Of a DNA stretch of 64,000 nt, positions 1 to 64,000 are shown piece after piece (positions within the stretch are counted from its first letter, which is position 1; the number at the start of each line of letters is the position of its first letter). The notes below the pieces were generated by a model. The model saw only the letters and a program-made list of their open reading frames with translations. It did no database searches and was not told the origin of the DNA. The stretch lies in the NCBI RefSeq assembly GCF_010586825.1, contig NZ_JAAAGB010000001.1, forward strand, positions 1,054,001 to 1,118,000. The letters run 5' to 3'. The translations under genes and the position numbers were made by a program. The DNA comes from Draconibacterium mangrovi. GTDB lineage: Bacteria > Bacteroidota > Bacteroidia > Bacteroidales > Prolixibacteraceae.

Positions 1-1
1 T

Positions 2-604
2 TACATTTCGGAAGAAATGGAAAACAAATTGATCGATGCCATAAAAACAGAAATGGAAACACATCCGGTTGATGTGATCGTTTTTGTTGATTACGACAAA
101 GGTGTGGTTACGCCAAGTTTATTTAAAACCATTAACGAACTGGCGCAGGAAAAAGGCATCCCGACCTCTGTTGATCCAAAGAAACGCAACTTTAGCAACT
201 ATAAAAATGTATCGCTTTTTAAGCCCAACTTTAAAGAGTTTGTTGAAGGTACAAGGTTCCCGCTAAAAAAAGGCGACCTCGAAAACCTGAAAAAAGCAGC
301 TGAAACCTTTAAAGCAGAGCACCAGTTAAAATTGATACTCATAACACTTTCAGAACTGGGAGTTTTTATCATCAATGGTGAAGAAGAACAATATTACCCG
401 GTTGCAATTCGCGATATTGCTGATGTTTCGGGTGCCGGCGATACTGTAATAGCAGTGGCCAGTCTGGCAATGGCAGCAGGGCTCCCGCCAAAAATAATCG
501 CACTGCTGTCGAACCTGGCAGGCGGATTAGTTTGCGAGAAAGTCGGGGTTGTTCCGGTTGATCAAACACAGCTGAAAAAAGAGATGAAATCTCAAAAAAT
601 TTGA
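2..604 (+). CDS. PfkB-family sugar kinase, HldE/RfaE kinase-domain type (5' partial)
   Basis: The gene enters from the left edge: the frame is open from base 2, upstream of the first in-window ATG at 17, so the N-terminus is missing. The C-terminal PfkB signature DVSGAGDT is visible about 60 residues before the end and contains the catalytic Asp. The segment VDPKKRNFSNYKNVSLFKPN matches the region of D-glycero-beta-D-manno-heptose-7-phosphate kinases that precedes the nucleotide-binding half. The family phosphorylates ADP-heptose precursors for lipopolysaccharide core or related sugars. No cytidylyltransferase domain follows, so this is the kinase-only (RfaE1) arrangement. Family confidence is high; the exact substrate is inferred. 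Confidence 0.8.
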   Translation, partial: YISEEMENKLIDAIKTEMETHPVDVIVFVDYDKGVVTPSLFKTINELAQEKGIPTSVDPKKRNFSNYKNVSLFKPNFKEFVEGTRFPLKKGDLENLKKAAETFKAEHQLKLILITLSELGVFIINGEEEQYYPVAIRDIADVSGAGDTVIAVASLAMAAGLPPKIIALLSNLAGGLVCEKVGVVPVDQTQLKKEMKSQKI

Positions 605-668
605 GCGCTTTTCTGTTCAAATCCAAGCGCTTACCAAATTATCCCCCGGCCTGCCCCTAAAATTTCAC

Positions 669-696
669 TTTGGTTAATGGTAAATTGTTAACTTTG
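669..696 (+). promoter_or_regulatory. Bacteroidota-type promoter of parAB
   Basis: TAACTTTG at 689-696 fits the -7 consensus TAnnTTTG. A TTTGG at 669-673 sits at about the right distance for the -33 element. The predicted transcript start is near 703, ahead of the parA ATG at 728. Confidence 0.5.
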
Positions 697-727
697 AAAC
701 CGCTCAAGAATAAAAAAGACGCTATAA

Positions 728-1528
728 ATGGGAAAAATAATTTCGTTAGCAAACCAGAAGGGAGGAGTTGGTAAAACAACCACAACAATTAATCTGGCTG
801 CAAGTCTGGCAGTACTTGAACAGAAGGTTCTGATTATTGACGCCGACCCGCAGGCAAATGCCACATCGGGTTTAGGATTCGACCTGAGAAATGTTCAATC
901 GAGTATTTACGAATGTATTGTAAATGAAGTAGAAGCCGACAAAGCTATTTTAGCTACCGGTATCGATAACCTGGATATAATTCCTTCTCACATTGATTTG
1001 GTTGGTGCTGAAATTGAAATGCTAAACCTGCCGAACCGTGAGAAAGTGCTAAAATCAGCATTGGAAACGATAAAAGACAAGTACGATTTTATTTTTATCG
1101 ACTGCTCACCATCATTGGGATTAATTACGGTAAATGCCCTTACCGCGTCTGATTCTGTTATCATTCCGGTTCAGTGCGAATATTTTGCATTGGAAGGACT
1201 TGGAAAACTGCTGAATACAATTAAGATTATTCAGAACCGTTTGAACCCGGAACTGGAAATCGAAGGATTCCTGCTTACCATGTACGACGGCCGTTTAAAC
1301 CTGTCGAACCAGGTGTTGGAAGAAGTAAAACACCACTTCCAGGAAATGGTATTCGACACTGTAATTCAGCGTAACGTAAAATTAAGTGAAGCACCCAGCT
1401 ACGGAAAACCGGTGGTACTTTACGATGCAAGCTCAAAAGGAGCAATTAACCACATGAACCTGGCGCGCGAAATATTACAGCGCAATGCCATGACTAAAAT
1501 GTCGAAAGACAATGTTGTTATAAATTAA
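728..1528 (+). CDS. parA: Chromosome-partitioning ATPase ParA (Soj)
   Basis: This 266-residue protein has the deviant Walker A motif KGGVGKTTT at residues 11-19, DADPQ about 20 residues later, and the Walker B-like FIFIDCSPSLG near residue 123, as in ParA/Soj/MinD ATPases. ParA binds DNA as an ATP dimer and, with ParB, segregates the chromosomal origin region. Length is normal for a chromosomal Soj. parB follows after 16 bases, the standard operon. A promoter of the host type lies just upstream. The chromosomal role is inferred from the partner and the surrounding housekeeping genes. Confidence 0.95.
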   Translation: MGKIISLANQKGGVGKTTTTINLAASLAVLEQKVLIIDADPQANATSGLGFDLRNVQSSIYECIVNEVEADKAILATGIDNLDIIPSHIDLVGAEIEMLNLPNREKVLKSALETIKDKYDFIFIDCSPSLGLITVNALTASDSVIIPVQCEYFALEGLGKLLNTIKIIQNRLNPELEIEGFLLTMYDGRLNLSNQVLEEVKHHFQEMVFDTVIQRNVKLSEAPSYGKPVVLYDASSKGAINHMNLAREILQRNAMTKMSKDNVVIN

Positions 1529-1544
1529 ACATTCTTAAGTAAGT

Positions 1545-2411
1545 ATGATGGCAAAAAGGAATGCACTTGGAAGAGGATTAGGCGCATTGATCGACGATGC
1601 TGAAAAAATGCAGCAAGGCGCCGGACTGGATGAAATTGAATTAAGCAAGATTGAAGCAAATCCTTTTCAACCCCGCACAAAATTTGACGAAGAGGCACTG
1701 GCAGAGCTTTCAGCCTCGATCAAAGAAATTGGATTGATACAGCCCATTACCTTACGAAAAGTTGGTGACAACAAATACCAGATCATTGCCGGAGAACGTC
1801 GTTTCAGAGCATCGCAACTGGCAGGGTTGAATAAAATACCGGCTTATGTGCGCAAAGCCAAAGATGATGGTATGCTGGAAATGGCGCTGGTTGAAAACAT
1901 TCAGCGTGAAGACCTCGATTCCATTGAAATTGCACTAAGCTACCAACGCCTGATGGATGAGTTGGAATACACGCAGGAAGAACTGAGTGGCCGTGTAGGT
2001 AAAAAACGCTCTACCATTGCCAACTACCTGCGTTTACTAAAACTTCCGGCCATTGTCCAGAAAGGATTGATCGACAAAGAAATATCGATGGGTCATGCGC
2101 GTGCTATTATTAATATTGATGATGCTGATACGCAGATCATGATCTTCGAACAGATTATTAAACACGGGCTTTCGGTTCGGAAAGTTGAAGAGGTTGTTCG
2201 CGATTTAAATTCAGGCGAAGAAAAAGCAGGCGATTCAAAAAAACCTAAGTTCCCGAAAGAATTTAAGTTAATTAAAACGCAGCTTGACCAGATTTTTAGT
2301 AGACAAATCGACTTCTCGATGAACGAGAAAGGAAAAGGAAAGATTACCATCCCGTTTAGGTCGGAAGCCGACCTGGAAAGAATTGTTAAAATAATTGAAA
2401 ATCAAAAATAA
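1545..2411 (+). CDS. parB: Chromosome-partitioning protein ParB
   Basis: The 288-residue protein begins with the chromosomal ParB signature (RNALGRGLGALI), followed by the ParB/Srx CTP-binding region with GERRFRAS near residue 85 and the helix-turn-helix stretch ALSYQRLMDELEYTQEELS. ParB loads at parS sites and spreads by CTP-dependent sliding, recruiting ParA and SMC. Two adjacent ATG codons (1545, 1548) could start it; both follow parA closely. I did not find an obvious 16-bp parS in the window. The family assignment is certain. Confidence 0.95.
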   Translation: MMAKRNALGRGLGALIDDAEKMQQGAGLDEIELSKIEANPFQPRTKFDEEALAELSASIKEIGLIQPITLRKVGDNKYQIIAGERRFRASQLAGLNKIPAYVRKAKDDGMLEMALVENIQREDLDSIEIALSYQRLMDELEYTQEELSGRVGKKRSTIANYLRLLKLPAIVQKGLIDKEISMGHARAIINIDDADTQIMIFEQIIKHGLSVRKVEEVVRDLNSGEEKAGDSKKPKFPKEFKLIKTQLDQIFSRQIDFSMNEKGKGKITIPFRSEADLERIVKIIENQK

Positions 2412-2446
2412 ACCTTAAGAATCACACAATTACTAAGGGTATTTTC

Positions 2447-2455
2447 TATTTTTGC
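2447..2455 (+). promoter_or_regulatory. -7 promoter element ahead of the DUF5683 gene
   Basis: TATTTTTGC matches TAnnTTTG plus the frequent following C. It covers the TTG at 2452 that would otherwise be an upstream start codon, so translation should start downstream, at GTG 2470. No good -33 TTG is seen. Confidence 0.45.
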
Positions 2456-2469
2456 GCAAAATTATTAGT

Positions 2470-3111
2470 GTGATTAAACGCGTTTTTTTTTCTAAAATAT
2501 TGCTTCTTAGCCTGCCATTGTTTTTCAGCATTACTATGTTGGGGCAAACCACTGCGCAGGATTCCGCTTTTATTGCACAGGCAAATGAAGTACCTACAAA
2601 GGTTGAACATTCGCCTAAAAAAGCCACCCTCTATTCAACATTTTTACCGGGACTTGGACAGGCTTACAACAAAAAATACTGGAAAATTCCTTTGGTTTAT
2701 GCCGGTTTCGGGACCATTGGTTATTTTATTCACTGGAATAACGACAATTACAAGATTATGCGCCAGGCATATGCCGATTTAACGGATGGGGATGGACCAT
2801 ATGGAATAGAGGATCCAACAAATTCGTATATGGATTTGGAGGCGACGCAGTATTACGACTTAAATAATCCTACGCATTACAACAATTTTAAAACCGGGCT
2901 CGACAAACAACAAAGTTACTACCGGCGGAATCGCGACTTGCTAATTATCAGCATTATTGGATTTTACGGGCTGAATATTATCGATGCCAGTGTAGATGCG
3001 CACTTGTACGATTTTGACATCAGCGAAGACCTTACATTTAACTGGCAGCCTACAATGCAATACCAGGATTTTCAATACGTTTATGGTGTAAGCTGTACCT
3101 TTACTTTTTAA
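2470..3111 (+). CDS. DUF5683 family membrane/secreted protein
   Basis: The predicted protein is about 213 residues from GTG 2470. The open frame extends to a TTG at 2452, but that codon lies inside a -7 promoter element, so the GTG is preferred. It has an N-terminal signal-like segment (KILLLSLPLFFSITMLG). The region KKATLYSTFLPGLGQAYNKK followed by a hydrophobic GTIGYF segment is characteristic of the DUF5683 family, which is common in Bacteroidota beside parAB and lytic transglycosylases. Function is unknown. The next gene starts 2 bases after its stop, so the two are probably co-transcribed and envelope-related. Confidence 0.75.
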   Translation: MIKRVFFSKILLLSLPLFFSITMLGQTTAQDSAFIAQANEVPTKVEHSPKKATLYSTFLPGLGQAYNKKYWKIPLVYAGFGTIGYFIHWNNDNYKIMRQAYADLTDGDGPYGIEDPTNSYMDLEATQYYDLNNPTHYNNFKTGLDKQQSYYRRNRDLLIISIIGFYGLNIIDASVDAHLYDFDISEDLTFNWQPTMQYQDFQYVYGVSCTFTF

Positions 3112-3112
3112 C

Positions 3113-4702
3113 ATGAGACACATTATCATTTATATATTTTCGCTATTTCTTTTTACCAATGCGTTGGCACAGGAAGCTGACACCGCACTTACATTAGATG
3201 ACCTGAAACTGGAAGCAGATACCACCGGTTTTAACGCATTGGATGTTGAAGATATGCTGAATCCCATTTTTTCGGATCAGATGGACAGCATGATGAGCTC
3301 GTGGGATATTCAGAACCGCTTTAACTTCGATAACTCAGAAGTGCGAACACTTGATTTCCCTAAAAACCTGCCCGATTCAGTTTACATTAACCGTTTAAAA
3401 GAAATTGAGCAGGTTGTTGATCTGTCGTACAATTCGGTGGTAAAAAACTACCTGCAAATGTATACCGAAAAGCGTCGCGACCTGGTTGAAGTAATGCTTG
3501 GATTATCGGCTTACTACTTCCCTATTTTTGAGGAAACGCTGGACAAATACTATATGCCACTGGAGATAAAATACCTGGCTATTATTGAGTCGGCACTAAA
3601 TCCAACGGCACGCTCGCGGGTTGGCGCAAACGGACTGTGGCAGTTTATGTACGGCACTGCCCGCAACATGAAACTGGAAATTACCTCGTTTGTTGACGAG
3701 CGCCGCGACCCGATAAAAGCAACCGATGCTGCAGCACGCTACCTTACCAAACTACACGATATTTATGGCGACTGGCATTTGGCCATTGCCGCTTATAACT
3801 GTGGCCCAGGAAATGTAAACCGTGCCATCCGCCGCTCGGGAGGAAAAAGAAATTACTGGGAAATCTATTACCGTCTGCCTCGCGAAACCAGAGGTTACGT
3901 ACCGGCATTTATTGCGGCAACTTATACTTTCGAATATTACAAGGAGCACAACTTAGTCCCACGTTTCCCGGAGATCGAACTGTCGGTTGATACCGTGATG
4001 GTGAACGACTATCTGCATTTTGATCAGGTAAGTGCAAAACTACATATCGAGAAGGAAGAATTACGTGCATTAAATCCGATGTACCGCCGCGATGTGATTC
4101 CGGCTAAGGCAAGCAAGCCATATCCGTTGGTTTTACCGAATGATGTGATTTTGGATTTTGTTGACCTGGACACAGCAATTTTTGCTTTCGAGCGCAACAA
4201 ATACTTCCCCAACAATACCTTAATGGACCCAACAAGCAGCAACAGCAGCTATTTTACGCCTGTTGATATTAAGGGAAAAGCAAAAGTTGTTTACACCGTT
4301 AAAGCAGGCGATAACGTTGGTTTTATCTCGTCGTGGTTTCATGTGCGTACTTCCGATTTGAGGTATTGGAACAACATTAACCGCGATATAATTCGTGTGG
4401 GCCAGAAACTGGCTATTTACGTTCCTGAAAAAGACAAGGAGAAGTACGAGCAGGTTGCCAGCATGAGTTTTGCTCAAAAACAAGCTTCTATCGGCAAAAC
4501 ATCAACACCTGCAACAACGAGCACTTCGAAACCACTTGATCCGAATTTCGAATATTACACCGTACGTAAAGGAGATACTTTGTGGGATATTGCTCAGAAA
4601 TATGCAGGAATATCGGCTGATGAAATCATGCGGCTAAATGAGCTCAAAAACGATCGTGGATTGTATATCGGCCAGAAATTAAAGATCAAACGAAAAGGGT
4701 AA
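3113..4702 (+). CDS. Membrane-bound lytic murein transglycosylase with two LysM domains (MltD-like)
   Basis: The 529-residue protein has a signal peptide (residues 1-19, cleaving after NALAQ), an SLT transglycosylase domain at about 140-290 and two C-terminal LysM modules (about 389-435 and 480-529). The catalytic Glu lies in AIIESALNP (E159), and the family motif GANGLWQFM follows. It cleaves the MurNAc-GlcNAc bond of peptidoglycan to 1,6-anhydro products, with the LysM repeats binding glycan. It is 2 bases downstream of the DUF5683 gene. It is not a lipoprotein by sequence, unlike E. coli MltD. Confidence 0.9.
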   Translation: MRHIIIYIFSLFLFTNALAQEADTALTLDDLKLEADTTGFNALDVEDMLNPIFSDQMDSMMSSWDIQNRFNFDNSEVRTLDFPKNLPDSVYINRLKEIEQVVDLSYNSVVKNYLQMYTEKRRDLVEVMLGLSAYYFPIFEETLDKYYMPLEIKYLAIIESALNPTARSRVGANGLWQFMYGTARNMKLEITSFVDERRDPIKATDAAARYLTKLHDIYGDWHLAIAAYNCGPGNVNRAIRRSGGKRNYWEIYYRLPRETRGYVPAFIAATYTFEYYKEHNLVPRFPEIELSVDTVMVNDYLHFDQVSAKLHIEKEELRALNPMYRRDVIPAKASKPYPLVLPNDVILDFVDLDTAIFAFERNKYFPNNTLMDPTSSNSSYFTPVDIKGKAKVVYTVKAGDNVGFISSWFHVRTSDLRYWNNINRDIIRVGQKLAIYVPEKDKEKYEQVASMSFAQKQASIGKTSTPATTSTSKPLDPNFEYYTVRKGDTLWDIAQKYAGISADEIMRLNELKNDRGLYIGQKLKIKRKG

Positions 4703-4708
4703 TCCCAA

Positions 4709-5305
4709 TTATTTTTGACTGTCGAGTTGCTTTCTTCTGCGTATACGTTTTGGTCCGTACCACAACCAAAATCCGGTTACACTAAACAACAATAACGCCA
4801 AACCAGTGATGCTGGAATAAAAAAGTTTCAGCCCGCCATCGGTGCGAAACCAGTGATCGAGCACCGAACCATCGTGTATATTTTCGATTAAATCCGACCA
4901 GCGGCGTTCAATTTGTAAAACGTCTCCCGTTGCACCGTCTAACTGAATACCCCAGTAGCCTTCGTTAAACACAAATTTTACCATCCCCTTCTTTTGCCGA
5001 ACATCAATTTTATCCAGTTCGGGTACGGTTTCAGCAGAAATAGAATCACGGTAAACCTGAAGCGCAATACTTTGCAATCGTTCCAGGGGCAGCCATTCGC
5101 TCAACTCGGTTGAAGTTCCCTTTTGCGATTTGGGCAGAATAAGACCACCACTGTTCTTTTTCCACGTCAATAAAATTCCGGAAATGGCAACGAATAAGAT
5201 AAATACAAATAATACAAGGCCTGTAATCCGGTGTATCTTTCTGAAATTCCGAATCAGTTTTGCTTGTTTTGCTCTGCTGGGATTTTGGCTCATACGAATA
5301 AACAA
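4709..5305 (-). CDS. PepSY-associated transmembrane protein
   Basis: The 198-residue protein has a basic N-terminus with FRKIHRITGLVLFVFILFVA as the first membrane helix, a periplasmic PepSY-like stretch (the NEGYWGIQLDGATGDVLQIE strand pair), the motif IHDGSVLDHWF, and a final helix ending in GFWLWYGPKR. This is the compact PepSY_TM architecture found near metal-uptake and cytochrome genes. The GFWLWYGP end and the early His suggest haem or metal-reductase relatives, but no reductase domain is present. It converges with the transglycosylase gene, leaving only 6 bases between stops. Confidence 0.75.
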   Translation of the reverse strand: MFIRMSQNPSRAKQAKLIRNFRKIHRITGLVLFVFILFVAISGILLTWKKNSGGLILPKSQKGTSTELSEWLPLERLQSIALQVYRDSISAETVPELDKIDVRQKKGMVKFVFNEGYWGIQLDGATGDVLQIERRWSDLIENIHDGSVLDHWFRTDGGLKLFYSSITGLALLLFSVTGFWLWYGPKRIRRRKQLDSQK

Positions 5306-5377
5306 ATGGTTAGTTGGCCGTAACTCTTTTTGGTTTTCCGGCTATAATTTTGGAGCCAAAAATAACAGAATTTCCCC

Positions 5378-6598
5378 TTATTTTACCTGAAGCGGAATTT
5401 GCACATTAAACGACTCACCTTTCTTTGTCGGGTTGATATTGATGATGGAACAAGCTGCGTAAAGAACCTGTGGATTTCCTTCTTCGTCAATTAACATTTG
5501 TGGACGCTCCAAACGATCGACCTTTATGGTGTCGCCCGATTGCAACACCACTTGCTTTTTCATAAAAAACGGATCGGCAGGTTTTGTCCATTTTATTCCG
5601 TCGATTGACTCAAGAATTGCCAAACCCGGATCGCCTCCTGTTATTTTGCCCGAAAAATCCTTAAAAACTGCATAAAATTTCTGCTGCGTTTTGTGGTACC
5701 AAACATACGGGTCTTCGGCCGATGCGATTTTCCCATCCTCAGTTCTGAAATCAAAAATAATGTCATCAAGTGGCGTAAACGGCCCTGTTGGAGAGTCGGA
5801 AAGTGCCACACCATGCACGCCGCGCCAGTTCGGATCGTAAAGGTTTCCTTTAAAGTACAGCAAGTATTTTCCATCAGCCGGGCGGTAAGTTACTGCCGGA
5901 TTCACCACAATAATATTGTCGGGTTTTGGCTGCGTTCCTTCCGGCGACGGATTAACAATATTATCCGGTTTTACCCGGGTTCGGGGCGCCAACAATGGCT
6001 CGTCGGGGCGGATAAAATTACCTTCCACCAGATCCTCGAAACTATCAAATTCAATAACTGAAATTTTTTGGTTTTGCTGAACACGGTTGCGTTTACTCAG
6101 CTTTTCGCCGGGAGAACCTACGGGCTGCACCCCCGGATCTTTCGAGCCAATATAATAGAGGTAATATTTCCCTTTGAATTTTTTGAGGTGCGGATTCGAC
6201 ACCATTTGAGCGTCCCAGGCTGTGCTGTCGCCATTGAGCGCCTGCCCGCGCAATACTATCTTTTTAAACTTAAAATCACGGTCGGGATAATCCGAAACGG
6301 CATAAGCCAGCTTCGAATGCAGCACCCAACCATCGGTAAATGCCGGCAATGAGTCGCCACATTCAAAAACATTGTAAATCATGTGGTATTTACCGTCGTC
6401 GCCTTTTAATACGCTACCACCCCAAACAAAACGATCGGGATCGTTAAGCACTGAAGGCCCGGTAAGAATATTTCCATTAACCACAGCATCAATCGGCAAT
6501 GCCTCAATACTTAATTTTTCAGAACTTTTATTGTTACATCCTGAAATGGCAAGGAGAAAAATAAACCCGATAAAAGTGTGCAATACGTTCTTTTGCAT
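5378..6598 (-). CDS. Glycoside-hydrolase-like beta-propeller lipoprotein (GH43/62/68/117 clan type)
   Basis: A 406-residue lipoprotein: signal peptide with lipobox LAISGC (Cys at about 21). The body shows repeating strands typical of five-bladed propeller glycosidases: WGGSVLKGDDGKYHMIYN, WDAQMVSNPHLKKFKGKYYL, NPAVTYRPADGKYLLYFKG, EDPYVWYHKTQQKFYAVFKD, ERPQMLI. The acidic residues beginning such blades are the usual catalytic positions in this clan. The role is probably outer-membrane-anchored removal of a sugar from a plant or algal glycan. Substrate cannot be read from sequence. It stands alone, without a SusCD pair next to it. Confidence 0.65.
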   Translation of the reverse strand: MQKNVLHTFIGFIFLLAISGCNNKSSEKLSIEALPIDAVVNGNILTGPSVLNDPDRFVWGGSVLKGDDGKYHMIYNVFECGDSLPAFTDGWVLHSKLAYAVSDYPDRDFKFKKIVLRGQALNGDSTAWDAQMVSNPHLKKFKGKYYLYYIGSKDPGVQPVGSPGEKLSKRNRVQQNQKISVIEFDSFEDLVEGNFIRPDEPLLAPRTRVKPDNIVNPSPEGTQPKPDNIIVVNPAVTYRPADGKYLLYFKGNLYDPNWRGVHGVALSDSPTGPFTPLDDIIFDFRTEDGKIASAEDPYVWYHKTQQKFYAVFKDFSGKITGGDPGLAILESIDGIKWTKPADPFFMKKQVVLQSGDTIKVDRLERPQMLIDEEGNPQVLYAACSIININPTKKGESFNVQIPLQVK

Positions 6599-6681
6599 TT
6601 TATTCGATTTATTGGTTGAAAAATAACGTGCATGGTTTATACAAAAAACTCATATAAACACTTACAATTATTCCTGTGAAG

Positions 6682-7476
6682 CTATTGAATATTAATCTTC
6701 TGCCCCAGCGCTTTTATCTCCTGCTCCAGTTTATTGCGTTTTTTTATGGCTTTCGATAAAGCCAGTGCATCGCGAACAGCTTCTTTGTCGTAGGTTTCCA
6801 GAATAATATAATAGTATTCCTTACCCAGGAAAACAGCTTTCAGGTTCCGGTCAACATTGTTGGCAATAAACTCGATCACACCGTTGTCTTTTCCGTTTCG
6901 GTACGATACTTTTTCCCATTTGGCTTCCATAAAATCGCTGCGGTGGTTATCAACCGAACCAACCGGAATTTCCTCGGTCTTGGCATCGTCACCACTATCA
7001 TACACCCGCAGCCCGGTATGATTAAGCCAGTTTTCGCCATGATAATTACTGCTTAAATACAATTCGCCTCGTTCATCCAAATGTACCTGAATATATGAGC
7101 GGTCCCACGCCCGTTTAAAGGTCTGGCGTTTGTGAATGTATTGTGCGTAACGATCGAATTCTGTTTTTTCTTTTACAAACGATTTCTCCAACTCTGCCAC
7201 CTGTACTTCAACCGTATCAAGCTCGGCCTCTTTTCGCTGCATAACCTGGAAACGAACTTCCTGCAAAAGGTTTTTAGCTGCATTTGCCGAATACACCGCT
7301 TCGGGGTATAAAATTGAAATACTGTCTAACTGACCAATAGCAGCAGCAGTGTCGTTTTTCACCAGCAGATTTTTAGCCAGATCGATCTTTACACGCGCCT
7401 TATCTTCATCCGAGGGTCCACATGAAACAAAAATTATTAGCACTAAAAGCACCAGGTATTGAGCAGAAATCTTCAT
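6682..7476 (-). CDS. Hypothetical lipoprotein with central coiled coil
   Basis: The 264-residue protein has a lipoprotein signal (LVLLVLIIFVSC, Cys near residue 19) and a helical N-terminal part with a TPR-like feel (KNLLVKNDTAAAIGQLDSIS). A charged coiled coil follows (about 80-115), then a mixed region with repeated aromatic strand patterns (YIQVHLDERGELYLSSNY), and a helical end. I do not recognise a named domain. Bacteroidota carry many such envelope lipoproteins. It is transcribed alone, divergently from the methyltransferase gene at 7564. Confidence 0.6.
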   Translation of the reverse strand: MKISAQYLVLLVLIIFVSCGPSDEDKARVKIDLAKNLLVKNDTAAAIGQLDSISILYPEAVYSANAAKNLLQEVRFQVMQRKEAELDTVEVQVAELEKSFVKEKTEFDRYAQYIHKRQTFKRAWDRSYIQVHLDERGELYLSSNYHGENWLNHTGLRVYDSGDDAKTEEIPVGSVDNHRSDFMEAKWEKVSYRNGKDNGVIEFIANNVDRNLKAVFLGKEYYYIILETYDKEAVRDALALSKAIKKRNKLEQEIKALGQKINIQ

Positions 7477-7563
7477 TCGTTTTTAATTGTTTATTTTTGG
7501 CAACTCACCTTTTGTACAAAAGTAGTATTTTAAATAGTAACGAAGAAAAGCCGGTTTATTATC

Positions 7564-8079
7564 ATGAACACCAATTCCGTAGAGTTTTTTAATTCAAAGG
7601 ACGAAGAGAAATTCCCTGAAACCAGTGCCATAATTATCGCTGCCTGGCACTTGTCGAATTCTGAGAATATCGGCAAGATCATTCGGCTGGCTCATAACCT
7701 CGGCGCTGCAGAGGTTTTGTTTGTGCGTGAATCGGAAAATCATCGTGAATCGAAAATTAAAAAGACTGCCGGTTTTTCGTACGATCAGATGAAGTGGCGT
7801 TTTATTTCGGAAAACGATTTTATTGAACTATTGAATGCCGGTTATCAGCTTACCATTTTAGAAACCTGCGAAGGAGCCACAAATATTTACCGCGAAAAAT
7901 TGCCACAAAAAACCATACTGCTTGCCGGTAGCGAATCGCACGGGCTACCGGAAAACATTATCAAAATGGCCAATAAAAGTGTTTATATTCCCATGCCCGG
8001 AGGCTGCAAATCGTTAAATATTTCCAATGCATTGTCGGTTGCGGCATTCGAGTGGTACCGCCAGCAAACCTGTGTTTAA
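7564..8079 (+). CDS. TrmH/SpoU-family RNA 2'-O-methyltransferase
   Basis: The 171-residue protein has the SpoU fold motifs: NSENIGKIIRLAHNLGA (motif 1), LLAGSESHGLPE (motif 2) and IPMPGGCKSLNISNALSVA (motif 3, forming the SAM-binding trefoil knot). These enzymes methylate the ribose 2'-OH of tRNA or rRNA. It lacks the N-terminal substrate-binding extension of RlmB, so it is a small TrmL/TrmH-like form. The target nucleotide is not deducible. Confidence 0.85.
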   Translation: MNTNSVEFFNSKDEEKFPETSAIIIAAWHLSNSENIGKIIRLAHNLGAAEVLFVRESENHRESKIKKTAGFSYDQMKWRFISENDFIELLNAGYQLTILETCEGATNIYREKLPQKTILLAGSESHGLPENIIKMANKSVYIPMPGGCKSLNISNALSVAAFEWYRQQTCV

Positions 8080-8195
8080 ATTAGCGGTCTCATTGCCGGT
8101 TAATTCGTTATCATTTTACAAAATTGAAATAACTTTAACTTCATGCTCATAATTATAGATTTTTTCTATCTTTAAATCAAAAATCGACTTACGCC

Positions 8196-9137
8196 ATGAT
8201 TACCCTAACCCAATTAGAGTACATAACTGCCGTTGACACCCATCGTCATTTTGGCAAAGCTGCCGAGTCTTGTTTTATTACTCAGCCAACACTTTCCATG
8301 CAAATTAAAAAGCTGGAAGAAGACCTCGAAATCATTATTTTCGACAGAAGTAAACAACCACTTATCCCAACCGACGTTGGTGTTCGTATTATTGAACAGG
8401 CGAGGGTGGTTTTAAAACAAGCCGAAGAAATAAATAACATTGTAAAAGACCACAAAAACCAGGTTTCAGGAATGTTGCGCATTGGTATTATACCAACGCT
8501 GGCCCCCTACTTACTACCAATTTTTGTTGGAAATTACAAAAAGAAATATCCAAATATTTTCATTAAAGTTGTGGAAGCAACTACTGAAAATATTATCAAT
8601 CTTTTGCATAAAGACCTTATCGATGTTGGTATTCTGGTAACTCCTCTACATGAAGAAAAGATACTTGAAAAGCCTTTATTTTACGAGGAAATGCTTATTT
8701 ATGCCAACAGCGGACACAAATTGCACAAGCAAAAAGAAATTACGGTTGAGGATATTGCAACACCCGAAATTTGGTTGTTGAGCGACGGGCACTGTTTCCG
8801 CGACCAGGTGATCAATCTGTGTTCGTATATGGGAACTACCGATAGCCAGTTGCCATTTCATTTTGAGGCCGGATCGTTGGAAACATTGATGAATATTGTT
8901 GACCGCGAAGGAGGAATAACACTTATTCCGGAGTTGGCTAAAGCCACAATGTCGCAAAAAAGAGCTTACAACGTGGAGAACTTCACCAGCATAAAACCAC
9001 TGCGTGAAGTTAGCCTGGTGTACTCGCGGCACTATGCAAAACACAAGTTGATTAACCTGCTTTGGCGTGAAATTAAAGATTCGGTTCCGCAAGAGTTACA
9101 AGACGAAAACCGTGGAACAATCGTAGAATGGCGCTAA
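8196..9137 (+). CDS. oxyR: Hydrogen peroxide-responsive LysR regulator OxyR
   Basis: The 313-residue LysR-type regulator has an N-terminal winged helix (residues 1-60) and a substrate-like sensor domain. The redox motif SDGHCFRDQ...LC places cysteines at 200 and 209, matching the peroxide-sensing pair of E. coli OxyR (GHCLRDQ...FC). The SLETLMNIV segment after it is also OxyR-like. Oxidation to the disulfide activates transcription of peroxide-defence genes. No catalase or Dps gene is adjacent, so it acts in trans. A weak hairpin (9182-9202) may terminate it ahead of the tRNA. Confidence 0.9.
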   Translation: MITLTQLEYITAVDTHRHFGKAAESCFITQPTLSMQIKKLEEDLEIIIFDRSKQPLIPTDVGVRIIEQARVVLKQAEEINNIVKDHKNQVSGMLRIGIIPTLAPYLLPIFVGNYKKKYPNIFIKVVEATTENIINLLHKDLIDVGILVTPLHEEKILEKPLFYEEMLIYANSGHKLHKQKEITVEDIATPEIWLLSDGHCFRDQVINLCSYMGTTDSQLPFHFEAGSLETLMNIVDREGGITLIPELAKATMSQKRAYNVENFTSIKPLREVSLVYSRHYAKHKLINLLWREIKDSVPQELQDENRGTIVEWR

Positions 9138-9206
9138 TTACATGTTGAAAACAGTAGTATTGATTGTTAAATAAAACTTACTTCCGAATTTTTCTTTCGG
9201 AATTTA

Positions 9207-9236
9207 TTGCAAAATAAAATTTTTATATATCTTTGC
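9207..9236 (+). promoter_or_regulatory. Promoter of tRNA-Leu
   Basis: TTG at 9207-9209 and TATCTTTGC at 9228-9236 fit the -33/-7 pattern with 18 bases between. The tRNA begins 11 bases further on. This is one of the cleaner sigma-A promoters in the window. Confidence 0.6.
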
Positions 9237-9246
9237 GCCGCAATTC

Positions 9247-9327
9247 GCGGATGTGGCGGAATTGGTAGACGCGCTAGACTTAGGATCTAGTACCTATGGT
9301 GTGGGGGTTCGAGTCCCTTCATCCGCA
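9247..9327 (+). tRNA. tRNA-Leu (anticodon UAG)
   Basis: The acceptor stem GCGGATG (9247-9253) pairs with CATCCGC (9320-9326), leaving discriminator A. The anticodon stem CTAGA/TCTAG encloses loop CTTAGGA with anticodon TAG. A long variable arm and the T-loop TTCGAGT follow, as expected for a class II leucine tRNA. CCA is not encoded. A strong terminator follows. Confidence 0.95.
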
Positions 9328-9339
9328 CTCAAAAAAAAC

Positions 9340-9376
9340 CGCCGACCCTAATTTTTAAAAAGGGTTGGCGTTTTTT
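9340..9376 (+). terminator. Rho-independent terminator of tRNA-Leu
   Basis: A 10-bp stem, CGCCGACCCT (9340-9349) with AGGGTTGGCG (9361-9370, one G-U pair), is followed by six T. The first trigger-factor start allowed by the open frame (9375) lies in this T-run, so it is not the real start. Confidence 0.85.
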
Positions 9377-9407
9377 GCATTTTAGGGGTATAAATAAATT
9401 TATCATC

Positions 9408-10769
9408 ATGAATATTAATATAGAAAACATCGACCAGGTTAATGCGGTAATCAATCTTACCATCGAGAAAACTGACTATGAAAAACAAGTTGCCGATGTT
9501 TTAAAAGACTATCGTCAAAAAGCTTCAATTCCAGGATTCCGCCCCGGTAAAGTTCCGGCAGGCCTTATCAAAAAAAGATTCGGAACCGCTGTTTTGGTTG
9601 AAGAGATAAATAAACTGATCTCTCAAAACCTGTCGAAATACATGATTGATGAAAAACTTCCTGTATTGGGCGAACCAATGCCAAACGACGAAAAACAAAA
9701 ACCAATCGACTGGGAAAATGACGAGTCGTTTGAGTTCGCTTTCGATGTAGCTTTAGCTCCTGAAGTAAAAGTTTCGCTCGACAAACGCAACAAATACACT
9801 TACTACAATATTGCCGTTTCTGAAGACATGGTTCAGCAGCAAGTTGACATGGCAGCTTCTCAACTGGGAGAAAATGTTCCAGCCGAAGAAGCAAAAGAAG
9901 ACAGCACAGTTCGTGGTAATTTTGTTCAGCTTGATGCTGAAGGCAACGAAGTGGAAGGCGGAATTGCTCCTGAAGGTGTACTTTTAGCGGTTGACAAAAT
10001 CAAAGACGAAGAAATTAAAAATGCATTTATCGGTTGCAAAAAAGACGACATCATCGTTTTCAACCCGGTAAAAGCTTTCGAAAATAACCACGAAGTTGCG
10101 CACATGCTAAACATTAAGCATGAAGAAGCCGACACCTTGGAAAGCGATTTCAGATACACCGTTACTGAAATTCTTCAGTTCGAAAAAGCTGAATTGAACG
10201 AAGAGTTGTTCAAAAAACTATACGGAGAAGAAACAGAGATCAAAACGCTTGACGATTTCAAAGCAAAAATCAAAGAAGACCTGGCCAAAAACCTGGTATT
10301 CTCATCTGATCATAAATTTACATTAGACACCCGCGACGCGCTGGTTGAAAAAACTGAGCTGGAAATGCCGGAGGAGTTTTTGAAGCGTTGGTTAGTGGCT
10401 GTAAACAAAGAATTAACACAGGAGCAAATCGAAACCGAATTCCCTGCATTTATTCTTGATTTGAAATGGCAATTGATTAAAGACGCCATCGCAAAAGAAA
10501 ACGAACTGAAGATTGAAGCTGAAGAGGCTGAAGACTTTGCCAAGAAAATGGCACTGGCACAATACCAGCAGTACGGAATCCACGATGTGCCTGAAGATCA
10601 GCTGGAATCGTTTGCTAAAATGATGCTTGATAAACCTGAAGAAAGAGAACGCATCTACAAACGATTGTTGGAAGACAAAGTGATAGAAGTGGTGAAAGAA
10701 AAAGTTACTATTCAGGAAGAAGAAGTATCGCAGGAAAAATTCAACGAAATGATGCAAGCCGCTCAATAG
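9408..10769 (+). CDS. tig: Trigger factor (ribosome-associated chaperone)
   Basis: The protein is 453 residues from ATG 9408. The frame is open further upstream to 9375, but that is inside the terminator of the tRNA. The N-terminal ribosome-binding domain carries the signature IPGFRPGKVPAGLIKKRFG, with the GFRxGKxP loop that contacts L23. The central part corresponds to a degenerate FKBP domain with an acidic insertion, and the C-terminal two-thirds is the helical substrate cradle. The order tig-clpP-clpX is conserved and links nascent-chain folding to proteolysis. Confidence 0.92.
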   Translation: MNINIENIDQVNAVINLTIEKTDYEKQVADVLKDYRQKASIPGFRPGKVPAGLIKKRFGTAVLVEEINKLISQNLSKYMIDEKLPVLGEPMPNDEKQKPIDWENDESFEFAFDVALAPEVKVSLDKRNKYTYYNIAVSEDMVQQQVDMAASQLGENVPAEEAKEDSTVRGNFVQLDAEGNEVEGGIAPEGVLLAVDKIKDEEIKNAFIGCKKDDIIVFNPVKAFENNHEVAHMLNIKHEEADTLESDFRYTVTEILQFEKAELNEELFKKLYGEETEIKTLDDFKAKIKEDLAKNLVFSSDHKFTLDTRDALVEKTELEMPEEFLKRWLVAVNKELTQEQIETEFPAFILDLKWQLIKDAIAKENELKIEAEEAEDFAKKMALAQYQQYGIHDVPEDQLESFAKMMLDKPEERERIYKRLLEDKVIEVVKEKVTIQEEEVSQEKFNEMMQAAQ

Positions 10770-10824
10770 GCGCTGCAATCATCTGAAAATATTTTGCTGA
10801 GTGCATCAGCATGAATCTTTTTTA

Positions 10825-10832
10825 TAACTTTG
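10825..10832 (+). promoter_or_regulatory. -7 element of the clpP-clpX promoter
   Basis: TAACTTTG matches TAnnTTTG, 55 bases ahead of the clpP ATG. A -33 element at normal spacing is not evident, so another factor may assist. It suggests clpPX has its own promoter in addition to read-through from tig. Confidence 0.4.
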
Positions 10833-10886
10833 TGAATCGTGACAAACGTATTTACAAAGTTATTTTTTTACAAGCACTTATAAAAA

Positions 10887-11561
10887 ATGGACAACAACGA
10901 ATTTAGAAAATACGCAACTAAGCATGCTGGCATCAGCAGCTTAACAATGGACAGGTATACATCGGCATACAGCAATTATATTTCGCCAACAATTATCGAA
11001 GAGCGTCAGTTAAACATCGCGTCAATGGATGTGTTTTCGCGTTTGATGATGGACCGTATTATTTTCCTTGGTGTGCCAATCGACGATACTGTAGCTAACA
11101 TTATTCAGGCACAATTGCTGTTCCTCGAGTCAACCGATCCGTCGAAAGACATTCAGATCTATTTCAACTCGCCCGGAGGCTCTGTTTATGCCGGTTTAGG
11201 TATTTACGACACCATGCAATACATTTCGGCCGATGTAGCTACCATTTGTACAGGTATGGCTGCATCGATGGCTGCCGTGTTGATGACAGCCGGACAAAAA
11301 GGAAAACGTTCGGCATTAACACATTCACGAATAATGATCCACCAACCAATGGGCGGTGCTCAGGGGCAGGCTTCTGATATTGAGATCACAGCCCGCGAGA
11401 TCATGAAGATCAAAAAAGAATTGTACACCATTATTGCCAATCACTCAGGACAAACATTAGAACAAATTGAAAAAGACTCAGACCGTGACTACTGGATGAC
11501 CGCACAGGAAGCAGTAGATTATGGCATGATCGATGAAATTTTAGTTAGAAATAACAAATAA
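10887..11561 (+). CDS. clpP: ATP-dependent Clp protease proteolytic subunit
   Basis: The 224-residue serine protease has the ClpP core: IYFNSPGGSVYAGLGIYDTM, the nucleophile Ser in GMAASMAAVL, the catalytic His in SRIMIHQPMGG, and the Asp further on (DRDYWMTAQEA). It forms the tetradecameric barrel that degrades substrates unfolded by ClpX. The N-terminal extension of about 30 residues is longer than in E. coli and could be a propeptide. Its stop overlaps the clpX start by one base (TAATG), implying translational coupling. Confidence 0.95.
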   Translation: MDNNEFRKYATKHAGISSLTMDRYTSAYSNYISPTIIEERQLNIASMDVFSRLMMDRIIFLGVPIDDTVANIIQAQLLFLESTDPSKDIQIYFNSPGGSVYAGLGIYDTMQYISADVATICTGMAASMAAVLMTAGQKGKRSALTHSRIMIHQPMGGAQGQASDIEITAREIMKIKKELYTIIANHSGQTLEQIEKDSDRDYWMTAQEAVDYGMIDEILVRNNK

Positions 11562-12793
11562 TGTCAAATAAAGAAAAGATGGACAAGTGTTCGTTTTGCG
11601 GACGGGAAAAGAAAGAAGTAAATCTTCTGATTGCAGGGATTGACGGACACATTTGCGACCGTTGTGCCGAGCAGGCTCATTCGATTATCCAGGAAGAGGT
11701 GAAGACTTCAAATTCTTTCGATTTGGATGATATCAAACTTCTGAAGCCTAAAGAGATCAAGGACTTTCTTGATCAATACGTTATCGGGCAAGACCGCGCC
11801 AAACGTGTGCTTTCGGTTTCGGTATACAATCATTATAAACGACTGACACAGAAAGTTGATGATGATGAAACTGAGATTGAAAAGTCGAACATCATCATGG
11901 TTGGCGAAACCGGAACCGGGAAAACGCTTTTAGCGCGCACAATTGCAAAAATGTTACATGTTCCGTTTACTATTGTTGATGCAACCGTACTTACCGAAGC
12001 CGGTTATGTTGGTGAAGACATTGAAAGTTTGTTAACACGATTACTTCAGGCTGCCGATTACAATGTGGAAGCTGCCGAACGAGGAATTGTTTTCGTTGAC
12101 GAAATTGATAAAATAGCACGTAAAAGCGATAATCCATCGATAACGCGTGATGTTTCAGGCGAAGGAGTTCAGCAAGGTTTGTTAAAACTGCTGGAAGGTT
12201 CCATTGTAAATGTTCCGCCACAAGGTGGGCGTAAACACCCGGAGCAAAAGCTGATTCCTGTCGATACTAAAAACATATTGTTTGTTTGTGGTGGTGCGTT
12301 TGATGGTATTGAGCGCAAAATTGCTAACCGACTAAATACAAAAGTGATTGGTTACAGCGCTGCAAAAGATGCCGACCGCATCGAGCGCGAAAACCTGCTT
12401 CAGTATGTTTCGCCACAGGATTTAAAATCATTCGGGCTGATTCCGGAAATCATCGGTCGTTTGCCTGTGCTTACCTACCTGAATCCGTTAGACAAGGAGA
12501 CACTGCGCAGCATTTTAACTGAGCCCAAAAATTCGGTTATCAAACAATACACAAAGCTGTTTAAACTGGATGAAATAGAGCTGAAATTTGATGAAGAGGC
12601 CTTGGAATACATTGTTGACAAAGCAATTGAGTTTAAACTGGGTGCACGTGGTTTGCGTTCGATTTGTGAAAACATTATGAACGACGCCATGTTTGATGCG
12701 CCTTCAGATGAAATTTCTGAGTTACGCATCACCAAAGAATACGCCGAAAATCAGATCGACAAATCGGGTATCCGACGATTAAAAGCAAGCTAA
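11561..12793 (+). CDS. clpX: ATP-dependent Clp protease ATP-binding subunit ClpX
   Basis: The 410-residue AAA+ unfoldase has an N-terminal C4 zinc-binding domain ([12 protein letters not shown]...CDRCAEQ), Walker A GETGTGKT near residue 118, Walker [10 protein letters not shown], the pore region following [11 protein letters not shown], and sensor-2 GARGLRSI. The IGF-type loop region that docks ClpP is present in the expected place. Length is typical. It is followed by a clear terminator, closing the tig-clpP-clpX cluster. Confidence 0.95.
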
Positions 12794-12814
12794 TAGCTGA
12801 TAAGATATAGTACT

Positions 12815-12846
12815 AAAAGCCGGACTTTTCAGTTCGGCTTTTTTAT
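12815..12846 (+). terminator. Terminator of clpX
   Basis: An 11-bp stem, AAAAGCCGGAC with GTTCGGCTTTT, ends in a T-run. It closes the clpPX transcript. The following stretch to 13053 is A+T-rich with no gene. Confidence 0.8.
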
Positions 12847-13053
12847 TGGTGTTGATTCGAATATCAAATCAAATTTTACATTTAACTTTTATTAACATTT
12901 TATCTAAATCTCTATACAACTAGGCATTTTAGACATATACATACTCTATATTCTCTTTTTTTGTTTATTTATTTTCACTTTTTCTTAAACATTATTTGAT
13001 GAATTACTGTTTTTCAGATAAATACTTTTTAAAACTCATTAAAATCTACAACA

Positions 13054-13707
13054 ATGAAAACAGTAAATTTGAAAAACATGTTGAACTTAAGAAGTTTGGC
13101 TATCGCCGCAGCAATAATTGTTAGTATGGCATTTGTTAGTTGCGAAAAAGAAAACGATGATTACATCCCTCAAAATGAACTCAGTGATGATTCAATGCTA
13201 AAAGCAGGAAAATCGCTTCCTCCTGGTGAAACTTCCATTGCAGCAATTGCGATTGATGCAGGTTTCTCAGAACTGGTTGGAGCCCTCTTTTACGTTGACG
13301 GAGAATTAGGCACCGAATTGGTAGATATGTTTTTAAATGGTACTGACCAGTACACCGTATTTGCACCAACAAACGATGCTTTCCAGGCATTATACGACAG
13401 TGAAGATTTGGAAAGTCTTTTAGGAGCCGAAGTAAATGGCATTACTGATATTCCGGCCGAAGTTGTGCTAAATGTACTGCTTTACCATGTTACCGATGGA
13501 AGAAGAGCTGCAAACAGCGTAGTTCCGAAAAACAATCCAAAAATGATTGAGACCTTACTGGAAGGCACCAGCTTTAATGTTGACAAAAACCTGAAAATTT
13601 GGGCAATTGGAAACACCGCTAACCTGGTTCCTCCATTCGTTAACATTTCAGCATCAAACGGAATCATCCATGTTATTGATGCAGTGATTCTGCCAATTGA
13701 GTTGTGA
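13054..13707 (+). CDS. Fasciclin (FAS1) domain lipoprotein
   Basis: The 217-residue protein has a lipoprotein signal (SMAFVSC, Cys near 31) and a single FAS1 domain from about residue 65 to the end. The domain shows the H1 motif DQYTVFAPTNDAFQAL and the H2 region VLLYHVTDGRRAANSV, and ends GIIHVIDAVILP. FAS1 domains mediate cell-surface or matrix adhesion. In Bacteroidota they are often surface lipoproteins. It is monocistronic, with a 260-base A+T-rich upstream region and its own terminator. Confidence 0.85.
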   Translation: MKTVNLKNMLNLRSLAIAAAIIVSMAFVSCEKENDDYIPQNELSDDSMLKAGKSLPPGETSIAAIAIDAGFSELVGALFYVDGELGTELVDMFLNGTDQYTVFAPTNDAFQALYDSEDLESLLGAEVNGITDIPAEVVLNVLLYHVTDGRRAANSVVPKNNPKMIETLLEGTSFNVDKNLKIWAIGNTANLVPPFVNISASNGIIHVIDAVILPIEL

Positions 13708-13736
13708 TAGAAAATAAATATTTACGCCATGAAAAA

Positions 13737-13772
13737 GAAAAGAAGCGGCTTTTATAAGTCGCTTCTTTTTTT
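13737..13772 (+). terminator. Terminator of the fasciclin gene
   Basis: AGAAGCGGC and GTCGCTTCT form a 9-bp stem around TTTTATAA, followed by a run of T. Confidence 0.75.
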
Positions 13773-13874
13773 GTTGACAGCAAATTAGTGTTAATCTTTC
13801 TTCAAAAACCTTAAACAGTAGGTAAAGCCTAAGATTTTTTCTATTTTTCCGGGTATTTTTTCGAAAACAAGAAA

Positions 13875-15350
13875 ATGAGCAATTTATCACGCAGAAAATT
13901 TATAGGCACAACAGCAACGAGTATTGCTGCTGCCACTATTCTTCCCTCGAATGTTATCGCGGGTTTAGGGCATAAAGCTCCTAGCGACAAACTCAACATT
14001 GCCGGAATTGGTGTTGGCGGAAAAGGTTTTACCAACCTGAAATTTATGGAGACCGAAAACATCGTTGCTTTATGCGATGTGGATTGGGAATACGCTGGCC
14101 GGAATGCTTTTGAACGCTGGTACCGGGCCAAACAGTACAAAGATTTCAGGGTGATGCTGGAAGAGCAAAAAGATATTGATGCCGTGATGATTGCTACTCC
14201 GGATCATACACACGCCCTGCCGGCATTGATGGCCATGCGCGAAGGCAAACACGTTTTTCTGCAGAAGCCATTAACGCATTCGGTTTACGAATCGCGGATT
14301 ATGACTGAAACAGCAGCCCGTTACGGAGTTGCCACACAAATGGGCAACCAGGGAAACTCTGCTGACGGAATCCGACAAATTTGTGAATGGATTTGGGCCG
14401 GTACAATTGGCGAAGTTACTCATGTCGACACCTGGACGAACCGCCCGATATGGCCACAAGGATTAACACGCCCCGAAAAAGGAAAACGCGTACCAAAAAC
14501 ACTCGATTGGGATTTGTTTATCGGACCGGCAAAATTTACCGAATACAACCCCATTTACCACCCATGGAACTGGCGCGGCTGGTGGGATTTTGGAACCGGC
14601 GCACTTGGCGACATGGGATGTCATATTCTTGATCCTGTTTTTAAAGCACTGAATTTACAATATCCGAAAACGGTTGAAGGCAGTTCAACGCCTTTTAACA
14701 ACGACTCCGCACCAAATGCAGAGTTTGTTCGTTACGAATTCGATCGTCGCGACAACCTGCCAAAAGTAGCCATGCCCGAAGTTACCGTTCATTGGTACGA
14801 CGGTGGCTTTATGCCTCCCCGCCCCGATGAACTAAAAGACGGAGAACAAATGGGCGATGATGGTGGCGGTTGTATCTTTTACGGTACCCGGGGAAAAATT
14901 ATGTGTGGTACTTACGCTGCAAATCCTACTTTATTGCCAACTTCGGAGATGGCGCATTTCCAGGAACCTGAAAAAACTATCCGACGTATTTCGAATGCGA
15001 TGGAAGGTGGCCACGAACAAGATTGGATACGGGCCTGTAAAGAAAGTAAAGAGGCAAGAGTTGAAGCTTCGTCGAACTTTTCTTACGCCGGACCACTGAA
15101 CGAAATGGTTGTTATGGGCGTGCTGGCCGTTCGTTTACAAAGTCTTCAGCGCAAACTGGAGTGGGACGGGCCAAATATGCGTTTTACCAATATCAGCCCT
15201 TCAGATACCATCCGCGTATTGAAAAAAGACAATTTTGAGGTAATAAACGGAGACCCAACATTTGATAAACAATACGAAACACTACCTGCATTAAAAATGG
15301 CTGAAGAGTGGATCAGACACACTTACCGAAGAGGTTGGGAGCAGATTTAG
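13875..15350 (+). CDS. Tat-exported Gfo/Idh/MocA family oxidoreductase
   Basis: The 491-residue protein begins with a Tat signal (LSRRKFIGTTATSIAAATIL), then a Rossmann domain with GIGVGGKGFTNL as the dinucleotide loop. The motif MREGKHVFLQKPLTHS corresponds to the EKP catalytic-lysine region, here QKP with the Lys retained. The C-terminal domain has WDLFIGPAKF and WRGWWDFGTGALGDMGCHI. In Bacteroidota these secreted NAD(P)-dependent enzymes oxidise or dehydrate glycosides at C3. A second, shorter paralogue is at 48013. It is flanked by terminators, so it is probably a single-gene unit. Confidence 0.85.
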   Translation: MSNLSRRKFIGTTATSIAAATILPSNVIAGLGHKAPSDKLNIAGIGVGGKGFTNLKFMETENIVALCDVDWEYAGRNAFERWYRAKQYKDFRVMLEEQKDIDAVMIATPDHTHALPALMAMREGKHVFLQKPLTHSVYESRIMTETAARYGVATQMGNQGNSADGIRQICEWIWAGTIGEVTHVDTWTNRPIWPQGLTRPEKGKRVPKTLDWDLFIGPAKFTEYNPIYHPWNWRGWWDFGTGALGDMGCHILDPVFKALNLQYPKTVEGSSTPFNNDSAPNAEFVRYEFDRRDNLPKVAMPEVTVHWYDGGFMPPRPDELKDGEQMGDDGGGCIFYGTRGKIMCGTYAANPTLLPTSEMAHFQEPEKTIRRISNAMEGGHEQDWIRACKESKEARVEASSNFSYAGPLNEMVVMGVLAVRLQSLQRKLEWDGPNMRFTNISPSDTIRVLKKDNFEVINGDPTFDKQYETLPALKMAEEWIRHTYRRGWEQI

Positions 15351-15369
15351 AATAATAATTTCGAATTAA

Positions 15370-15410
15370 ATAAAAAGGAATGCCGTATAAACGACATCCC
15401 TTTTTTATGT
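15370..15410. terminator. Shared terminator between convergent genes
   Basis: An imperfect stem, AAAAGGAATGCCG with CGACATCCCTTTT (two mismatches), is followed by T on the plus strand and a matching run on the minus strand. It lies between the oxidoreductase and pyrF stops. Confidence 0.55.
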
Positions 15411-15427
15411 TTGCATTTTTTTACAAT

Positions 15428-16261
15428 CTAAATCAATCCGGCTTCCTGCAGCAATACTTCCATTTCTTTCTGAACTTCTTCGGCAGCAGCACCGGCTTTC
15501 TCTGCAAAATCAGCTTCCGACGATGCATAAATGATTCCACGCGATGAGTTCACCAACAAACCACATTTGCTGTTCATTCCGTTTTTAGCCACCTCCTGTA
15601 AACTGCCTCCCTGCGCGCCAACGCCGGGCACCAACAAAAAGTGATCAGGAACGATCGTGCGAATTTCTTTTAGTTTCTCGGCTTTTGTAGCGCCAACCAC
15701 ATACATCAGATTTTCTGTGGTTCCCCAGTTTTGCGAAGTTTTTAAAACAGTTTCAAACAGTTTGTCGCCGGTTTCTTTGTCCTCTATAAACTGGAAATCG
15801 TAAGCTCCTTTGTTCGATGTCAGTGCCAAAAGAATTACCCATTTGTCGAGGTAAGTCATAAACGGTTTCACTGAATCTTCTCCCATATACGGAGCAACTG
15901 TTACCGCATCAAAATCCTGATGATCGAAAAATGCCCTTGCATATAAATTCGATGTGTTACCAATATCGCCACGTTTGGCATCGGCAATCACAAAAATTTC
16001 AGGGTATTTCGATTTTACATACATCACCGTTTTTTCCAGGCTTTCCATTCCTTTCGATCCCAAACTTTCGTAAAATGCCAGGTTGGGTTTGTACGCCACC
16101 GAAAACTCGGCAGTGGCATCAATAATTTCTTTATTGAATGAAAAGATCGGATCTGATGTGTCTTTCAGGTGTTGGGGGATTTTTTGAATATCGGTATCCA
16201 AACCAACGCAAAGGAAACTGCGCTTTTTTTGGATCTGCTCAAATAGCTGCTGTTGATTCAT
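15428..16261 (-). CDS. pyrF: Orotidine 5'-phosphate decarboxylase (type 2)
   Basis: The protein is 277 residues from ATG at 16261. The open frame extends to 16306 but through a repeat-like stretch, and [13 protein letters not shown] is the natural N-terminus. The signature [14 protein letters not shown] carries the catalytic D-x-K-x-x-D network, and FLCVGLDTD and [10 protein letters not shown] bind the phosphate. The length fits the longer pyrF type found in Bacteroidota and actinobacteria. It makes UMP from OMP. It lies downstream of prfA and purM in the same direction, tying nucleotide synthesis to translation termination. Confidence 0.92.
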
Positions 16262-16269
16262 GATAAAAA

Positions 16270-16302
16270 GTCGGAAGCCGGAAGACCGAAGTCCGAAGAC
16301 TC
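16270..16302. repeat. Short low-complexity repeat upstream of pyrF
   Basis: Repeated CGGAAG/CCGAAG-type hexamers (tcggaagccggaagaccgaa and onward) occupy the pyrF-prfA spacer. They look like one of several phrase-like spacer repeats in the window and carry no gene. Confidence 0.5.
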
Positions 16303-16316
16303 CCATTTTATTGTTT

Positions 16317-17402
16317 TTAAATTTCTGCTTCTTTTAGTTTTGCGGCGTTTTCTTCAATCATCAGTTTGTCGATGATCTCATCGATTTCGCCGCCAATAAT
16401 GGCCTGCAGGTTGTACAAAGTAAGGTTAATTCGGTGATCGGTTACACGTCCTTGCGGCCAGTTATACGTGCGGATTTTTGCTGAACGGTCTCCGGTCGAT
16501 ACCATCGTCTTACGTTTCGATGAAATCTCGTCGATGTATTTCTGGTACTCCATGTTGTACAAACGCGTACGCAATTCCGCCATTGCTTTGTCGAGGTTTT
16601 TCAACTTCGATTTCTGATCCTGACAAGTCACCACAATTCCGGTTGGAATATGTGTTAAACGAATTGCCGAGTACGTGGTGTTCACCGACTGCCCGCCCGG
16701 ACCCGACGAACAATATTCATCACGACGGATATCTTCGGTTCTTAACTCCACATCAAACTCATCGGCTTCCGGTAAAACAGCTACAGTTGCTGCCGAAGTA
16801 TGCACACGTCCCTGTGTTTCGGTTTGTGGTACACGCTGCACACGGTGTACTCCCGATTCGTATTTCATAATGCCATAAACACCTTCGCCGGTAATGTTAG
16901 CCACAATTTCTTTAAAACCACCTGCTGTACCTTCGTTGGCATTGGTAACTTCCATTCGCCAGCCTTTTTGCTCGCAAAATTTCGTGTACATGCGGAAGAG
17001 GTCGCCGGCAAAGATACTCGCCTCGTCACCACCGGTTCCTGCACGTATTTCAAGAATTGCATTTTTGGCATCTTCCGGATCAGCAGGAACAAGTAATAAC
17101 TTAACTTCCTTTTCAATGCCCGGGATGCGCTTTTCCGAGTCCTCGATTTCCTCACGCGCCATTTCGCGCATTTCTTCATCGGTTTCTTCGGCCAGCATTT
17201 CCTTTCCGGTCAATATATTATCGACCATGTTCTTATACTCCTGAAATTTTGCAACTAACTTTTGCAGGTGTTTATATTCCTGGTTCAGCTTTACGTAACG
17301 CTGCATATCAGCAATCACCTCAGGATCGGTAATCTGCTGCTCTACTTCCTCGAAGCGGTGCTTTATCGATTCAAATTTTTCTAATAATGCGTATTCTGCC
17401 AT
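16317..17402 (-). CDS. prfA: Peptide chain release factor 1
   Basis: The 361-residue class I release factor has the GGQ motif in [17 protein letters not shown], which reaches the peptidyl-transferase centre. Upstream is the stop-codon recognition domain, where the PxT-type tripeptide of RF1 is expected (the segment [10 protein letters not shown] is the conserved neighbourhood). The N-terminal helical domain and C-terminal [16 protein letters not shown] are typical. It releases at UAA and UAG. It starts 8 bases after purM stops. Confidence 0.95.
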
Positions 17403-17410
17403 GGCTTTCT

Positions 17411-18580
17411 TTAATAAATAAACTCGCCTTTCTCCGACTTAATTGTCAATTTCTTACCGTCGAAAGGTTCAACTTTTCCAATAATTTGTGCATCGATGTT
17501 AAACGATTTTGAGATTTCAATAATCTCATCGGCCACATCGGCACTGCAGTATATTTCGTAACGGTGCCCCATGTTGAACACCTTGTACATTTCTTTCCAG
17601 TCGGTTCCCGATTGCTCCTGAATCAGTTTGAACAGCGGAGGCACCGGAAACATATTGTCTTTTATCACATGCACATTGTCGACAAAGTGCAGCACTTTAG
17701 TTTGCGCTCCACCCGAACAATGAATCATTCCTGATATTTGCGTACGGTACTTATCCAGTACTTTTTTGATTACCGGGGCATAAGTACGTGTTGGTGAAAG
17801 CACCAGTTTCCCGGCATCAATATCCAAACCTTCAACTGCATCGGTTAATTTCTTTCCACCTGAATAAACCAATTCTGCAGGCACTGCAGGGTCAAAACTT
17901 TCAGGGTATTTATCAGCCAGGTAATTGGCAAAAACATCGTGACGGGCCGAAGTCAGTCCGTTGCTTCCCATTCCGCCGTTGTATTCTGTTTCGTATGTCG
18001 CTGTTCCTGAAGAAGACAAACCAACAATTACATTGCCGGAAGCAATTTTATCGGCCGAAACTACGTCGGCTTTTTTCATGCGGCAGGTAACAGTTGAATC
18101 AACAATAATGGTACGAACCAGGTCGCCAACATCGGCAGTTTCGCCACCGGTTGAATAGATGCTAACACCCATTTCGCGAAGGTTGGCAAGCAACTCTTCA
18201 GTACCGTTAATAATGGCAGCGATTACCTCGCCCGGAATATTGTTTTTGTTGCGGCCAATGGTCGACGACACCAAAATATTATCGGTGGCACCCACACAAA
18301 GCAGGTCGTCAACATTCATGATAAGTGCATCCTGGGCAATTCCTTTCCACACCGAAATATCTCCGGTCTCTTTCCAGTACAGGTAAGCCAGAGCCGACTT
18401 TGTTCCTGCACCATCGGCGTGCATAATATTGCACCATTCGTCGTCACCCCCTAAAATATCCGGAACGATCTTACAGAATGCCTTTGGAAAAAGTCCTTTG
18501 TCTACATTCTTAATCGCTTCATGCACATCTTCTTTCGAGGCCGAAACACCCCTCGCACTATATCTTGATTCCGTTACCAT
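17411..18580 (-). CDS. purM: Phosphoribosylformylglycinamidine cyclo-ligase (AIR synthetase)
   Basis: The 389-residue PurM-fold ATPase has the N-terminal YSARGVSASKEDVHEAIK and the HADGAGTKSALAYLYWKETG stretch. GGETADVGDLVRT, IVGLSSSGTATYE and MIHCSGGAQTK complete the family motifs. It makes AIR from FGAM in purine synthesis. The Bacteroidota form is longer than E. coli PurM (about 345 aa), as here. It is first in the purM-prfA-pyrF unit, with no other pur genes nearby. Confidence 0.92.
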   Translation of the reverse strand: MVTESRYSARGVSASKEDVHEAIKNVDKGLFPKAFCKIVPDILGGDDEWCNIMHADGAGTKSALAYLYWKETGDISVWKGIAQDALIMNVDDLLCVGATDNILVSSTIGRNKNNIPGEVIAAIINGTEELLANLREMGVSIYSTGGETADVGDLVRTIIVDSTVTCRMKKADVVSADKIASGNVIVGLSSSGTATYETEYNGGMGSNGLTSARHDVFANYLADKYPESFDPAVPAELVYSGGKKLTDAVEGLDIDAGKLVLSPTRTYAPVIKKVLDKYRTQISGMIHCSGGAQTKVLHFVDNVHVIKDNMFPVPPLFKLIQEQSGTDWKEMYKVFNMGHRYEIYCSADVADEIIEISKSFNIDAQIIGKVEPFDGKKLTIKSEKGEFIY

Positions 18581-18658
18581 TTACTAAGAGATTTTTGTGG
18601 CTACAAAAGTAACAAATTCTAATAGATTGTCCTGAATTATTCCTATACAGGCAAACAA

Positions 18659-18692
18659 AAAAAGGAAAGACTTCATAAGTCTCTCCTTTTTG
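18659..18692. terminator. Terminator downstream of the acyl-CoA ligase gene
   Basis: AAAAAGGAAAGACTT and AAGTCTCTCCTTTTT form a near-perfect 15-bp stem around a 3-base loop. On the minus strand it follows the ligase stop at 18710 and is followed by a T-run, ending that transcript before purM. Confidence 0.75.
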
Positions 18693-18709
18693 TTAAAATA
18701 TCGTGATTG

Positions 18710-20374
18710 CTAAGCGTATAAAAAGCGCTTAATCTTTCTTGTCGGCGTACGTTCAAAAGGACTAGGCTGCAACACCACCTTATTGATCCTCGAGAACTTA
18801 TTAACTTCCTGGTTCACTTTTTTCATGATTTCCTCAAGAATTTCATCCGATCGCTCCGAAATATAATTCTGGGCCTCCTCTTTCAACTGCTTAAAATGTT
18901 CTTCAATTTCCTCGGTATTCAAATGGATCATGGCAACCAGTTTCCCTTTTTTCTCCACTACCAGCGATTCCAATACAAAACGCATTTTGTTGATCACCGA
19001 TTCTATTTCCTCCGGGTAAATATTTTCACCGCTGGCTCCAACAATCATTGTTTTAATGCGGCCTTTGATGTGCAGCAAATTGTTCTTATCGAACATTCCA
19101 CGGTCGCCGGTGCGGAACCATCCATCTTCGGTAAACACGTCTTTTGTAATGTCCGGTGCTTTGTAGTAACCTTTCATCACATTTTCGCCTAAGGCCTGAA
19201 TTTCGCCCTCGCCGGTTGCCGGATCGGGATTGGCAATTCGCAACGATACACCTTTCATGGCAATTCCGGTTGACCCCACTTTGCGGTTTTTGCCAACTGC
19301 TCCGGCCAAAAGTGGCGCCGTTTCCGTTAAACCGTAACCAATGGCGTACGGAAATCCTCCCTCAAACAGGAAGCGTTCAACTGTTTGGTCGAGTTTAGCT
19401 CCTCCTATTCCGAAAAAGCGCAATTCTCCCCCAAATGATTTATGCAATTTTTTTGCTGCAACCTTGTGCAACAATTTGCGTGTTGGTGCAAACGAAGTTA
19501 AAAAACGCATCGTTCCGCTTTTTTCGAAAGCAGGTTGAATTTTTGCCTTGTAAACTTTTTCGATTATCAGTGGTACCAACAACATTATTGTAGGTTTTAC
19601 CTGCTGCAATGCGGGCATTAATACGGAAGCTACCGGCGGTTTACGCAGATAATGCACTGATGCACCGTACATCATTGGCAACAAAAATCCAACTGTATTT
19701 TCGAGTGTATGCGACAACGGCAGGATCGAAATAAACCGATCATCAGGATTAATTTCCTGCAGTGTGCGGCTTTGCTGTGCTGTCCACGCCAGGTTTTTGT
19801 GCGTTAACATCACACCTTTTGAATTTCCGGTGGTACCTGATGTATAAATTATCGATGCCAGTTCTTCTTCCTCCACATTTACCGGCAAAAATTTCCGGGT
19901 TGTTTGTGGCACCGAAGAAGTTAATTTCTTTAAATGACTGGCAGGAGTTTCTTTTGGAATAACAGCAAAACTATCCACCAGAATCATGTGTTCAACAATT
20001 GCTGCGACCCCCGGACTCACGGATTTATATAAACCTTCGGAAACAAAAAGTAATTTCGATTCTGAATGCTCTATAATAGTTTCAATCTCGTTCGAATGAA
20101 AATCGGGTAAAATAGGAACAGCAACCGCTCCAATTACCGAAACAGCAAAAAAGGCTTTCCCCCAATTGGGCATGTTAGCGCTTAATATGGCAACTTTATC
20201 TCCTTTTCCAATGCCCAGCTCGACCAGCAGTTCGGCCAAAAGTTCCACATCCTCTCCCATTTGCCTGTAGGTGAAATCCTCCTCACCGACAAATTTTACC
20301 GAGGTATTATTTGCAAATTTCTCTACCGAGTTATAAAACAATGCCGGCAAAGTCAATCTTGTTTTGTCAATCAT
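18710..20374 (-). CDS. AMP-dependent long-chain acyl-CoA synthetase/ligase
   Basis: The 554-residue ANL-superfamily enzyme has the P-loop-like ASIIYTSGTTGNSKGVMLTH near residue 175, the adenylate motif YGLTETAPLL, and the GWFRTGDRGMFD hinge. C-terminal KGRIKTMIVGASGENIYPEEIE precedes the domain with the catalytic Lys (RTPTRKIKRF). It activates fatty acids to acyl-AMP and acyl-CoA. It is shorter than FadD-like AMP-binding proteins with extra domains. It is cytosolic and transcribed alone. Confidence 0.88.
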   Translation of the reverse strand: MIDKTRLTLPALFYNSVEKFANNTSVKFVGEEDFTYRQMGEDVELLAELLVELGIGKGDKVAILSANMPNWGKAFFAVSVIGAVAVPILPDFHSNEIETIIEHSESKLLFVSEGLYKSVSPGVAAIVEHMILVDSFAVIPKETPASHLKKLTSSVPQTTRKFLPVNVEEEELASIIYTSGTTGNSKGVMLTHKNLAWTAQQSRTLQEINPDDRFISILPLSHTLENTVGFLLPMMYGASVHYLRKPPVASVLMPALQQVKPTIMLLVPLIIEKVYKAKIQPAFEKSGTMRFLTSFAPTRKLLHKVAAKKLHKSFGGELRFFGIGGAKLDQTVERFLFEGGFPYAIGYGLTETAPLLAGAVGKNRKVGSTGIAMKGVSLRIANPDPATGEGEIQALGENVMKGYYKAPDITKDVFTEDGWFRTGDRGMFDKNNLLHIKGRIKTMIVGASGENIYPEEIESVINKMRFVLESLVVEKKGKLVAMIHLNTEEIEEHFKQLKEEAQNYISERSDEILEEIMKKVNQEVNKFSRINKVVLQPSPFERTPTRKIKRFLYA

Positions 20375-20586
20375 ATTTTATCTGTCCCTCTAAAAGCAAG
20401 TCTGTCTGCTCGAATAAACGCGGCAAAAATAGCAAAAAAACCATTCTTCAATGTGACTTCGATAACTAAGCGCTAAATCTCACCCTCGCGTAATACCTTT
20501 ATATTCTGCATTTTACAGAATTCAAAATAAAATATTAACGTTTTTTATGGTTTAAAACATTAGTTTTAACAGCTAAAATTCGAATT

Positions 20587-21243
20587 ATGGAGTCCAATAT
20601 TCAACAAAAAGAGCTGATTTCAGCCACGGAAAACTTTATAAAACAGCACTTTGCGGCCGACAGCTCGGGGCACGACTGGTGGCATATTCACCGGGTACGA
20701 AATATGGCTGTTCACCTTGCAAAAAAGGAAGGTGGCGATTTTTTCCTGGTTGAAATGGCGGCTTTGCTTCACGACCTCGACGACTGGAAACTTAGCAACG
20801 GAGATAACACTTCGAAAACAAAAAGCTGGCTAAAGCAGATTTCCATCGATGAAAAAGATGCCGATAAAATTGAACAGATAATTGAACAAGTATCATTTAA
20901 GGGGGCCGGAGTCGAAACAAAAACCTCCAGCCTTGAAGCGCAAATCGTTCAGGATGCCGACCGGCTGGATGCCATTGGCGCCATCGGTATTGCGAGAACA
21001 TTCGCCTACGGAGGCAACAAAGGGCGCTTACTCCATCACCCCGATATCGAACCTCAACTTCACAACAGTTTTGAAGAATACAAAAAAACCACAGCGCCAA
21101 CCATCAATCATTTCTACGAAAAGTTGTTGCTGCTAAAAGACCGCATGAACACAAACGCTGCGCAGAAAATTGCTGAAGAACGCCATGTTTTTATGGAAAT
21201 TTTCCTCGCACAGTTTTTTTCTGAATGGGATTGCAAAAAATAA
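20587..21243 (+). CDS. HD-domain phosphohydrolase (YedJ-like)
   Basis: The 218-residue HD protein has the early His in GHDWWHIHRVRNMA, the HD pair in MAALLHDLDDWK, and the distal Asp in IVQDADRLDAIGAIGIAR, giving the H...HD...D metal site. The AYGGNKGRLLH stretch is common in the YedJ/YpgQ branch, whose members hydrolyse nucleoside triphosphates with Mn or other metals. The substrate is not known. Neighbours do not help: a ligase diverges upstream and a VOC protein follows 63 bases downstream. Confidence 0.8.
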   Translation: MESNIQQKELISATENFIKQHFAADSSGHDWWHIHRVRNMAVHLAKKEGGDFFLVEMAALLHDLDDWKLSNGDNTSKTKSWLKQISIDEKDADKIEQIIEQVSFKGAGVETKTSSLEAQIVQDADRLDAIGAIGIARTFAYGGNKGRLLHHPDIEPQLHNSFEEYKKTTAPTINHFYEKLLLLKDRMNTNAAQKIAEERHVFMEIFLAQFFSEWDCKK

Positions 21244-21306
21244 GTGCCACTATTGTTTTTTAAGCGTTTGCTTTTGTAAATTTAGGAAGCCTAAAAACAA
21301 TTATGT

Positions 21307-21696
21307 ATGAAAGTCGAACATCTGGCCATTTGGACCTATAACCTCGAAGGAATGCGCAGTTTTTACATGCATTATTTCGATGCTTCGTCGGGCGATGTGT
21401 ACCACAACCACAGTCGCGAATATCGCTCTTATTTTATATCGTTTAACGGTGATTGCCGCATTGAGCTAATGGAAATGCCGGGGATTCCGAAATCAAAAGA
21501 TAATCCGCTAAAACAGTTTACCGGACTGATTCATTTTGCCATAAAAGTGGGATCGAGAGACAAAGTAAATGAGCTGACTGATACACTTCGGAAAGACGGA
21601 TACAAAATAATTAGCGAACCGCGATCGACCGGAGATGGCTATTACGAGAGTGTTTTTCTTGACCCTGACGGGAACCGGGTGGAAATTATGGCCTGA
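21307..21696 (+). CDS. VOC-family (glyoxalase/bleomycin resistance fold) protein
   Basis: The 129-residue single-domain protein has metal-binding His in KVEHLAIWT and a second His in TGLIHFAIKV, with the terminal Glu in DPDGNRVEIMA. Together they form the paired beta-alpha-beta-beta-beta metal site of the VOC superfamily. FYMHYFDASSG is the substrate-facing helix. The substrate is unknown, perhaps a lactoylglutathione-like or small antibiotic-like molecule. A near -7 element TAAATTTA lies just ahead. Confidence 0.75.
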   Translation: MKVEHLAIWTYNLEGMRSFYMHYFDASSGDVYHNHSREYRSYFISFNGDCRIELMEMPGIPKSKDNPLKQFTGLIHFAIKVGSRDKVNELTDTLRKDGYKIISEPRSTGDGYYESVFLDPDGNRVEIMA

Positions 21697-21776
21697 AGAA
21701 GTTGCTCGCAGATATCGCAGATTTGCGCAAATGATTTTATAGCGTTTCGATAAAAAACAACCCTCTATAACGATCA

Positions 21777-22112
21777 TTAATCCAGCTCATCACCACACTC
21801 CCAAACGATAACCGGGCGGTACTTGAGTGAATCAAAATCAGCAGGATCAACTGTAACACCCCACTCAACAAGGCTTCCGTTGTTGTGATAAACCTCGCAA
21901 TTGGAACATGACCAGTAACCACAATAGAGGTGATAAAAATATTCTTCGTTGTAGGTCCAGCGCTGCACCCTGCAATCAAAACAGTCCCCCGAATTCTCCA
22001 ATTCGGCCAGACGTGGTTTTATCCAATCAGGCACATTTATTGGATCAGGTTCGCGATCTTGGCAGGCTATCAAGGCCACAACAAAAAGTGCTATGTATAG
22101 AAGTTTTCGCAT
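21777..22112 (-). CDS. Small cysteine-rich lipoprotein, unknown
   Basis: The 111-residue protein has a lipoprotein signal (FVVALIAC, Cys at 17). The mature part carries CFDC and a later CGYWSCSNC cluster, with aromatic residues between. This could bind metal or form disulfides in the periplasm. It has no recognised domain. It is monocistronic and convergent with the VOC gene. The region between them (21697-21776) contains a CGCAAAT/CGCAGAT-type short repeat. Confidence 0.55.
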   Translation of the reverse strand: MRKLLYIALFVVALIACQDREPDPINVPDWIKPRLAELENSGDCFDCRVQRWTYNEEYFYHLYCGYWSCSNCEVYHNNGSLVEWGVTVDPADFDSLKYRPVIVWECGDELD

Positions 22113-22272
22113 GTGCTCAGTATTTTGAATCTTTACGGCCGATTATTGACCAGAACATTTTTCAATCAATAAAGTTAATCATCATATATGGTAAAACCAC
22201 TATTTAGCGTCCTTTATTCAACTACATTATTTCCGTGCTAAGATTCGCAGCACCAAACTTACAAATTGAATT

Positions 22273-22848
22273 CTATTTATCGGACAGAATATAGTCGGCT
22301 GCAATTTCAAGCTCTTTGTACCACTCGGCACCATATTTTGCGGTTAGTGGCTCTTTTAAGAATTTGTATAGCGGAAGTTTTTCCGAGGCACCACATTTAC
22401 GCCCGGGCTTGCAGATATCGAGCTCCTGGTAGTTTACGGCATCAAAACGTTTGTATTCGGTAATTCGAATGGGAAATAAATGACACGACAATGGTTTGCG
22501 GAATTTTGTTTTCCCTTCAAAATGCGCTTTTTCGATGGCACATTTTAAAATACCTTGTTTATTGTAATAGGAGTAAACACACTGACGGTCGTCAACAAGT
22601 GGCGTTACCAAATCACCATCGCTATCGATTACCGAGTAGCCCTGTTTCTCCACTTCGCGTTTGTGTTTTTCTGGAAGCAAGTCTTCAAAAGTGTGATAAT
22701 CTTCTTCAATAAGAATAGCCTCTTCATCGGTAAGCGGGGCACCCGAATCACCTTCAATACAACAAGCGCCTTTGCATTTTAATATATCACAAAGGAAATG
22801 TTTCTCAAAAACATCACGGCTTACTATGGCACGACCAATCTCTATCAC
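22273..22848 (-). CDS. DUF3109 family protein (YkgJ-like cysteine cluster)
   Basis: The 191-residue protein has conserved Cys in CDILKCKGACC near residue 20, CVYSYYNKQGILKCAIEK, PLSCHLFPIRIT and DICKPGRKC. The pattern matches the DUF3109/YkgJ zinc- or iron-chelating superfamily, which is widespread in Bacteroidota. The biochemical role is unknown. It reads in the same direction as gpmI, beyond that gene's terminator, so it is probably separate. Confidence 0.75.
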   Translation of the reverse strand: MIEIGRAIVSRDVFEKHFLCDILKCKGACCIEGDSGAPLTDEEAILIEEDYHTFEDLLPEKHKREVEKQGYSVIDSDGDLVTPLVDDRQCVYSYYNKQGILKCAIEKAHFEGKTKFRKPLSCHLFPIRITEYKRFDAVNYQELDICKPGRKCGASEKLPLYKFLKEPLTAKYGAEWYKELEIAADYILSDK

Positions 22849-22877
22849 CTCTTTTATTTTTTTTATTTACAAATATT

Positions 22878-22915
22878 AAAAAAACAAACCTTACTTGCAG
22901 CACAAGTAAGGTTTG
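22878..22915 (-). terminator. Terminator of gpmI
   Basis: A perfect 13-bp inverted repeat, CAAACCTTACTTG (22885-22897) and CAAGTAAGGTTTG (22903-22915), is followed on the minus strand by a run of T (22878-22884). It is one of the strongest hairpins in the window. Confidence 0.9.
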
Positions 22916-22937
22916 AAATTATATCTAAAGTATCGCC

Positions 22938-24470
22938 TTATTTCTTAATAAGATTTTTACCGGTCATCTCAGCAGGAACTTCAAGTCCCATGTCGGCCAA
23001 CAAAGTTGGAGCTACATCAGCTAAAATACCGTTATCCAATGTCACGCCCTCTTTTTCAGTTACAAAAATACAAGGAACCGGATTTAATGAGTGAGCTGTG
23101 TTTTCCGATCCGTCGGCGTTAACTGCATTGTCGGCATTACCGTGGTCAGCGATAATCATGATATCGTAACCACCTTTTTGAGCGGCAGTAACAACATCTT
23201 TTGCACAAGCGTCAACAGCCTGAACTGCTTTGTAAACCGCTTCGTAAACACCGGTGTGACCAACCATATCGCCGTTGGCAAAGTTCAGACAAACAAAGTC
23301 AGCCTCACCGTTTTCCAGTTTCGGAACGATAGCTTTTGCCACTTCCGGAGCCGACATTTCTGGCTGATGATCATAAGTAGGAACTTTTGGCGAAGGAATA
23401 AGAATGCGGCTCTCACCTTCAAATTCTGCCTCGCGGCCACCGCTAAAGAAAAATGTTACGTGGGCGTATTTTTCAGTCTCTGCAATACGAATTTGCTTTT
23501 TTCCTGCTCTTTCAACTATCTCACCCATTGTATTGGTAACGTTCTCTTTTTCGAAGATCACGTTAATACCTTTAAAATCGGCTTTGTAAGTTGTCATGGT
23601 GTACCATTGCAGGTTCATGGTGTGCATGTCATATTCATGCTTATCCTCTTGTGTAAATGCAATAGTTGTCTGACGCAAACGGTCGGTACGGAAGTTAAAG
23701 CAGATCACCACATCCTCATCTTCGATTTTTGCCAGTGGCTCGCCGGCTTCGTCAACCATTACTACAGGTTTCAGGAACTCATCGGTAACACCAGCCTCAT
23801 ACGATGCTTTCATCGACGCAAGAATATCAGTTGATTTTTCACCTTTACCTTGAGTATACAAATCATAAGCTAATTTCAAACGATCGTAGTTATTGTCGCG
23901 GTCCATTCCGTAGTAACGACCTATCAACGAAGCAAATTTACCAACGGTTCCTTCCAGCGCTTTCAGGTCGTTTTCAATAAAACCATAACCTGAACGTGGG
24001 TCAGTATCACGACCGTCAGTTAAACCATGGATAAAAACATCTTCCAGTCCCATATCAGTAGCAATCTGACAAAGCGCTACCATATGCGAACTTAAAGCAT
24101 GAACTCCACCAGGGCCAATCAAACCAATCAGGTGAACCTTCTTTTTATTGTCTTTTGCGTAGTTGTACGCTTTTAAAATTTGCGGATGCTGCCACAACGA
24201 CTTGTCTTTAATGGCACGTGTAATTTTTACCATGTCCTGGTACAAAACACGACCGGCACCAATGTTAAGGTGACCCACTTCCGAGTTACCCATTTGTCCA
24301 TCTGGCAAACCAACATTTTCGCCACTTGCCAACAATTGCGAGTGCGGGTATTTTTCCATCAACGAATCGATAAAAGGAGTTGGAGCAGTTGCTACAATGT
24401 CACTTTTCGATCCATCACCGATTCCCCATCCATCGAGGATCATCAATAAAGTCTTCTGATTATCAGCCAT
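22938..24470 (-). CDS. gpmI: 2,3-bisphosphoglycerate-independent phosphoglycerate mutase
   Basis: The 510-residue alkaline-phosphatase-superfamily enzyme begins with the metal-binding LLMILDGWGIGD. The catalytic Ser lies in GQMGNSEVGHLNIGAGR (about residue 60), HGLTDGRDTDPRSG follows, and the second metal site is in FVCLNFANGDMVGHTG and MIIADHGNADN. It interconverts 3- and 2-phosphoglycerate using two Mn ions. It has its own promoter and a perfect terminator. Confidence 0.95.
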   Translation of the reverse strand: MADNQKTLLMILDGWGIGDGSKSDIVATAPTPFIDSLMEKYPHSQLLASGENVGLPDGQMGNSEVGHLNIGAGRVLYQDMVKITRAIKDKSLWQHPQILKAYNYAKDNKKKVHLIGLIGPGGVHALSSHMVALCQIATDMGLEDVFIHGLTDGRDTDPRSGYGFIENDLKALEGTVGKFASLIGRYYGMDRDNNYDRLKLAYDLYTQGKGEKSTDILASMKASYEAGVTDEFLKPVVMVDEAGEPLAKIEDEDVVICFNFRTDRLRQTTIAFTQEDKHEYDMHTMNLQWYTMTTYKADFKGINVIFEKENVTNTMGEIVERAGKKQIRIAETEKYAHVTFFFSGGREAEFEGESRILIPSPKVPTYDHQPEMSAPEVAKAIVPKLENGEADFVCLNFANGDMVGHTGVYEAVYKAVQAVDACAKDVVTAAQKGGYDIMIIADHGNADNAVNADGSENTAHSLNPVPCIFVTEKEGVTLDNGILADVAPTLLADMGLEVPAEMTGKNLIKK

Positions 24471-24508
24471 TATATTCTGTTTTTATTAAATAACAATTTT
24501 AGAACGGA

Positions 24509-24516
24509 CAAAAATA
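24509..24516 (-). promoter_or_regulatory. -7 element of the gpmI promoter
   Basis: Read on the minus strand, TATTTTTG matches TAnnTTTG and is followed by TCC. It sits about 40 bases upstream of the gpmI ATG. Confidence 0.45.
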
Positions 24517-24576
24517 TCCTTTTTTAAATCATTAAGGAAATTACAGCCGATATGTTCAGGTTGATTTAACAATCTT

Positions 24577-24609
24577 TTGGAATTAATTGCTACTAATAAT
24601 TTAATTTTG
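24577..24609 (+). promoter_or_regulatory. Candidate promoter of the hybrid histidine kinase gene
   Basis: TAATTTTG (24602-24609) matches the -7 consensus. TTG at 24577-24579 lies 22 bases upstream, within the accepted -33 range. The coding start is 96 bases further, leaving a long leader. Confidence 0.4.
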
Positions 24610-24704
24610 CAAAGTGCGCTTTACGAAACATCGGCCACTACTAATTCATTATGGCAGGCAACTTCTAAAGCCGGCATCCGTTTTAGTTGTGAAACAGACT
24701 TTTT

Positions 24705-27107
24705 ATGCAACGAATAAAAATTGAAATACCGGTAATTTTACTCACCATCGTAATCATTTCTTTATTGGGCTTGTCGGGGAATTTTGTGTACAAAAGTTTA
24801 TCCGAAATTGTCAATTCCATGCTTTCCGAATCGAAACCCGACAACACACTCATCCTGGTGAAAGATGTGGCCTTAGATCTGAACGAAACCGAAAGTATGG
24901 TGAGACTTTATTCGCTCAGCAACGACAACGATTACCTCGACAATTACAGAAGCGTAAATGAATCGCTCGAAACAAAATTTGCAGAATTACAATCCATTTA
25001 CAACCCAGACAGCAGCCGGCAAATGCTTGTTGACTCGGTATTGATTCTGGCCCGGCAAAAAGTCGTTGTTTGGGAAAAGATCCTAAACCTTCACTTTTCG
25101 CGCGGAAACGAGCACGAAGCTTTTAACCAGTATGTTGAAACGCTCGACACCGTATTAACAGTGCAGGACACCATACATTTTGAAGAGCCTGAGAAACGAG
25201 GCTTTTTCAAACGACTTCTTGGGAAAAAGCAGGAACCGCCAGAGCCTATAATTGTTGACCGCACTGTAGAGAAACAGCGCCTGCAACAAGAAATTGAAAC
25301 CCTTGAAAATGAGCTAAAGCAACGTAACCAACGAATGAGTTCGGCCGAAGCGGTGTACATGCGCAAAAACTTTGAGATCAGCGAAAATCTTTCAGAAATT
25401 ATTACTGCGCTGGAACGGCAGGAAGAAGAAAGTTTTCTGCAGCAGTCACAAGAAGCAGAATTGCTGGCAAACGAAACCTACGAACGTCTGTCATACTTTG
25501 CATTGTCTGTGTTTTTATTGCTGCTTTTGGTTTTGATCTTGTTTTTCCGCGACTTGCGAAAATCGCGCTCGCACCAAAAAGTGTTAAAGAAAGCCAAAAT
25601 ACACGCCGAAAACCTGGCACGTACCAAAGAATTGTTTGTAGCCACCGTGAGCCATGAAATGCGAACTCCTGTTAATGCGATTTACGGACTGAGCGAACAG
25701 CTGCTGCAAAAACAACACGATGAAAAAACACAGGAAGATCTGAGAGTAATCTTCGACTCCACCAAACATTTAGCCGAACTGGTAAACGATACCTTTGACT
25801 TTTCACGGCTGGAAAAACAAAATATCCAATTGATTCCGGTTCATTTTTCGTTGGACGATCTTCTCCATAAAATTGAGCTATACAACAAACCAAGTGCGGA
25901 GGCTAAAAACATCAGTTTTAAAATTGAGAATGATGTAGAAAATGAGCTGGTACTTTTTGGCGACGAAGGTCGGCTGAAACAGATATTGAACAACCTCATC
26001 ACCAATGCTCTAAAATTCACTGATGAAGGAGAGGTTAAATTGGCCGTTACCGCAAAAGAGCAGAAAAAGCAAATACTCCTCGATTTTGAAATTTCAGACA
26101 CGGGAATTGGCATACCCAAAGAAAGTCAGGACAAGATATTTGATGATTTTGTGCAGCTCGATACTGACATTAATAAAAAAGCAGGCGGCACCGGATTGGG
26201 ACTTTACATCGTAAAAAAACTGGTCGATTTACTTGGTGGTAAAATATCGGTTGAGAGTGAAGTAGACAAAGGGACGCATTTTTATGTTTCCGTTCCGCTA
26301 CAAAAAGGTGACAGTGAAAAGCTTCAGCAAACTTTTAAAAGTTTCGACACACCTGAAGTTTTAAAAGGAAAGGCTGTATTAATTGTAGACGACGAAGCGT
26401 TCAACCGCCACTTGCTAAAAAGTATTTTCACCAAATGGAAGGTTGATTTTGATGAAGCCGAAAACGGAAGGGAAGCAGTTGAGCTGGCAGCACAACACAA
26501 TTACGCCCTGATTCTTATGGATATTCGAATGCCGGTAATGAACGGAACCGAAGCCGCACGTGCAATTACACAATCCGGACATAAAGCAAGGATCATTTCT
26601 TTGTCGGCAAATTCTGATTCTGCTAATCCTGATGAAAAAAGTGCGTTTGACAGTTCGCTGAAAAAACCTTTTGATGAAGCAGCACTGTACAATATTATTT
26701 GCAATACCGTTGAAGTAAAGCCGGCACAAGAAAAAACAAAACCGGCAACGACCTTGATCTATCGCCCTGATCTGAGCGAACTAAAACGAATGGGAAACGG
26801 CGATCCCAAATTCCTGAAAGAAATGATCGACCTGTTTTTAAAAACCAGTGCAGCCAGTATGCAATCGATCGACGAAAACCTGGAAAGTAAAAATTACGAC
26901 GCTATTGCCGAGCTGGCACATAAACTGGCATCACCGGTAAAATACATGAATGTTACCGGTGTTTACAACACCATTAAGGAGTTGGAACGGCTTGCAAAAG
27001 AAGGAAGCGATTCAACGAATATCGAAGAAAAAACTACACAACTGCACCACGAAATCGAGGCGCTGAAAAAAGAGTTAGAAGCACTTCTCAACGAAAAGTT
27101 CGAATAA
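24705..27107 (+). CDS. Hybrid sensor histidine kinase (HisKA-HATPase-REC-Hpt)
   Basis: The 800-residue membrane kinase has TM1 at about 9-30, a helical periplasmic region with coiled coil (about 185-235), and TM2 at about 263-285. HisKA follows with phospho-acceptor H317 (VSHEMRTP), then HATPase_c (N box NNLITNALKFT, DTGIGIP, GTGLGL). REC has D606 in LILMDIRMP, and a C-terminal Hpt domain has H739 in ELAHKLASPVKY. This is a full phosphorelay in one chain. The likely output is the sigma-54 response regulator at 28528, with the transporter between them supplying or sharing the signal. The ligand is unknown. Confidence 0.9.
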   Translation: MQRIKIEIPVILLTIVIISLLGLSGNFVYKSLSEIVNSMLSESKPDNTLILVKDVALDLNETESMVRLYSLSNDNDYLDNYRSVNESLETKFAELQSIYNPDSSRQMLVDSVLILARQKVVVWEKILNLHFSRGNEHEAFNQYVETLDTVLTVQDTIHFEEPEKRGFFKRLLGKKQEPPEPIIVDRTVEKQRLQQEIETLENELKQRNQRMSSAEAVYMRKNFEISENLSEIITALERQEEESFLQQSQEAELLANETYERLSYFALSVFLLLLLVLILFFRDLRKSRSHQKVLKKAKIHAENLARTKELFVATVSHEMRTPVNAIYGLSEQLLQKQHDEKTQEDLRVIFDSTKHLAELVNDTFDFSRLEKQNIQLIPVHFSLDDLLHKIELYNKPSAEAKNISFKIENDVENELVLFGDEGRLKQILNNLITNALKFTDEGEVKLAVTAKEQKKQILLDFEISDTGIGIPKESQDKIFDDFVQLDTDINKKAGGTGLGLYIVKKLVDLLGGKISVESEVDKGTHFYVSVPLQKGDSEKLQQTFKSFDTPEVLKGKAVLIVDDEAFNRHLLKSIFTKWKVDFDEAENGREAVELAAQHNYALILMDIRMPVMNGTEAARAITQSGHKARIISLSANSDSANPDEKSAFDSSLKKPFDEAALYNIICNTVEVKPAQEKTKPATTLIYRPDLSELKRMGNGDPKFLKEMIDLFLKTSAASMQSIDENLESKNYDAIAELAHKLASPVKYMNVTGVYNTIKELERLAKEGSDSTNIEEKTTQLHHEIEALKKELEALLNEKFE

Positions 27108-27144
27108 GCGGGAAATATTCCTTTCTGAATCCGGGCAGATTCAA

Positions 27145-27152
27145 TACATTTG
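27145..27152 (+). promoter_or_regulatory. -7 element of the MFS gene promoter
   Basis: TACATTTG is an exact TAnnTTTG match. It overlaps the TTG at 27150 that would be an upstream start of the transporter frame, supporting the ATG at 27183 instead. Confidence 0.45.
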
Positions 27153-27182
27153 TTTTTTACTGAAAACCAAATCCAATTTTTT

Positions 27183-28460
27183 ATGCACGAAAAACAAGTT
27201 ACAATACCGGGATGGCTGCGATGGGTAGCACTGGTAGCCATCAGCCTCACAATGTTTGGAAGTTACTACATGTACGACAGTGTTGCTTATGTAGCCAAAG
27301 ATTTTATTGAAATACTGGGCTTCAGCCAGACAAATATTGGCCAGTTATACACCATGTACAGTATTGCAGCCGTAATCGTTCTTTTCTTCAGCGGTGTTTT
27401 TATCGACAAATACGGCACACGCGTTTCCATGGTATTGTTTGGTGCCATTTGTAGTTTGGCAGGTTTTGTTACAGCTTTTAGCGACAATTTAACCATAATA
27501 CTTATCGGCAGATTTATCCTAGGTTTTGGTAGCGAGCCATTAATTGTTGCGCTAACCGTTGCGCTGGCAAAATGGTTTAAAGGAAAAGAACTTGGTTTTG
27601 CACTGGGCATCAACTTGCTTATTGGCCGGGGCGGATCTTATTTTGTTGACCGCTCGAATACCTGGGCCAGTTCGATATACGACATGGGATGGCAGCCCGT
27701 TTTATACCTTGCTGCCGGAATCGGATTACTCTGCTTCTTTGGCGGTGTTATCTATTATTTTATCGAACGATGGACACAAAAACGTTATGTGCTTGGCAAA
27801 GCGGAAGAAACCGAAAAACTGGATTTTAAAGGCTTGTTCAAATACAGCCCTTCGTTTTGGTATGTAGTAATTCTTTGTTTAACGTTTTACTCGGCCATTT
27901 TCCCGTTCCGCGGATTCGCACCCACATTTTACCAGGATGCACACGGCGTATCCGAACAAATGGCAGGCAAGCTCAATAGTGTTCTTATTATGGCAACCAT
28001 GTTTGCCACTCCGGTAATCGGGCTGCTGATCGACAAGATCGGGCGACGTGCATTAATGATGTTTATCGGATCAATAATTATACTCCCCGTTTATTTGATG
28101 TTTGCCTACGGAAACATGTCGTTGTACATTCCCGTAGCTTTAATGGGCATTTCATTTTCCCTGATTCCGGCAGTAATGTGGCCTTCGGTAGCCTATATTG
28201 TTGAAGAAAGCAAACTGGGAACTGCTTATGCATTAATGACTTTGTTACAGCAACTCGGTGTAGCAGCGATGGCTTGGTTAATCGGTGTAACCAACGATGT
28301 TTCGGGCGCATCGGCAAGCAATCCGGAAGGCTATATTCCCGGAATGTGGATATTTAGTATCCTTGGTTTTGTTGGTTTGTTATTCAGTTTTCTGTTGCGC
28401 CGTGCTGAAACAGGACCGAAAGGACACGGACTGGAAGAACCAAGCGGAAGTAAAGAATAA
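27183..28460 (+). CDS. Major facilitator superfamily transporter
   Basis: The protein is 425 residues from ATG 27183, with about 12 hydrophobic segments. The MFS signature after TM2 is FIDKYGTRVS (D-x-x-G-x-R type), repeated in the second half as LIDKIGRRALMMF, so both pseudo-symmetric halves are present. The loop near residue 145 contains GRGGSYFVDRSNTW. The family moves small solutes with protons or as antiporters. The substrate is unknown, but its position between a hybrid kinase and a response regulator suggests an uptake function tied to that signal. Confidence 0.85.
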   Translation: MHEKQVTIPGWLRWVALVAISLTMFGSYYMYDSVAYVAKDFIEILGFSQTNIGQLYTMYSIAAVIVLFFSGVFIDKYGTRVSMVLFGAICSLAGFVTAFSDNLTIILIGRFILGFGSEPLIVALTVALAKWFKGKELGFALGINLLIGRGGSYFVDRSNTWASSIYDMGWQPVLYLAAGIGLLCFFGGVIYYFIERWTQKRYVLGKAEETEKLDFKGLFKYSPSFWYVVILCLTFYSAIFPFRGFAPTFYQDAHGVSEQMAGKLNSVLIMATMFATPVIGLLIDKIGRRALMMFIGSIIILPVYLMFAYGNMSLYIPVALMGISFSLIPAVMWPSVAYIVEESKLGTAYALMTLLQQLGVAAMAWLIGVTNDVSGASASNPEGYIPGMWIFSILGFVGLLFSFLLRRAETGPKGHGLEEPSGSKE

Positions 28461-28527
28461 TTTTAAACGTACAATACAAAACACAATACTGAGTTTAGAA
28501 CCACAGAAGAGCTGATAGTAGCGAAAG

Positions 28528-29874
28528 ATGGAAGTTAAGAACATTAAAATATTTGTTGTTGAAGATGATGAGTGGTACCGTCGTTTGCTGGTGCATAATC
28601 TTTCGCTGAATCCGGATTATGAGATACAAGCTTTCGGAACAGGGAAAGAATGTTTGAACAATCTTCACGAACTTCCTGATGTTGTTACGCTGGATTACCG
28701 CCTGCCCGATATGAAAGGTCTTGAGGTATTAAAGCAGATAAAAGCAATTAACGATGATATTCAGGTTATTCTCATTTCGGAACAAGACGACATTGAAGTG
28801 GTTGTTGACTTGCTAAAACATGGTGCTTACGACTACATTGTAAAATCGAAAGACATACGCGAGCGCCTGCTTAACACCGTAAATAATATCAGCAAGGAAT
28901 TTAAACTGAAAGATGAGATTCGCTCGCTGCGCCAGGAGGTTAAAAAGAAATACAGTTACGAAAATACGATTGTGGGCAACAGTCCGGCTACGCAAAAAAT
29001 TTACAATCTGATTGAAAAAGCCACCCGCACCAATGTTACTGTTTCAATAAGTGGAGAAACCGGAACCGGAAAAGAGTTGGTTGCCAAAGCCATTCATTAC
29101 AATTCATCACGTGCCAAACAACCTTTTGTCCCGGTAAACATGGCAGCCATTCCGAATGAATTGATCGAAAGTGAACTTTTTGGCCACGAGAAAGGCGCCT
29201 TTACAGGAGCCGCGGCACGACGCATCGGAAAATTTGAAGAAGCACACTCGGGCACCTTGTTCCTGGATGAAATAGCAGAAATGGACATTTCGTTGCAGGC
29301 AAAACTTTTGCGGGCTTTACAGGAAAAAGAAATTATACGAATTGGTAGCAACAAAGTGGTAAAAATCGATTGTAGAATTATTATTGCCACTAACAAAAAC
29401 CTTTTGGAAGAAGTAAAAAAAGGCAACTTCCGTCAAGACCTTTATTACCGGTTTTACGGATTACCCATTGATCTTCCACCATTGCGCGACAGGGGAAATG
29501 ATGTTATTGTGCTGGCAAAAAGTTTCATCCAACAGTTTTGTAAAGAGAATAAACTGGAGCAGAAACAACTCTCTACTTCTGCCAGTAAAAAATTACTGAC
29601 CTACCCTTTTCCGGGGAATGTGCGCGAGTTAAAATCGGTTATCGAACTGGCAGCAACGCTTGCCGATGAAAAAGAAATTACTGCCGACCATTTATTGCTC
29701 GAAGATGCCGAAAACATTGAAGGTTTGATAACCGAAGAGCTATCGTTACGTGAATACAATCTGCGACTGGTAAAACGTATGCTAGCAAAATACGACAACA
29801 AACCGAAAGTAGTTGCTGATAAACTGGATATTGGTGTTGCTACCATTTATCGTATGCTTAAAGAAGATCAATAG
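28528..29874 (+). CDS. Sigma-54-dependent response regulator (NtrC family)
   Basis: The 448-residue protein has a REC domain with D56 (VVTLDYRLPDM). The sigma-54 AAA+ domain follows, with Walker A GETGTGKE (near 177), the sigma-54-contact loop GAFTGA (near 225) and Walker B GTLFLDEIAEM. A C-terminal Fis-type helix-turn-helix ends in KLDIGVATIYRMLK. It should drive sigma-54 RNA polymerase from upstream sites. Two palindromes and a sigma-54-like promoter lie directly downstream, so it probably controls the next two genes. The hybrid kinase at 24705 is the likely phosphate donor. Confidence 0.92.
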   Translation: MEVKNIKIFVVEDDEWYRRLLVHNLSLNPDYEIQAFGTGKECLNNLHELPDVVTLDYRLPDMKGLEVLKQIKAINDDIQVILISEQDDIEVVVDLLKHGAYDYIVKSKDIRERLLNTVNNISKEFKLKDEIRSLRQEVKKKYSYENTIVGNSPATQKIYNLIEKATRTNVTVSISGETGTGKELVAKAIHYNSSRAKQPFVPVNMAAIPNELIESELFGHEKGAFTGAAARRIGKFEEAHSGTLFLDEIAEMDISLQAKLLRALQEKEIIRIGSNKVVKIDCRIIIATNKNLLEEVKKGNFRQDLYYRFYGLPIDLPPLRDRGNDVIVLAKSFIQQFCKENKLEQKQLSTSASKKLLTYPFPGNVRELKSVIELAATLADEKEITADHLLLEDAENIEGLITEELSLREYNLRLVKRMLAKYDNKPKVVADKLDIGVATIYRMLKEDQ

Positions 29875-29888
29875 TTTCCTCAAACAAT

Positions 29889-29921
29889 TATCATTTTGAT
29901 AATTTCACTATCATATTGATA
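29889..29921 (+). promoter_or_regulatory. Paired palindromic upstream activator sites
   Basis: TATCATTTTGATA (29889-29901) and TATCATATTGATA (29909-29921) are 13-base inverted repeats (TATCA-N3-TGATA) with centres exactly 20 bases apart, about two helical turns. They lie about 100 bases upstream of the predicted sigma-54 start, the usual enhancer distance for NtrC-type regulators. No T-run follows, so they are not a terminator. Confidence 0.6.
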
Positions 29922-29987
29922 GATTTCCAATTTCCCCTATTTCTTCAACACCTTCATCTTCTGATTTTTAAGGATTCTGATTTTTAA

Positions 29988-30003
29988 TGGCACAACAATT
30001 GGC
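29988..30003 (+). promoter_or_regulatory. Candidate sigma-54 promoter
   Basis: TGGCACAACAATTGGC resembles the -24/-12 consensus TGGCAC-N5-TTGCA: the -24 box is perfect and the -12 box reads TTGG instead of TTGC. It overlaps the ATG at 29987, arguing that the coding start is the downstream ATG at 30053. Confidence 0.5.
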
Positions 30004-30052
30004 TATTAAGAGACAGATTATTCAAAAAAAACTAATTCGGAGGAAAAAAATC

Positions 30053-30967
30053 ATGAAAATGAATGGAAAAATACAAAATGCAATAAGCATTGTTTTAGTG
30101 GCAATAATAGTTGTTGCTGCTTTGGTTGGGATTTCAACTTTCACCCAAAAAACATCAGAGATTACCGAACTGCAAACACAGAATGCAGGAATAAACCAGG
30201 AGTTGCAGGATCGCGATTCGATGGTAAATGAGCTGGTTGGTGCTTTTGATGAAATTGAGCAAAACCTGAAGTTTATTAAAGAGAAACGCCAGGTTTTATC
30301 GGTGGAGTCGCAAAAAGAAGGAAACTACGACAGAAAGCAGGCGATTGTTGAGGACATTACTCTGATGAATGAAATGCTGGAAAAAAGTAGCGATCACATT
30401 GCCGAACTGGAGAAAAAACTTAAAAACTCAGGTATTCAGATCAGTTCATTCAAAAAGAAAATTGCGGCTTTAAATGCCAGCATTGAAGAGCAGAACAACC
30501 AAATTGTGGCACTTCAGGAGCAAATCCAGGAGCGCGATATAATGCTGGCCGACATGTCGCAGAAGATTGATACAATGCAGATTGCAATCCAGACCCAACA
30601 AGACTCATTACTTGAACAACAGATGTTAATCGACGAAAAGATTTACCAGTTGAACAAAGGTTTTGTTGCTTACGGTACATACAAAGAACTGGAAGAACAT
30701 AACGTTTTGACAAAAGGCGGTGGTTTCCTCGGATTGGGAAAACAGATTAAGCTGAAAAGAAATCTGGACCAGGACTATTTTACCGAACTGGACATTCAGG
30801 AAACTAAAAGCATCCCATTGTTTTCGAACGAAGCAAAGATCATTTCAGAACACCCTGATAGTTCCTACTCATTTGTTGAACAAGACGGTGTAATTGCCTA
30901 CCTGAATATTGATAATCCGGATGAATTCTGGAAGATCTCGAAATACGCGGTAATAGAAATTAAATAA
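30053..30967 (+). CDS. Membrane-anchored coiled-coil protein, unknown
   Basis: The protein is 304 residues from ATG 30053, which has an unusually good ribosome site GGAGG eight bases upstream. The open frame runs up to 29987, but that start overlaps the sigma-54-like promoter. One N-terminal membrane helix (about residues 10-28) precedes a long coiled coil (about 35-195). A conserved globular end follows (GFVAYGTYKELEEHNVL through FWKISKYAVIEIK). The C-terminal region is a recurrent Bacteroidota domain of unknown function. The coiled coil probably spans or lines the periplasm. It is the likely first gene of a sigma-54-driven unit. Confidence 0.7.
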   Translation: MKMNGKIQNAISIVLVAIIVVAALVGISTFTQKTSEITELQTQNAGINQELQDRDSMVNELVGAFDEIEQNLKFIKEKRQVLSVESQKEGNYDRKQAIVEDITLMNEMLEKSSDHIAELEKKLKNSGIQISSFKKKIAALNASIEEQNNQIVALQEQIQERDIMLADMSQKIDTMQIAIQTQQDSLLEQQMLIDEKIYQLNKGFVAYGTYKELEEHNVLTKGGGFLGLGKQIKLKRNLDQDYFTELDIQETKSIPLFSNEAKIISEHPDSSYSFVEQDGVIAYLNIDNPDEFWKISKYAVIEIK

Positions 30968-30979
30968 TATAGGTTTGCT

Positions 30980-31023
30980 GAAAGCAGGAGCGCGTGCAAC
31001 AGAGGTTGTTCCCTTCTGCTTTC
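30980..31023 (+). terminator. Hairpin between the coiled-coil and DUF4382 genes
   Basis: GAAAGCAG (30980-30987) pairs with CTGCTTTC (31016-31023), followed by GTTTTAA. A short inner CAAC/GTTG helps. This may be a weak terminator or attenuator separating the two coding regions. Confidence 0.45.
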
Positions 31024-31095
31024 GTTTTAACAACCGCAGCCCCAAAACCGAAAGCAGGAAAACAAACATTTAGGAAAAACACAAATAAAGAAGAT

Positions 31096-31959
31096 ATGAA
31101 GAAAATTGGATTAGCACTTACGACGATTGTATTTGGAATCTTAATGATGGTGGCATGTAACGACGACAGCCAAACCACCAATTTTGCGGAAGGAAAAGGA
31201 AAAGTTAACGTGTATCTTACCGATGCTCCTTTCCCTATCGAACTGGTGTCTCAAACCATTGTAACAATCGACAAAGTTGAAATTAGAAAACAGGAAAATG
31301 ACACAACAGAGTCTTCGTTCATTACCATTATGGAGGAACCTTTTGAAATTGACTTACTAAGCCTTTCAAACGGAATTACTGAACAACTGGCATCTGTTGA
31401 GCTGGAAGCAGGAACTTACGATATGATGCGTTTGCATGTAGTTGATGCCGAAGTAATACTGACTGATGAAACAGTATTTGACCTGAAAATTCCAAGCGGA
31501 TCAAGCAGTGGTTTAAAAATTAAGATAGAGCCGGCATTAACAATTAACAGCGGCGAGACTTCTGACGTATTGCTTGACTTTGATGTAAGCAAATCGTTTG
31601 TAGCCAAAGGAAACTGGAAAGGTGGAATGATTAATGGTTTTAACTTTAAACCAGTTGTTCGCTGTGTATTGCTCGACCGTGCCGGAAGAATTGTGGGAAC
31701 TGTCAGCGATACGGCAAATGTACTTTTACCTAACACAGCTGTAAGCCTTTTGACCGAAGTTAGCGACATGGAAGAAGACAGTTTAATTACCACCGCCTTT
31801 ACCAATGAAATGGGTGCATATCAGCTGATTGGAATACCGGAAGGAACGTATTATATGATTGCAGAGCAGGATAGTTTCCTGACCGATACGATATGGAATG
31901 TGGATGTATTAAAAGGAGAGTCAACCCAGATTGACTTTGTTTTAACCCCTGAACCGTAA
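31096..31959 (+). CDS. DUF4382 lipoprotein with C-terminal CarboxypepD_reg-like domain
   Basis: The protein is 287 residues from ATG 31096. The frame is open to 30994, but the preceding codons are a repeat and hairpin region. The signal ends in the lipobox MMVAC (Cys near 20). DUF4382 begins with GKVNVYLTDAPFPIELV and ends with the VLLDFDVSKSFV strand region. From about residue 195 a transthyretin-like domain begins (GRIVGTVSDTANVLLPNTAV). DUF4382 proteins are surface lipoproteins of unknown role. It follows the coiled-coil gene and may share its control. Confidence 0.8.
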   Translation: MKKIGLALTTIVFGILMMVACNDDSQTTNFAEGKGKVNVYLTDAPFPIELVSQTIVTIDKVEIRKQENDTTESSFITIMEEPFEIDLLSLSNGITEQLASVELEAGTYDMMRLHVVDAEVILTDETVFDLKIPSGSSSGLKIKIEPALTINSGETSDVLLDFDVSKSFVAKGNWKGGMINGFNFKPVVRCVLLDRAGRIVGTVSDTANVLLPNTAVSLLTEVSDMEEDSLITTAFTNEMGAYQLIGIPEGTYYMIAEQDSFLTDTIWNVDVLKGESTQIDFVLTPEP

Positions 31960-32027
31960 ATGGTTGCAAGAGTGAGGATCAACCTGTAATCAATCAGTTT
32001 GGTTAAGCTTAGTGGTTTTCAAGTATG

Positions 32028-32057
32028 GGCTGTCCGTTAATTCGGGCAGCCTTTTTT
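32028..32057 (+). terminator. Terminator of the DUF4382 gene
   Basis: GGCTGTCCG and CGGGCAGCC pair (one T-G) around TTAATT, then six T. The remaining spacer to 32252 has no gene and includes CGCAAAG-type repeats. Confidence 0.75.
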
Positions 32058-32102
32058 CATGATAACGACCTCCGGATAATAAAAAGGAAAGTTCAGGCAG
32101 AG

Positions 32103-32190
32103 ATCGCAAAGTTATTTGCAAAGCGCACAAGGCAGATTATTGCTGCTAAAACCTTTGCGAACTTCGCGCTTCTTCATCCCTTTGCGTGAA
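32103..32190. repeat. CGCAAAG/CTTTGCG spacer repeat
   Basis: CGCAAAGTTATTTGCAAAGC at 32107 onward is answered by CCTTTGCGAACTTCGCG and CCCTTTGCGTG to 32190, giving a loose inverted arrangement. Similar CGCAAAGCGCAAAG and CGCAGATTTGCGCAAA stretches occur at about 56905 and 21705. It does not encode a protein. Confidence 0.5.
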
Positions 32191-32252
32191 ACGATAATTC
32201 TATCCTCTCATTCCTATTGGCCATCCTGTGAAGAATACATTTTTCTTTCCTT

Positions 32253-32282
32253 ACAATTCATCCAACAAATTCCACAGTTCGG
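32253..32282 (+). promoter_or_regulatory. LytTR-type operator upstream of the TonB receptor
   Basis: ACAATTCAT (32253-32261), 12 bases, then ACAGTTCGG (32274-32282). The second half fits the published LytTR consensus [TA][AC][CA]GTTN[AG][TG] exactly and the first differs at one position. The 12-base spacing is that of LytTR direct-repeat sites. The same bipartite site recurs at 34593 in the same position relative to its promoter. Confidence 0.65.
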
Positions 32283-32315
32283 TAAAGCAAATTTCATGAG
32301 TTAATGTTTTCGCCG

Positions 32316-32323
32316 GAATTTTG
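32316..32323 (+). promoter_or_regulatory. -7 element of the TonB receptor promoter
   Basis: GAATTTTG is one base off TAnnTTTG (G for T) and begins 34 bases after the LytTR site ends. It overlaps the TTG at 32321, a rejected upstream start of the receptor frame. The weak match suits an activator-dependent promoter. Confidence 0.4.
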
Positions 32324-32347
32324 AAGCGGAAAACAAAACAACAAGTC

Positions 32348-34480
32348 ATGAAAACACTTTTAACATTTAGCTTCATTTTTCTGTCGGTCCTTGCTTTTGC
32401 GCAGATTACTATTTCAGGGAAAGTACTCTCCAAAAACGGCGAGCCCATTCCGGGAGTGAACATTTACCTTGAGAACACCTACGACGGAGCCAGTTCAGAT
32501 GGTGAAGGAAACTTTAGTTTTGAAACAACAGAAACCGGAGAACAAACCCTGGTAGCATCTTTTATTGGCTACAAAACCTGGAGCCAAACTATCGATCTGC
32601 AAAACGACATGGTTGTGCAGATAGAATTACAGGAAAGTGTAAACAGTATTGATGCGGTTACCATAACAGCAGGAAGTTTTGCTGCCGATGATGAGTCGCG
32701 GGCTTCGGTAATGAAGTCACTGGATGTGTACACTACGCCAAGTGCCAACGGGGATGTTATGGCGGCCATTCGCACTATGCCCGCCACACAGGCTTCTGCC
32801 GACGACGGACGTTTACTGGTTCGCGGTGGCGATGCCTATGAAACTTCCACCTATATTGATGGATTGGTTGCAACAAAACCTTACTACTCCAAAACTCCGG
32901 ATGTGGCTACCCGCGGACGATTTGCGCCATCTTTATTTAGTGGGGTTCAATTTAACACGGGTGGATACTCTGCCGAGTACGGACAGGCGCTGTCTTCGGT
33001 TTTGGTCTTGAAATCTACTGATCTTCCGGAAAGCGATAACACCGGTATATCGTTAATGACCATTGGAGCAGAAGCCAACCGCACGGAGCGCTGGGAAAAT
33101 ACATCGTTGAATGTTTCGGGTGGATATACCAACCTGAGTTTGTACGATAAGGTTTTTAAAAGCAATGTTGACTGGGAGAAACCTGTTGAATCGGTAAACG
33201 GAACTACAGTTTTTCGTCACAAAACAAGCTCAAGTGGTATGTTTAAAGCTTATGTTACGGCCGATTATAGTGATCTGGCTTACCTCGTTCCTGCCGGTAA
33301 CGACGGAGAAAAAATGAAGATCAGCAGCAAAGGCGGAACCGTTTATTCCAATCTTTCGTACCGCGATTGTTTTTCAGAAAAATCGTGTTATCGTATTGGA
33401 GTTTCGTCAACCTACCAGGACAACCGTTTGGGATTCGGCGCCGACGATGTGAATACCAAAGAACTGAATATTGAATCGCGCTTTGCCCTTGTACACGATC
33501 TTTCCGAAGGTGTGAAACTAACCTGGGGAGCAAACGAAACTTACAACAAATATGATCAGGATTATATTGAAAATGAAGGTGCTGTATACAATGGCTCTTT
33601 CGACGACCATTTGCTGGGAGCTTTTATCGAGCCGGAGATCAAATTCACAAAAAACTTTGGTATCCGTCCGGGATTGCGCACCGAATACTCGTCGGTAATT
33701 AACAAATGGAACATAGCGCCACGCTTTGCCCTGGCTTTAAAAACGGGAGAAAAAGCACAACTGTCCGGCGCCTGGGGATTGTATTATCAAACGCCCCAAG
33801 CAGACTACCTGAAGATAACCACGGATCTGGATTTTGAGCAGGCTATGCATTATATTCTCAGCTACCAGTTTGGTGATAACTCGGAGCGTTTGTTCCGCAC
33901 CGAAGCTTATTACAAAAAATACAACGACCTTATCACCTATTCGGCGGGCGAAAACGGATTGCCCGAAAACCTGCAAAACGATGGAAACGGTTACGCCGCA
34001 GGTTTAGATATTTTTTGGCGTGATCAGCTGAGCATAAAAGGATTCGACTACTGGATTACCTACTCTTACATCGATACTAAACGGAAATACCAGTATTACC
34101 CTGAAAAAGCCACGCCTTATTTTATCTCTGACCACAATTTTTCGGTAGTGGGTAAATATTGGGTGAATAAAATAAACACCCAGTTTGGCGCTTCGTTTAC
34201 GGCTGCCAGCGGACGTCCGTTTAATGACCCAAACTCATCGAAGTTTAACGGTGAGCGCACCAAAATGTATTCCGATCTGAGCCTGAATATGAGCCATGTG
34301 TTTTACATTGGCAATCAATATTCGGTGTTGTACTGCTCGGTAAACAATGTTTTGGGAAATAACAATGTACTGAGCTACCGCCCTACAAACGTAGCCGATG
34401 CCCAGGGCAACTACTCACTTGTTCCGGTAAAACGCGATTTAAAACGTTTTGTGTTTATTGGTTTGTTCCTGAATTTTTAG
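32348..34480 (+). CDS. TonB-dependent outer-membrane receptor with CarboxypepD_reg domain
   Basis: The protein is 710 residues from ATG 32348; the upstream TTG at 32321 lies in the promoter. The signal peptide MKTLLTFSFIFLSVLAFA is followed by a CarboxypepD_reg-like domain (ITISGKVLSKNGEPIPGVN onward, to about 105). A plug domain follows (about 120-230, LLVRGGDAYETSTYIDGL), then a beta-barrel ending in an aromatic strand (KRFVFIGLFLNF). It imports a ligand across the outer membrane using TonB energy. No SusD partner follows, so it is a siderophore/cofactor/peptide-type receptor rather than a polysaccharide SusC pair. A LytTR-like operator lies upstream. Confidence 0.88.
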   Translation: MKTLLTFSFIFLSVLAFAQITISGKVLSKNGEPIPGVNIYLENTYDGASSDGEGNFSFETTETGEQTLVASFIGYKTWSQTIDLQNDMVVQIELQESVNSIDAVTITAGSFAADDESRASVMKSLDVYTTPSANGDVMAAIRTMPATQASADDGRLLVRGGDAYETSTYIDGLVATKPYYSKTPDVATRGRFAPSLFSGVQFNTGGYSAEYGQALSSVLVLKSTDLPESDNTGISLMTIGAEANRTERWENTSLNVSGGYTNLSLYDKVFKSNVDWEKPVESVNGTTVFRHKTSSSGMFKAYVTADYSDLAYLVPAGNDGEKMKISSKGGTVYSNLSYRDCFSEKSCYRIGVSSTYQDNRLGFGADDVNTKELNIESRFALVHDLSEGVKLTWGANETYNKYDQDYIENEGAVYNGSFDDHLLGAFIEPEIKFTKNFGIRPGLRTEYSSVINKWNIAPRFALALKTGEKAQLSGAWGLYYQTPQADYLKITTDLDFEQAMHYILSYQFGDNSERLFRTEAYYKKYNDLITYSAGENGLPENLQNDGNGYAAGLDIFWRDQLSIKGFDYWITYSYIDTKRKYQYYPEKATPYFISDHNFSVVGKYWVNKINTQFGASFTAASGRPFNDPNSSKFNGERTKMYSDLSLNMSHVFYIGNQYSVLYCSVNNVLGNNNVLSYRPTNVADAQGNYSLVPVKRDLKRFVFIGLFLNF

Positions 34481-34496
34481 ACAGTCTCAAAAAAGC

Positions 34497-34578
34497 TGTC
34501 ATTCCGACGAAGAATGAGGAGGAATCTCATGATTGAAACAGATTTCTCACACCTCGTGCCTCGGCATTCGAAATGACA
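34497..34578. repeat. Interspersed inverted-repeat element (copy 1)
   Basis: It starts TGTCATTCCGA and ends TCGAAATGACA, with internal GAGGAATCTC and AGATTTCTC arms, i.e. an imperfect inverted repeat of about 82 bases. Related copies are at 55782-55860 and 58376-58499. No gene is inside. It may also act as the receptor gene's transcript end. Confidence 0.65.
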
Positions 34579-34592
34579 ATAAAAAGGAACCT

Positions 34593-34622
34593 ACAATTCA
34601 TCCCACAAAATCAACAGTTCGG
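34593..34622 (+). promoter_or_regulatory. LytTR-type operator upstream of the TPR-like gene
   Basis: ACAATTCAT (34593-34601), 12 bases, ACAGTTCGG (34614-34622): the same two half-sites as at 32253. The -7-like GAACTTTG at 34656-34663 begins 34 bases after the site end, exactly as in the first copy. Identical geometry at two promoters supports a common activator. Confidence 0.65.
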
Positions 34623-34709
34623 TAAGGAAGAATTTCAAAAATGCCCGTTTCAGCGGAACTTTGAATCAACAAATAAATCAAACAGCAATAATCATTAATA
34701 CTCAAAGTC

Positions 34710-35339
34710 ATGAAAACAATTATCACCATCCTACTCGTAGTCCTTTCAACTACTGCTTTTTCTTCGAAGTACGAAGAAACCATGAAAACAAACATCGACA
34801 AATTGTACCAGCTGCACACTTCTGCCGAACTGCAGGTTTTAGCCAACCAGTTTGAACGTATTGGCAATGCCGAACAAGACAAATGGTTGCCCAACTATTA
34901 CGCAGCGTATTGTTTTATCCGCTCAACCTTTTTTGATGAAATGGATGACGACAGCAAACATGCCCAACTAGACAAAGCACAGGCTTTAGTAGATCAGCTG
35001 ATGAAAACAAACGACGACGAATCAGAAGTTTATGCTTTGCAGGCATTGTTGTATCAGATACGGATAACCGACATGAGCAAGGGTGCCAAATATTCGATGA
35101 AAGCATCGGATGCCATTAAACAGGCAGAACGTTTAAATCCGGAGAATCCACGGGTATATTACCTGCGCGGAAGCAATACTTTCCATACGCCGAAGTTTTT
35201 TGGTGGCGGTGCCGAAAAAGCCAAACCCGACCTGGAAAAAGCGGCAGTAATGTTTGAATCAAACCAACCAACCAATCCTCTGATGCCAACCTGGGGAAAT
35301 GTGCACAATGCGCAGTTGCTTAGCCAGTGTGAGCAGTAA
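34710..35339 (+). CDS. Secreted TPR-like protein, unknown
   Basis: The 209-residue protein has a signal peptide (MKTIITILLVVLSTTAFS). The mature part is helical: ADQ-type helices around WLPNYYAAYCFIR, a pair of TPR-like repeats (ESEVYALQALLYQIRITDM and LNPENPRVYYLRGSNTFHTP), and a glycine-rich GGGAEKAKPDLEKAAVMFE. Proteins of this type recur beside TonB receptors in Bacteroidota but have no assigned function. The shared LytTR-like operator suggests it is made together with the receptor at 32348. It is probably periplasmic or outer-membrane associated. Confidence 0.7.
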   Translation: MKTIITILLVVLSTTAFSSKYEETMKTNIDKLYQLHTSAELQVLANQFERIGNAEQDKWLPNYYAAYCFIRSTFFDEMDDDSKHAQLDKAQALVDQLMKTNDDESEVYALQALLYQIRITDMSKGAKYSMKASDAIKQAERLNPENPRVYYLRGSNTFHTPKFFGGGAEKAKPDLEKAAVMFESNQPTNPLMPTWGNVHNAQLLSQCEQ

Positions 35340-35476
35340 ATTCCTTAGTTTTTAAGTATAAATAGAATGAGATGGGTGGAACTGCAAGTAAAATTCCGTT
35401 CCATCTTTCTCTTTTGATTTCTATCACTGGTAATTTTACTATCTTGAAAACTCAAAAATCAAATAAAACAAAACAC

Positions 35477-36529
35477 ATGCGCAAGCGCGTAATCATCAAC
35501 TGGCTGGTAGCCATTGTTTTTTCCATTCTTATTGGCATGGTAACTTCTGTGCTTATGGGCGGATCGTTAAATGTTCCCTTCAGGCAGTTTCTGTGGAGTG
35601 CCGGTTATTCGTTAAGTCTGGGCCTCCCGTTATTTGCCAACGGTTATCTTTTCGGATGGTTCGAAAAACGGTATATCGATTGGGTAAATCGTCCGGGAAC
35701 AAGCGTAGTTCGTGCCCTGCTTATGCATCTTTTATATTCCAGTTTTGTCATCTGGACCGTTAACTGGTTTTGGTTTATTCATGTAATGGATCGTGAGTGG
35801 GCCACATTTTGGGAATACAACCGCGGAACCATTATTGCGGAGTACATCATTTTTATTATCGTAGCATCGATTATTTATGCCATTTCGTTTTTTAAAGCCT
35901 GGCGTCACGAGGTTCAACAAAAGGAGGAGGTAAAACGCGAATCGCTCGCCCTGAAATACAAAGTGCTGCAGGATCAGATCAATCCGCATTTTCTTTTTAA
36001 CAGTCTGAATGTGCTGGGAAGCCTCATCGATATTGATGTGGAAAAAGCCAAACAGTTTACACGCGAGCTCTCAAAATTTTACCGCGATGTGCTGCAGTTT
36101 AAAGACCTCGATATTATTTCGCTGAAAGAAGAGATCGATTTTGTGACGAAATACATTTACCTGCAGCAAATTCGTTTTGGCGAGGCGCTTCAGGTGGATA
36201 TTATTGCCAACGAAAAGGTGGAAGGGAAAGTTATTCCGCTATCGGTGCAGGCACTGGTGGAGAATGCCATTAAACACAACGAAATATCAAAAGCCAATCC
36301 GCTAAAAATAGTGGTGGCTATCTCCGATGATTACGAGCTGGTGGTGGAGAATAACCTGCAGCCAAAAACACCTATTGAAGATTCGAGCAGAACTGGCCTT
36401 AAAAACATGGCCGGACGTTATGAATACCTTACCGGAAAACGAATGATCGTATCGAAGAACGGAGGTTATTTCAGGGTTAGTGTTCCGCTGATAAGGGTTG
36501 AAGAAGGAAGTGAGGAAGTGAGTAATTGA
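35477..36529 (+). CDS. LytS-type sensor histidine kinase
   Basis: The protein is 350 residues from ATG 35477; the open frame extends to 35372 without a better start. About four membrane helices fill residues 8-150. The His_kinase (PF06580) domain follows with phospho-acceptor H171 in QINPHFLFNSLNVL, then the HATPase_c N-box VQALVENAIKHN and GLKNMAGRYEYL. It is the usual partner of LytTR regulators. The cognate regulator lies about 970 bases downstream, an unusual gap filled with tandem repeats. The signal is probably sensed by the membrane part. Confidence 0.9.
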   Translation: MRKRVIINWLVAIVFSILIGMVTSVLMGGSLNVPFRQFLWSAGYSLSLGLPLFANGYLFGWFEKRYIDWVNRPGTSVVRALLMHLLYSSFVIWTVNWFWFIHVMDREWATFWEYNRGTIIAEYIIFIIVASIIYAISFFKAWRHEVQQKEEVKRESLALKYKVLQDQINPHFLFNSLNVLGSLIDIDVEKAKQFTRELSKFYRDVLQFKDLDIISLKEEIDFVTKYIYLQQIRFGEALQVDIIANEKVEGKVIPLSVQALVENAIKHNEISKANPLKIVVAISDDYELVVENNLQPKTPIEDSSRTGLKNMAGRYEYLTGKRMIVSKNGGYFRVSVPLIRVEEGSEEVSN

Positions 36530-37500
36530 GGTGGTGAGTTAATGGGTGACTGAGGAAGTGGGGAAATGGAATTTCGATTGAAGAATGATGATTAACGATT
36601 TTAGATTTTGAAAGTTTTCAGTCGCAGTCTCAGTTAGCAGAATGTCATCCTGAGCGGAGTCGAAGGATGGAGGGAAATTAGGGAATGAGTGATTGAGGAA
36701 CTGAGTTATTGAGTAATTGAGGAGTTGAGGGAATAAGTTATTGGGTGATTGAGGAATTTAGTAATTGCGGTGATGAGTTAATGGGTGATGAAGGATAAGC
36801 TCGAAGCTCGCAACTCGTAACTGATAGTTAATGAGTGAATGAGTAATTGGGTGATTGGGTGATTGAGGAAGTGAGGAGATGGAATTTCGATTGAGGAATG
36901 ATGATTAACGATTTTAGATTTTGAAAGTTTGCAGTCGCAGTCGCAGTTTACAGAAGTCATCCTGAGCGGACCTGTCCCGATCGAAGCATCGGGAGTCGAA
37001 GGATGGAAGGAAATTAGGGAATGAGTAATTGGGTAATTGAAGTAGGGAGTTAATGGGTGATGAAGGAGAATCTCGCAGCTCGTAACTGATAGTGAATGAG
37101 TAATTGGGTGATTGGGTGATTGAGGAACTGAGAACTGAATTTCGATTGAAGAATGATGATTAACGATTGTAGATTTTGAAAGTTCTCAGTCGCAGTCGCA
37201 GTTTACAAAACGTCATCCTGAGCGGACCTGTCCCGATCGAAGCATCGGGAGTCGAAGGATGGAGGGAAATTAGGAAGTGAGTAATTGGGTGATTGAGGAA
37301 CTTAGTGATTGAGGTGGTAAGTTAATGGGTGATGAAGGATAAACTCGCGACTCGTAGCTCGTGACTCGAAACTAAAATACAGGAATAACTTGAAGCTTGT
37401 AACTTGCAACTTGTAACTAAAAAGCAAATGCTTCAATCTTGAAAAGAATAATGCTAAAAACGAGCTTGTAGCTTGAAGCTAACAGCTAGTAGCTAAAAAA
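36530..37500. repeat. Tandem low-complexity repeat region between lytS and lytR
   Basis: Three degenerate copies of roughly 260-310 bases (about 36517-36831, 36835-37093, 37094-37372). Each contains runs of GTGATTGAG/GTAATTGGG-type 8-11-mers, then AATTTCGATTGAAGAATGAT and GATTAACGATT, then CAGTCGCAGTCGCAGTT, then GTCATCCTGAGCGGA...GTCGAAGGATGG, then CTCGCAACTCGTAACTGATA. Two copies carry an extra CCTGTCCCGATCGAAGCATC. A tail of AACTTGCAACTTGTAACT and AGCTAACAGCTAGTAGCTAA reaches the lytR ATG. No gene is supported inside it; a 60-residue minus frame is a repeat shadow. Confidence 0.85.
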
Positions 37501-38268
37501 ATGAAAATACTAATCGTAGAAGACGAACCATTGGCAGCGGCACAGCTGGCTGCGCATATTTCTGCCTTAAAACCGGAGGCGCAGATACTGGCAGTGTGCG
37601 ATACCGTAAAAGCCACGGTTGAATGGTTGCAAAACAACGAAGCGCCTGAGCTGGCGTTTTTTGATATTCAGCTGGGCGACGGACTGAGTTTTGAAATATT
37701 TGAACAGACCACCTTCAACCAGCCCGTAATTTTTACTACGGCTTACGACGATTATGCCATTCGTGCTTTTAAAGTGAACAGTGTGGATTATTTACTAAAA
37801 CCCATTGAACGCACCGAGCTAAAAAAGGCACTCGAAAAGTTTGATCAGTTAGCCAAACCGGCAACATCATCTTTTACTCCCGATATCCTGCACGAGGTTA
37901 TGGCCTCGCTGAAAAAGAAAAATTACAAGGAGCGTTTTTTGGTGAAAGTGGGCGCCCATCTTAGGGTGATTGAAACCACCGATGTACTGTATTTCTACAG
38001 TTTTGAGAAAGGTACTTACGCCAAACTTTCGGATGGTAAGGATTACCTGCTCGACCAGAGCCTGGAGCTGGTGGAAACGATGGTTGATCCCAACCTGTTT
38101 TTCCGTATTAACCGCAAATACCTGGTGGCTTTAAAAAGTATCAGCGATGTTATTGCCTACAGTAACTCGCGTTTAAAACTAAAGGTACAACAGGGCAATG
38201 ATGATGATTTCCTGGTGGCCCGCGAGAAAGTAAAAAGCTTTAAGAGCTGGCTGGAAGGATCAGTTTAG
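37501..38268 (+). CDS. LytTR-family response regulator
   Basis: The 255-residue regulator has a REC domain with D55 (ELAFFDIQLGDG) and the T/K positions in VIFTTAYDDYAIRAF and SVDYLLKPIE. A LytTR DNA-binding domain begins at about residue 145 (RFLVKVGAHLRVIETTDVLY) and ends with FFRINRKYLVALKSI...LKLKV. LytTR proteins bind direct repeats with 12-base spacing. Two such repeats lie at 32253 and 34593, upstream of genes in the same cluster. LytS at 35477 should phosphorylate it. A terminator follows. Autoregulation is not evident in the repeat region. Confidence 0.92.
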   Translation: MKILIVEDEPLAAAQLAAHISALKPEAQILAVCDTVKATVEWLQNNEAPELAFFDIQLGDGLSFEIFEQTTFNQPVIFTTAYDDYAIRAFKVNSVDYLLKPIERTELKKALEKFDQLAKPATSSFTPDILHEVMASLKKKNYKERFLVKVGAHLRVIETTDVLYFYSFEKGTYAKLSDGKDYLLDQSLELVETMVDPNLFFRINRKYLVALKSISDVIAYSNSRLKLKVQQGNDDDFLVAREKVKSFKSWLEGSV

Positions 38269-38295
38269 TTTTCAGTCTCATAAGACAGTTTTGCT

Positions 38296-38329
38296 GCCGC
38301 ACGACTCTATCGTGTGGCTTTTGTTTTTT
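38296..38329 (+). terminator. Terminator of the LytTR regulator gene
   Basis: GCCGCACGA (38296-38304) and TCGTGTGGC (38310-38318) pair with one wobble, followed by TTTTGTTTTTT. A CGAAAGGATTCGCGCGGTAG phrase just beyond recurs near 46793. Confidence 0.75.
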
Positions 38330-38394
38330 CTCTTACCACGCGAAAGGATTCGCGCGGTAGTGGATTTAAGTGAACGAATAGTTCGACAAGCTCT

Positions 38395-39279
38395 TTAATC
38401 GCGGTAACGTTTCAAAAGATCGTTGTAAGCATCGATGCGGCGATCGCGAAGGAAAGGCCAGATTCGGCGTACATCTTCGGTGCGTTTGCGATCGATTTCC
38501 ACAACTTCTATTTGCTCGTCGTGTGCCGAGAGCTGTTTAATAAATTCGCCCTGAGGACCTGCAACAAATGAATTCCCCCAAAACTCGATGCCGTTTCCTG
38601 TTCCGGTTTCATCGGGTTCAAAACCGGTACGGTTAACGCTGATTACGGGCAAACCATTGGCAACTGCATGTCCGCGTTGCGAAATGATCCATGCATCCAG
38701 CTGGCGGGCTTTTTCATCGTCGGTATCTGCAGGATCCCAACCAATGGCAGTAGGATAAATGAGCATTTCTGCTCCGGCAAGAGCCATTAAGCGCGCTCCT
38801 TCAGGATACCACTGATCCCAGCAAACCAGCAATCCCAATCGCCCAACGGAAGTGTTAATGGGTTCAAAACCCATATCGCCGGGGGTGAAGTAGAATTTTT
38901 CGTAAAACCCGGGATCGTCGGGAATGTGCATTTTGCGGTATTTCCCTGCCGTCGATCCGTCTTTCTCAAAAACCACAGCGGTGTTGTGGTACAATCCGGC
39001 AGCACGTTTCTCGAAAAGCGAAGTAACCAACACAACGCCATTTTCTTTAGCTGCTGCGGCATATATTTCGGTATCTTTTCCCGGTATCGGTTCAGCCAAA
39101 TCAAAAAGGTCGACATCCTCTACCTGACAAAAATAAAGACTGGCATGCAGCTCCTGCAACACAACCAATTCAGCTCCCATTTCGGCACATTTTTTAATGG
39201 CCTTTAAACTGTTTTGTGTGTTTTCTTCTTTGTTACCCGAACGTTTCTGTTGTATGATACCTACTTTTAGTTTGCTCAT
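38395..39279 (-). CDS. aguB: N-carbamoylputrescine amidase
   Basis: The 294-residue nitrilase-superfamily amidase has the Glu-Lys-Cys triad: Glu in VVLQELHASLYFC, Lys in YRKMHIPDDPGFYEKFYF, and Cys in GLLVCWDQWYPEGAR. The YEKFYFTPGD stretch and the Q-E-L-H start are typical of AguB rather than of other nitrilases. It converts N-carbamoylputrescine to putrescine, CO2 and ammonia. The adjacent agmatine deiminase gene provides its substrate, and both read leftward, 136 bases apart with a repeat-containing spacer. Confidence 0.9.
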   Translation of the reverse strand: MSKLKVGIIQQKRSGNKEENTQNSLKAIKKCAEMGAELVVLQELHASLYFCQVEDVDLFDLAEPIPGKDTEIYAAAAKENGVVLVTSLFEKRAAGLYHNTAVVFEKDGSTAGKYRKMHIPDDPGFYEKFYFTPGDMGFEPINTSVGRLGLLVCWDQWYPEGARLMALAGAEMLIYPTAIGWDPADTDDEKARQLDAWIISQRGHAVANGLPVISVNRTGFEPDETGTGNGIEFWGNSFVAGPQGEFIKQLSAHDEQIEVVEIDRKRTEDVRRIWPFLRDRRIDAYNDLLKRYRD

Positions 39280-39415
39280 GATCTTTATTCAATGTTTTTT
39301 GCCGTTTCACTGACCCCCTGAATCCCCCAAAGAGGGACGGTTCCTCCCCGCCAGCTGGCGGAAGATTAGAAGGGGTTTTCGTAATGTATTAAGGCATTCA
39401 ATTTTATAAGTTTAC

Positions 39416-40453
39416 TTAACTCTTCAATTTTACCGCTTCCGGATACTGCATGGTTACACAGTGCAGCGACCCGTGTTGTTCGATCAATACCCTGCAATTT
39501 ATTGGAATTATTTCTTTTTCGGGAAAAATCTGCTGCAAAATATCGATGGCTTCGGCATCTTGTTTTAACCCGTATACCGGTAGCAGCACTGCACCGTTGA
39601 TAATGGTGAAATTTGCATAAGTTGCCGGTAAGCGGTTTCCTTCGTCATCAAAACAAGGATCGGCAAACGGAAGTTCAACCAGTTTGTAGGGCGTTCCGTC
39701 TTCGGTGGTGAACTTTTCCAGTTCGGCTTTCATTTTTTGCAGCGCTCCGAAATGCTCATCTTCCGGATTGTTACACCCCACCCAGGCAATGGTATTTTCG
39801 TTACACAGACGGGCAAGTGTATCGATATGCGAATCGGTGTCGTCGCCGGCCAGGTAACCGTTATTGAGCCACAAAACACGTTTTGCCCCAAAATTCTGTT
39901 TCAGAATAGCCTCTATTTCCTGTTGTGTATACTGCGGGTTACGGTTCTCTTCCAGCAAACAATCGGTGGTGGAAAGTATCGTTCCTAAACCATCGCTTTC
40001 AATAGAGCCGCCTTCCAATACAAAGTCGAAACTTTTTAATTCGCAATGCTGAAGAATTCCCTGATCAAACAAACTTTTTGTGATTCGATTGTCCAGTCCG
40101 GCTTCGAATTTTTTCCCCCAGCCGTTAAAAATATAATCCTGAACAATGGCCTTTCCATCCTCAAGAACGGTGATTCCACCATGGTCGCGTGCCCAGGTGT
40201 CGTTCGACGGAGCTTCAGCAAAATAAACATTCGAAGTATTTCGGAAATAAGCACGAACACGTTTCACATCGTCGCAAACCACCAGTACTTTCTGAAAGCG
40301 GGCAGCGGCTTCAATTATATCCACAAAACAGGCACTGGCTTCCTCTAAAAGATAAGCCCAATCGCTGTCGGGATGCGGAAACGTAAGTTGTAAAAACGAC
40401 TGCGGCTCCCACTCGGCGGGCAAACGCAGACTCTGAACTGCTGAATTATTCAT
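39416..40453 (-). CDS. aguA: Agmatine deiminase
   Basis: The 345-residue peptidyl-arginine-deiminase-fold enzyme has the guanidino-binding WARDHGGITVLED, FVLEGGSIESDGLGTIL, the catalytic His in GDDTDSHIDTLARLC, and the C-terminal nucleophile Cys in IEQHGSLHCVTMQYP. It hydrolyses agmatine to N-carbamoylputrescine and ammonia. With aguB it forms the arginine-decarboxylase-dependent route to putrescine. No arginine decarboxylase lies in the window. The 274 bases upstream to 40727 show no gene. Confidence 0.92.
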   Translation of the reverse strand: MNNSAVQSLRLPAEWEPQSFLQLTFPHPDSDWAYLLEEASACFVDIIEAAARFQKVLVVCDDVKRVRAYFRNTSNVYFAEAPSNDTWARDHGGITVLEDGKAIVQDYIFNGWGKKFEAGLDNRITKSLFDQGILQHCELKSFDFVLEGGSIESDGLGTILSTTDCLLEENRNPQYTQQEIEAILKQNFGAKRVLWLNNGYLAGDDTDSHIDTLARLCNENTIAWVGCNNPEDEHFGALQKMKAELEKFTTEDGTPYKLVELPFADPCFDDEGNRLPATYANFTIINGAVLLPVYGLKQDAEAIDILQQIFPEKEIIPINCRVLIEQHGSLHCVTMQYPEAVKLKS

Positions 40454-40727
40454 GCTTCTTTCTGTAAACTTTCGGCCTCAAAAATAAAACGAAATTACAC
40501 AGTTTCAGCTATTCGGTAAAAGTTTCTCCACTCTTTTACGGGCAACATACAGATTCTCAATAAATCGTTATTTGAAACACCGAACCCGACCAGGATTTAA
40601 GTGATGATTTAAAACAGGTTGAGGGGGTGTAGTTTTTTTGAGAAAATGAATTAACTTTTAAACCGTAAAAATTAAAGAACCAGGAACAGAAAACCAATAT
40701 TATTGATACTAACCTTAATACTAATTT

Positions 40728-41111
40728 ATGCAAAGCAACATCGTTAGCTGGGTTGAAATTCCGGTAAAACAAATGGCACGCGCCATTAACTTTTACGAAA
40801 CAGTTTTTAGTGTTGGATTGGAAAAAAATCGTGGCAGGGAATTCGACATGGCCTGGTTCCCTTATTCAGAAGGTAAATACGGATCGGGAGCGGCACTGGT
40901 TCTCCACAAGGAGTTTTACCAACCTTCGCCTAACGGAGTGGTTGTTTACTTGGCTTCGCCTGCGGGAGATGTAAACGTGGAACTGGAACGGGTGGAAGAT
41001 GCCGGTGGAAAAATACTGCAGCATAAGAACAAGATCTCCGACGAATACGGATATCTGGCGGTTATCCTCGATACCGAAGGAAACAGGGTTGCATTGCACT
41101 CCAGGGAATAA
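40728..41111 (+). CDS. VOC-family protein
   Basis: The 127-residue glyoxalase-fold protein begins IVSWVEIPVKQMARAINFYE and has the central VLHKEFYQPSPNGVVVYL and the terminal Glu-less EGNRVALHSRE. This is the subfamily of small VOC proteins often named PhnB or lactoylglutathione lyase-like. The usual metal Glu in the last strand is replaced by Ala-Leu-His, so the metal site may be altered or absent. Its function is unknown. It stands alone beside a low-complexity spacer. Confidence 0.7.
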   Translation: MQSNIVSWVEIPVKQMARAINFYETVFSVGLEKNRGREFDMAWFPYSEGKYGSGAALVLHKEFYQPSPNGVVVYLASPAGDVNVELERVEDAGGKILQHKNKISDEYGYLAVILDTEGNRVALHSRE

Positions 41112-41224
41112 GGGATTGATTACTGGATTCTGGATACTTGTTTCTGGTTACTGGATACTGGATTCTGGATACTTGTGACTTGTAGCTTGAAACTTGTAGC
41201 TAATGACTAGTGGCTAGTGGCCAG
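41112..41224. repeat. Low-complexity phrase repeat (ACTGGATACT / CTAGTGGCTAGT family)
   Basis: Repeats of TACTGGATTCTGGATACTTG, then TGTAGCTTGAAACTTGTAGC, then TAATGACTAGTGGCTAGTGG abut the 3' end of the gene at 41214. The same phrases occur at 46825-46917 and in the tail of the lytS-lytR array. There is no coding potential of its own, although the last codons of the 41214 gene derive from it. Confidence 0.7.
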
Positions 41225-41672
41225 TGTTTACAATTTTATCAATTTGTGATTTTACTATTGAACACCCGATAAAATATGTAATCGAGGCGAATAGTAACCC
41301 AATAATCATTGAGATTAGTATCATTGAACTGACAAATAAGGTAAGCAAACCGATTAGCAGTCCGATTGAGATGGATAAAAACAATAATGCATCCAGCTTA
41401 ACCTCCCAAACTATTCTGATTTTTGTTGTATCGATTCTTTCAATCCGAATTATTCCTTCTCTTACTAATTTCATCGCATCGATTTTATTCTGTCCCGAAT
41501 GTGTCGTATTTCTCACTATTCGTTTGAATGTTATCGTATCGTTTTGAATTTCTGACTGGGCTTCAAAGGTTCTTAATGTTTCCTGAAGCTTTTTCTTGAA
41601 AGAATCAATATATAAATCTGAATCTTCATGAATTGTCTTTTCTGCTGTGTTCGAATATTTAAGTAAGCTCAT
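41214..41672 (-). CDS. Small two-helix membrane protein, unknown
   Basis: The 152-residue protein has a soluble N-terminal half with a strand-rich pattern (NDTITFKRIVRNTTHSGQNK and IRIERIDTTKIRIVWEV) and two adjacent hydrophobic segments at about 95-140 (LLFLSISIGLLIGLLTLFV and MILISMIIGLLFASITYFI). The pattern recalls small PH-like membrane proteins. I recognise no named family. Its last residues (VNTGH) run into the low-complexity repeat, suggesting the stop was acquired from it. It is the first of a small run of unknown minus-strand genes. Confidence 0.55.
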   Translation of the reverse strand: MSLLKYSNTAEKTIHEDSDLYIDSFKKKLQETLRTFEAQSEIQNDTITFKRIVRNTTHSGQNKIDAMKLVREGIIRIERIDTTKIRIVWEVKLDALLFLSISIGLLIGLLTLFVSSMILISMIIGLLFASITYFIGCSIVKSQIDKIVNTGH

Positions 41673-41817
41673 ATACTTTTCGATTTATGATGACATAAAA
41701 TTTTTCTCTATTGTTGGCATTGAAAGTTAAATATCCAGACTAAGTCTGGTTGCCATTGTGTTCTATCCCTGCCTCACCCACGAAGTTTTGGGGGCGCGGT
41801 AGCGGAGAGCGGTGAAA

Positions 41818-41973
41818 CTATTTCGAATCCATTTTTTTGATGATTTCTTTTAGCAGCTCGTTATGTTCCTGTTTTAGTTGAATAAATGTATTTACCCATT
41901 TAAAAATGAAATACAGAACGGCAACCACCAGGGCTACATAAATAAGAATTGGAAGAAAGATTAGTGTTTGCAT
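41818..41973 (-). CDS. 51-residue single-pass membrane protein
   Basis: An ATG at 41973 opens a 51-codon frame ending in TAG at 41818. It encodes MQTLIFLPILIYVALVVAVL, then YFIFKWVNTFIQLKQEHN, then a charged amphipathic end with EIIKKMDSK. One clear membrane helix is followed by a short coiled-coil-like tail, a typical Bacteroidota small membrane protein. The A-rich leader (ACCAAAACA) resembles that of the 42633 gene. It is too short for domain assignment; function is unknown. Confidence 0.6.
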   Translation of the reverse strand: MQTLIFLPILIYVALVVAVLYFIFKWVNTFIQLKQEHNELLKEIIKKMDSK

Positions 41974-42065
41974 TGTTTTGGTTTTTATTGTTTTTGAATT
42001 TTGTTCGTTATGTTTTGTCGTTACAAACGACTGTCTGTTTACCCCTCGTTACATACTTGAGGGAG

Positions 42066-42596
42066 TTAGAGAATTGAATCATCATTCTCTTTTATAATCT
42101 TTTTGACATTTAAATTTACCGCAACATTATTATACCTACACCATAGTTTTAAATCATTCTGCAACTGTTTGTCGTATAGGTTATCAAACCGGATAAGGCT
42201 ATTATCTTTTAGTTTTATCTGGTAATAATCTGAATGTTTATCCACTTCTCCTCCAATATAAGCAGCCGCTGCACTAAACTCTGTTTTTATCTCGTAAACT
42301 AATTCTATACTGTCGATAGAATTCGCATTTATATTCGTTTGTTTAAATCCATTTACCATTTTCCCTAAACAGATATTGTTTCTATCGATTGAAATTGGTT
42401 TTGTTGTTTTGAGCGTTTGATAACCAAGGTATGCAACTAAAAAGAACAGAAGGGCTAATAGTAAGTTCTTAGGGAAAGTTGGGATGCCGAAAAGCATTAG
42501 AAGTCCAAATACAACCAGAACCCCGGCTACAGTAACATGTTTGTAGTTATTATAATACTTAAGCTGATGATATGTTTTTGAGTTGATTCTATTCAT
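42066..42596 (-). CDS. Membrane protein with PH-like domain, unknown
   Basis: The 176-residue protein has two close hydrophobic helices at about 20-62 (VTVAGVLVVFGLLMLFGIP and NLLLALLFFLVAYLGYQTL). A strand-rich C-terminal half follows (ISIDRNNICLGKMVNG, YQIKLKDNSLIRFDNL). The architecture resembles small bacterial membrane proteins with a PH-like fold, but this is a shape-level guess. It shares direction and leader style with its neighbours at 41214-43214. No enzyme motifs are visible. Confidence 0.55.
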   Translation of the reverse strand: MNRINSKTYHQLKYYNNYKHVTVAGVLVVFGLLMLFGIPTFPKNLLLALLFFLVAYLGYQTLKTTKPISIDRNNICLGKMVNGFKQTNINANSIDSIELVYEIKTEFSAAAAYIGGEVDKHSDYYQIKLKDNSLIRFDNLYDKQLQNDLKLWCRYNNVAVNLNVKKIIKENDDSIL

Positions 42597-42632
42597 TTTA
42601 GGTTTTCCCTTGCAGTAACAATATTTTTAGAA

Positions 42633-43214
42633 TTATACCTCATCGCTAATGCTCCATTTCCACCAGATCTTTGCTTCGCCGGTTGAAAATTCGGTATGGC
42701 GTTCGGCTTTAACTCCGGGTTTAAACTCGCTGCCAAATCGTTCGTCCATGTTTACAAAACCCATATCACGGTCTTTCATGCTACCGAGTATATTCCCGAT
42801 CATGGGTATTGCCTTTTTGGCCACAACAAGCCAGGGTAATCCCGATCCCATAAGATCGGTTATAATCTCAAAAGCATCGCCGCCCAGTGTCTTCTGAAGG
42901 TTTGAGAGTGCTTCACCTACATTTCGTGTTTTATCTCTGCTTTGTCTCAGATAAACACGGGCTTTTATTTTTTTATCGGCAGGTAATCCGCGTTCGATTA
43001 CAAACATTCCGTCGGCTCCCGGACTTCCTTCAGGCTCGAAGTTGATGATATTCTCTTTGTTGGGTTTTAGCCGGATATACGGATCGGGAAAAGTAGAAAC
43101 AATCATTTTATCGTTATCCTCCGGATGTTCGGCAACCACGATAAAATACAGCCGCCATCTTTCTCTGTCTTTTAGAATCTGAAGTTTTGAGAATTCAAGG
43201 GTAATTGATTTCAT
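42633..43214 (-). CDS. Hypothetical protein, possibly beta-sandwich
   Basis: The 193-residue protein has no signal peptide. The N-terminal half is strand-like (KSITLEFSKLQILKDRERWR, IRLKPNKENIINFEPEGSPG); the middle is a helical segment (LSNLQKTLGGDAFEIITDLM) with a hydrophobic stretch LPWLVVAKKAIPMIGNILG. It ends EAKIWWKWSISDE. It could be membrane-interacting. I do not recognise the family. It lies directly upstream, in the minus-strand sense, of the 42066 gene and beside the ABC-3C operon, so an accessory role is possible but unproven. Confidence 0.55.
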   Translation of the reverse strand: MKSITLEFSKLQILKDRERWRLYFIVVAEHPEDNDKMIVSTFPDPYIRLKPNKENIINFEPEGSPGADGMFVIERGLPADKKIKARVYLRQSRDKTRNVGEALSNLQKTLGGDAFEIITDLMGSGLPWLVVAKKAIPMIGNILGSMKDRDMGFVNMDERFGSEFKPGVKAERHTEFSTGEAKIWWKWSISDEV

Positions 43215-43402
43215 TTGTTTTGTTTTTGGTTTTTATTCATTGTGTTTTGTTGTTGCAAACTTAGTGGAGTTGAAATTGAACGCTGATGACTTTGATTTTA
43301 CTGATTATCGCTGAATCTTTTACTCGCGTAAGGAATTATGTTGTTGTAACTACAGCTTGCTTTCCCTTCGTAACAAACTAGGAGGAGTTGAGTTGAGGCA
43401 AA

Positions 43403-45136
43403 CTATAAGTCATAATTTAAGTCAACCTGAATTCCAAGTAATTTATTTTCATCTGATTTGTCACTTAATTCAAGAACAATGTTATCTGTAATGTATTCTT
43501 TCATTTCCTCCGGTGTCAACTCATTTTCTAGACTGTCAGTTACATTTTGATTAATTGAGATAATATATTGAAAACCATTTTTACATTCTTTATTTGCAAT
43601 TGTAAACAAAGTGCTTATTTGACGAGGATCCATACCATCTAAAATTCGGCTATCGTGAAAAAGAAAGTCAACGTTGTGATTGTTGCGAGCGGTTAATATT
43701 GTCCAATCATAGCAAAACAATTTTACTTCATTTACCGAATCCCCTGCATCATCAGCAATTTTGGCATTTATTTCGAATCTTTTTTTATTTACATTCTCAT
43801 TGCTAAGAATTGTTATGCCACATTTTTTATCGTCATAAAACTGTTCAACAAATGATTTAAATCTTATTATATTATCGTTTGTTATAGATTTAATCTCATT
43901 TAAATACTTGCGAGTACTTGTGTTTTCATCAATAAAATCTTTGTTTATACCCTCAATTTTATCCTTATATTCTCCTTTAAGTTTTCGAAACTGATTGAGC
44001 TTAGTCAGTTTTTTATCGGTGTCTGATAGCTGTTTATTCAGTTTTGTGTATTCGTCTAATGCTCCATGCGCATTTAAATATTGAATTTTTTCATTTTCCC
44101 TTTTTGCTAGAATTTTGATGTTTGCCTGTATGTCGTGCAAATGCATTACAAACTTCTTCCTATCATCCATCAATCGCTTGATACGATTACTAATTATTTT
44201 ATTATTGAAAACTTCTAGATCATCTAGTCGTTTAATTATCATGTCAGACAACTGGAATTTAGCTTCTTTATAGAGTTTCTTAATTTTTTGTTTCGATACA
44301 TCAGGTTTGATTTCTAAACTTCTTTCGATATTTTTTAATGCATTTTCATATTTTGCTGCTTTGTTACTATATCTTTTGATCTCAGCTGAAAGGGCATCTG
44401 CTTCAAGCTCTATTTGTGCATAATCTTCCGCAATCTTAAAATTTGATAGATTAGTTTCAAGTTTTTTTAAAGTTGATTCAAGTTCAACTATTTTAATATC
44501 GATGTCCTCATCAGCATCTTCTCCTTCAAAATATGCTTTTAAAATTTCATCCTTCTCAATATTCTTCTTTTGTTGCTCAACTTTATCCAACGATTCTTTA
44601 AGCTCTGATTTCTTTAGTATTCTATTAATATCCAGGCCTAAAAGGAATGCATTGTTTATGGATTCAGTAATAGTTTTATCCTCCGCTTTAATGTATTTAT
44701 CATACGATATATAACTGTATTTGTATGGTCTAATGAAGCGAGAGATTAATCCTCGGAAGCTAATATATTTTGAGTCCTCAGGAATATCAAATAGTTCGTT
44801 TTCTAGGTTCTTTCTAAACTTATCTAAAGTGAGTTTTTCTTCATTTAGGAAGATTTCAGATTGATTTTCACATGCTCTTCTAGCGGTATATTCAACGCCT
44901 TTAATCTTGAAGTCAAGAGAAAACTCCCATTCTTTTAGTTTTTCTTCAAACTCTGGATAGGGGTTTGACCCCAAACAAAAATGTATAAGTGCAATAGTTA
45001 GGGATTTTCCAACACTATTGAAAGTTTTCCTTTTTTCATCTGTCTCCTTGATTGCGCTAATTATTGATACGCCTGTGGGATTAAATGGAATTGTATTAAA
45101 ACTCTCTTTGTTTGCTCTTAATTCAACTAATCGCAT
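43403..45136 (-). CDS. ABC-three-component system ATPase (DUF2326/YydB-like)
   Basis: The 577-residue SMC/RecN-like ABC ATPase has an N-terminal P-loop FNSVGKSLTIALIHFC (N40 to S45; the usual Gly is replaced), and a long central coiled coil (about 185-430, broken near 330). The C-terminal half-site has Walker B VDFLFHDSRILDGMDPRQ. The compact head, divergent P-loop and terminal DUF2326-type region match the ATPase of predicted ABC-3C conflict systems. It probably couples DNA or complex sensing to the effector at 45369. Its start overlaps the middle-component gene by 10 bases. The coding sequence is visibly more A+T-rich than its neighbours. Confidence 0.8.
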   Translation of the reverse strand: MRLVELRANKESFNTIPFNPTGVSIISAIKETDEKRKTFNSVGKSLTIALIHFCLGSNPYPEFEEKLKEWEFSLDFKIKGVEYTARRACENQSEIFLNEEKLTLDKFRKNLENELFDIPEDSKYISFRGLISRFIRPYKYSYISYDKYIKAEDKTITESINNAFLLGLDINRILKKSELKESLDKVEQQKKNIEKDEILKAYFEGEDADEDIDIKIVELESTLKKLETNLSNFKIAEDYAQIELEADALSAEIKRYSNKAAKYENALKNIERSLEIKPDVSKQKIKKLYKEAKFQLSDMIIKRLDDLEVFNNKIISNRIKRLMDDRKKFVMHLHDIQANIKILAKRENEKIQYLNAHGALDEYTKLNKQLSDTDKKLTKLNQFRKLKGEYKDKIEGINKDFIDENTSTRKYLNEIKSITNDNIIRFKSFVEQFYDDKKCGITILSNENVNKKRFEINAKIADDAGDSVNEVKLFCYDWTILTARNNHNVDFLFHDSRILDGMDPRQISTLFTIANKECKNGFQYIISINQNVTDSLENELTPEEMKEYITDNIVLELSDKSDENKLLGIQVDLNYDL

Positions 45137-45372
45137 AACATTAATTTTCCTTTTTCATCAATATCGATTGCACCAATCAAGTATAGATAATTTAGAGCTA
45201 AGATTAAATTATCGAAATCATGATATGCGGGATATCGTTTACTGTTATTAATTTTAGAGTACTTGTGCCATAACTCATCTACACTTTGTGGGATTTTTAA
45301 ATACCCTAATAAAATACCACCTAACCCTAACAATGATTCAGATAGACTTATATGTTTACTTGGTAAAATCAT
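45127..45372 (-). CDS. ABC-three-component system middle component (MC6-like)
   Basis: The 81-residue protein shows LSESLLGLGGILLGYLKIPQ, then VDELWHKYSKINNSKRYPAY, HDFDNLILALNYLYLIGAI and DIDEKGKLMLC. The VDELW and LALNYLYLIGAID elements are characteristic of small winged-helix-like middle components of ABC-3C systems. It probably bridges the ATPase and the effector. It overlaps the upstream effector gene by 4 bases and the downstream ATPase gene by 10 bases, a tightly coupled operon. Confidence 0.75.
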   Translation of the reverse strand: MILPSKHISLSESLLGLGGILLGYLKIPQSVDELWHKYSKINNSKRYPAYHDFDNLILALNYLYLIGAIDIDEKGKLMLCD

Positions 45373-46313
45373 TCAAACAATGTTAGGTTTTTTATTTCTG
45401 GTGTTTCAAAAATATCACAATATTCAAAGTAATACGCCATCAAAATATAAACTGCGTTATGCACTGCTACATTGTTTCGGGGACTAGCTTGATTCCTAAT
45501 GTAAAAGAAAAGTTCATCATTTTTAGTTTCACTTTCTGGTATTTCTGAAATACCTTTTTGGTAAATACTACTAAAACTTTTTCTCAAGTCATCTTTAACA
45601 AAATTGCTTTGCAAACTGAAGTATTCGCTGATAACATACGCTTGTCTTCTTCCTGCATTCAAATATTCACTTACAGATTTGCTCAAAGAATTGAAATTTA
45701 TCTTATTATCAAAATTTGGGTCATCCGGTATTTTTTCACACGAATCGTTAACCTCTGATTGCAAAGTATATTTTATAACTTCAGTCATAATACTATAATC
45801 AGGTTCTTGTATATCCATGGTGTCAGGTAAGAAACCTATAATGTCAATAATTTTTTGGTCATCCATCCCGAGAAATAATTCCTCAAGATTCTTATTCCTA
45901 AATAACTCGGCAGTAATATTATTTCGCTGTGAAATATTATAAACATCAGCGATTAATGTAGGATAATTGCCTTTATATTTGTCATTAACAACGTAATAAA
46001 ATTCTTTGATTGAAAATCCTCTTTTAGACCAATATTTCTGAAGTCCATCAAAATCTGCTATTAGTTTTTTTATTGCATCTCCCTCCTTTGAAGGTAAATC
46101 CTCTGGAGCATAAACCTGATAATACACTCCTTTTGTTTTGTCGAAACCATCATTCTTCCTATCACCGTATTTCCCTTGTGGCTTTACGGGTTCAAAGTTT
46201 GCATTATAGTTTTGCATTACACGAATAAAAAAGTCTTCATATGATTGTTTATCGCTTTCATAAACTTTATTCTTGAAAAGTAATCTAGCAATATGTTTTT
46301 CATCTCTGGTCAT
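45369..46313 (-). CDS. ABC-three-component system effector/sensor protein
   Basis: The 314-residue protein is the first gene of the ABC-3C operon. The N-terminal domain (about 1-130) contains GKYGDRKNDGFDKTKGVYYQ then VYAPED, giving D51, D55, Q66 and Y68. The order resembles a restriction-endonuclease-like (PDDEXK) core in which the usual lysine is replaced by tyrosine. The C-terminal region (about 190-314) fits the ABC-3C C-terminal association domain. It may recognise or cut invading nucleic acid, or be an inactive sensor. It has no signal peptide. Confidence 0.7.
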   Translation of the reverse strand: MTRDEKHIARLLFKNKVYESDKQSYEDFFIRVMQNYNANFEPVKPQGKYGDRKNDGFDKTKGVYYQVYAPEDLPSKEGDAIKKLIADFDGLQKYWSKRGFSIKEFYYVVNDKYKGNYPTLIADVYNISQRNNITAELFRNKNLEELFLGMDDQKIIDIIGFLPDTMDIQEPDYSIMTEVIKYTLQSEVNDSCEKIPDDPNFDNKINFNSLSKSVSEYLNAGRRQAYVISEYFSLQSNFVKDDLRKSFSSIYQKGISEIPESETKNDELFFYIRNQASPRNNVAVHNAVYILMAYYFEYCDIFETPEIKNLTLFE

Positions 46314-46906
46314 AAAATGATTTTAATTTGTTAGTCTCGTCGCTTGAGGGGGAAACAGCTTTTTGCGATCCGAAGAAACAGCCTGTATGTCGGGGCTTAC
46401 AAATGAGCTATTTGTGTTTTGGTTTTTCATCAGTTTATATATGTTGCTGTGGTCTCATTGCATGAACGTCAACGCGCTTGTTTATATATTACATTAATGT
46501 CGCTAATTGAACATGTACTTTTAATCCCTGGGGTGGCAAAAAATCTCTCGCTGCTAATCGTTCTGGGTGTCACCGGATTAGGTGAGCCAATTTAATCATA
46601 ATTATTATATAATGAAAATCGGTGTTGGGATTTGTTGTAAACATGTGTTGGGAATTGGGTGGTTATGGGTTGATTTACCCACCCTCCTGTCCCTCCCTTC
46701 GGGAATGGAGGGACGATTAGCCGGAGTTTCAAACAACTGTTTTGTTTACTTTTCGGGTAGGCGCTTTGAAATAAGGTTTCTCTTTTTCTATGCTAAAGGA
46801 TTCGCACGGTAGCGGGGATAAACTGGATACTCGTTACTGGTTACTGGATAATTGTGACTAATGACTAGTGGCTAGTAGCTAGTAGCTAATGGCTAATGGC
46901 AAGTGA
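46314..46906. other. 593-base spacer without a supported gene
   Basis: This spacer holds the putative ABC-3C promoter region, then A+T-rich sequence (46420-46520). A G+C-rich segment follows (46525-46590, with GGGGTGGC and GGGTGTCACCGGATTAG), then a CCTCCCTTCGGGAATGGAGG hairpin near 46690. The phrase repeats run to the end of the next gene. A 76-residue open frame on the plus strand has no initiation signal or coding character. I recognise no RNA gene. Confidence 0.5.
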
Positions 46907-46917
46907 CTAGTGGCCAG
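46825..46917. repeat. Low-complexity phrase repeat (ACTGGATACT / CTAGTAGCTAG family)
   Basis: GATACTCGTTACTGGTTACT then GACTAATGACTAGTGGCTAG and TAGCTAGTAGCTAATGGC fill the space up to the stop of the gene at 46907. It is the sister of the stretch at 41112-41224. Like that copy, it runs into the 3' end of a gene. Confidence 0.7.
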
Positions 46918-47788
46918 AAACATTTATCTTTTTAACAATCTCAGCCTCGGCATTGTCGTACACTTTACGGATTCGCGGATCGTTAAAATTCATGGTACGT
47001 TCTTCAAAAGCCATGTCGTTAATGCGCCCAAACAGGCGTTCTTTAGCACTGCGTATATCTTTTCCGTAGATGTGGTACGAATCGGCCTGCCAGTTCATGC
47101 GCCCCAGTTTTACAGTCCTACCCGTCTTCTCCGCAATCCCGGCAGCAACCACATCTTTGCTAAATTGAATAAATCCGAACATATTCAGGAATCCGGCATT
47201 CCAGGCATCGTTACTTCGGTAGCGGATATTGCTGTTTAGCCACCAAATGCCGTCTTCGTCTTCCAGAATGCGGTACCACAACGATTGTAAACTTGGCGGA
47301 TCGTCGCAGGTAAAATCGATGTTCGGCATCCAGGTAATCATTTGCGCCTGTCGGGTAAAAGGCTGTTCGGCCAGTTTATTGATCACATTTTTAATCTGAT
47401 CAACTTTAAAATCACCCACTTCTTTTGATTCTCCGTCCACCAGTTCTTTCCAAACACCATAGTTTTGCAGTCGCCCGTGATAGGTATATTCCGGACGTTT
47501 ATCTTCCGGATCGTTCAAGTTTTTTACCAGGTGGTCTTTCAGTCCTTCCAGTTCCAGCACGTATTCGCGCAAATCTTCAACACCTCCGGGAAAGGCCATG
47601 TGAATCATCGGATCGGTCTCCGGCTCCAGAATCGTTAAATTCATGGTACAGTCGATACTCAGCGGATCACCCGGCCGGTCGTACTGCGTTTTAAAACGGG
47701 TTCCTTGCCCGTACAAATAAATAAGTGCTGTTTCATAAGCTTCGGCCAACGATCTTCCTGTTACCGATATTACCGGAATATTCTTCAT
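46907..47788 (-). CDS. Thymidylate-synthase-fold protein lacking the usual PPC cysteine
   Basis: The 293-residue protein resembles thymidylate synthases of the shorter archaeal-like branch: an N-terminal QYDRPGDPLSIDC, YHGRLQNYGVWKELV, ITWMPNIDFTCDDPPSLQSL, and the R-S-x-D phosphate/dUMP region RYRSNDAWNAGFLNMFGFIQ. In ThyA the catalytic Cys follows PP; here the PP is followed by Ser166, with a Cys at 161. So either the nucleophile has moved or the enzyme does another pyrimidine reaction. It starts with a plain ATG and an A-rich leader. The genome presumably has a separate true thyA, not in view. Confidence 0.6.
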   Translation of the reverse strand: MKNIPVISVTGRSLAEAYETALIYLYGQGTRFKTQYDRPGDPLSIDCTMNLTILEPETDPMIHMAFPGGVEDLREYVLELEGLKDHLVKNLNDPEDKRPEYTYHGRLQNYGVWKELVDGESKEVGDFKVDQIKNVINKLAEQPFTRQAQMITWMPNIDFTCDDPPSLQSLWYRILEDEDGIWWLNSNIRYRSNDAWNAGFLNMFGFIQFSKDVVAAGIAEKTGRTVKLGRMNWQADSYHIYGKDIRSAKERLFGRINDMAFEERTMNFNDPRIRKVYDNAEAEIVKKINVSGH

Positions 47789-48012
47789 CTTTAAAAGTTT
47801 AATCTATTCGATTGATCGAAAGGATTTAAAGATAGAAAAAAGGCAAGCGAATGAAACTTTGGCGCGTATAAAAAATGAATTGAAGCGACAATCAACTGAT
47901 TTAGTTTTGCATTTTTTTAATAAGTCTTTAATTTCTTAGGAATTTATTTTCAAAACTTTTATACTTTTATCCGACTAAATGATTTTAAATTATAATCTAT
48001 AACCAATTAACC

Positions 48013-49281
48013 ATGAGTACTAAATCGACTTCGAGAAGAAGTTTCTTAAAAGGTGCGCTGGCTGCAGGAGCCGGCCTGGTTATCGTTCCGCGCCACGTGT
48101 TGGGCGGCAACGGATATCTCGCACCATCCGACCAGTTAACAAAAGCAATTATTGGTGTCGGCTCAATGGGCCGCGGTCATATTCCTTACGAAGGCACACG
48201 CGTTGTTGCCATTTGCGATGTGGATACCGAACACCTGAAACTGGCCAAAAACCTGATTAATCACGACGTAAAACAATTCACTGATTTTAGGGAAGTGTGC
48301 CAGCTGCCCGAAGTTGACATTGTGCACATTGCCACGCCGCCACACTGGCACGGAATTATGGCTGTTGAAGCCGCCAAAGCCGGGAAAGACATTTGGTGCG
48401 AAAAACCAATGACACGCACTATTGGCGAAGGTAAAAGAGTAATTGAAGCCGTAAATGCGCATGGCCGTATGTTCCGTCTGAACACCTGGTTCCGTTTTAA
48501 AGACCAGTTTTACGGACTGGGAACCGATGTAAAACCACTAAAAAAAGTGATCGATAGTGGCATTTTAGGATGGCCGCTAAAAGTTACTGTTAGCGGAATT
48601 ACCGGCTACAACTGGAAGTTCTACTGGCAGGGCAAACATAACCTTGCTCCTCAACCGGTTCCGAAAAACCTTAATTACGATATGTGGTTAGGGCCTGCGC
48701 CATACAAACCTTACAATGTTGAGCGTGTTCATGCCAATTTCCGTGGCTACTGGGATTACGATGGCGGCGGATTGGGCGATATGGGTCAGCACTATCTCGA
48801 CCCTGTTCAATACATGCTGGGCAAAGACGATACCAGCCCGGTAAAGATTGAGGTTGACGCACCACAGCAACATTATGATGCCGTTGGTACCTGGCGACGT
48901 GTAACTTATACTTATGCCGATGGATGCCAGATCATTCTCGATGGCGAAAACCGCGACAAAGATGCAGCCTATATTGAAGGTCCTAACGGCAAAATCTACC
49001 AGGGTTTCCGTTCGGATATTCCTAATCTGCAAAGCTTTATTAAATCTTTACCTGATCCTGAACCTCAGATCGGTGTTTTCTCTGAATCGGTGAAAACACG
49101 CAAGAAGTTTGCACTGAACGAGACCAACGGATTCCGGTCGGCAACGCTTGTAAACCTTGGTATTACCGCAGTCCGACTGGGACGCACACTGCATTTCGAT
49201 CCTGAAAAACTTGAGTTTATTGATGATGAAGGAGCAAACCGTCTGATCAATCAGCCAATGCGCGCACCTTGGACGATTTAA
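48013..49281 (+). CDS. Tat-exported Gfo/Idh/MocA family oxidoreductase
   Basis: The 422-residue protein has a Tat signal (STSRRSFLKGALAAGAGLVI), the Rossmann loop GVGSMGRGHIPYEG, the catalytic-lysine motif AGKDIWCEKPMTRTIGEGKR, and WRG-like GYWDYDGGGLGDMGQHYLDP. Its C-terminal half has the usual substrate sheet. Such enzymes oxidise the C3 hydroxyl of glycosides (or remove it) using bound NAD. The next gene is a DUF1080 protein; members of that family cleave 3-keto glycosides, so the two probably act in sequence in the periplasm. The spacer between them contains an ATTAAGGATTAATGA repeat. Confidence 0.87.
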   Translation: MSTKSTSRRSFLKGALAAGAGLVIVPRHVLGGNGYLAPSDQLTKAIIGVGSMGRGHIPYEGTRVVAICDVDTEHLKLAKNLINHDVKQFTDFREVCQLPEVDIVHIATPPHWHGIMAVEAAKAGKDIWCEKPMTRTIGEGKRVIEAVNAHGRMFRLNTWFRFKDQFYGLGTDVKPLKKVIDSGILGWPLKVTVSGITGYNWKFYWQGKHNLAPQPVPKNLNYDMWLGPAPYKPYNVERVHANFRGYWDYDGGGLGDMGQHYLDPVQYMLGKDDTSPVKIEVDAPQQHYDAVGTWRRVTYTYADGCQIILDGENRDKDAAYIEGPNGKIYQGFRSDIPNLQSFIKSLPDPEPQIGVFSESVKTRKKFALNETNGFRSATLVNLGITAVRLGRTLHFDPEKLEFIDDEGANRLINQPMRAPWTI

Positions 49282-49329
49282 AGGATGAAGGATTAGTTAT
49301 TAAGGATTAATGATAAAGGATTAATTACA

Positions 49330-52300
49330 ATGAAAAAATATATAGTTCAAATTACTACGATCCTGTTGCTGGCCTGCCTGAGTATGGCCGGAATGGCGCA
49401 GGATAACCGAACACTCGACACCAAAGTTGCCGATGTGCTGGCACAAATGCCAACCAAAAATCTGACTCACCGCGACAAAGCGATGAACGACATCTTTTTA
49501 ATGGGTAACGAAGGTTACCAGAAACTGGCAGCACAACTTGTTCCGCTGGGCACCGGCGACGACACCGCCGTGCGTTTTGCGCTGAACAGTTTTTCGCGTT
49601 ATGCCAGTCAGTTTGGTAAATGTGAAGAACGTGCTTTTGCCGAAGAGAACCTTTTAAAAGCACTCAACACTGCGAACGACGTTGAGGTAAAGACTTATCT
49701 TCTCAATCAGTTGAACCTGGTTGCCGGCGAGAAGACCGTTGAGCAGGTAAAAAGCTACTTAACTGATGAACAACTGACAGAACCGGCAGCACAAACCATT
49801 CTGTCGACCGAAGATCCGAAAACAGCAGAGGTGTTTCTTGCGGCATTCCCAAAAACTGAAGGGAATACACAAATGACCATCGTTCGGGCTTTGGGGCAGT
49901 TAAAATGCAAACGCGCCGTTCCGATGATTACTCCATTGGTTAGTTCAGATAGTGAGCCGATGCAAAAAACAGCTCTGGCCGCTCTGGCAAATATAGGATC
50001 TCCTGATTCGTATAAAACTTTGTTAAGTGCTGCGTCGGCTGTGGACTTTAATTACGATGCCACCAATGCAGCCGAAGCATTTCTGACCTACACCAAACGT
50101 TTGGGCGAGCAAAAAGAACTGGAGTTAATGGAAAAAGCTTGCAAGGCTATTTTTAAAGCCAATTCTGCAAGCGACCATTTACACAATTATTCGACAGCGC
50201 TTCGTATTTATGCCAACAACCTTGGCTACGAGGCTACCCCTCTTTTATTAGAGGCTGTTGACTCACCGGATAAAGCGTTTCGTTACTCTGCACTAAATAT
50301 TGCCGAAAATCTGGGAGGTGTTGCCGATACGCGTAAATGGATTGCTAAAGCAGAGACTTCCAACGCCGAAGTAAAAGCAGAAATTATTGATATGTTGGGA
50401 AGACGTGGTTGCGCGCAGGCAAACGATTTTGTTTTGGCGAGCCTTAATTCAGCAAGTGAAGTTGTTCGCACAGAAGCAGTGACTGCTTTGGCAAACCTTC
50501 AGGGAAGTGAAGCTATTCCAACCTTAACTGCACATCTGGCGCAAGGAAAAGATATTGAAGCAACAACAAAGGTGTTAAACACGCTGCTTGACAAAGAGCA
50601 TTTATACCTGAATGCAGGAAACCTCGATCAATCAGAAGGAAAAACCAAAGCCGCTTTTATCAATCTTGTCGGCGCTAAAGCAGGCTCGCAATATTTTGAT
50701 GAAATACTGGCCGCCACTTCTTCTTCAAATGCAGATGAAACAGCAGCTGCTTTTGCCGCGCTGAAACAAGTTTCTTCTTACGAAAATACCGACGCACTAT
50801 TAAAACTTTTGCTTTCAGTTTCTGAGCTTTCTGAAATTACTGAAACACAACTGGCGTTAATTTCGGCTGTTGACGGTATCGCCGAAGAGCAGAAAGCAAG
50901 CGGTAAAGTATTGAGCACATTGGAACAATCCAATAAAAAAGCCCGCCTCTTTCCTATTCTGCCAACAATTGGCGGAGAAACAGCCCTTGAAACTGTTACC
51001 GGATATTTTAATTCATCAAGCGGAGAGCAGAAACAAGCTGCATTTACCGCCTTAACCAACTGGCAGGATTATGCCGCTTCAAAGCCTTTATTCGAAATCT
51101 GTAAATCAGGAAATACAACTTTCAGCCAGCCGGCATTCGAAAGTTTTGTGCGTAGGGTTGCCGGTGCAGATCTTCCTGACGACCAGAAACTGCTGCAATA
51201 CCGCAAGGTTATGCAATATGCTTCGTCAGCCTCCGAACAGAAAAACGTGATCGCTGCCATTGGACGTTTAAGAACATTCCTTTCGTTGGTGTACCTGGAG
51301 CAATACCTGGAAAAAGAAGAGCTGACAGCGACAACCTCGCGTGCGATTATGAATATCGCCATGCCAAACAGTGAAGGAGAAGGCGGTTTAACAGGCGACA
51401 TCGTTCGTCGGATTTTGGGTAAAGCTGAACAGGCTTTGTCGGGCGAAGACAGTGCTTACGACAAAATAAATATTCAGAATTACCTGAAAGCGATGCCAAA
51501 AGACAAAGGTTATGTTTCGATGTTCAACGGCAAAAACCTGGACGGATGGCAAGGCATGCTTTTGGATGGCAACCCGATAAAAATTGCCAAACTAAGCGAT
51601 ACAGAGCGCGCCAAAGAGCAGGAATCAGCCAATATTAAAATGTTGGAAAACTGGAGCGTAAAAGATGGAATGATTATTTTTAACGGACACGGTGCGAACC
51701 TGGTTTCGAAAAAGATTTACAAAGATTTTGATATGATTGTTGACTGGCGCATTAGCAAAAAGGGCGACAGCGGCATTTACCTGCGTGGAACACCACAGGT
51801 ACAGATATGGGATACCTCGCGTGTTGAAGTGGGTGCCCAGGTTGGCTCAGGTGGTTTATACAACAACAATCCTGAGAATGTACGCAATCCCTTGCTGGTT
51901 GCCGATAATCCGATTGATGAATGGAATACTTTCCGCATTACAATGATGGGAGAAAATGTAACCGTTTATCTAAATGGCGAACTGGTGGTTGACAATGTAA
52001 AAATGGACAACTACTGGGACCGCAGTATTCCGATTTTCAGCGAAGGAACCATTGAACTGCAGGCACACGGCAACGAACTGGCTTTCCGCGATGTGTATGT
52101 TCGGGAGATCAATACCAAAGAAATTGGGTTAACACAGGAAGAGATCGACGAAGGATTTGTTTCGTTGTTCAACGGTAAAAACCTTGATGGATGGCAAGGA
52201 AACAAGACCGACTATTACGCCGAAAACGGCGAATTGGTGGTAAATCCTAAAATGGGTGGCCATGGCAACCTGTTCACCGAAAAAGAATACGGCGACTTTG

Positions 52301-52731
52301 TTTTCCGTTTTGAATTTAAACTCACTCCGGGCGCTAACAACGGACTAGGAATTCGTGCTCCGCTTGAAGGCGATGCCGCATACGTGGGTATGGAATTACA
52401 AATTCTGGATAACACCGCACCTATTTATGCCAACTTGCACGAGTATCAATACCACGGATCGGTTTACGGAACTATTCCTGCCAAACGCGGCTTTTTAAAT
52501 CTGGTTGGCGACTGGAATACACAGGAAGTTGTGGTGAAAGGAACTAAAATTAAAATCACTCTGAACGGTGAAGTGATTTTGGATGGCGATATTGCCGATG
52601 CCCGCGAGCATGGAACCAAAGATGGTAAAGATCATCCGGGCTTGCAAAACGACAAAGGTTTTATCGGATTTCTTGGACATGGCTCAGAATTGTGGTTCCG
52701 GAATATCCGGATTAAGGATTTGAGCGAATAA
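49330..52731 (+). CDS. HEAT-repeat protein with two DUF1080 (3-keto-glycoside hydrolase-like) domains
   Basis: The 1133-residue protein has a signal peptide (about 1-24, ending GMAQ) and a long HEAT-like array (about 150-690) built of ALA-x-x-x-S/D helix pairs. Two tandem DUF1080 beta-sandwich domains follow, at about 730-925 and 935-1130, each opening VSxFNGKNLDGWQG (51510 and 52160) and containing the R/D/D carbohydrate-binding face. DUF1080 proteins hydrolyse or bind 3-keto glycosides produced by Gfo/Idh/MocA enzymes. The duplication and the HEAT scaffold suggest a large periplasmic or surface enzyme. It forms a unit with the oxidoreductase upstream. Confidence 0.85.
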   Translation: MKKYIVQITTILLLACLSMAGMAQDNRTLDTKVADVLAQMPTKNLTHRDKAMNDIFLMGNEGYQKLAAQLVPLGTGDDTAVRFALNSFSRYASQFGKCEERAFAEENLLKALNTANDVEVKTYLLNQLNLVAGEKTVEQVKSYLTDEQLTEPAAQTILSTEDPKTAEVFLAAFPKTEGNTQMTIVRALGQLKCKRAVPMITPLVSSDSEPMQKTALAALANIGSPDSYKTLLSAASAVDFNYDATNAAEAFLTYTKRLGEQKELELMEKACKAIFKANSASDHLHNYSTALRIYANNLGYEATPLLLEAVDSPDKAFRYSALNIAENLGGVADTRKWIAKAETSNAEVKAEIIDMLGRRGCAQANDFVLASLNSASEVVRTEAVTALANLQGSEAIPTLTAHLAQGKDIEATTKVLNTLLDKEHLYLNAGNLDQSEGKTKAAFINLVGAKAGSQYFDEILAATSSSNADETAAAFAALKQVSSYENTDALLKLLLSVSELSEITETQLALISAVDGIAEEQKASGKVLSTLEQSNKKARLFPILPTIGGETALETVTGYFNSSSGEQKQAAFTALTNWQDYAASKPLFEICKSGNTTFSQPAFESFVRRVAGADLPDDQKLLQYRKVMQYASSASEQKNVIAAIGRLRTFLSLVYLEQYLEKEELTATTSRAIMNIAMPNSEGEGGLTGDIVRRILGKAEQALSGEDSAYDKINIQNYLKAMPKDKGYVSMFNGKNLDGWQGMLLDGNPIKIAKLSDTERAKEQESANIKMLENWSVKDGMIIFNGHGANLVSKKIYKDFDMIVDWRISKKGDSGIYLRGTPQVQIWDTSRVEVGAQVGSGGLYNNNPENVRNPLLVADNPIDEWNTFRITMMGENVTVYLNGELVVDNVKMDNYWDRSIPIFSEGTIELQAHGNELAFRDVYVREINTKEIGLTQEEIDEGFVSLFNGKNLDGWQGNKTDYYAENGELVVNPKMGGHGNLFTEKEYGDFVFRFEFKLTPGANNGLGIRAPLEGDAAYVGMELQILDNTAPIYANLHEYQYHGSVYGTIPAKRGFLNLVGDWNTQEVVVKGTKIKITLNGEVILDGDIADAREHGTKDGKDHPGLQNDKGFIGFLGHGSELWFRNIRIKDLSE

Positions 52732-52746
52732 TCAATTCAAAGAAAT

Positions 52747-52783
52747 AAAGTGATGGTCTCGCACAAAATGAGGCCATCACTTT
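52747..52783 (+). terminator. Terminator of the DUF1080 gene
   Basis: AAAGTGATGGTCTC pairs with GAGGCCATCACTTT (one wobble), giving a 14-bp stem before the sulfatase ATG at 52797. Confidence 0.75.
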
Positions 52784-52796
52784 ACAAAACTAACTT

Positions 52797-54110
52797 ATGA
52801 AAATCAGTACTACCATTTTTACGCTACTGCTTGCACTTTTTGTTTGTGGCTGCCAAACAAACGACATGCCGACCAAACCCAATGTGGTATTGATTATGGC
52901 CGACGACATGGGTTACGAATGTATTGGCGCTTATGGTTCAACCTCGTATAAAACGCCAAACATTGATCGGTTAGCATCCAAAGGATTTCTATTCTCCAAT
53001 TGTGTTTCTCAGCCTTTATGCACTCCTTCGCGGGTGAAAATTATGACCGGGAAATACAATTACCGTAATTACGATTTTTTTGGTCACTTAAACCTATCGG
53101 AGTATTCCATTGGAAACATCATGCAAGATGCCGGTTATGAAACTTGTATTGCGGGAAAATGGCAGTTAAACGGGCTGGCCTACCAAGACCAGATTGCCGA
53201 CTGGAATGATAACACCCGCCCCAATAAATTCGGTTTTGATGAGTATTGTTTATGGCAGCTTACCAAAGGACGTGATCAGGGGGAACGATATGCCAATCCA
53301 TTAATTGAACAAAACGGCCTGGTATTGGAGAGAAACGCCAACGATTACGGCCCTGATATTTTTGCGAACTATATTCTGGATTTTATTGAACGGAATCAAG
53401 ACAAACCATTTTTTGCCTATTACCCGATGGTACTGGTTCACGATCCTTTTGTTCCAACACCCGCTTCGGAAGATTGGAACAAGCCTGAATTACGTTACAA
53501 AAATGATACAGCTTATTTTAAAGACATGGTTGCCTACACCGATAAAATTGTAGGAAAGATCATCGACAAACTTCAGGAATTGGGCCTGGAAGAGAATACC
53601 ATACTAATTTTTACGGGCGATAACGGCACGCACCCAACTATTTATTCTCAATTAAGTGATGAAACAATTCAGGGAGCCAAAGGAAATACCATCGATGCAG
53701 GTATTCATGTCCCCCTTATTGTTTCGTGGCCTTCACAAATTCAAAACAACTCCGTTTTTGAACCCCTTATTGAATTCAGCGATTTCTTTCCAACCCTGGC
53801 AGATGTTGTGGGTGCCGAACTTGAATCGGATGGCAAAAGTTTTTATCCTTTATTACTTGGAGAAAAGTACGTTCCGCGCGAAACTGCATTTGTGCATTAC
53901 GATCCGCAATGGGGAGCCAATGTAAACAAATACCGAAACCAGTTTATTCGCACATTAGACTATAAACTTTATCCCGACGGACGGTTTTTTAACGTACAAA
54001 CAGATAAACTGGAAAAGGTTCCGTTACCTACTGATTCGTTGAATACGGAAGAGTTGGAAGTAAGATCGATGTTGGAAAAAGAACTGGAAAAACATCCAAA
54101 ATGGCAATAA
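52797..54110 (+). CDS. Sulfatase lipoprotein (formylglycine-dependent, type I)
   Basis: The 437-residue alkaline-phosphatase-superfamily hydrolase has a lipoprotein signal (Cys19 in LFVCGC). The first metal motif is NVVLIMADDMG, and the formylglycine site is C75 in LCTPSRVKIMTGKYNYRN (CxPxR). A His/Asp set follows (GKWQLNG; FTGDNGTH). Activation requires oxidation of C75 by an FGE-type enzyme not seen here. It removes sulfate from a glycan. Together with the oxidoreductase and DUF1080 genes it suggests a sulfated glycoside substrate, though no SusCD or GH gene is contiguous. Confidence 0.9.
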   Translation: MKISTTIFTLLLALFVCGCQTNDMPTKPNVVLIMADDMGYECIGAYGSTSYKTPNIDRLASKGFLFSNCVSQPLCTPSRVKIMTGKYNYRNYDFFGHLNLSEYSIGNIMQDAGYETCIAGKWQLNGLAYQDQIADWNDNTRPNKFGFDEYCLWQLTKGRDQGERYANPLIEQNGLVLERNANDYGPDIFANYILDFIERNQDKPFFAYYPMVLVHDPFVPTPASEDWNKPELRYKNDTAYFKDMVAYTDKIVGKIIDKLQELGLEENTILIFTGDNGTHPTIYSQLSDETIQGAKGNTIDAGIHVPLIVSWPSQIQNNSVFEPLIEFSDFFPTLADVVGAELESDGKSFYPLLLGEKYVPRETAFVHYDPQWGANVNKYRNQFIRTLDYKLYPDGRFFNVQTDKLEKVPLPTDSLNTEELEVRSMLEKELEKHPKWQ

Positions 54111-54203
54111 CATTCAGATAGTGTCTGCATTAAACGTGCGAACCTCCCAAATTAAAATTTAAAAGGCCATTTTCCAGACTATTAGATGGTTTTTCAATAC
54201 AGG

Positions 54204-54446
54204 TTACACCGGGCAGCAATTCGAGATCTTCAGATTAAAAACGGCCGGGCTTTGTGCAAAAACCTCTTCCATTGCCTGAGATAAGGCTTGCATAATATCA
54301 GCCAGCTCGCCGCTAATTATACTGCTCATTTTGCCGGGTTCCACTTCAATGGTTGGGTTGTTTGCCAAAAGTGACAAAAACGTATCGACAGGTTTTTCAA
54401 AGTCGTTGCTCAAGGGGTAAAGGCTTATTTCAACAGCAACTTGCAT
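54204..54446 (-). CDS. Small thiamine-binding-type (YkoF/DUF77-like) protein
   Basis: The 80-residue protein has the alternating strand pattern of the MTH1187/DUF77 fold: VAVEISLYPLS at the start, a central helix (VDTFLSLLANNP), the segment MSSIISGELADIMQALSQAM, and a final strand. Family members bind thiamine or its pyrimidine part, or form small ring structures. It lies 2 bases after the methyltransferase stop, so the pair is probably co-translated. Assignment is by pattern only. Confidence 0.55.
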   Translation of the reverse strand: MQVAVEISLYPLSNDFEKPVDTFLSLLANNPTIEVEPGKMSSIISGELADIMQALSQAMEEVFAQSPAVFNLKISNCCPV

Positions 54447-54448
54447 GG

Positions 54449-55093
54449 TTATTTTGTTTTCTGAACCAGCGCTACAATAAAAGCCGGTTCGTGATTATCT
54501 TTCTCAGCAGTTTGGTCCATTACCCGAAAATCGGGCGCAAAACGCACTCCGTAAGTCAACTCCGGAGCTCCAAACTTCGTTAATGCTTTCAATAAACTTT
54601 CAGGAGTATAGAATGCTGCATTTTTAAATACCGGATCGTTCTCAGCATTTTTTGCCAGCTGTGAGTTTCCATTCAGGCAACCCAGTAATAAATATCCTCC
54701 AGGTTTTAGTACACGATAGATTTCGTTCAACACCACATCTTTGCTGGTTACAAATTCCATCATCGTTACCGAAGCCACCACATCAAAACTTTCGTTTTTA
54801 AAAGGCAGATCTCCTGCATCGGCATTCAAAACCTCGGCATCCAGGTTTTTCTCAATAGCCTGGCACAACATCGCATCCGAAATGTCGGTGGCAATAACAT
54901 CAAAATCCATGTTTACAAACAGCTCTGTCCAGTGACCGGTTCCGCACCCCAGTTCCAGCATTTTCCCTTTCGGGACTTTCTGCAGCGCTTCAACCAGTAG
55001 CTTTTTTTCTATCGCATCAATTTCTTTCCCTGCCTGAGTTTGGTAATAGTCATCGTACGCAACTGCTATTTCTTCATTTTTAAATACGTTCAT
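54449..55093 (-). CDS. Class I SAM-dependent methyltransferase
   Basis: The 214-residue Methyltransf_11-type enzyme has motif I KMLELGCGTGHWTELF (about 39-53), an acidic motif II MDFDVIATDIS, and motif III DLPFKNESFDVVASV (about 95-109). It ends with a FIVALVQK strand. Substrate could be a metal (arsenic-type), ubiquinone/menaquinone precursor or small metabolite. There is no arsenic-specific Cys set. The region before its start contains two complementary AAAGATG-type palindromes (55127-55171) that could be an operator. Confidence 0.8.
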   Translation of the reverse strand: MNVFKNEEIAVAYDDYYQTQAGKEIDAIEKKLLVEALQKVPKGKMLELGCGTGHWTELFVNMDFDVIATDISDAMLCQAIEKNLDAEVLNADAGDLPFKNESFDVVASVTMMEFVTSKDVVLNEIYRVLKPGGYLLLGCLNGNSQLAKNAENDPVFKNAAFYTPESLLKALTKFGAPELTYGVRFAPDFRVMDQTAEKDNHEPAFIVALVQKTK

Positions 55094-55126
55094 CTTTATC
55101 GGTTTTGGTTCTCATCACACGAAAAC

Positions 55127-55171
55127 AAAGATGCCATCTTTCTACATAAAGTAAAAAAAGATGGCATCTTT
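55127..55171. promoter_or_regulatory. Tandem palindromes upstream of the methyltransferase gene
   Basis: AAAGATGCCATCTTT (55127-55141) and AAAGATGGCATCTTT (55157-55171) are exact reverse complements and each is almost palindromic. Centres are 30 bases apart (three turns). They also form one long stem, so they could be a repressor operator or a terminator for the upstream PhnA gene. The methyltransferase start is 34 bases away. Confidence 0.5.
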
Positions 55172-55193
55172 CCTGTTTCGATCAAGAGTTTAC

Positions 55194-55769
55194 TTAATTC
55201 TTTTTCACATACTGCGTAAGAATTACGATCTGCTGGCCATTCACTTTCCCCTCAATTTGTTCGGGATTATCGTGTACCAACATGATATTTCGTACCGCAG
55301 TTCCGCGCTTGGCTGTGAAACCACCACCTTTTACGTTCAGGTCTTTTATCAATACAACTGTATCGCCGGCCTGTAAAACAGCGCCGTTGCTGTCGAGGTG
55401 TTTTACCACATCATCCGGGTCAATTCCTTCGCCTGTTGCTTCGGCCCACTCCTTTATTTCCTCGTCGAGGTAAAGCATATCAAGCAGGTCTTGCGGCCAG
55501 CCTTCGGCTTTTAAACGGTTTAACATTCTCCAGGCCACCACCTGAACGGCAGGAACGGTACTCCACATGCTGTCGTTTAAACAACGCCAGTGGTTGGCAT
55601 CCATTGCTTCCGGGTCATTGACCTGACCAGAGCAGGTTGAGCAAATATAAATGCTGTCTTTTTCGCTTTCCTGTGTTGCAGGTGGCACAGTAAATACCCC
55701 CAGGTTATCTTCCGATCCGCATAATTCACAAACCGAAGTGCGTTTTTGTAATTCTCTTTCTACACTCAT
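55194..55769 (-). CDS. PhnA-domain zinc-ribbon protein
   Basis: The protein is 191 residues from the ATG at 55769 (MSVERELQKRTSV). A longer frame starting at 55787 begins inside the interspersed repeat and is rejected. The N-terminal zinc ribbon has CELCGSEDNLGVFTVPP and YICSTCSG. The PhnA C-terminal region follows (QAGDTVVLIKDLNVKGGGFT to a VKKN end), with SH3-like strands. Despite the name, PhnA is not clearly involved in phosphonate breakdown, and its role is not established. Confidence 0.75.
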   Translation of the reverse strand: MSVERELQKRTSVCELCGSEDNLGVFTVPPATQESEKDSIYICSTCSGQVNDPEAMDANHWRCLNDSMWSTVPAVQVVAWRMLNRLKAEGWPQDLLDMLYLDEEIKEWAEATGEGIDPDDVVKHLDSNGAVLQAGDTVVLIKDLNVKGGGFTAKRGTAVRNIMLVHDNPEQIEGKVNGQQIVILTQYVKKN

Positions 55770-55781
55770 TTTGATTGTTCC

Positions 55782-55860
55782 TGTCATTTCGATGGAAGGA
55801 TGACTGAGAAATCTGTTTCATACGGTGACAGATTTCTCCTCCTTCGTCGTCGAAATGACA
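55782..55860. repeat. Interspersed inverted-repeat element (copy 2)
   Basis: TGTCATTTCGA at one end and TCGAAATGACA at the other, with inner arms GAGAAATCTG and CAGATTTCTC: a nearly perfect palindromic element of 79 bases. It supplies the spurious upstream start of the PhnA gene. Confidence 0.75.
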
Positions 55861-55878
55861 ATTTATTTAATGTTTTTC

Positions 55879-56880
55879 TTAGAACAGTTTTTTAAATCCG
55901 ATTACGTCTTTTACTTCCTGCAAAGTTTTCGCAGCTGATTCCTGAGCTTTTTCAGCACCCATTTTTGCCACTTTTGCCAGGTAAGCATCGTCTTGCAGAA
56001 TATCAATAATACGCTCGCGAATTGGCGATGTGTAAGCAATAATATCTTCTGCCAGTTGTTTTTTCAGATCGCCGTAACGAATTTCACACTTATTGTACAA
56101 TTCATCAAAATGTGCCACTGTATCAGGTGTAGAAACGATATCCAAAAGCGTAAATAAGTTTTGAACAGCTTCCGGTTTTTCCTGGTTCATTTCAGTTGGG
56201 CCTGAATCAGTAACGGCACGCATCACTTTCTTACGAATCGATTTTGGATCTTCATAAAGGTTGATTGCATTTCCTTCCGATTTTCCCATTTTACCGCTGC
56301 CATCCAATCCCGGAACCTTGATCATGTCGCCACCACCGAAGGTATACGGACGCGGAATTGGAAATATATCACATTTATACATGCGGTTAAAACGTTTGGC
56401 AAATTTGCGCGCCATTTCCAGGTTTTGCTCCTGGTCTTTTCCAACCGGTACAAAATGTGCTTTGTGAATAATAATATCCGAAGCCATTAAAACAGGGTAA
56501 GTCAACAATCCGGCATTTACGTTGTCCGGATTCTGACGAGCTTTATCTTTAAACGAAGTTGTACGTTCCAGCTCGCCCAAATAGGCGTTCATGTTTAATA
56601 AAGCATACAATTCCGAAACCTCAGGAACATCGCTCTGAATGAATATCGTTGATTTTTCAGGATCAATACCACAGGCCAAATATTCGGCAAGCACCTGGCG
56701 CACTCCCGATTGCAAATTCTCTGGCGTTGGGTGCGTAGTCAGCGAGTGAATATCAGCAATAAAAAAGTAGCAGTTAAAATCGTCCTGCATTTTTAAGAAA
56801 TTCTGCACGGCTCCAAAATAGTTTCCGAGGTGCAAATATCCTGTCGGTCGTATACCGCTTACAACTGTCGGTTTATTCAT
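55879..56880 (-). CDS. trpS: Tryptophanyl-tRNA synthetase
   Basis: The protein is 333 residues from ATG at 56880 (MNKPTVVSGIRPTGYLHLGN); a longer frame to 56910 has no support. The HIGH-type motif is GYLHLGNYFGA, and the KMSKS-type loop is DGSGKMGKSEGNAI. This class Ic synthetase charges tRNA-Trp. The length and the GxHLGN pattern fit the bacterial enzyme. It is near, but not in one operon with, the Trp-regulated trpB2 gene at 58536. Confidence 0.93.
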   Translation of the reverse strand: MNKPTVVSGIRPTGYLHLGNYFGAVQNFLKMQDDFNCYFFIADIHSLTTHPTPENLQSGVRQVLAEYLACGIDPEKSTIFIQSDVPEVSELYALLNMNAYLGELERTTSFKDKARQNPDNVNAGLLTYPVLMASDIIIHKAHFVPVGKDQEQNLEMARKFAKRFNRMYKCDIFPIPRPYTFGGGDMIKVPGLDGSGKMGKSEGNAINLYEDPKSIRKKVMRAVTDSGPTEMNQEKPEAVQNLFTLLDIVSTPDTVAHFDELYNKCEIRYGDLKKQLAEDIIAYTSPIRERIIDILQDDAYLAKVAKMGAEKAQESAAKTLQEVKDVIGFKKLF

Positions 56881-57038
56881 TATCTGTTTTTTATATGGTG
56901 ATGTGCGCAAAGCGCAAAGCCATCTGATTTTTAAGTGAGTGCAAAAATAGAGATTCGTGGGGAAAGTAAAAAAATAAAATTCGCTACGGTCTAAAAATTA
57001 ATACTGAAGAGGCGGTTTTGAATGAAAACGAGCAAAAA

Positions 57039-57512
57039 TCACGAATCAATCAGGTCGGAAACCTGGGCTCCGGTACAAACGATCAGATCTTTTGGATTGA
57101 TTTTTATCTGCATTCCGCGTTTCCCGGCACTCACAAAAATGTATTCGAAATTCAAGCAGGTTTCGTGAATAAAGATCGGGTACGGTTTTTTCATTCCCAT
57201 TGGCGAACATGCACCACGAATGTATCCGGTGAGCCCCAGCAGTTCTTTCATCAGCACCATTTCCACGCTTTTATTCCCCGATATTTTTGCCGCCTTTTTC
57301 AAATTTAGTTCATCAGCTCCGGGAATTACAGCTACAAAAACTCCAGTGTTCTTTCCTCGTAGTACCAGCGTTTTAAAAACCTGCTCAACATTCTGCCCCA
57401 ACGATTCGGCAACATGTGTGGCACTTAAATCGGCCTCATCAACGTGGTATTCAACCAGCTCGTATGCTATCTTTTTGCTGTCGAGTAAACGGGCAGCATT
57501 TGTTTTTTTCAT
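57039..57512 (-). CDS. YbaK-type Cys-tRNA(Pro) deacylase
   Basis: The 157-residue protein of the YbaK/ProX editing family has EYHVDEADLSATHVAESLG near the start, VFKTLVLRGKNTGVFVAVI, and the conserved Lys region LNLKKAAKISGNKSVEM. G-Y-I-R-G-A-C-S-P-M-G shows the family's loop around the active site. It hydrolyses Cys-tRNA(Pro), clearing mischarging by prolyl-tRNA synthetase. The gene is separate, transcribed leftward. Confidence 0.8.
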   Translation of the reverse strand: MKKTNAARLLDSKKIAYELVEYHVDEADLSATHVAESLGQNVEQVFKTLVLRGKNTGVFVAVIPGADELNLKKAAKISGNKSVEMVLMKELLGLTGYIRGACSPMGMKKPYPIFIHETCLNFEYIFVSAGKRGMQIKINPKDLIVCTGAQVSDLIDS

Positions 57513-57545
57513 GTTTACTAAATTCTTCAGTTTACTTTGGCTATT

Positions 57546-58001
57546 TTACTTTTCTACTCGAAATTCAGCATGGCCTGCCAACATAGAATTACTGATAATA
57601 TCAACCTTCATTTCCTGATCGTCCAGCGACAGAACCTTCCATTGCATGTGACGGTACGGCACTGGGCTGATCAATTCCGGCAAGGTGATTAATTGATTAT
57701 CATTAATAAGAGAAGTAAAATAAATTGTATTACCTTCAATAAAGTAGGGCCACTTGTTTTGAACAATCTCCTTAGGAGTTCTAACTTCATCGATAAGTTC
57801 ATATCGGGGACCTGAAATAGTCACCGAATCGACATCAAAAGAATAGAAAAATTCATCTATCCCTAAATCAATATTTCGATAATCGCGATAGGCTTCGAAA
57901 ACAAAACTGTACTCCTGCAACAAACTCATATTTACTGTTTCGTCTTTATCGCAAGAACTTACAAGCAATGCAATTACAATTATAAGGATGGTATTTTTCA
58001 T
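57546..58001 (-). CDS. Small lipoprotein, unknown
   Basis: The protein is 151 residues from ATG at 58001 (MKNTILIIVIALLVSSC); the longer frame to 58121 lacks a start context and reads through A+T-rich spacer. The lipobox ends SSC (Cys17). The mature part is strand-like with aromatic and acidic residues (RYELIDEVRTPKEIVQNKWP, TIYFTSLINDNQLITLPEL). No named domain is recognised. It is probably an outer-membrane-associated lipoprotein. Confidence 0.55.
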   Translation of the reverse strand: MKNTILIIVIALLVSSCDKDETVNMSLLQEYSFVFEAYRDYRNIDLGIDEFFYSFDVDSVTISGPRYELIDEVRTPKEIVQNKWPYFIEGNTIYFTSLINDNQLITLPELISPVPYRHMQWKVLSLDDQEMKVDIISNSMLAGHAEFRVEK

Positions 58002-58186
58002 TTGATGGTTGAATTTTACTTCTCTTCTGAGATTGTACTTTGATGCAGACAAAATTATAAATTCCAAAATATAGGGCAACAAAAGTACCATTTGAATACA
58101 GCAATAATTATCGAATATCAATTCATATCCACATGTTTGCCAAGCGTTAAAGAATCTGAAATATTTTTTCAGAAAAAAATATTAAT

Positions 58187-58194
58187 TAGCTTTA
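58187..58194 (+). promoter_or_regulatory. -7-like element of the trp leader
   Basis: TAGCTTTA differs from TAnnTTTG at the last base and lies 21 bases before the first leader ATG. No strong -33 is visible, so the element is tentative. Confidence 0.3.
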
Positions 58195-58220
58195 CGTACT
58201 GTTGATATAAATAGATGTAC

Positions 58221-58331
58221 ATGAATAACATATACGGAAAAGAATGGCACTGGCGTAACGTGAAAATGGAAACACGGGACGCTGCTTATTTTTTCTGTTA
58301 TAAACTGAAAAGGGATTTGTCGTATTCGTAG
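58221..58331 (+). CDS. trpL: Leader peptide of the trp attenuator
   Basis: A 36-codon frame from ATG 58221 (an in-frame ATG at 58215 would add two residues) reads MNNIYGKEWHWRNVKMETRD and continues to YKLKRDLSYS before TAG. Two Trp codons flank a His (codons 9 and 11, 58245-58253). A hairpin CGTAACGTG/CACGGGACG (58254-58281) follows immediately, then a terminator in which the leader stop lies. Scarcity of charged tRNA-Trp would stall ribosomes here and let transcription reach the trpB-type gene at 58536. No Shine-Dalgarno is visible, as is usual in this phylum. Confidence 0.65.
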   Translation: MNNIYGKEWHWRNVKMETRDAAYFFCYKLKRDLSYS

Positions 58332-58346
58332 GGCAAGTCCCTTTTT
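58308..58346 (+). terminator. Attenuator terminator upstream of trpB2
   Basis: AAAAGGGATTTG (58308-58319) pairs with CAAGTCCCTTTT (58334-58345, one wobble), followed by T and GTGTTTT. The leader stop codon is inside its loop. It is the premature terminator expected in a Trp-codon attenuation control. Confidence 0.7.
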
Positions 58347-58375
58347 GTGTTTTGAATTGATAGCAAAATAGGAAA

Positions 58376-58499
58376 AGATTCCTCGCTTTGCTCGGAATGA
58401 CACTTTGTATTGTGTTTTGGGAGTTTTGCAGGCTGTATTCCGCCTGCAAAACTCCCCGCTCCTAAATAAGCTTGTCATTCCAAACGTAGTGAGGAATCT
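58376..58499. repeat. Interspersed inverted-repeat element (copy 3) with internal hairpin
   Basis: Outer arms AGATTCCTC...GGAATGACA (58376-58402) and TGTCATTCC...GAGGAATCT (58473-58499) are complementary at both motifs. Inside is a perfect 15-bp stem, GGGAGTTTTGCAGGC/GCCTGCAAAACTCCC (58419-58456). It lies between the attenuator and trpB2, within the presumed 5' leader. Confidence 0.7.
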
Positions 58500-58535
58500 C
58501 TTAACTGCATACATAAACCAATAAAATAACAAATC

Positions 58536-59912
58536 ATGACTAGACAAAAGAAGATTTTGCTTGATGAATCGGAGATGCCCAAACAATGGTACAACCTGGC
58601 TCCCGATCTCCCATCGCCGTTGAACCCACCACTTGGCCCGGATGGAAATCCAGTGGGTCCTGAAATGCTGGCCCCGGTTTTCCCGATGAACCTGATCGAG
58701 CAGGAAGTTAGCCAGGAGCGCTGGATCGATATTCCTGAAGGAATTCGTGAAATTCTGGTACAATGGCGGCCAAGTCCCTTAATTCGTGCTTACGAACTGG
58801 AAGAAGCGCTGGGAACTCCGGCAAAGATCTATTACAAAAACGAAGGTGTATCGCCGGCCGGTAGTCATAAACCCAATACGGCTGTGGCGCAAGCATGGTA
58901 CAACAAAGAGTTTGGTATTAAAAAACTAACCACTGAAACCGGTGCCGGACAGTGGGGTTCTGCCCTATCGTATGCCTGTGCTCAAATTGGCGGTATCGAG
59001 TGTAAAGTTTTTATGGTTCGTGTAAGTTTCGATCAGAAGCCTTTCCGCAAGATGATGATGGAAACCTGGGGCGGAAAATGTATTGCCAGCCCGAGCACAG
59101 AAACACAAGCCGGCCGCGATATTTTAGCACAGTTTCCTGATACCCCGGGAAGTTTAGGAATTGCCATTTCAGAAGCTGTTGAAGCTGCTGTTGCCGATCC
59201 AACAGGCGGCACTCGTTACTCATTGGGATCGGTGTTGAACCACGTAATGTTGCACCAAACTATCATTGGTTTGGAAGCCAAAAAACAGCTGGCAAAAGTG
59301 GGTATTAAAAACCCTGATGTGGTTATTGGCTGCTGTGGCGGCGGAAGTAACTTCGCTGGTCTTTCGTTCCCGTTTATGTACGATAAAATTCATGGTGCTG
59401 ACATCCAGATTATCGGAGCCGAACCATTCAGCTGCCCAACTTTAACTAAAGCTCCGTTTATTTACGATAACGGCGATGTGGCACAAATGACACCGCTTTT
59501 GGCGATGAACAGCCTGGGACACAACTTTGTTCCGGCACCAATCCACGCCGGTGGTTTGCGTTATCACGGAATGGCTCCGCTGGTAAGTGCTGCGTTAAGA
59601 GATGGGTTAATGGAAGCGGTGGCTGTTCACCAAAGCGAATGTTTCGAGGCCGGTTTATTATTCGCCAAAACTGAAGGTATTATTCCTGCACCGGAAACAA
59701 CCCACGCCATTGCTGCTACCATCCGCGAAGCTAAAAAAGCCAAGGAAGAAGGAAAAGAAAAAACCATTCTGTTCAACTTTAGTGGACATGGTTTGATGGA
59801 CCTTGTTGGGTACAATAAATACTTAGGTGGTGAATTGCACGATTACGAATACCCGGAATCGGAAATTGCAGCTAACCTAAAAAAATTGGAAGGATACCCT
59901 TTGCCGAAATAG
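58536..59912 (+). CDS. trpB: TrpB2-type tryptophan synthase beta subunit
   Basis: The 458-residue fold-type II PLP enzyme has the lysine-bearing [17 protein letters not shown] (K near 111), the phosphate-binding [15 protein letters not shown], and the C-terminal [14 protein letters not shown]. The length and the insertions ([17 protein letters not shown]) match the TrpB2 branch rather than the canonical 400-residue TrpB. It makes Trp from indole and serine. A Trp-codon leader and terminator precede it, which supports Trp regulation. No trpA lies in the window; TrpB2 enzymes can act without TrpA, for example in indole salvage. Confidence 0.9.
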
Positions 59913-59940
59913 GAATATTGGAAGATTAGAATATTAGAAT

Positions 59941-59980
59941 AGCGCACTGCAGTTTTGTAGTGCGCTTTTTTTTCTTTTTT
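59941..59980. terminator. Shared terminator between trpB2 and lplA
   Basis: AGCGCACTGC and GTAGTGCGCT form a stem (one mismatch) around AGTTTT, then a run of T on the plus strand (59966-59980). The stops of trpB2 and lplA converge here. A low-complexity AATATTGGAAGATTAGAA repeat precedes it. Confidence 0.7.
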
Positions 59981-60928
59981 TTAGAAGAAAGCGTAAATCA
60001 ATTCTTCATTATCCGATTTTAAAACGTCGCGAATATCCTCGTAAAAATGTTGTTTCCCCACTAGCAATGCTGATAACTCAGTGGTGTAAGGTTCAACAAA
60101 ATAGTTGCCTTGAAGATTTGCATTCTCAATATGACCTTTTTTTACTTCGAGATAGATTTCCAGTGTCCGGCCATCTATTTCCGCCTTATTGGTAAACGTG
60201 TATTTTGGTGAGTAGCCCCAACGCCAGTCCCAGGTTGTAAATTTTTCGTCAACCAGCTTTTTTATGGCTTCCTCATCATGTGCAGAAATCGTATAACTCT
60301 CAGCACCATCTTTTTTCAATTGCAAGTCAATAAGGAAATCGATAAATGCCTCAATATCCATTTCGTTTTTCAGGAACGGAGAAATATTGGCCACCTTGCT
60401 TCGGTTCGACTGCACCGCTTTACTTGTGTATTTCCCGGGGATAACTTTTATACTATTTCCCAGGTTTTCCAGATCGGAGTTAAATAACAAAGTACCATGA
60501 TGCAACACCCGGTTTTTAAAAACATGCTCTGCATTGCCTGAAATTTTCAAGCCTTCAATCAGCAAATCATTTCTGCCCGATGTTGTGGCTTCAATATCCA
60601 GCTGAGCCAGCGCTTCAACCACCGGTTCGGTAAACTGTTTAAACGAAATCTCTGCCGGACTTTTTACATTTTTAATAAAGGCAAAATTTACATTTCCCGC
60701 ATCGTGATAAACAGTGCCGCCACCCGAAATACGACGCGCTACAGTAATATTATTCTCACGTACGTAGCGGTAATTTACTTCGCCCAGCGCGTTTTGGTGT
60801 TTACCAACCACAACGGTTTTATCGCTTTGCCAAAGCATAAAAATATCGTCGTCGAAATTTTTTAGCAGGTACTCTTCAGTAGCCAGGCAGTAAAAAGGAT
60901 TGTTGTTTTTAAGTACGATACAAAGCAT
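59981..60928 (-). CDS. lplA: Lipoate-protein ligase A
   Basis: The protein is 315 residues from ATG at 60928; a TTG-initiated longer form is possible but not needed. The N-terminal lipoate-ligase domain has the Arg-rich RRISGGGTVYHDAGN and the catalytic Lys in SGNAEHVFKNRVLHHGTLLF, with PFYCLATEEYLL at the start. It attaches lipoate (via lipoyl-AMP) to the dehydrogenase E2 and glycine-cleavage H proteins. The C-terminal accessory domain (TWDWRWGYSPKY) is present. Repeated TTACAAAATGTAAC palindromes lie just upstream. Confidence 0.9.
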   Translation of the reverse strand: MLCIVLKNNNPFYCLATEEYLLKNFDDDIFMLWQSDKTVVVGKHQNALGEVNYRYVRENNITVARRISGGGTVYHDAGNVNFAFIKNVKSPAEISFKQFTEPVVEALAQLDIEATTSGRNDLLIEGLKISGNAEHVFKNRVLHHGTLLFNSDLENLGNSIKVIPGKYTSKAVQSNRSKVANISPFLKNEMDIEAFIDFLIDLQLKKDGAESYTISAHDEEAIKKLVDEKFTTWDWRWGYSPKYTFTNKAEIDGRTLEIYLEVKKGHIENANLQGNYFVEPYTTELSALLVGKQHFYEDIRDVLKSDNEELIYAFF

Positions 60929-60951
60929 AATCAAATTTTTACATTTTGCGA

Positions 60952-60980
60952 GTTACAAAATGTAAGTTACAAAATGTAAC
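60952..60980 (-). promoter_or_regulatory. Tandem GTTACAAAATGTAA repeats upstream of lplA
   Basis: Two adjacent 14-base repeats, GTTACAAAATGTAA (60952-60965, 60966-60979), each with palindromic GTTAC/GTAAC ends, plus a further ACATTTTG half at 60941. They begin about 24 bases from the lplA ATG. They look like an operator, but no cognate regulator is identified. Confidence 0.4.
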
Positions 60981-60990
60981 ATTTGAGCAT

Positions 60991-61019
60991 AAAAAAACCA
61001 CCCGTCAATCGACGGATGG
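60991..61019 (-). terminator. Second hairpin downstream of the 61142 gene
   Basis: On the minus strand CCATCCGTC and GACGGGTGG form a stem followed by a T-run (60991-60997 on plus is A). It lies between the terminator at 61095 and lplA. Confidence 0.5.
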
Positions 61020-61094
61020 TATATAGTTAGCATATTGCTAATTCACGGGTTTAACTTAACACTCTGTTTCCGGTAAATATTAAAATGACAAAAA

Positions 61095-61117
61095 CCGCCT
61101 CTGCTCTCAGAGGCGGA
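61095..61117 (-). terminator. Terminator of the CarboxypepD_reg gene
   Basis: CCGCCTCT and AGAGGCGG form an 8-bp G+C-rich stem, with TTTTTGTC following on the minus strand. It lies directly after the stop at 61142. Confidence 0.75.
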
Positions 61118-61141
61118 TTCAATCTTAAGTTACCACAACCT

Positions 61142-61495
61142 TCAGTTCGAAGATTGCAGCTTTATTTTAATATTGTCTTTGTTAGCTTCTACATTTACAA
61201 CTTCCGATTTTTTCTCGTACGAAATGTAAGTTGTAACAATTTTATATTCTCCCGGCTTAACACCTGCAAACGAGAAATTTCCATCAAAATCGGTGTAAGC
61301 TTTCATGTCGGTTCCTTCCAACTTTACTTCAACACCTACAAGCGACTCCCCTGATAATTCGTCGGCAATAGAACCTGAAATCATCATTGTTGCCTGGCTT
61401 TCGGTATCAGTACTTTTCGATTTGTTATCGTCTTCTTTTGCATTTACCGCTAAAACTGAAATAACCAGTAATGCTGCTATTAGTACCTTTTTCAT
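61142..61495 (-). CDS. Secreted single-domain CarboxypepD_reg-like protein
   Basis: The protein is 117 residues from ATG at 61495 (MKKVLIAALLVISVLAVNA); an ATG three codons upstream is possible. After the signal peptide a charged linker (KEDDNKSKSTDTESQ) leads to one CarboxypepD_reg-like domain (ISGSIADELSGESLVGVEVK, DGNFSFAGVKPGEYKIVTTY). Such domains occur as N-terminal parts of TonB receptors; here one stands alone, so it may bind a surface partner. Two terminators follow it. Confidence 0.7.
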   Translation of the reverse strand: MKKVLIAALLVISVLAVNAKEDDNKSKSTDTESQATMMISGSIADELSGESLVGVEVKLEGTDMKAYTDFDGNFSFAGVKPGEYKIVTTYISYEKKSEVVNVEANKDNIKIKLQSSN

Positions 61496-61614
61496 AATAT
61501 TCATTTTTTGTTTTGTCGATCTTGTAGTACAAAAATACAGGATGACAATTACGGAGTAGTTACACTTCTATTACAGTTTAATTAAATCCGTTTTTATTTT
61601 GTGCAGCCAAACAA

Positions 61615-62073
61615 TTAGTATTTTCGCTCACTAATCAGGTTTCCCTGCTCATCGTATTTCTTCCAGACTCCGGTTTTTTCGCCATTGTCATATTCCAGTT
61701 CATACAACAAATGTCCGTAGTCGTTCCAAATCACCCATTTAGCATGTTTTTTCCCGTTTTTGTAACGTGCAACCGACACCTTAATTCCGTGCTCGTTATA
61801 CATCACCCATTTGCCATGCATCTGGTTGTGTTTGTACGAACGTATTTCGTTAACATGCCCGTTTTTAAAGTAAATGGTTGCTTTTCCGTGTTTCTCGCCA
61901 TTCTTTATTTTCACCTCGCTTTGCAGCGTATTATCGTCGTAATAGCCTTGGTAAGTTCCGGTGTACTTTTTGGAATTTTTGTAATAAATTCCATCAATTT
62001 CTTCAATTTTTTGCGCTTTCGATGCAGTGGTTATCAAAGCCAAAAATCCAACTAAAACCAATAATTTCTTCAT
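61615..62073 (-). CDS. MORN-repeat/YwqK-like secreted protein
   Basis: The 152-residue protein has a signal peptide (MKKLLVLVGFLALITTASK) and about five MORN-type strand repeats (YTGTYQGYYDDNTLQSEVKI, GEKHGKATIYFKNGHVNEI, MHGKWVMYNEHGIKVSVARY, KHAKWVIWNDYGHLLYEL, KTGVWKKYDEQGNLISERKY). Repeats of this kind form curved beta sheets that bind phospholipids or proteins. In YwqK-family proteins they are linked to toxin immunity. No toxin is adjacent. Confidence 0.75.
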   Translation of the reverse strand: MKKLLVLVGFLALITTASKAQKIEEIDGIYYKNSKKYTGTYQGYYDDNTLQSEVKIKNGEKHGKATIYFKNGHVNEIRSYKHNQMHGKWVMYNEHGIKVSVARYKNGKKHAKWVIWNDYGHLLYELEYDNGEKTGVWKKYDEQGNLISERKY

Positions 62074-62205
62074 CTGTTTAAAATTGTTAATCTGTTATGG
62101 TAACAGATGTAACTCTCGATGAATTTTAGTCATTCTCGTTTGTGTAATTTAGAATGCTAAAATTCATGGTCGTTTCATTCTAATTTATGTGAACTCAAAA
62201 AGAGG

Positions 62206-62232
62206 AAAGCCCCGGACTAAATCCGGAGCTTT
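62206..62232 (-). terminator. Hairpin after the beta-helix gene
   Basis: AAAGCCCCGGA and TCCGGAGCTTT pair around CTAAA (one mismatch). On the minus strand it follows the stop at 62327 and carries a weak TTTCC tail. Confidence 0.5.
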
Positions 62233-62326
62233 TAAAATCGGTTTTTAGACCGACTTTAATAAACACTGCATTTTAAATGCTTTATATAACCTCTTTTGAT
62301 TGTAGTTTAAATACATTAACAAGATC

Positions 62327-64000
62327 TTATAATTCAGCGCTGATCCATGTCCATCCTGAGATGTCGATAGGATCAGAATCTTTTCCTGAAGTTAAGGTGT
62401 AAGTTTTGGCGTCTGCATCAATTACAGTACCAACCGCATCAGAACCATCAATCTGTACATCCGATAATGCGCCTTCACCTTTCAGGTCAAGATCAACATC
62501 GTATCCAGTCAGGTGCAAGCTTGTAATTGTAGCTCCTGATTCTTTTTTGAGCTGTAGTCCTGTTCCGCCAACAGTTGAAATAGCAGTTACGTTAGTAAAT
62601 ATCGGATTGTTATTTACTTTATCACCTTCGAAAACTGTTGAGAAACCTGCGATAGTGTGAGAGATGTATGTGTTGGTAATTCCGCCACTCCAACCTTCAG
62701 TCCAGTCGATAGCATCATCTTCACAGTTTTCTACGTAAATATTTGTAACTGTTGCAGTACCGCCAAAGAATTCGATTCCATCATCAGAACCATCAAAAAT
62801 TGCAAGGTTTTCGAAAGTTGTTCCCGATCCAACAGAGTACAATGAAACACCGTTGTATTGTGATTCTTCGTTGATTTGAGCACCGGTTCCGCGAATTACC
62901 AGGTTGGTAACAGATCCTGAATTGTCAGTATCGTCGGTTCCTCCATAGATAAATCCGCCAACTTCTGCTTCAGCATTTACACCGGCTGTAGTTGTTGCTT
63001 TTCCACAGATAGTTAAACCACCCCAGTCGCCCGGTTGGCTAAGGTCAGAAGCAATTACAACCGGATTGTCATTTTCTCCGTTAATAAAGATTTGACCTCC
63101 CATCAATACTGCAATGTAAACATCTGTACCACCGTTGTCAGCGTGAATTTTTGTTCCTGCAGGAATCGTCAGCGAAGCACCATCCTGAATGATGTACGAA
63201 CCGGTTAAACGGTAAGTTTTACTTGCATCCAGGGTAACATCTGATTCAACGTTTCCATTCAACTCTACAACCTCTGCCAATTCTGCATCAATCCATGTCC
63301 ATTCAGTAGGATCAACAGTTGCAGGAGCATTGTAAGATTTTGTCGGATCAGCAATTTCGCCATCAATGATTACATTCTCCAGCGGACCATCGTCTTTCAT
63401 ATCGATAGTTTTTGTGTAACCACTTAACGACAAACCGGTGATCGTCATTCCAGACTCTTTTTTGAACTGCAAAGCAGTACCGCCGGTAGTTGAAACAGCT
63501 GTAAGGTTGTTGATTTTTGGATTGTTATTGTCTTTATCGCCTTCGATTACAGTTGAAAAACCTTCGATACTGTGCTCAACGTAAGCGTTGTTTACTGTTC
63601 CGCTCCAACCTTCTGTCCAGTCGATCGCGTCGTCTTCGTTGTTTTGCAGGAACATGTTTGTTACTGAAACAGTTCCACCGAAGAATTCGATACCATCATC
63701 AGAACCATTGATTACAGCAATGTTATTCATTGTTGTTCCTGAACCGAGTGCATAACAAGAAACACCATTATATTGTGATTCTTCATTGATTTGGGCACCG
63801 GTTCCTTTTATTACCAGGTAAGTAACTGTTCCTGAATTATCCGAATCATCGTCGCCACCGTAGATAAAACCACCTACTTCAGCTTCTGAATTTGCTCCGG
63901 CAGTAGTTGTTGCTTTACCACAAATGGTTAAACCACCCCAGTCGCCAGGATTTGCATTAGGTGAAGACATTATAACAGGGCTGCTTGCAGTACCGTTGAT
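62327..64000 (-). CDS. Repeat-built right-handed beta-helix protein (5' partial)
   Basis: The gene runs off the right edge: the frame stays open from 63970 to 64000 and the extra codons (INGTASSPVI) match the repeat, so the ATG at 63970 is internal. At least 557 residues are visible. Two near-identical units of about 285 residues each read GDWGGLTICGKATTT, GAQINEESQYNGVS, DDGIEFFGG, DDAIDWTEGWSG and GFSTV.EGDK. The GDWGG and DDGIEFFGG patterns are those of parallel beta-helix proteins. It ends WTWISAEL with no sorting signal. It is probably secreted; the ligand is unknown. The duplicated units are very alike, suggesting recent duplication or gene conversion. Confidence 0.7.
   Translation of the reverse strand: MNGTASSPVIMSSPNANPGDWGGLTICGKATTTAGANSEAEVGGFIYGGDDDSDNSGTVTYLVIKGTGAQINEESQYNGVSCYALGSGTTMNNIAVINGSDDGIEFFGGTVSVTNMFLQNNEDDAIDWTEGWSGTVNNAYVEHSIEGFSTVIEGDKDNNNPKINNLTAVSTTGGTALQFKKESGMTITGLSLSGYTKTIDMKDDGPLENVIIDGEIADPTKSYNAPATVDPTEWTWIDAELAEVVELNGNVESDVTLDASKTYRLTGSYIIQDGASLTIPAGTKIHADNGGTDVYIAVLMGGQIFINGENDNPVVIASDLSQPGDWGGLTICGKATTTAGVNAEAEVGGFIYGGTDDTDNSGSVTNLVIRGTGAQINEESQYNGVSLYSVGSGTTFENLAIFDGSDDGIEFFGGTATVTNIYVENCEDDAIDWTEGWSGGITNTYISHTIAGFSTVFEGDKVNNNPIFTNVTAISTVGGTGLQLKKESGATITSLHLTGYDVDLDLKGEGALSDVQIDGSDAVGTVIDADAKTYTLTSGKDSDPIDISGWTWISAEL

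Follow-up and report, generated by a model that had tools for sequence, protein, structure and literature searches.

The window analysed here, a stretch of 64,000 nucleotides from the genome of Draconibacterium mangrovi, holds on its forward strand a cluster that includes the genes for a TonB-dependent receptor of 710 amino acids (32348..34480), a TPR-fold protein of 209 amino acids that is predicted to be secreted from its N-terminal sequence, judged by eye (34710..35339), a LytS-type histidine kinase (35477..36529) and a LytTR response regulator (37501..38268). The starts of the receptor, TPR and regulator genes given in the preliminary description of this DNA (32348, 34710 and 37501) agree with the window sequence and its open reading frames, and its placing of a LytS kinase and a LytTR regulator in the same cluster as the receptor and the TPR gene is borne out by Pfam domains. 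The kinase matches PF06580 with 87.8 bits (cut-off 25.2) and has a hydrophobic N-terminal half with three peaks in the hydropathy plot; a Pfam sensor domain was not found in it. The regulator combines a receiver (PF00072, 49.5 bits) with a LytTR DNA-binding domain (PF04397, 59.4 bits), both above cut-off, and is the proposed binder of the operators described below; no useful PDB match was found for its LytTR domain alone.

By sequence, the product of the TPR gene is a homologue of HusA and the receptor is HusB-like, which changes the meaning of the operator targets. The profile of the TPR family matches HusA, the haemophore of Porphyromonas gingivalis (PG_2227, PDB 6bqs), with an E-value of 1.2e-36, and the AF2 model of the window protein (pLDDT 92) finds HusA by Foldseek as its best PDB match (E 3.1e-9, TM 0.81/0.84) and as the only one with E <0.001, at a pairwise identity of 29%. 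The receptor carries a CarboxypepD_reg domain. Along its whole length it shows 28% identity (E 9e-75) to the product of the gene that immediately precedes husA in G921, a genome with 99% HusA identity; from PMC6173696 and its position we infer this neighbouring gene to be husB. An AF2 model of the receptor (pLDDT 71, with a poor plug part) matches TonB-dependent transporters. A closer assignment of its substrate was not obtained, the sequence being of the SusC N-terminal domain type and the fold that of generic TonB transporters. HusA, which is produced when iron is limiting, binds haem and porphyrins and has been proposed to pass them on to HusB (PMC6173696). The Hus system of P. gingivalis resembles the window in having the receptor gene followed by that for HusA, of the same fold and sequence family. 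It differs in that the groove residues named for HusA (F80, M116, L122, L123, V124, P126, W130, L157, Q160 and Y164; PMC6173696) are mostly not kept: in one pairwise alignment the window protein shares two of the ten with HusA, namely F80 and L157; Y164 corresponds to H159, W130 to G125, and L122 and L123 face a gap. As single groove mutants of HusA were weakened only slightly (PMC6173696), this low identity is compatible with porphyrin binding.

The receptor gene and the HusA-like gene are each preceded by ACAATTCAT-N12-ACAGTTCGG, located at 32253-32282 and 34593-34622 of the window with the letters and coordinates originally claimed. At the receptor gene the half-sites occupy 32253..32261 (ACAATTCAT) and 32274..32282 (ACAGTTCGG) and align in 37 family receptor leaders; at the HusA-like gene they occupy 34593..34601 and 34614..34622 and align in 27 leaders, the window being included in both sets and all half-sites lying on the forward strand. 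The spacer of 12 bases was confirmed at both window sites and is also kept in relatives. LytTR operators consist of two repeats of 9-11 nt that stand 11-13 nt apart (PMC4847170, PMC2766830), in the form of 9-bp repeats with 12 bp between them (PMC2766830, PMC6193735), and the window sites have this form. Allowing up to three mismatches, the window contains two sites where 0.07 would be expected, and none of 100 shuffled versions contained two. Exact copies in the 5.9 Mb genome (27 contigs) are confined to the two window sites; with up to three mismatches nine places are found (the two exact ones, one with two mismatches and six with three) as against three for a reversed control pattern. The third-best place of the genome (L003, two mismatches) was rejected as an operator since it lies inside a SusC-like open reading frame. 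A relaxed pattern with spacings of 11-13 bp returned the two window sites only, and in a matrix scan of 21 stretches (346 kb) that hold all 20 LytTR domains of the genome the window pair were the only strong intergenic sites, none of this type being found at the other LytTR loci.

Downstream of the operators the two leaders share a promoter-like arrangement. The -7-like boxes, GAATTTTG before the receptor gene (32316..32323) and GAACTTTG before the HusA-like gene (34656..34663), both on the forward strand and both ending in TTTG, each start 34 bases past the operator end (33 nt between), as had been noted at the outset, and a -33-like box TTTC lies, again on the forward strand, at 32292..32295 and 34633..34636, respectively, near a T-run conserved in the family alignments. 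Among family sites chosen by their half-sites alone, TTTG occurs at the identical offset in 62 of 64, and it does so in 14 of the 21 order-level pattern hits. Beyond the family, a search of both strands of 60 loci that made no use of TTTG gave 42 hits with a matrix score of 20 or more, and 37 of these have TTTG at this offset. Conservation in the aligned leaders is seen at both half-sites, at a T-run from 10-11 nt past the operator and at A..TTTG, and the sequence between these elements has diverged among relatives. Compared with the Bacteroidota housekeeping promoter consensus of TTTG at -33 and TAnnTTTG at -7 (PMC6847099, PMC7366714), the TTTG of the -7 box and the spacing match, but the T of TAnn and the G of the -33 box do not; PMC7366714 notes that data from F. 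johnsoniae did not yield the -33 motif. LytTR repeats are reported to lie preferentially 10 bp 5' of the -35 box (PMC2766830, PMC6193735), and the geometry fits a Bacteroidota promoter with a LytTR site just upstream, as in other LytTR promoters (PMC6193735).

The reading that we favour, and that we hold to be probable, is that the LytS/LytTR system switches on the HusAB-like uptake pair and that both sites would be operators of the neighbouring regulator. The same regulator might instead be a repressor that keeps the receptor and the HusA-like gene off until a signal arrives, which we regard as quite improbable: the operators lie wholly 5' of the -33-like box and in fixed helical phase, the -7 boxes are poor (GAAnTTTG), and a site upstream of a -33-like box with fixed phase and a poor -7 box is the usual form of an activator site. 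The LytTR sites of the same form that are described in PMC6193735 and PMC2766830 are also activator sites. What speaks for repression is that the sign of control is not readable from sequence and that HusA of P. gingivalis, made only under iron limitation (PMC6173696), is compatible with either sign; activation remains our preferred, probable reading.

The preliminary description had named the conservation of the half-sites in relatives as a check, and its outcome was positive: half-sites, 12-bp spacer and -7 distance are kept in many Bacteroidota. The gene order receptor, TPR gene, kinase, regulator is retained in many genomes of the family. In family leaders the operator lies 94-191 bp 5' of the receptor start, and in the genus of the window and several other genera it lies 96-178 bp 5' of the TPR gene. 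TPR leaders without an operator were counted at 11 loci; 10 of them have a receptor, which is preceded by an operator that was not found again at the TPR gene, and at L133, which gave no receptor hit, no operator was found. Within the genus, 22 genomes (that of the window included) have a close homologue of the TPR protein (E <1e-60), and 20 of these have at least one site with no more than two mismatches, as does one of the remaining 15; the two misses among the 22, G041 and G056, have sites with three to four mismatches. At the same threshold the pattern was found in 62 of 140 family genomes versus 17 for the reversed pattern, and in 21 of 393 genomes of the order versus four for the reversed control. 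The two leaders of the window are alike beyond the operator itself, as already pointed out in the preliminary description, and it could be argued from this that no regulator is involved and that the repeated element is just a strong promoter or a UTR element that has been conserved, or else one promoter that was recently duplicated. We consider this highly improbable, as conservation is mostly limited to the half-sites, the T-run and the -7 box, separate operators are kept at both promoters over the genus (two are also present in the Flavobacterium-like loci L200-L202), and the operator is linked to the kinase-regulator pair. The operator-promoter unit is far older than the window and marks the LytS/LytTR pair and HusAB-like targets in many Bacteroidota.

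The link between operator and pair was quantified in 80 loci picked by homology of the TPR gene and not by the operator, 59 from a phylum sample and 21 from the family (20 further loci and L089, a second receptor/TPR pair of the window's own genome on contig C25). In the phylum sample 110 of 395 genomes gave matches, and one locus was taken from each of 60, hand-picked as mostly the best-scoring ones and some for spread; the 2x2 count does not include L235, where the contig ends 391 nt past the gene, or L220-L234, which were chosen by operator. An operator was present in 39 of the 50 loci with an adjacent LytS-type kinase and LytTR regulator versus 3 of the 30 without (Fisher p 1.7e-9, a statistic in which related genomes are not independent), as scored with a matrix trained on family orthologues outside the 80, some test loci belonging to the same family. 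Counted by genus outside the family, the operator occurs in 11 of 13 with the pair versus 3 of 19 without (p 2e-4). Among 407 regions upstream of other genes at these loci, not one scored as high as 18, or as high as 12 with TTTG in place. The three exceptions with an operator and no adjacent pair (L208, L209 and L217) have, elsewhere in the genome, a regulator 58-76% identical to a module regulator. Pair-bearing loci in which no operator reached the threshold number 11 (L210, L216, L249, L250, L253, L254, L255, L257, L259, L288 and L292); five of them belong to genus g30, and at L210 a diverged operator is readable by eye. In a later set of 20 HusA-related loci at the level of the order, the operator was present in 5 of 11 with the pair and in none of 9 without, and the six misses show, by eye, 21-bp repeats at or near the fixed distance that are diverged or have another spacer. 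The combined totals are 44 of 61 with the pair versus 3 of 38 without (p 1.2e-10), not counting L446, a locus with only 0.7 kb of contig beyond husA. At L146 the operator directly precedes the kinase of a kinase-regulator pair and no receptor or TPR homologue was seen in 14 kb; at L222 it again precedes the kinase and no receptor or TPR homologue was seen; at L229, where such a homologue was likewise not seen, by eye it stands before a truncated kinase, and at L228 before another secreted protein, followed by the kinase and the regulator. The operator thus goes with the kinase-regulator pair rather than with the receptor.

The genome encodes 20 LytTR domains, and another of its LytTR regulators could bind the operators, the neighbour being present by history only. 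The nearest candidate is the paralogous regulator L099 (contig C24), which is 45% identical to the window regulator. A tree was built from 82 sequences, made up of 46 of the 85 module regulators, 8 regulators of loci selected by the operator, 3 split regulators, 17 of 19 other regulators of the genome and 8 others. In it the sampled regulators of module loci fall in one clade with a support of 0.872; this clade of 58 sequences holds the module, site-selected and split regulators and also L099, whose placement inside it is weakly supported. Against another regulator stands the finding that operator presence tracks the adjacent pair and that the operator precedes the kinase where no receptor or TPR homologue was found. 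The receptor-TPR pairs L211, L212 and L236 have neither the kinase-regulator pair nor the operator, despite LytTR-type matches in their genomes; the same holds for the second pair of the window's own genome, L089, and no operator was found near L099. We therefore judge control by a different LytTR protein improbable and keep to the neighbouring regulator as the likely binder. G230 has strong regulator matches (best E 3.7e-87) but no operator at its receptor-TPR pair (L214), and the two G230 regulators placed in the tree fall outside the module clade. As a separate observation, half-sites and regulators may covary, ACA or ACG going with residues 168 and 219; this is suggestive, the ACG set comprising 7 of 74 sequences.

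A composite pattern (site, 34-nt gap and A..TTTG in succession) was sought in 84,980 genomes of bacteria and archaea and matched in at least 119 stretches, of which the 80 listed are all from Bacteroidota by their record titles. Among the 89 matches in these listed stretches, the first gene after the operator encodes the TPR protein in 23, the receptor in 18, the kinase in 7 and a 2TM protein in one (49 in total), a DUF2141 protein in 24 and another protein in 12, and in 4 the stretch ends. Of the 24 DUF2141 cases among the matches listed, 17 share their stretch with a homologue of the receptor, TPR protein, kinase or regulator, and in 7 none is seen. Flavobacterium-like loci have a DUF2141 protein and 2TM proteins as further parts of the module, and a 2TM domain is present in their kinase. 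Pfam assigns the product of one of the 12 other genes among the matches listed to DUF2807/GIN and that of another to the beta-lactamase family, and four more of these 12 resemble the GIN protein by their starts. NCBIfam, applied to eight proteins, gave only the T9SS tail in L228 above cut-off. These targets leave room for a general envelope-stress system in which the HusAB-like genes would be just two targets and the ligand would not be porphyrin: in Flavobacteriaceae, among the 89 matches listed, the operator precedes other genes in 12 cases and DUF2141 in 24, five of those 12 look like DUF2807/GIN lipoproteins (one of them shown by Pfam), and the HusA groove residues are mostly not retained. 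Yet the only two strong sites found in the window's own genome are those of the HusAB-like pair, and the genes that most often come after the operator among the matches listed are those for the TPR protein, the receptor and DUF2141, so that we rate a stress system as possible but rather unlikely and retain HusAB-like uptake as the more plausible task of the window system.

The window module may also be set against systems already described. YhjX is a transporter, and we know of no HusA-like partner in the YpdA/YpdB-YhjX system of E. coli, whose promoter class and phylum differ from those of the window. Like the window it has a LytS/LytTR pair, and its direct repeats of GGCATTTCAT resemble ACAATTCAT (PMC4847170). 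HdrRM and BrsRM, LytTR Regulatory Systems of Streptococcus mutans, likewise use 9-bp direct repeats, mostly 12 bp apart and close 5' of the promoter (PMC6193735), but consist of a LytTR protein and a membrane inhibitor and are autoregulated, whereas the window has a response regulator and a kinase and the operator is absent from the 500 bp 5' of the kinase gene and of the regulator gene. HaeSR of P. gingivalis is another case of two-component control of haem uptake in Bacteroidota (PMC3764172); HaeR sites precede 57 genes, and the main text of that paper contains no words starting with LytR, LytTR or hus. Hus loci of the Porphyromonas family differ from the window: no kinase-regulator pair was found in the seven that have enough sequence downstream (L447-L453), and no operator in any of eight (L446-L453), which come from eight of the nine genomes with a match among 38 searched. 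The CC-licensed PMC literature, as far as it was covered, did not reveal a comparable LytTR operator or regulon for any member of the Bacteroidota. Mutations in a LytTR/kinase locus of F. johnsoniae (PMC10197871) were set aside as evidence on the module, the locus not being tied to it, and so was a link of LytTR to PSP/Toastrack (PMC11237479), where the gene contexts differ.

In the mechanism that we propose for the window, the membrane kinase (35477-36529) would sense an envelope or nutrient signal and phosphorylate the LytTR regulator (37501-38268). Two regulator molecules would then occupy the 9-bp direct repeats, one per half-site at a distance of two helical turns; the half-site closer to the promoter ends about 10 bp 5' of the -33-like box. 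The bound regulator may help the housekeeping RNA polymerase of Bacteroidota to engage a promoter whose -7 box is poor, reading GAAnTTTG where the consensus has TAnnTTTG. The HusB-like TonB receptor and the HusA-like secreted binding protein would in this way be turned on together and would most likely capture porphyrin or a similar ligand. More tentatively, as a conjecture to which we give somewhat less than an even chance, this may be a phylum-wide LytS/LytTR system of Bacteroidota with HusAB-type porphyrin uptake as its core regulon, in which the kinase would report the porphyrin or haem status at the envelope, further envelope proteins (DUF2141, GIN lipoproteins, T9SS proteins) would have come under this promoter code in individual lineages, and Porphyromonas would have kept the uptake genes and lost the regulator.

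The analysis defines the operator-promoter code precisely and lists likely targets, together with named species that are suited to testing it. What is new is that many relatives of HusA share one form of promoter with a receptor of the HusB type and a LytS/LytTR pair beside them. Whether HusA relatives outside Porphyromonas also handle porphyrins, and what switches them on, can therefore be put to the test.

Upstream of the module, positions 28528-31959 of the window hold genes for a response regulator of the sigma-54 type, a coiled-coil-like protein and a DUF4382 protein, all three of which keep their position before the module in close relatives. Within the module, the kinase and the regulator are separated by about 970 bp (36530-37500) occupied by imperfect tandem repeats, with a 256-bp unit present in 1.8 copies as well as 8-bp units; across relatives, the spacing of these two genes ranges from overlap up to about 900 bp. 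The same genome encodes a further receptor/HusA-like pair on contig C25 (locus L089, 5570-8457; identities of 42% and 44%), with no kinase, regulator or site adjoining it.

Among the matches listed for the composite promoter, DUF2807/GIN-like lipoproteins lie 3' of it at five Flavobacteriaceae loci (L326, L350, L370, L374 and L385), and a search for module genes within each of these 4-8 kb stretches found none. At L144, a full site at 6636 is followed by promoter-like sequence, no module gene was recognised downstream, and the site is possibly a relic. Locus L459 carries a half-site triplet with spacers of 12 and 11 (around 4433-4500), close to the start of a HusB-like gene.

A second complete module occurs in at least two Prolixibacteraceae genomes, G001 and G015 (L283-L286). 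There, both half-sites start with ACG rather than ACA, and in the regulator, residues 168 and 219 (numbered as in the window) vary together with this change.
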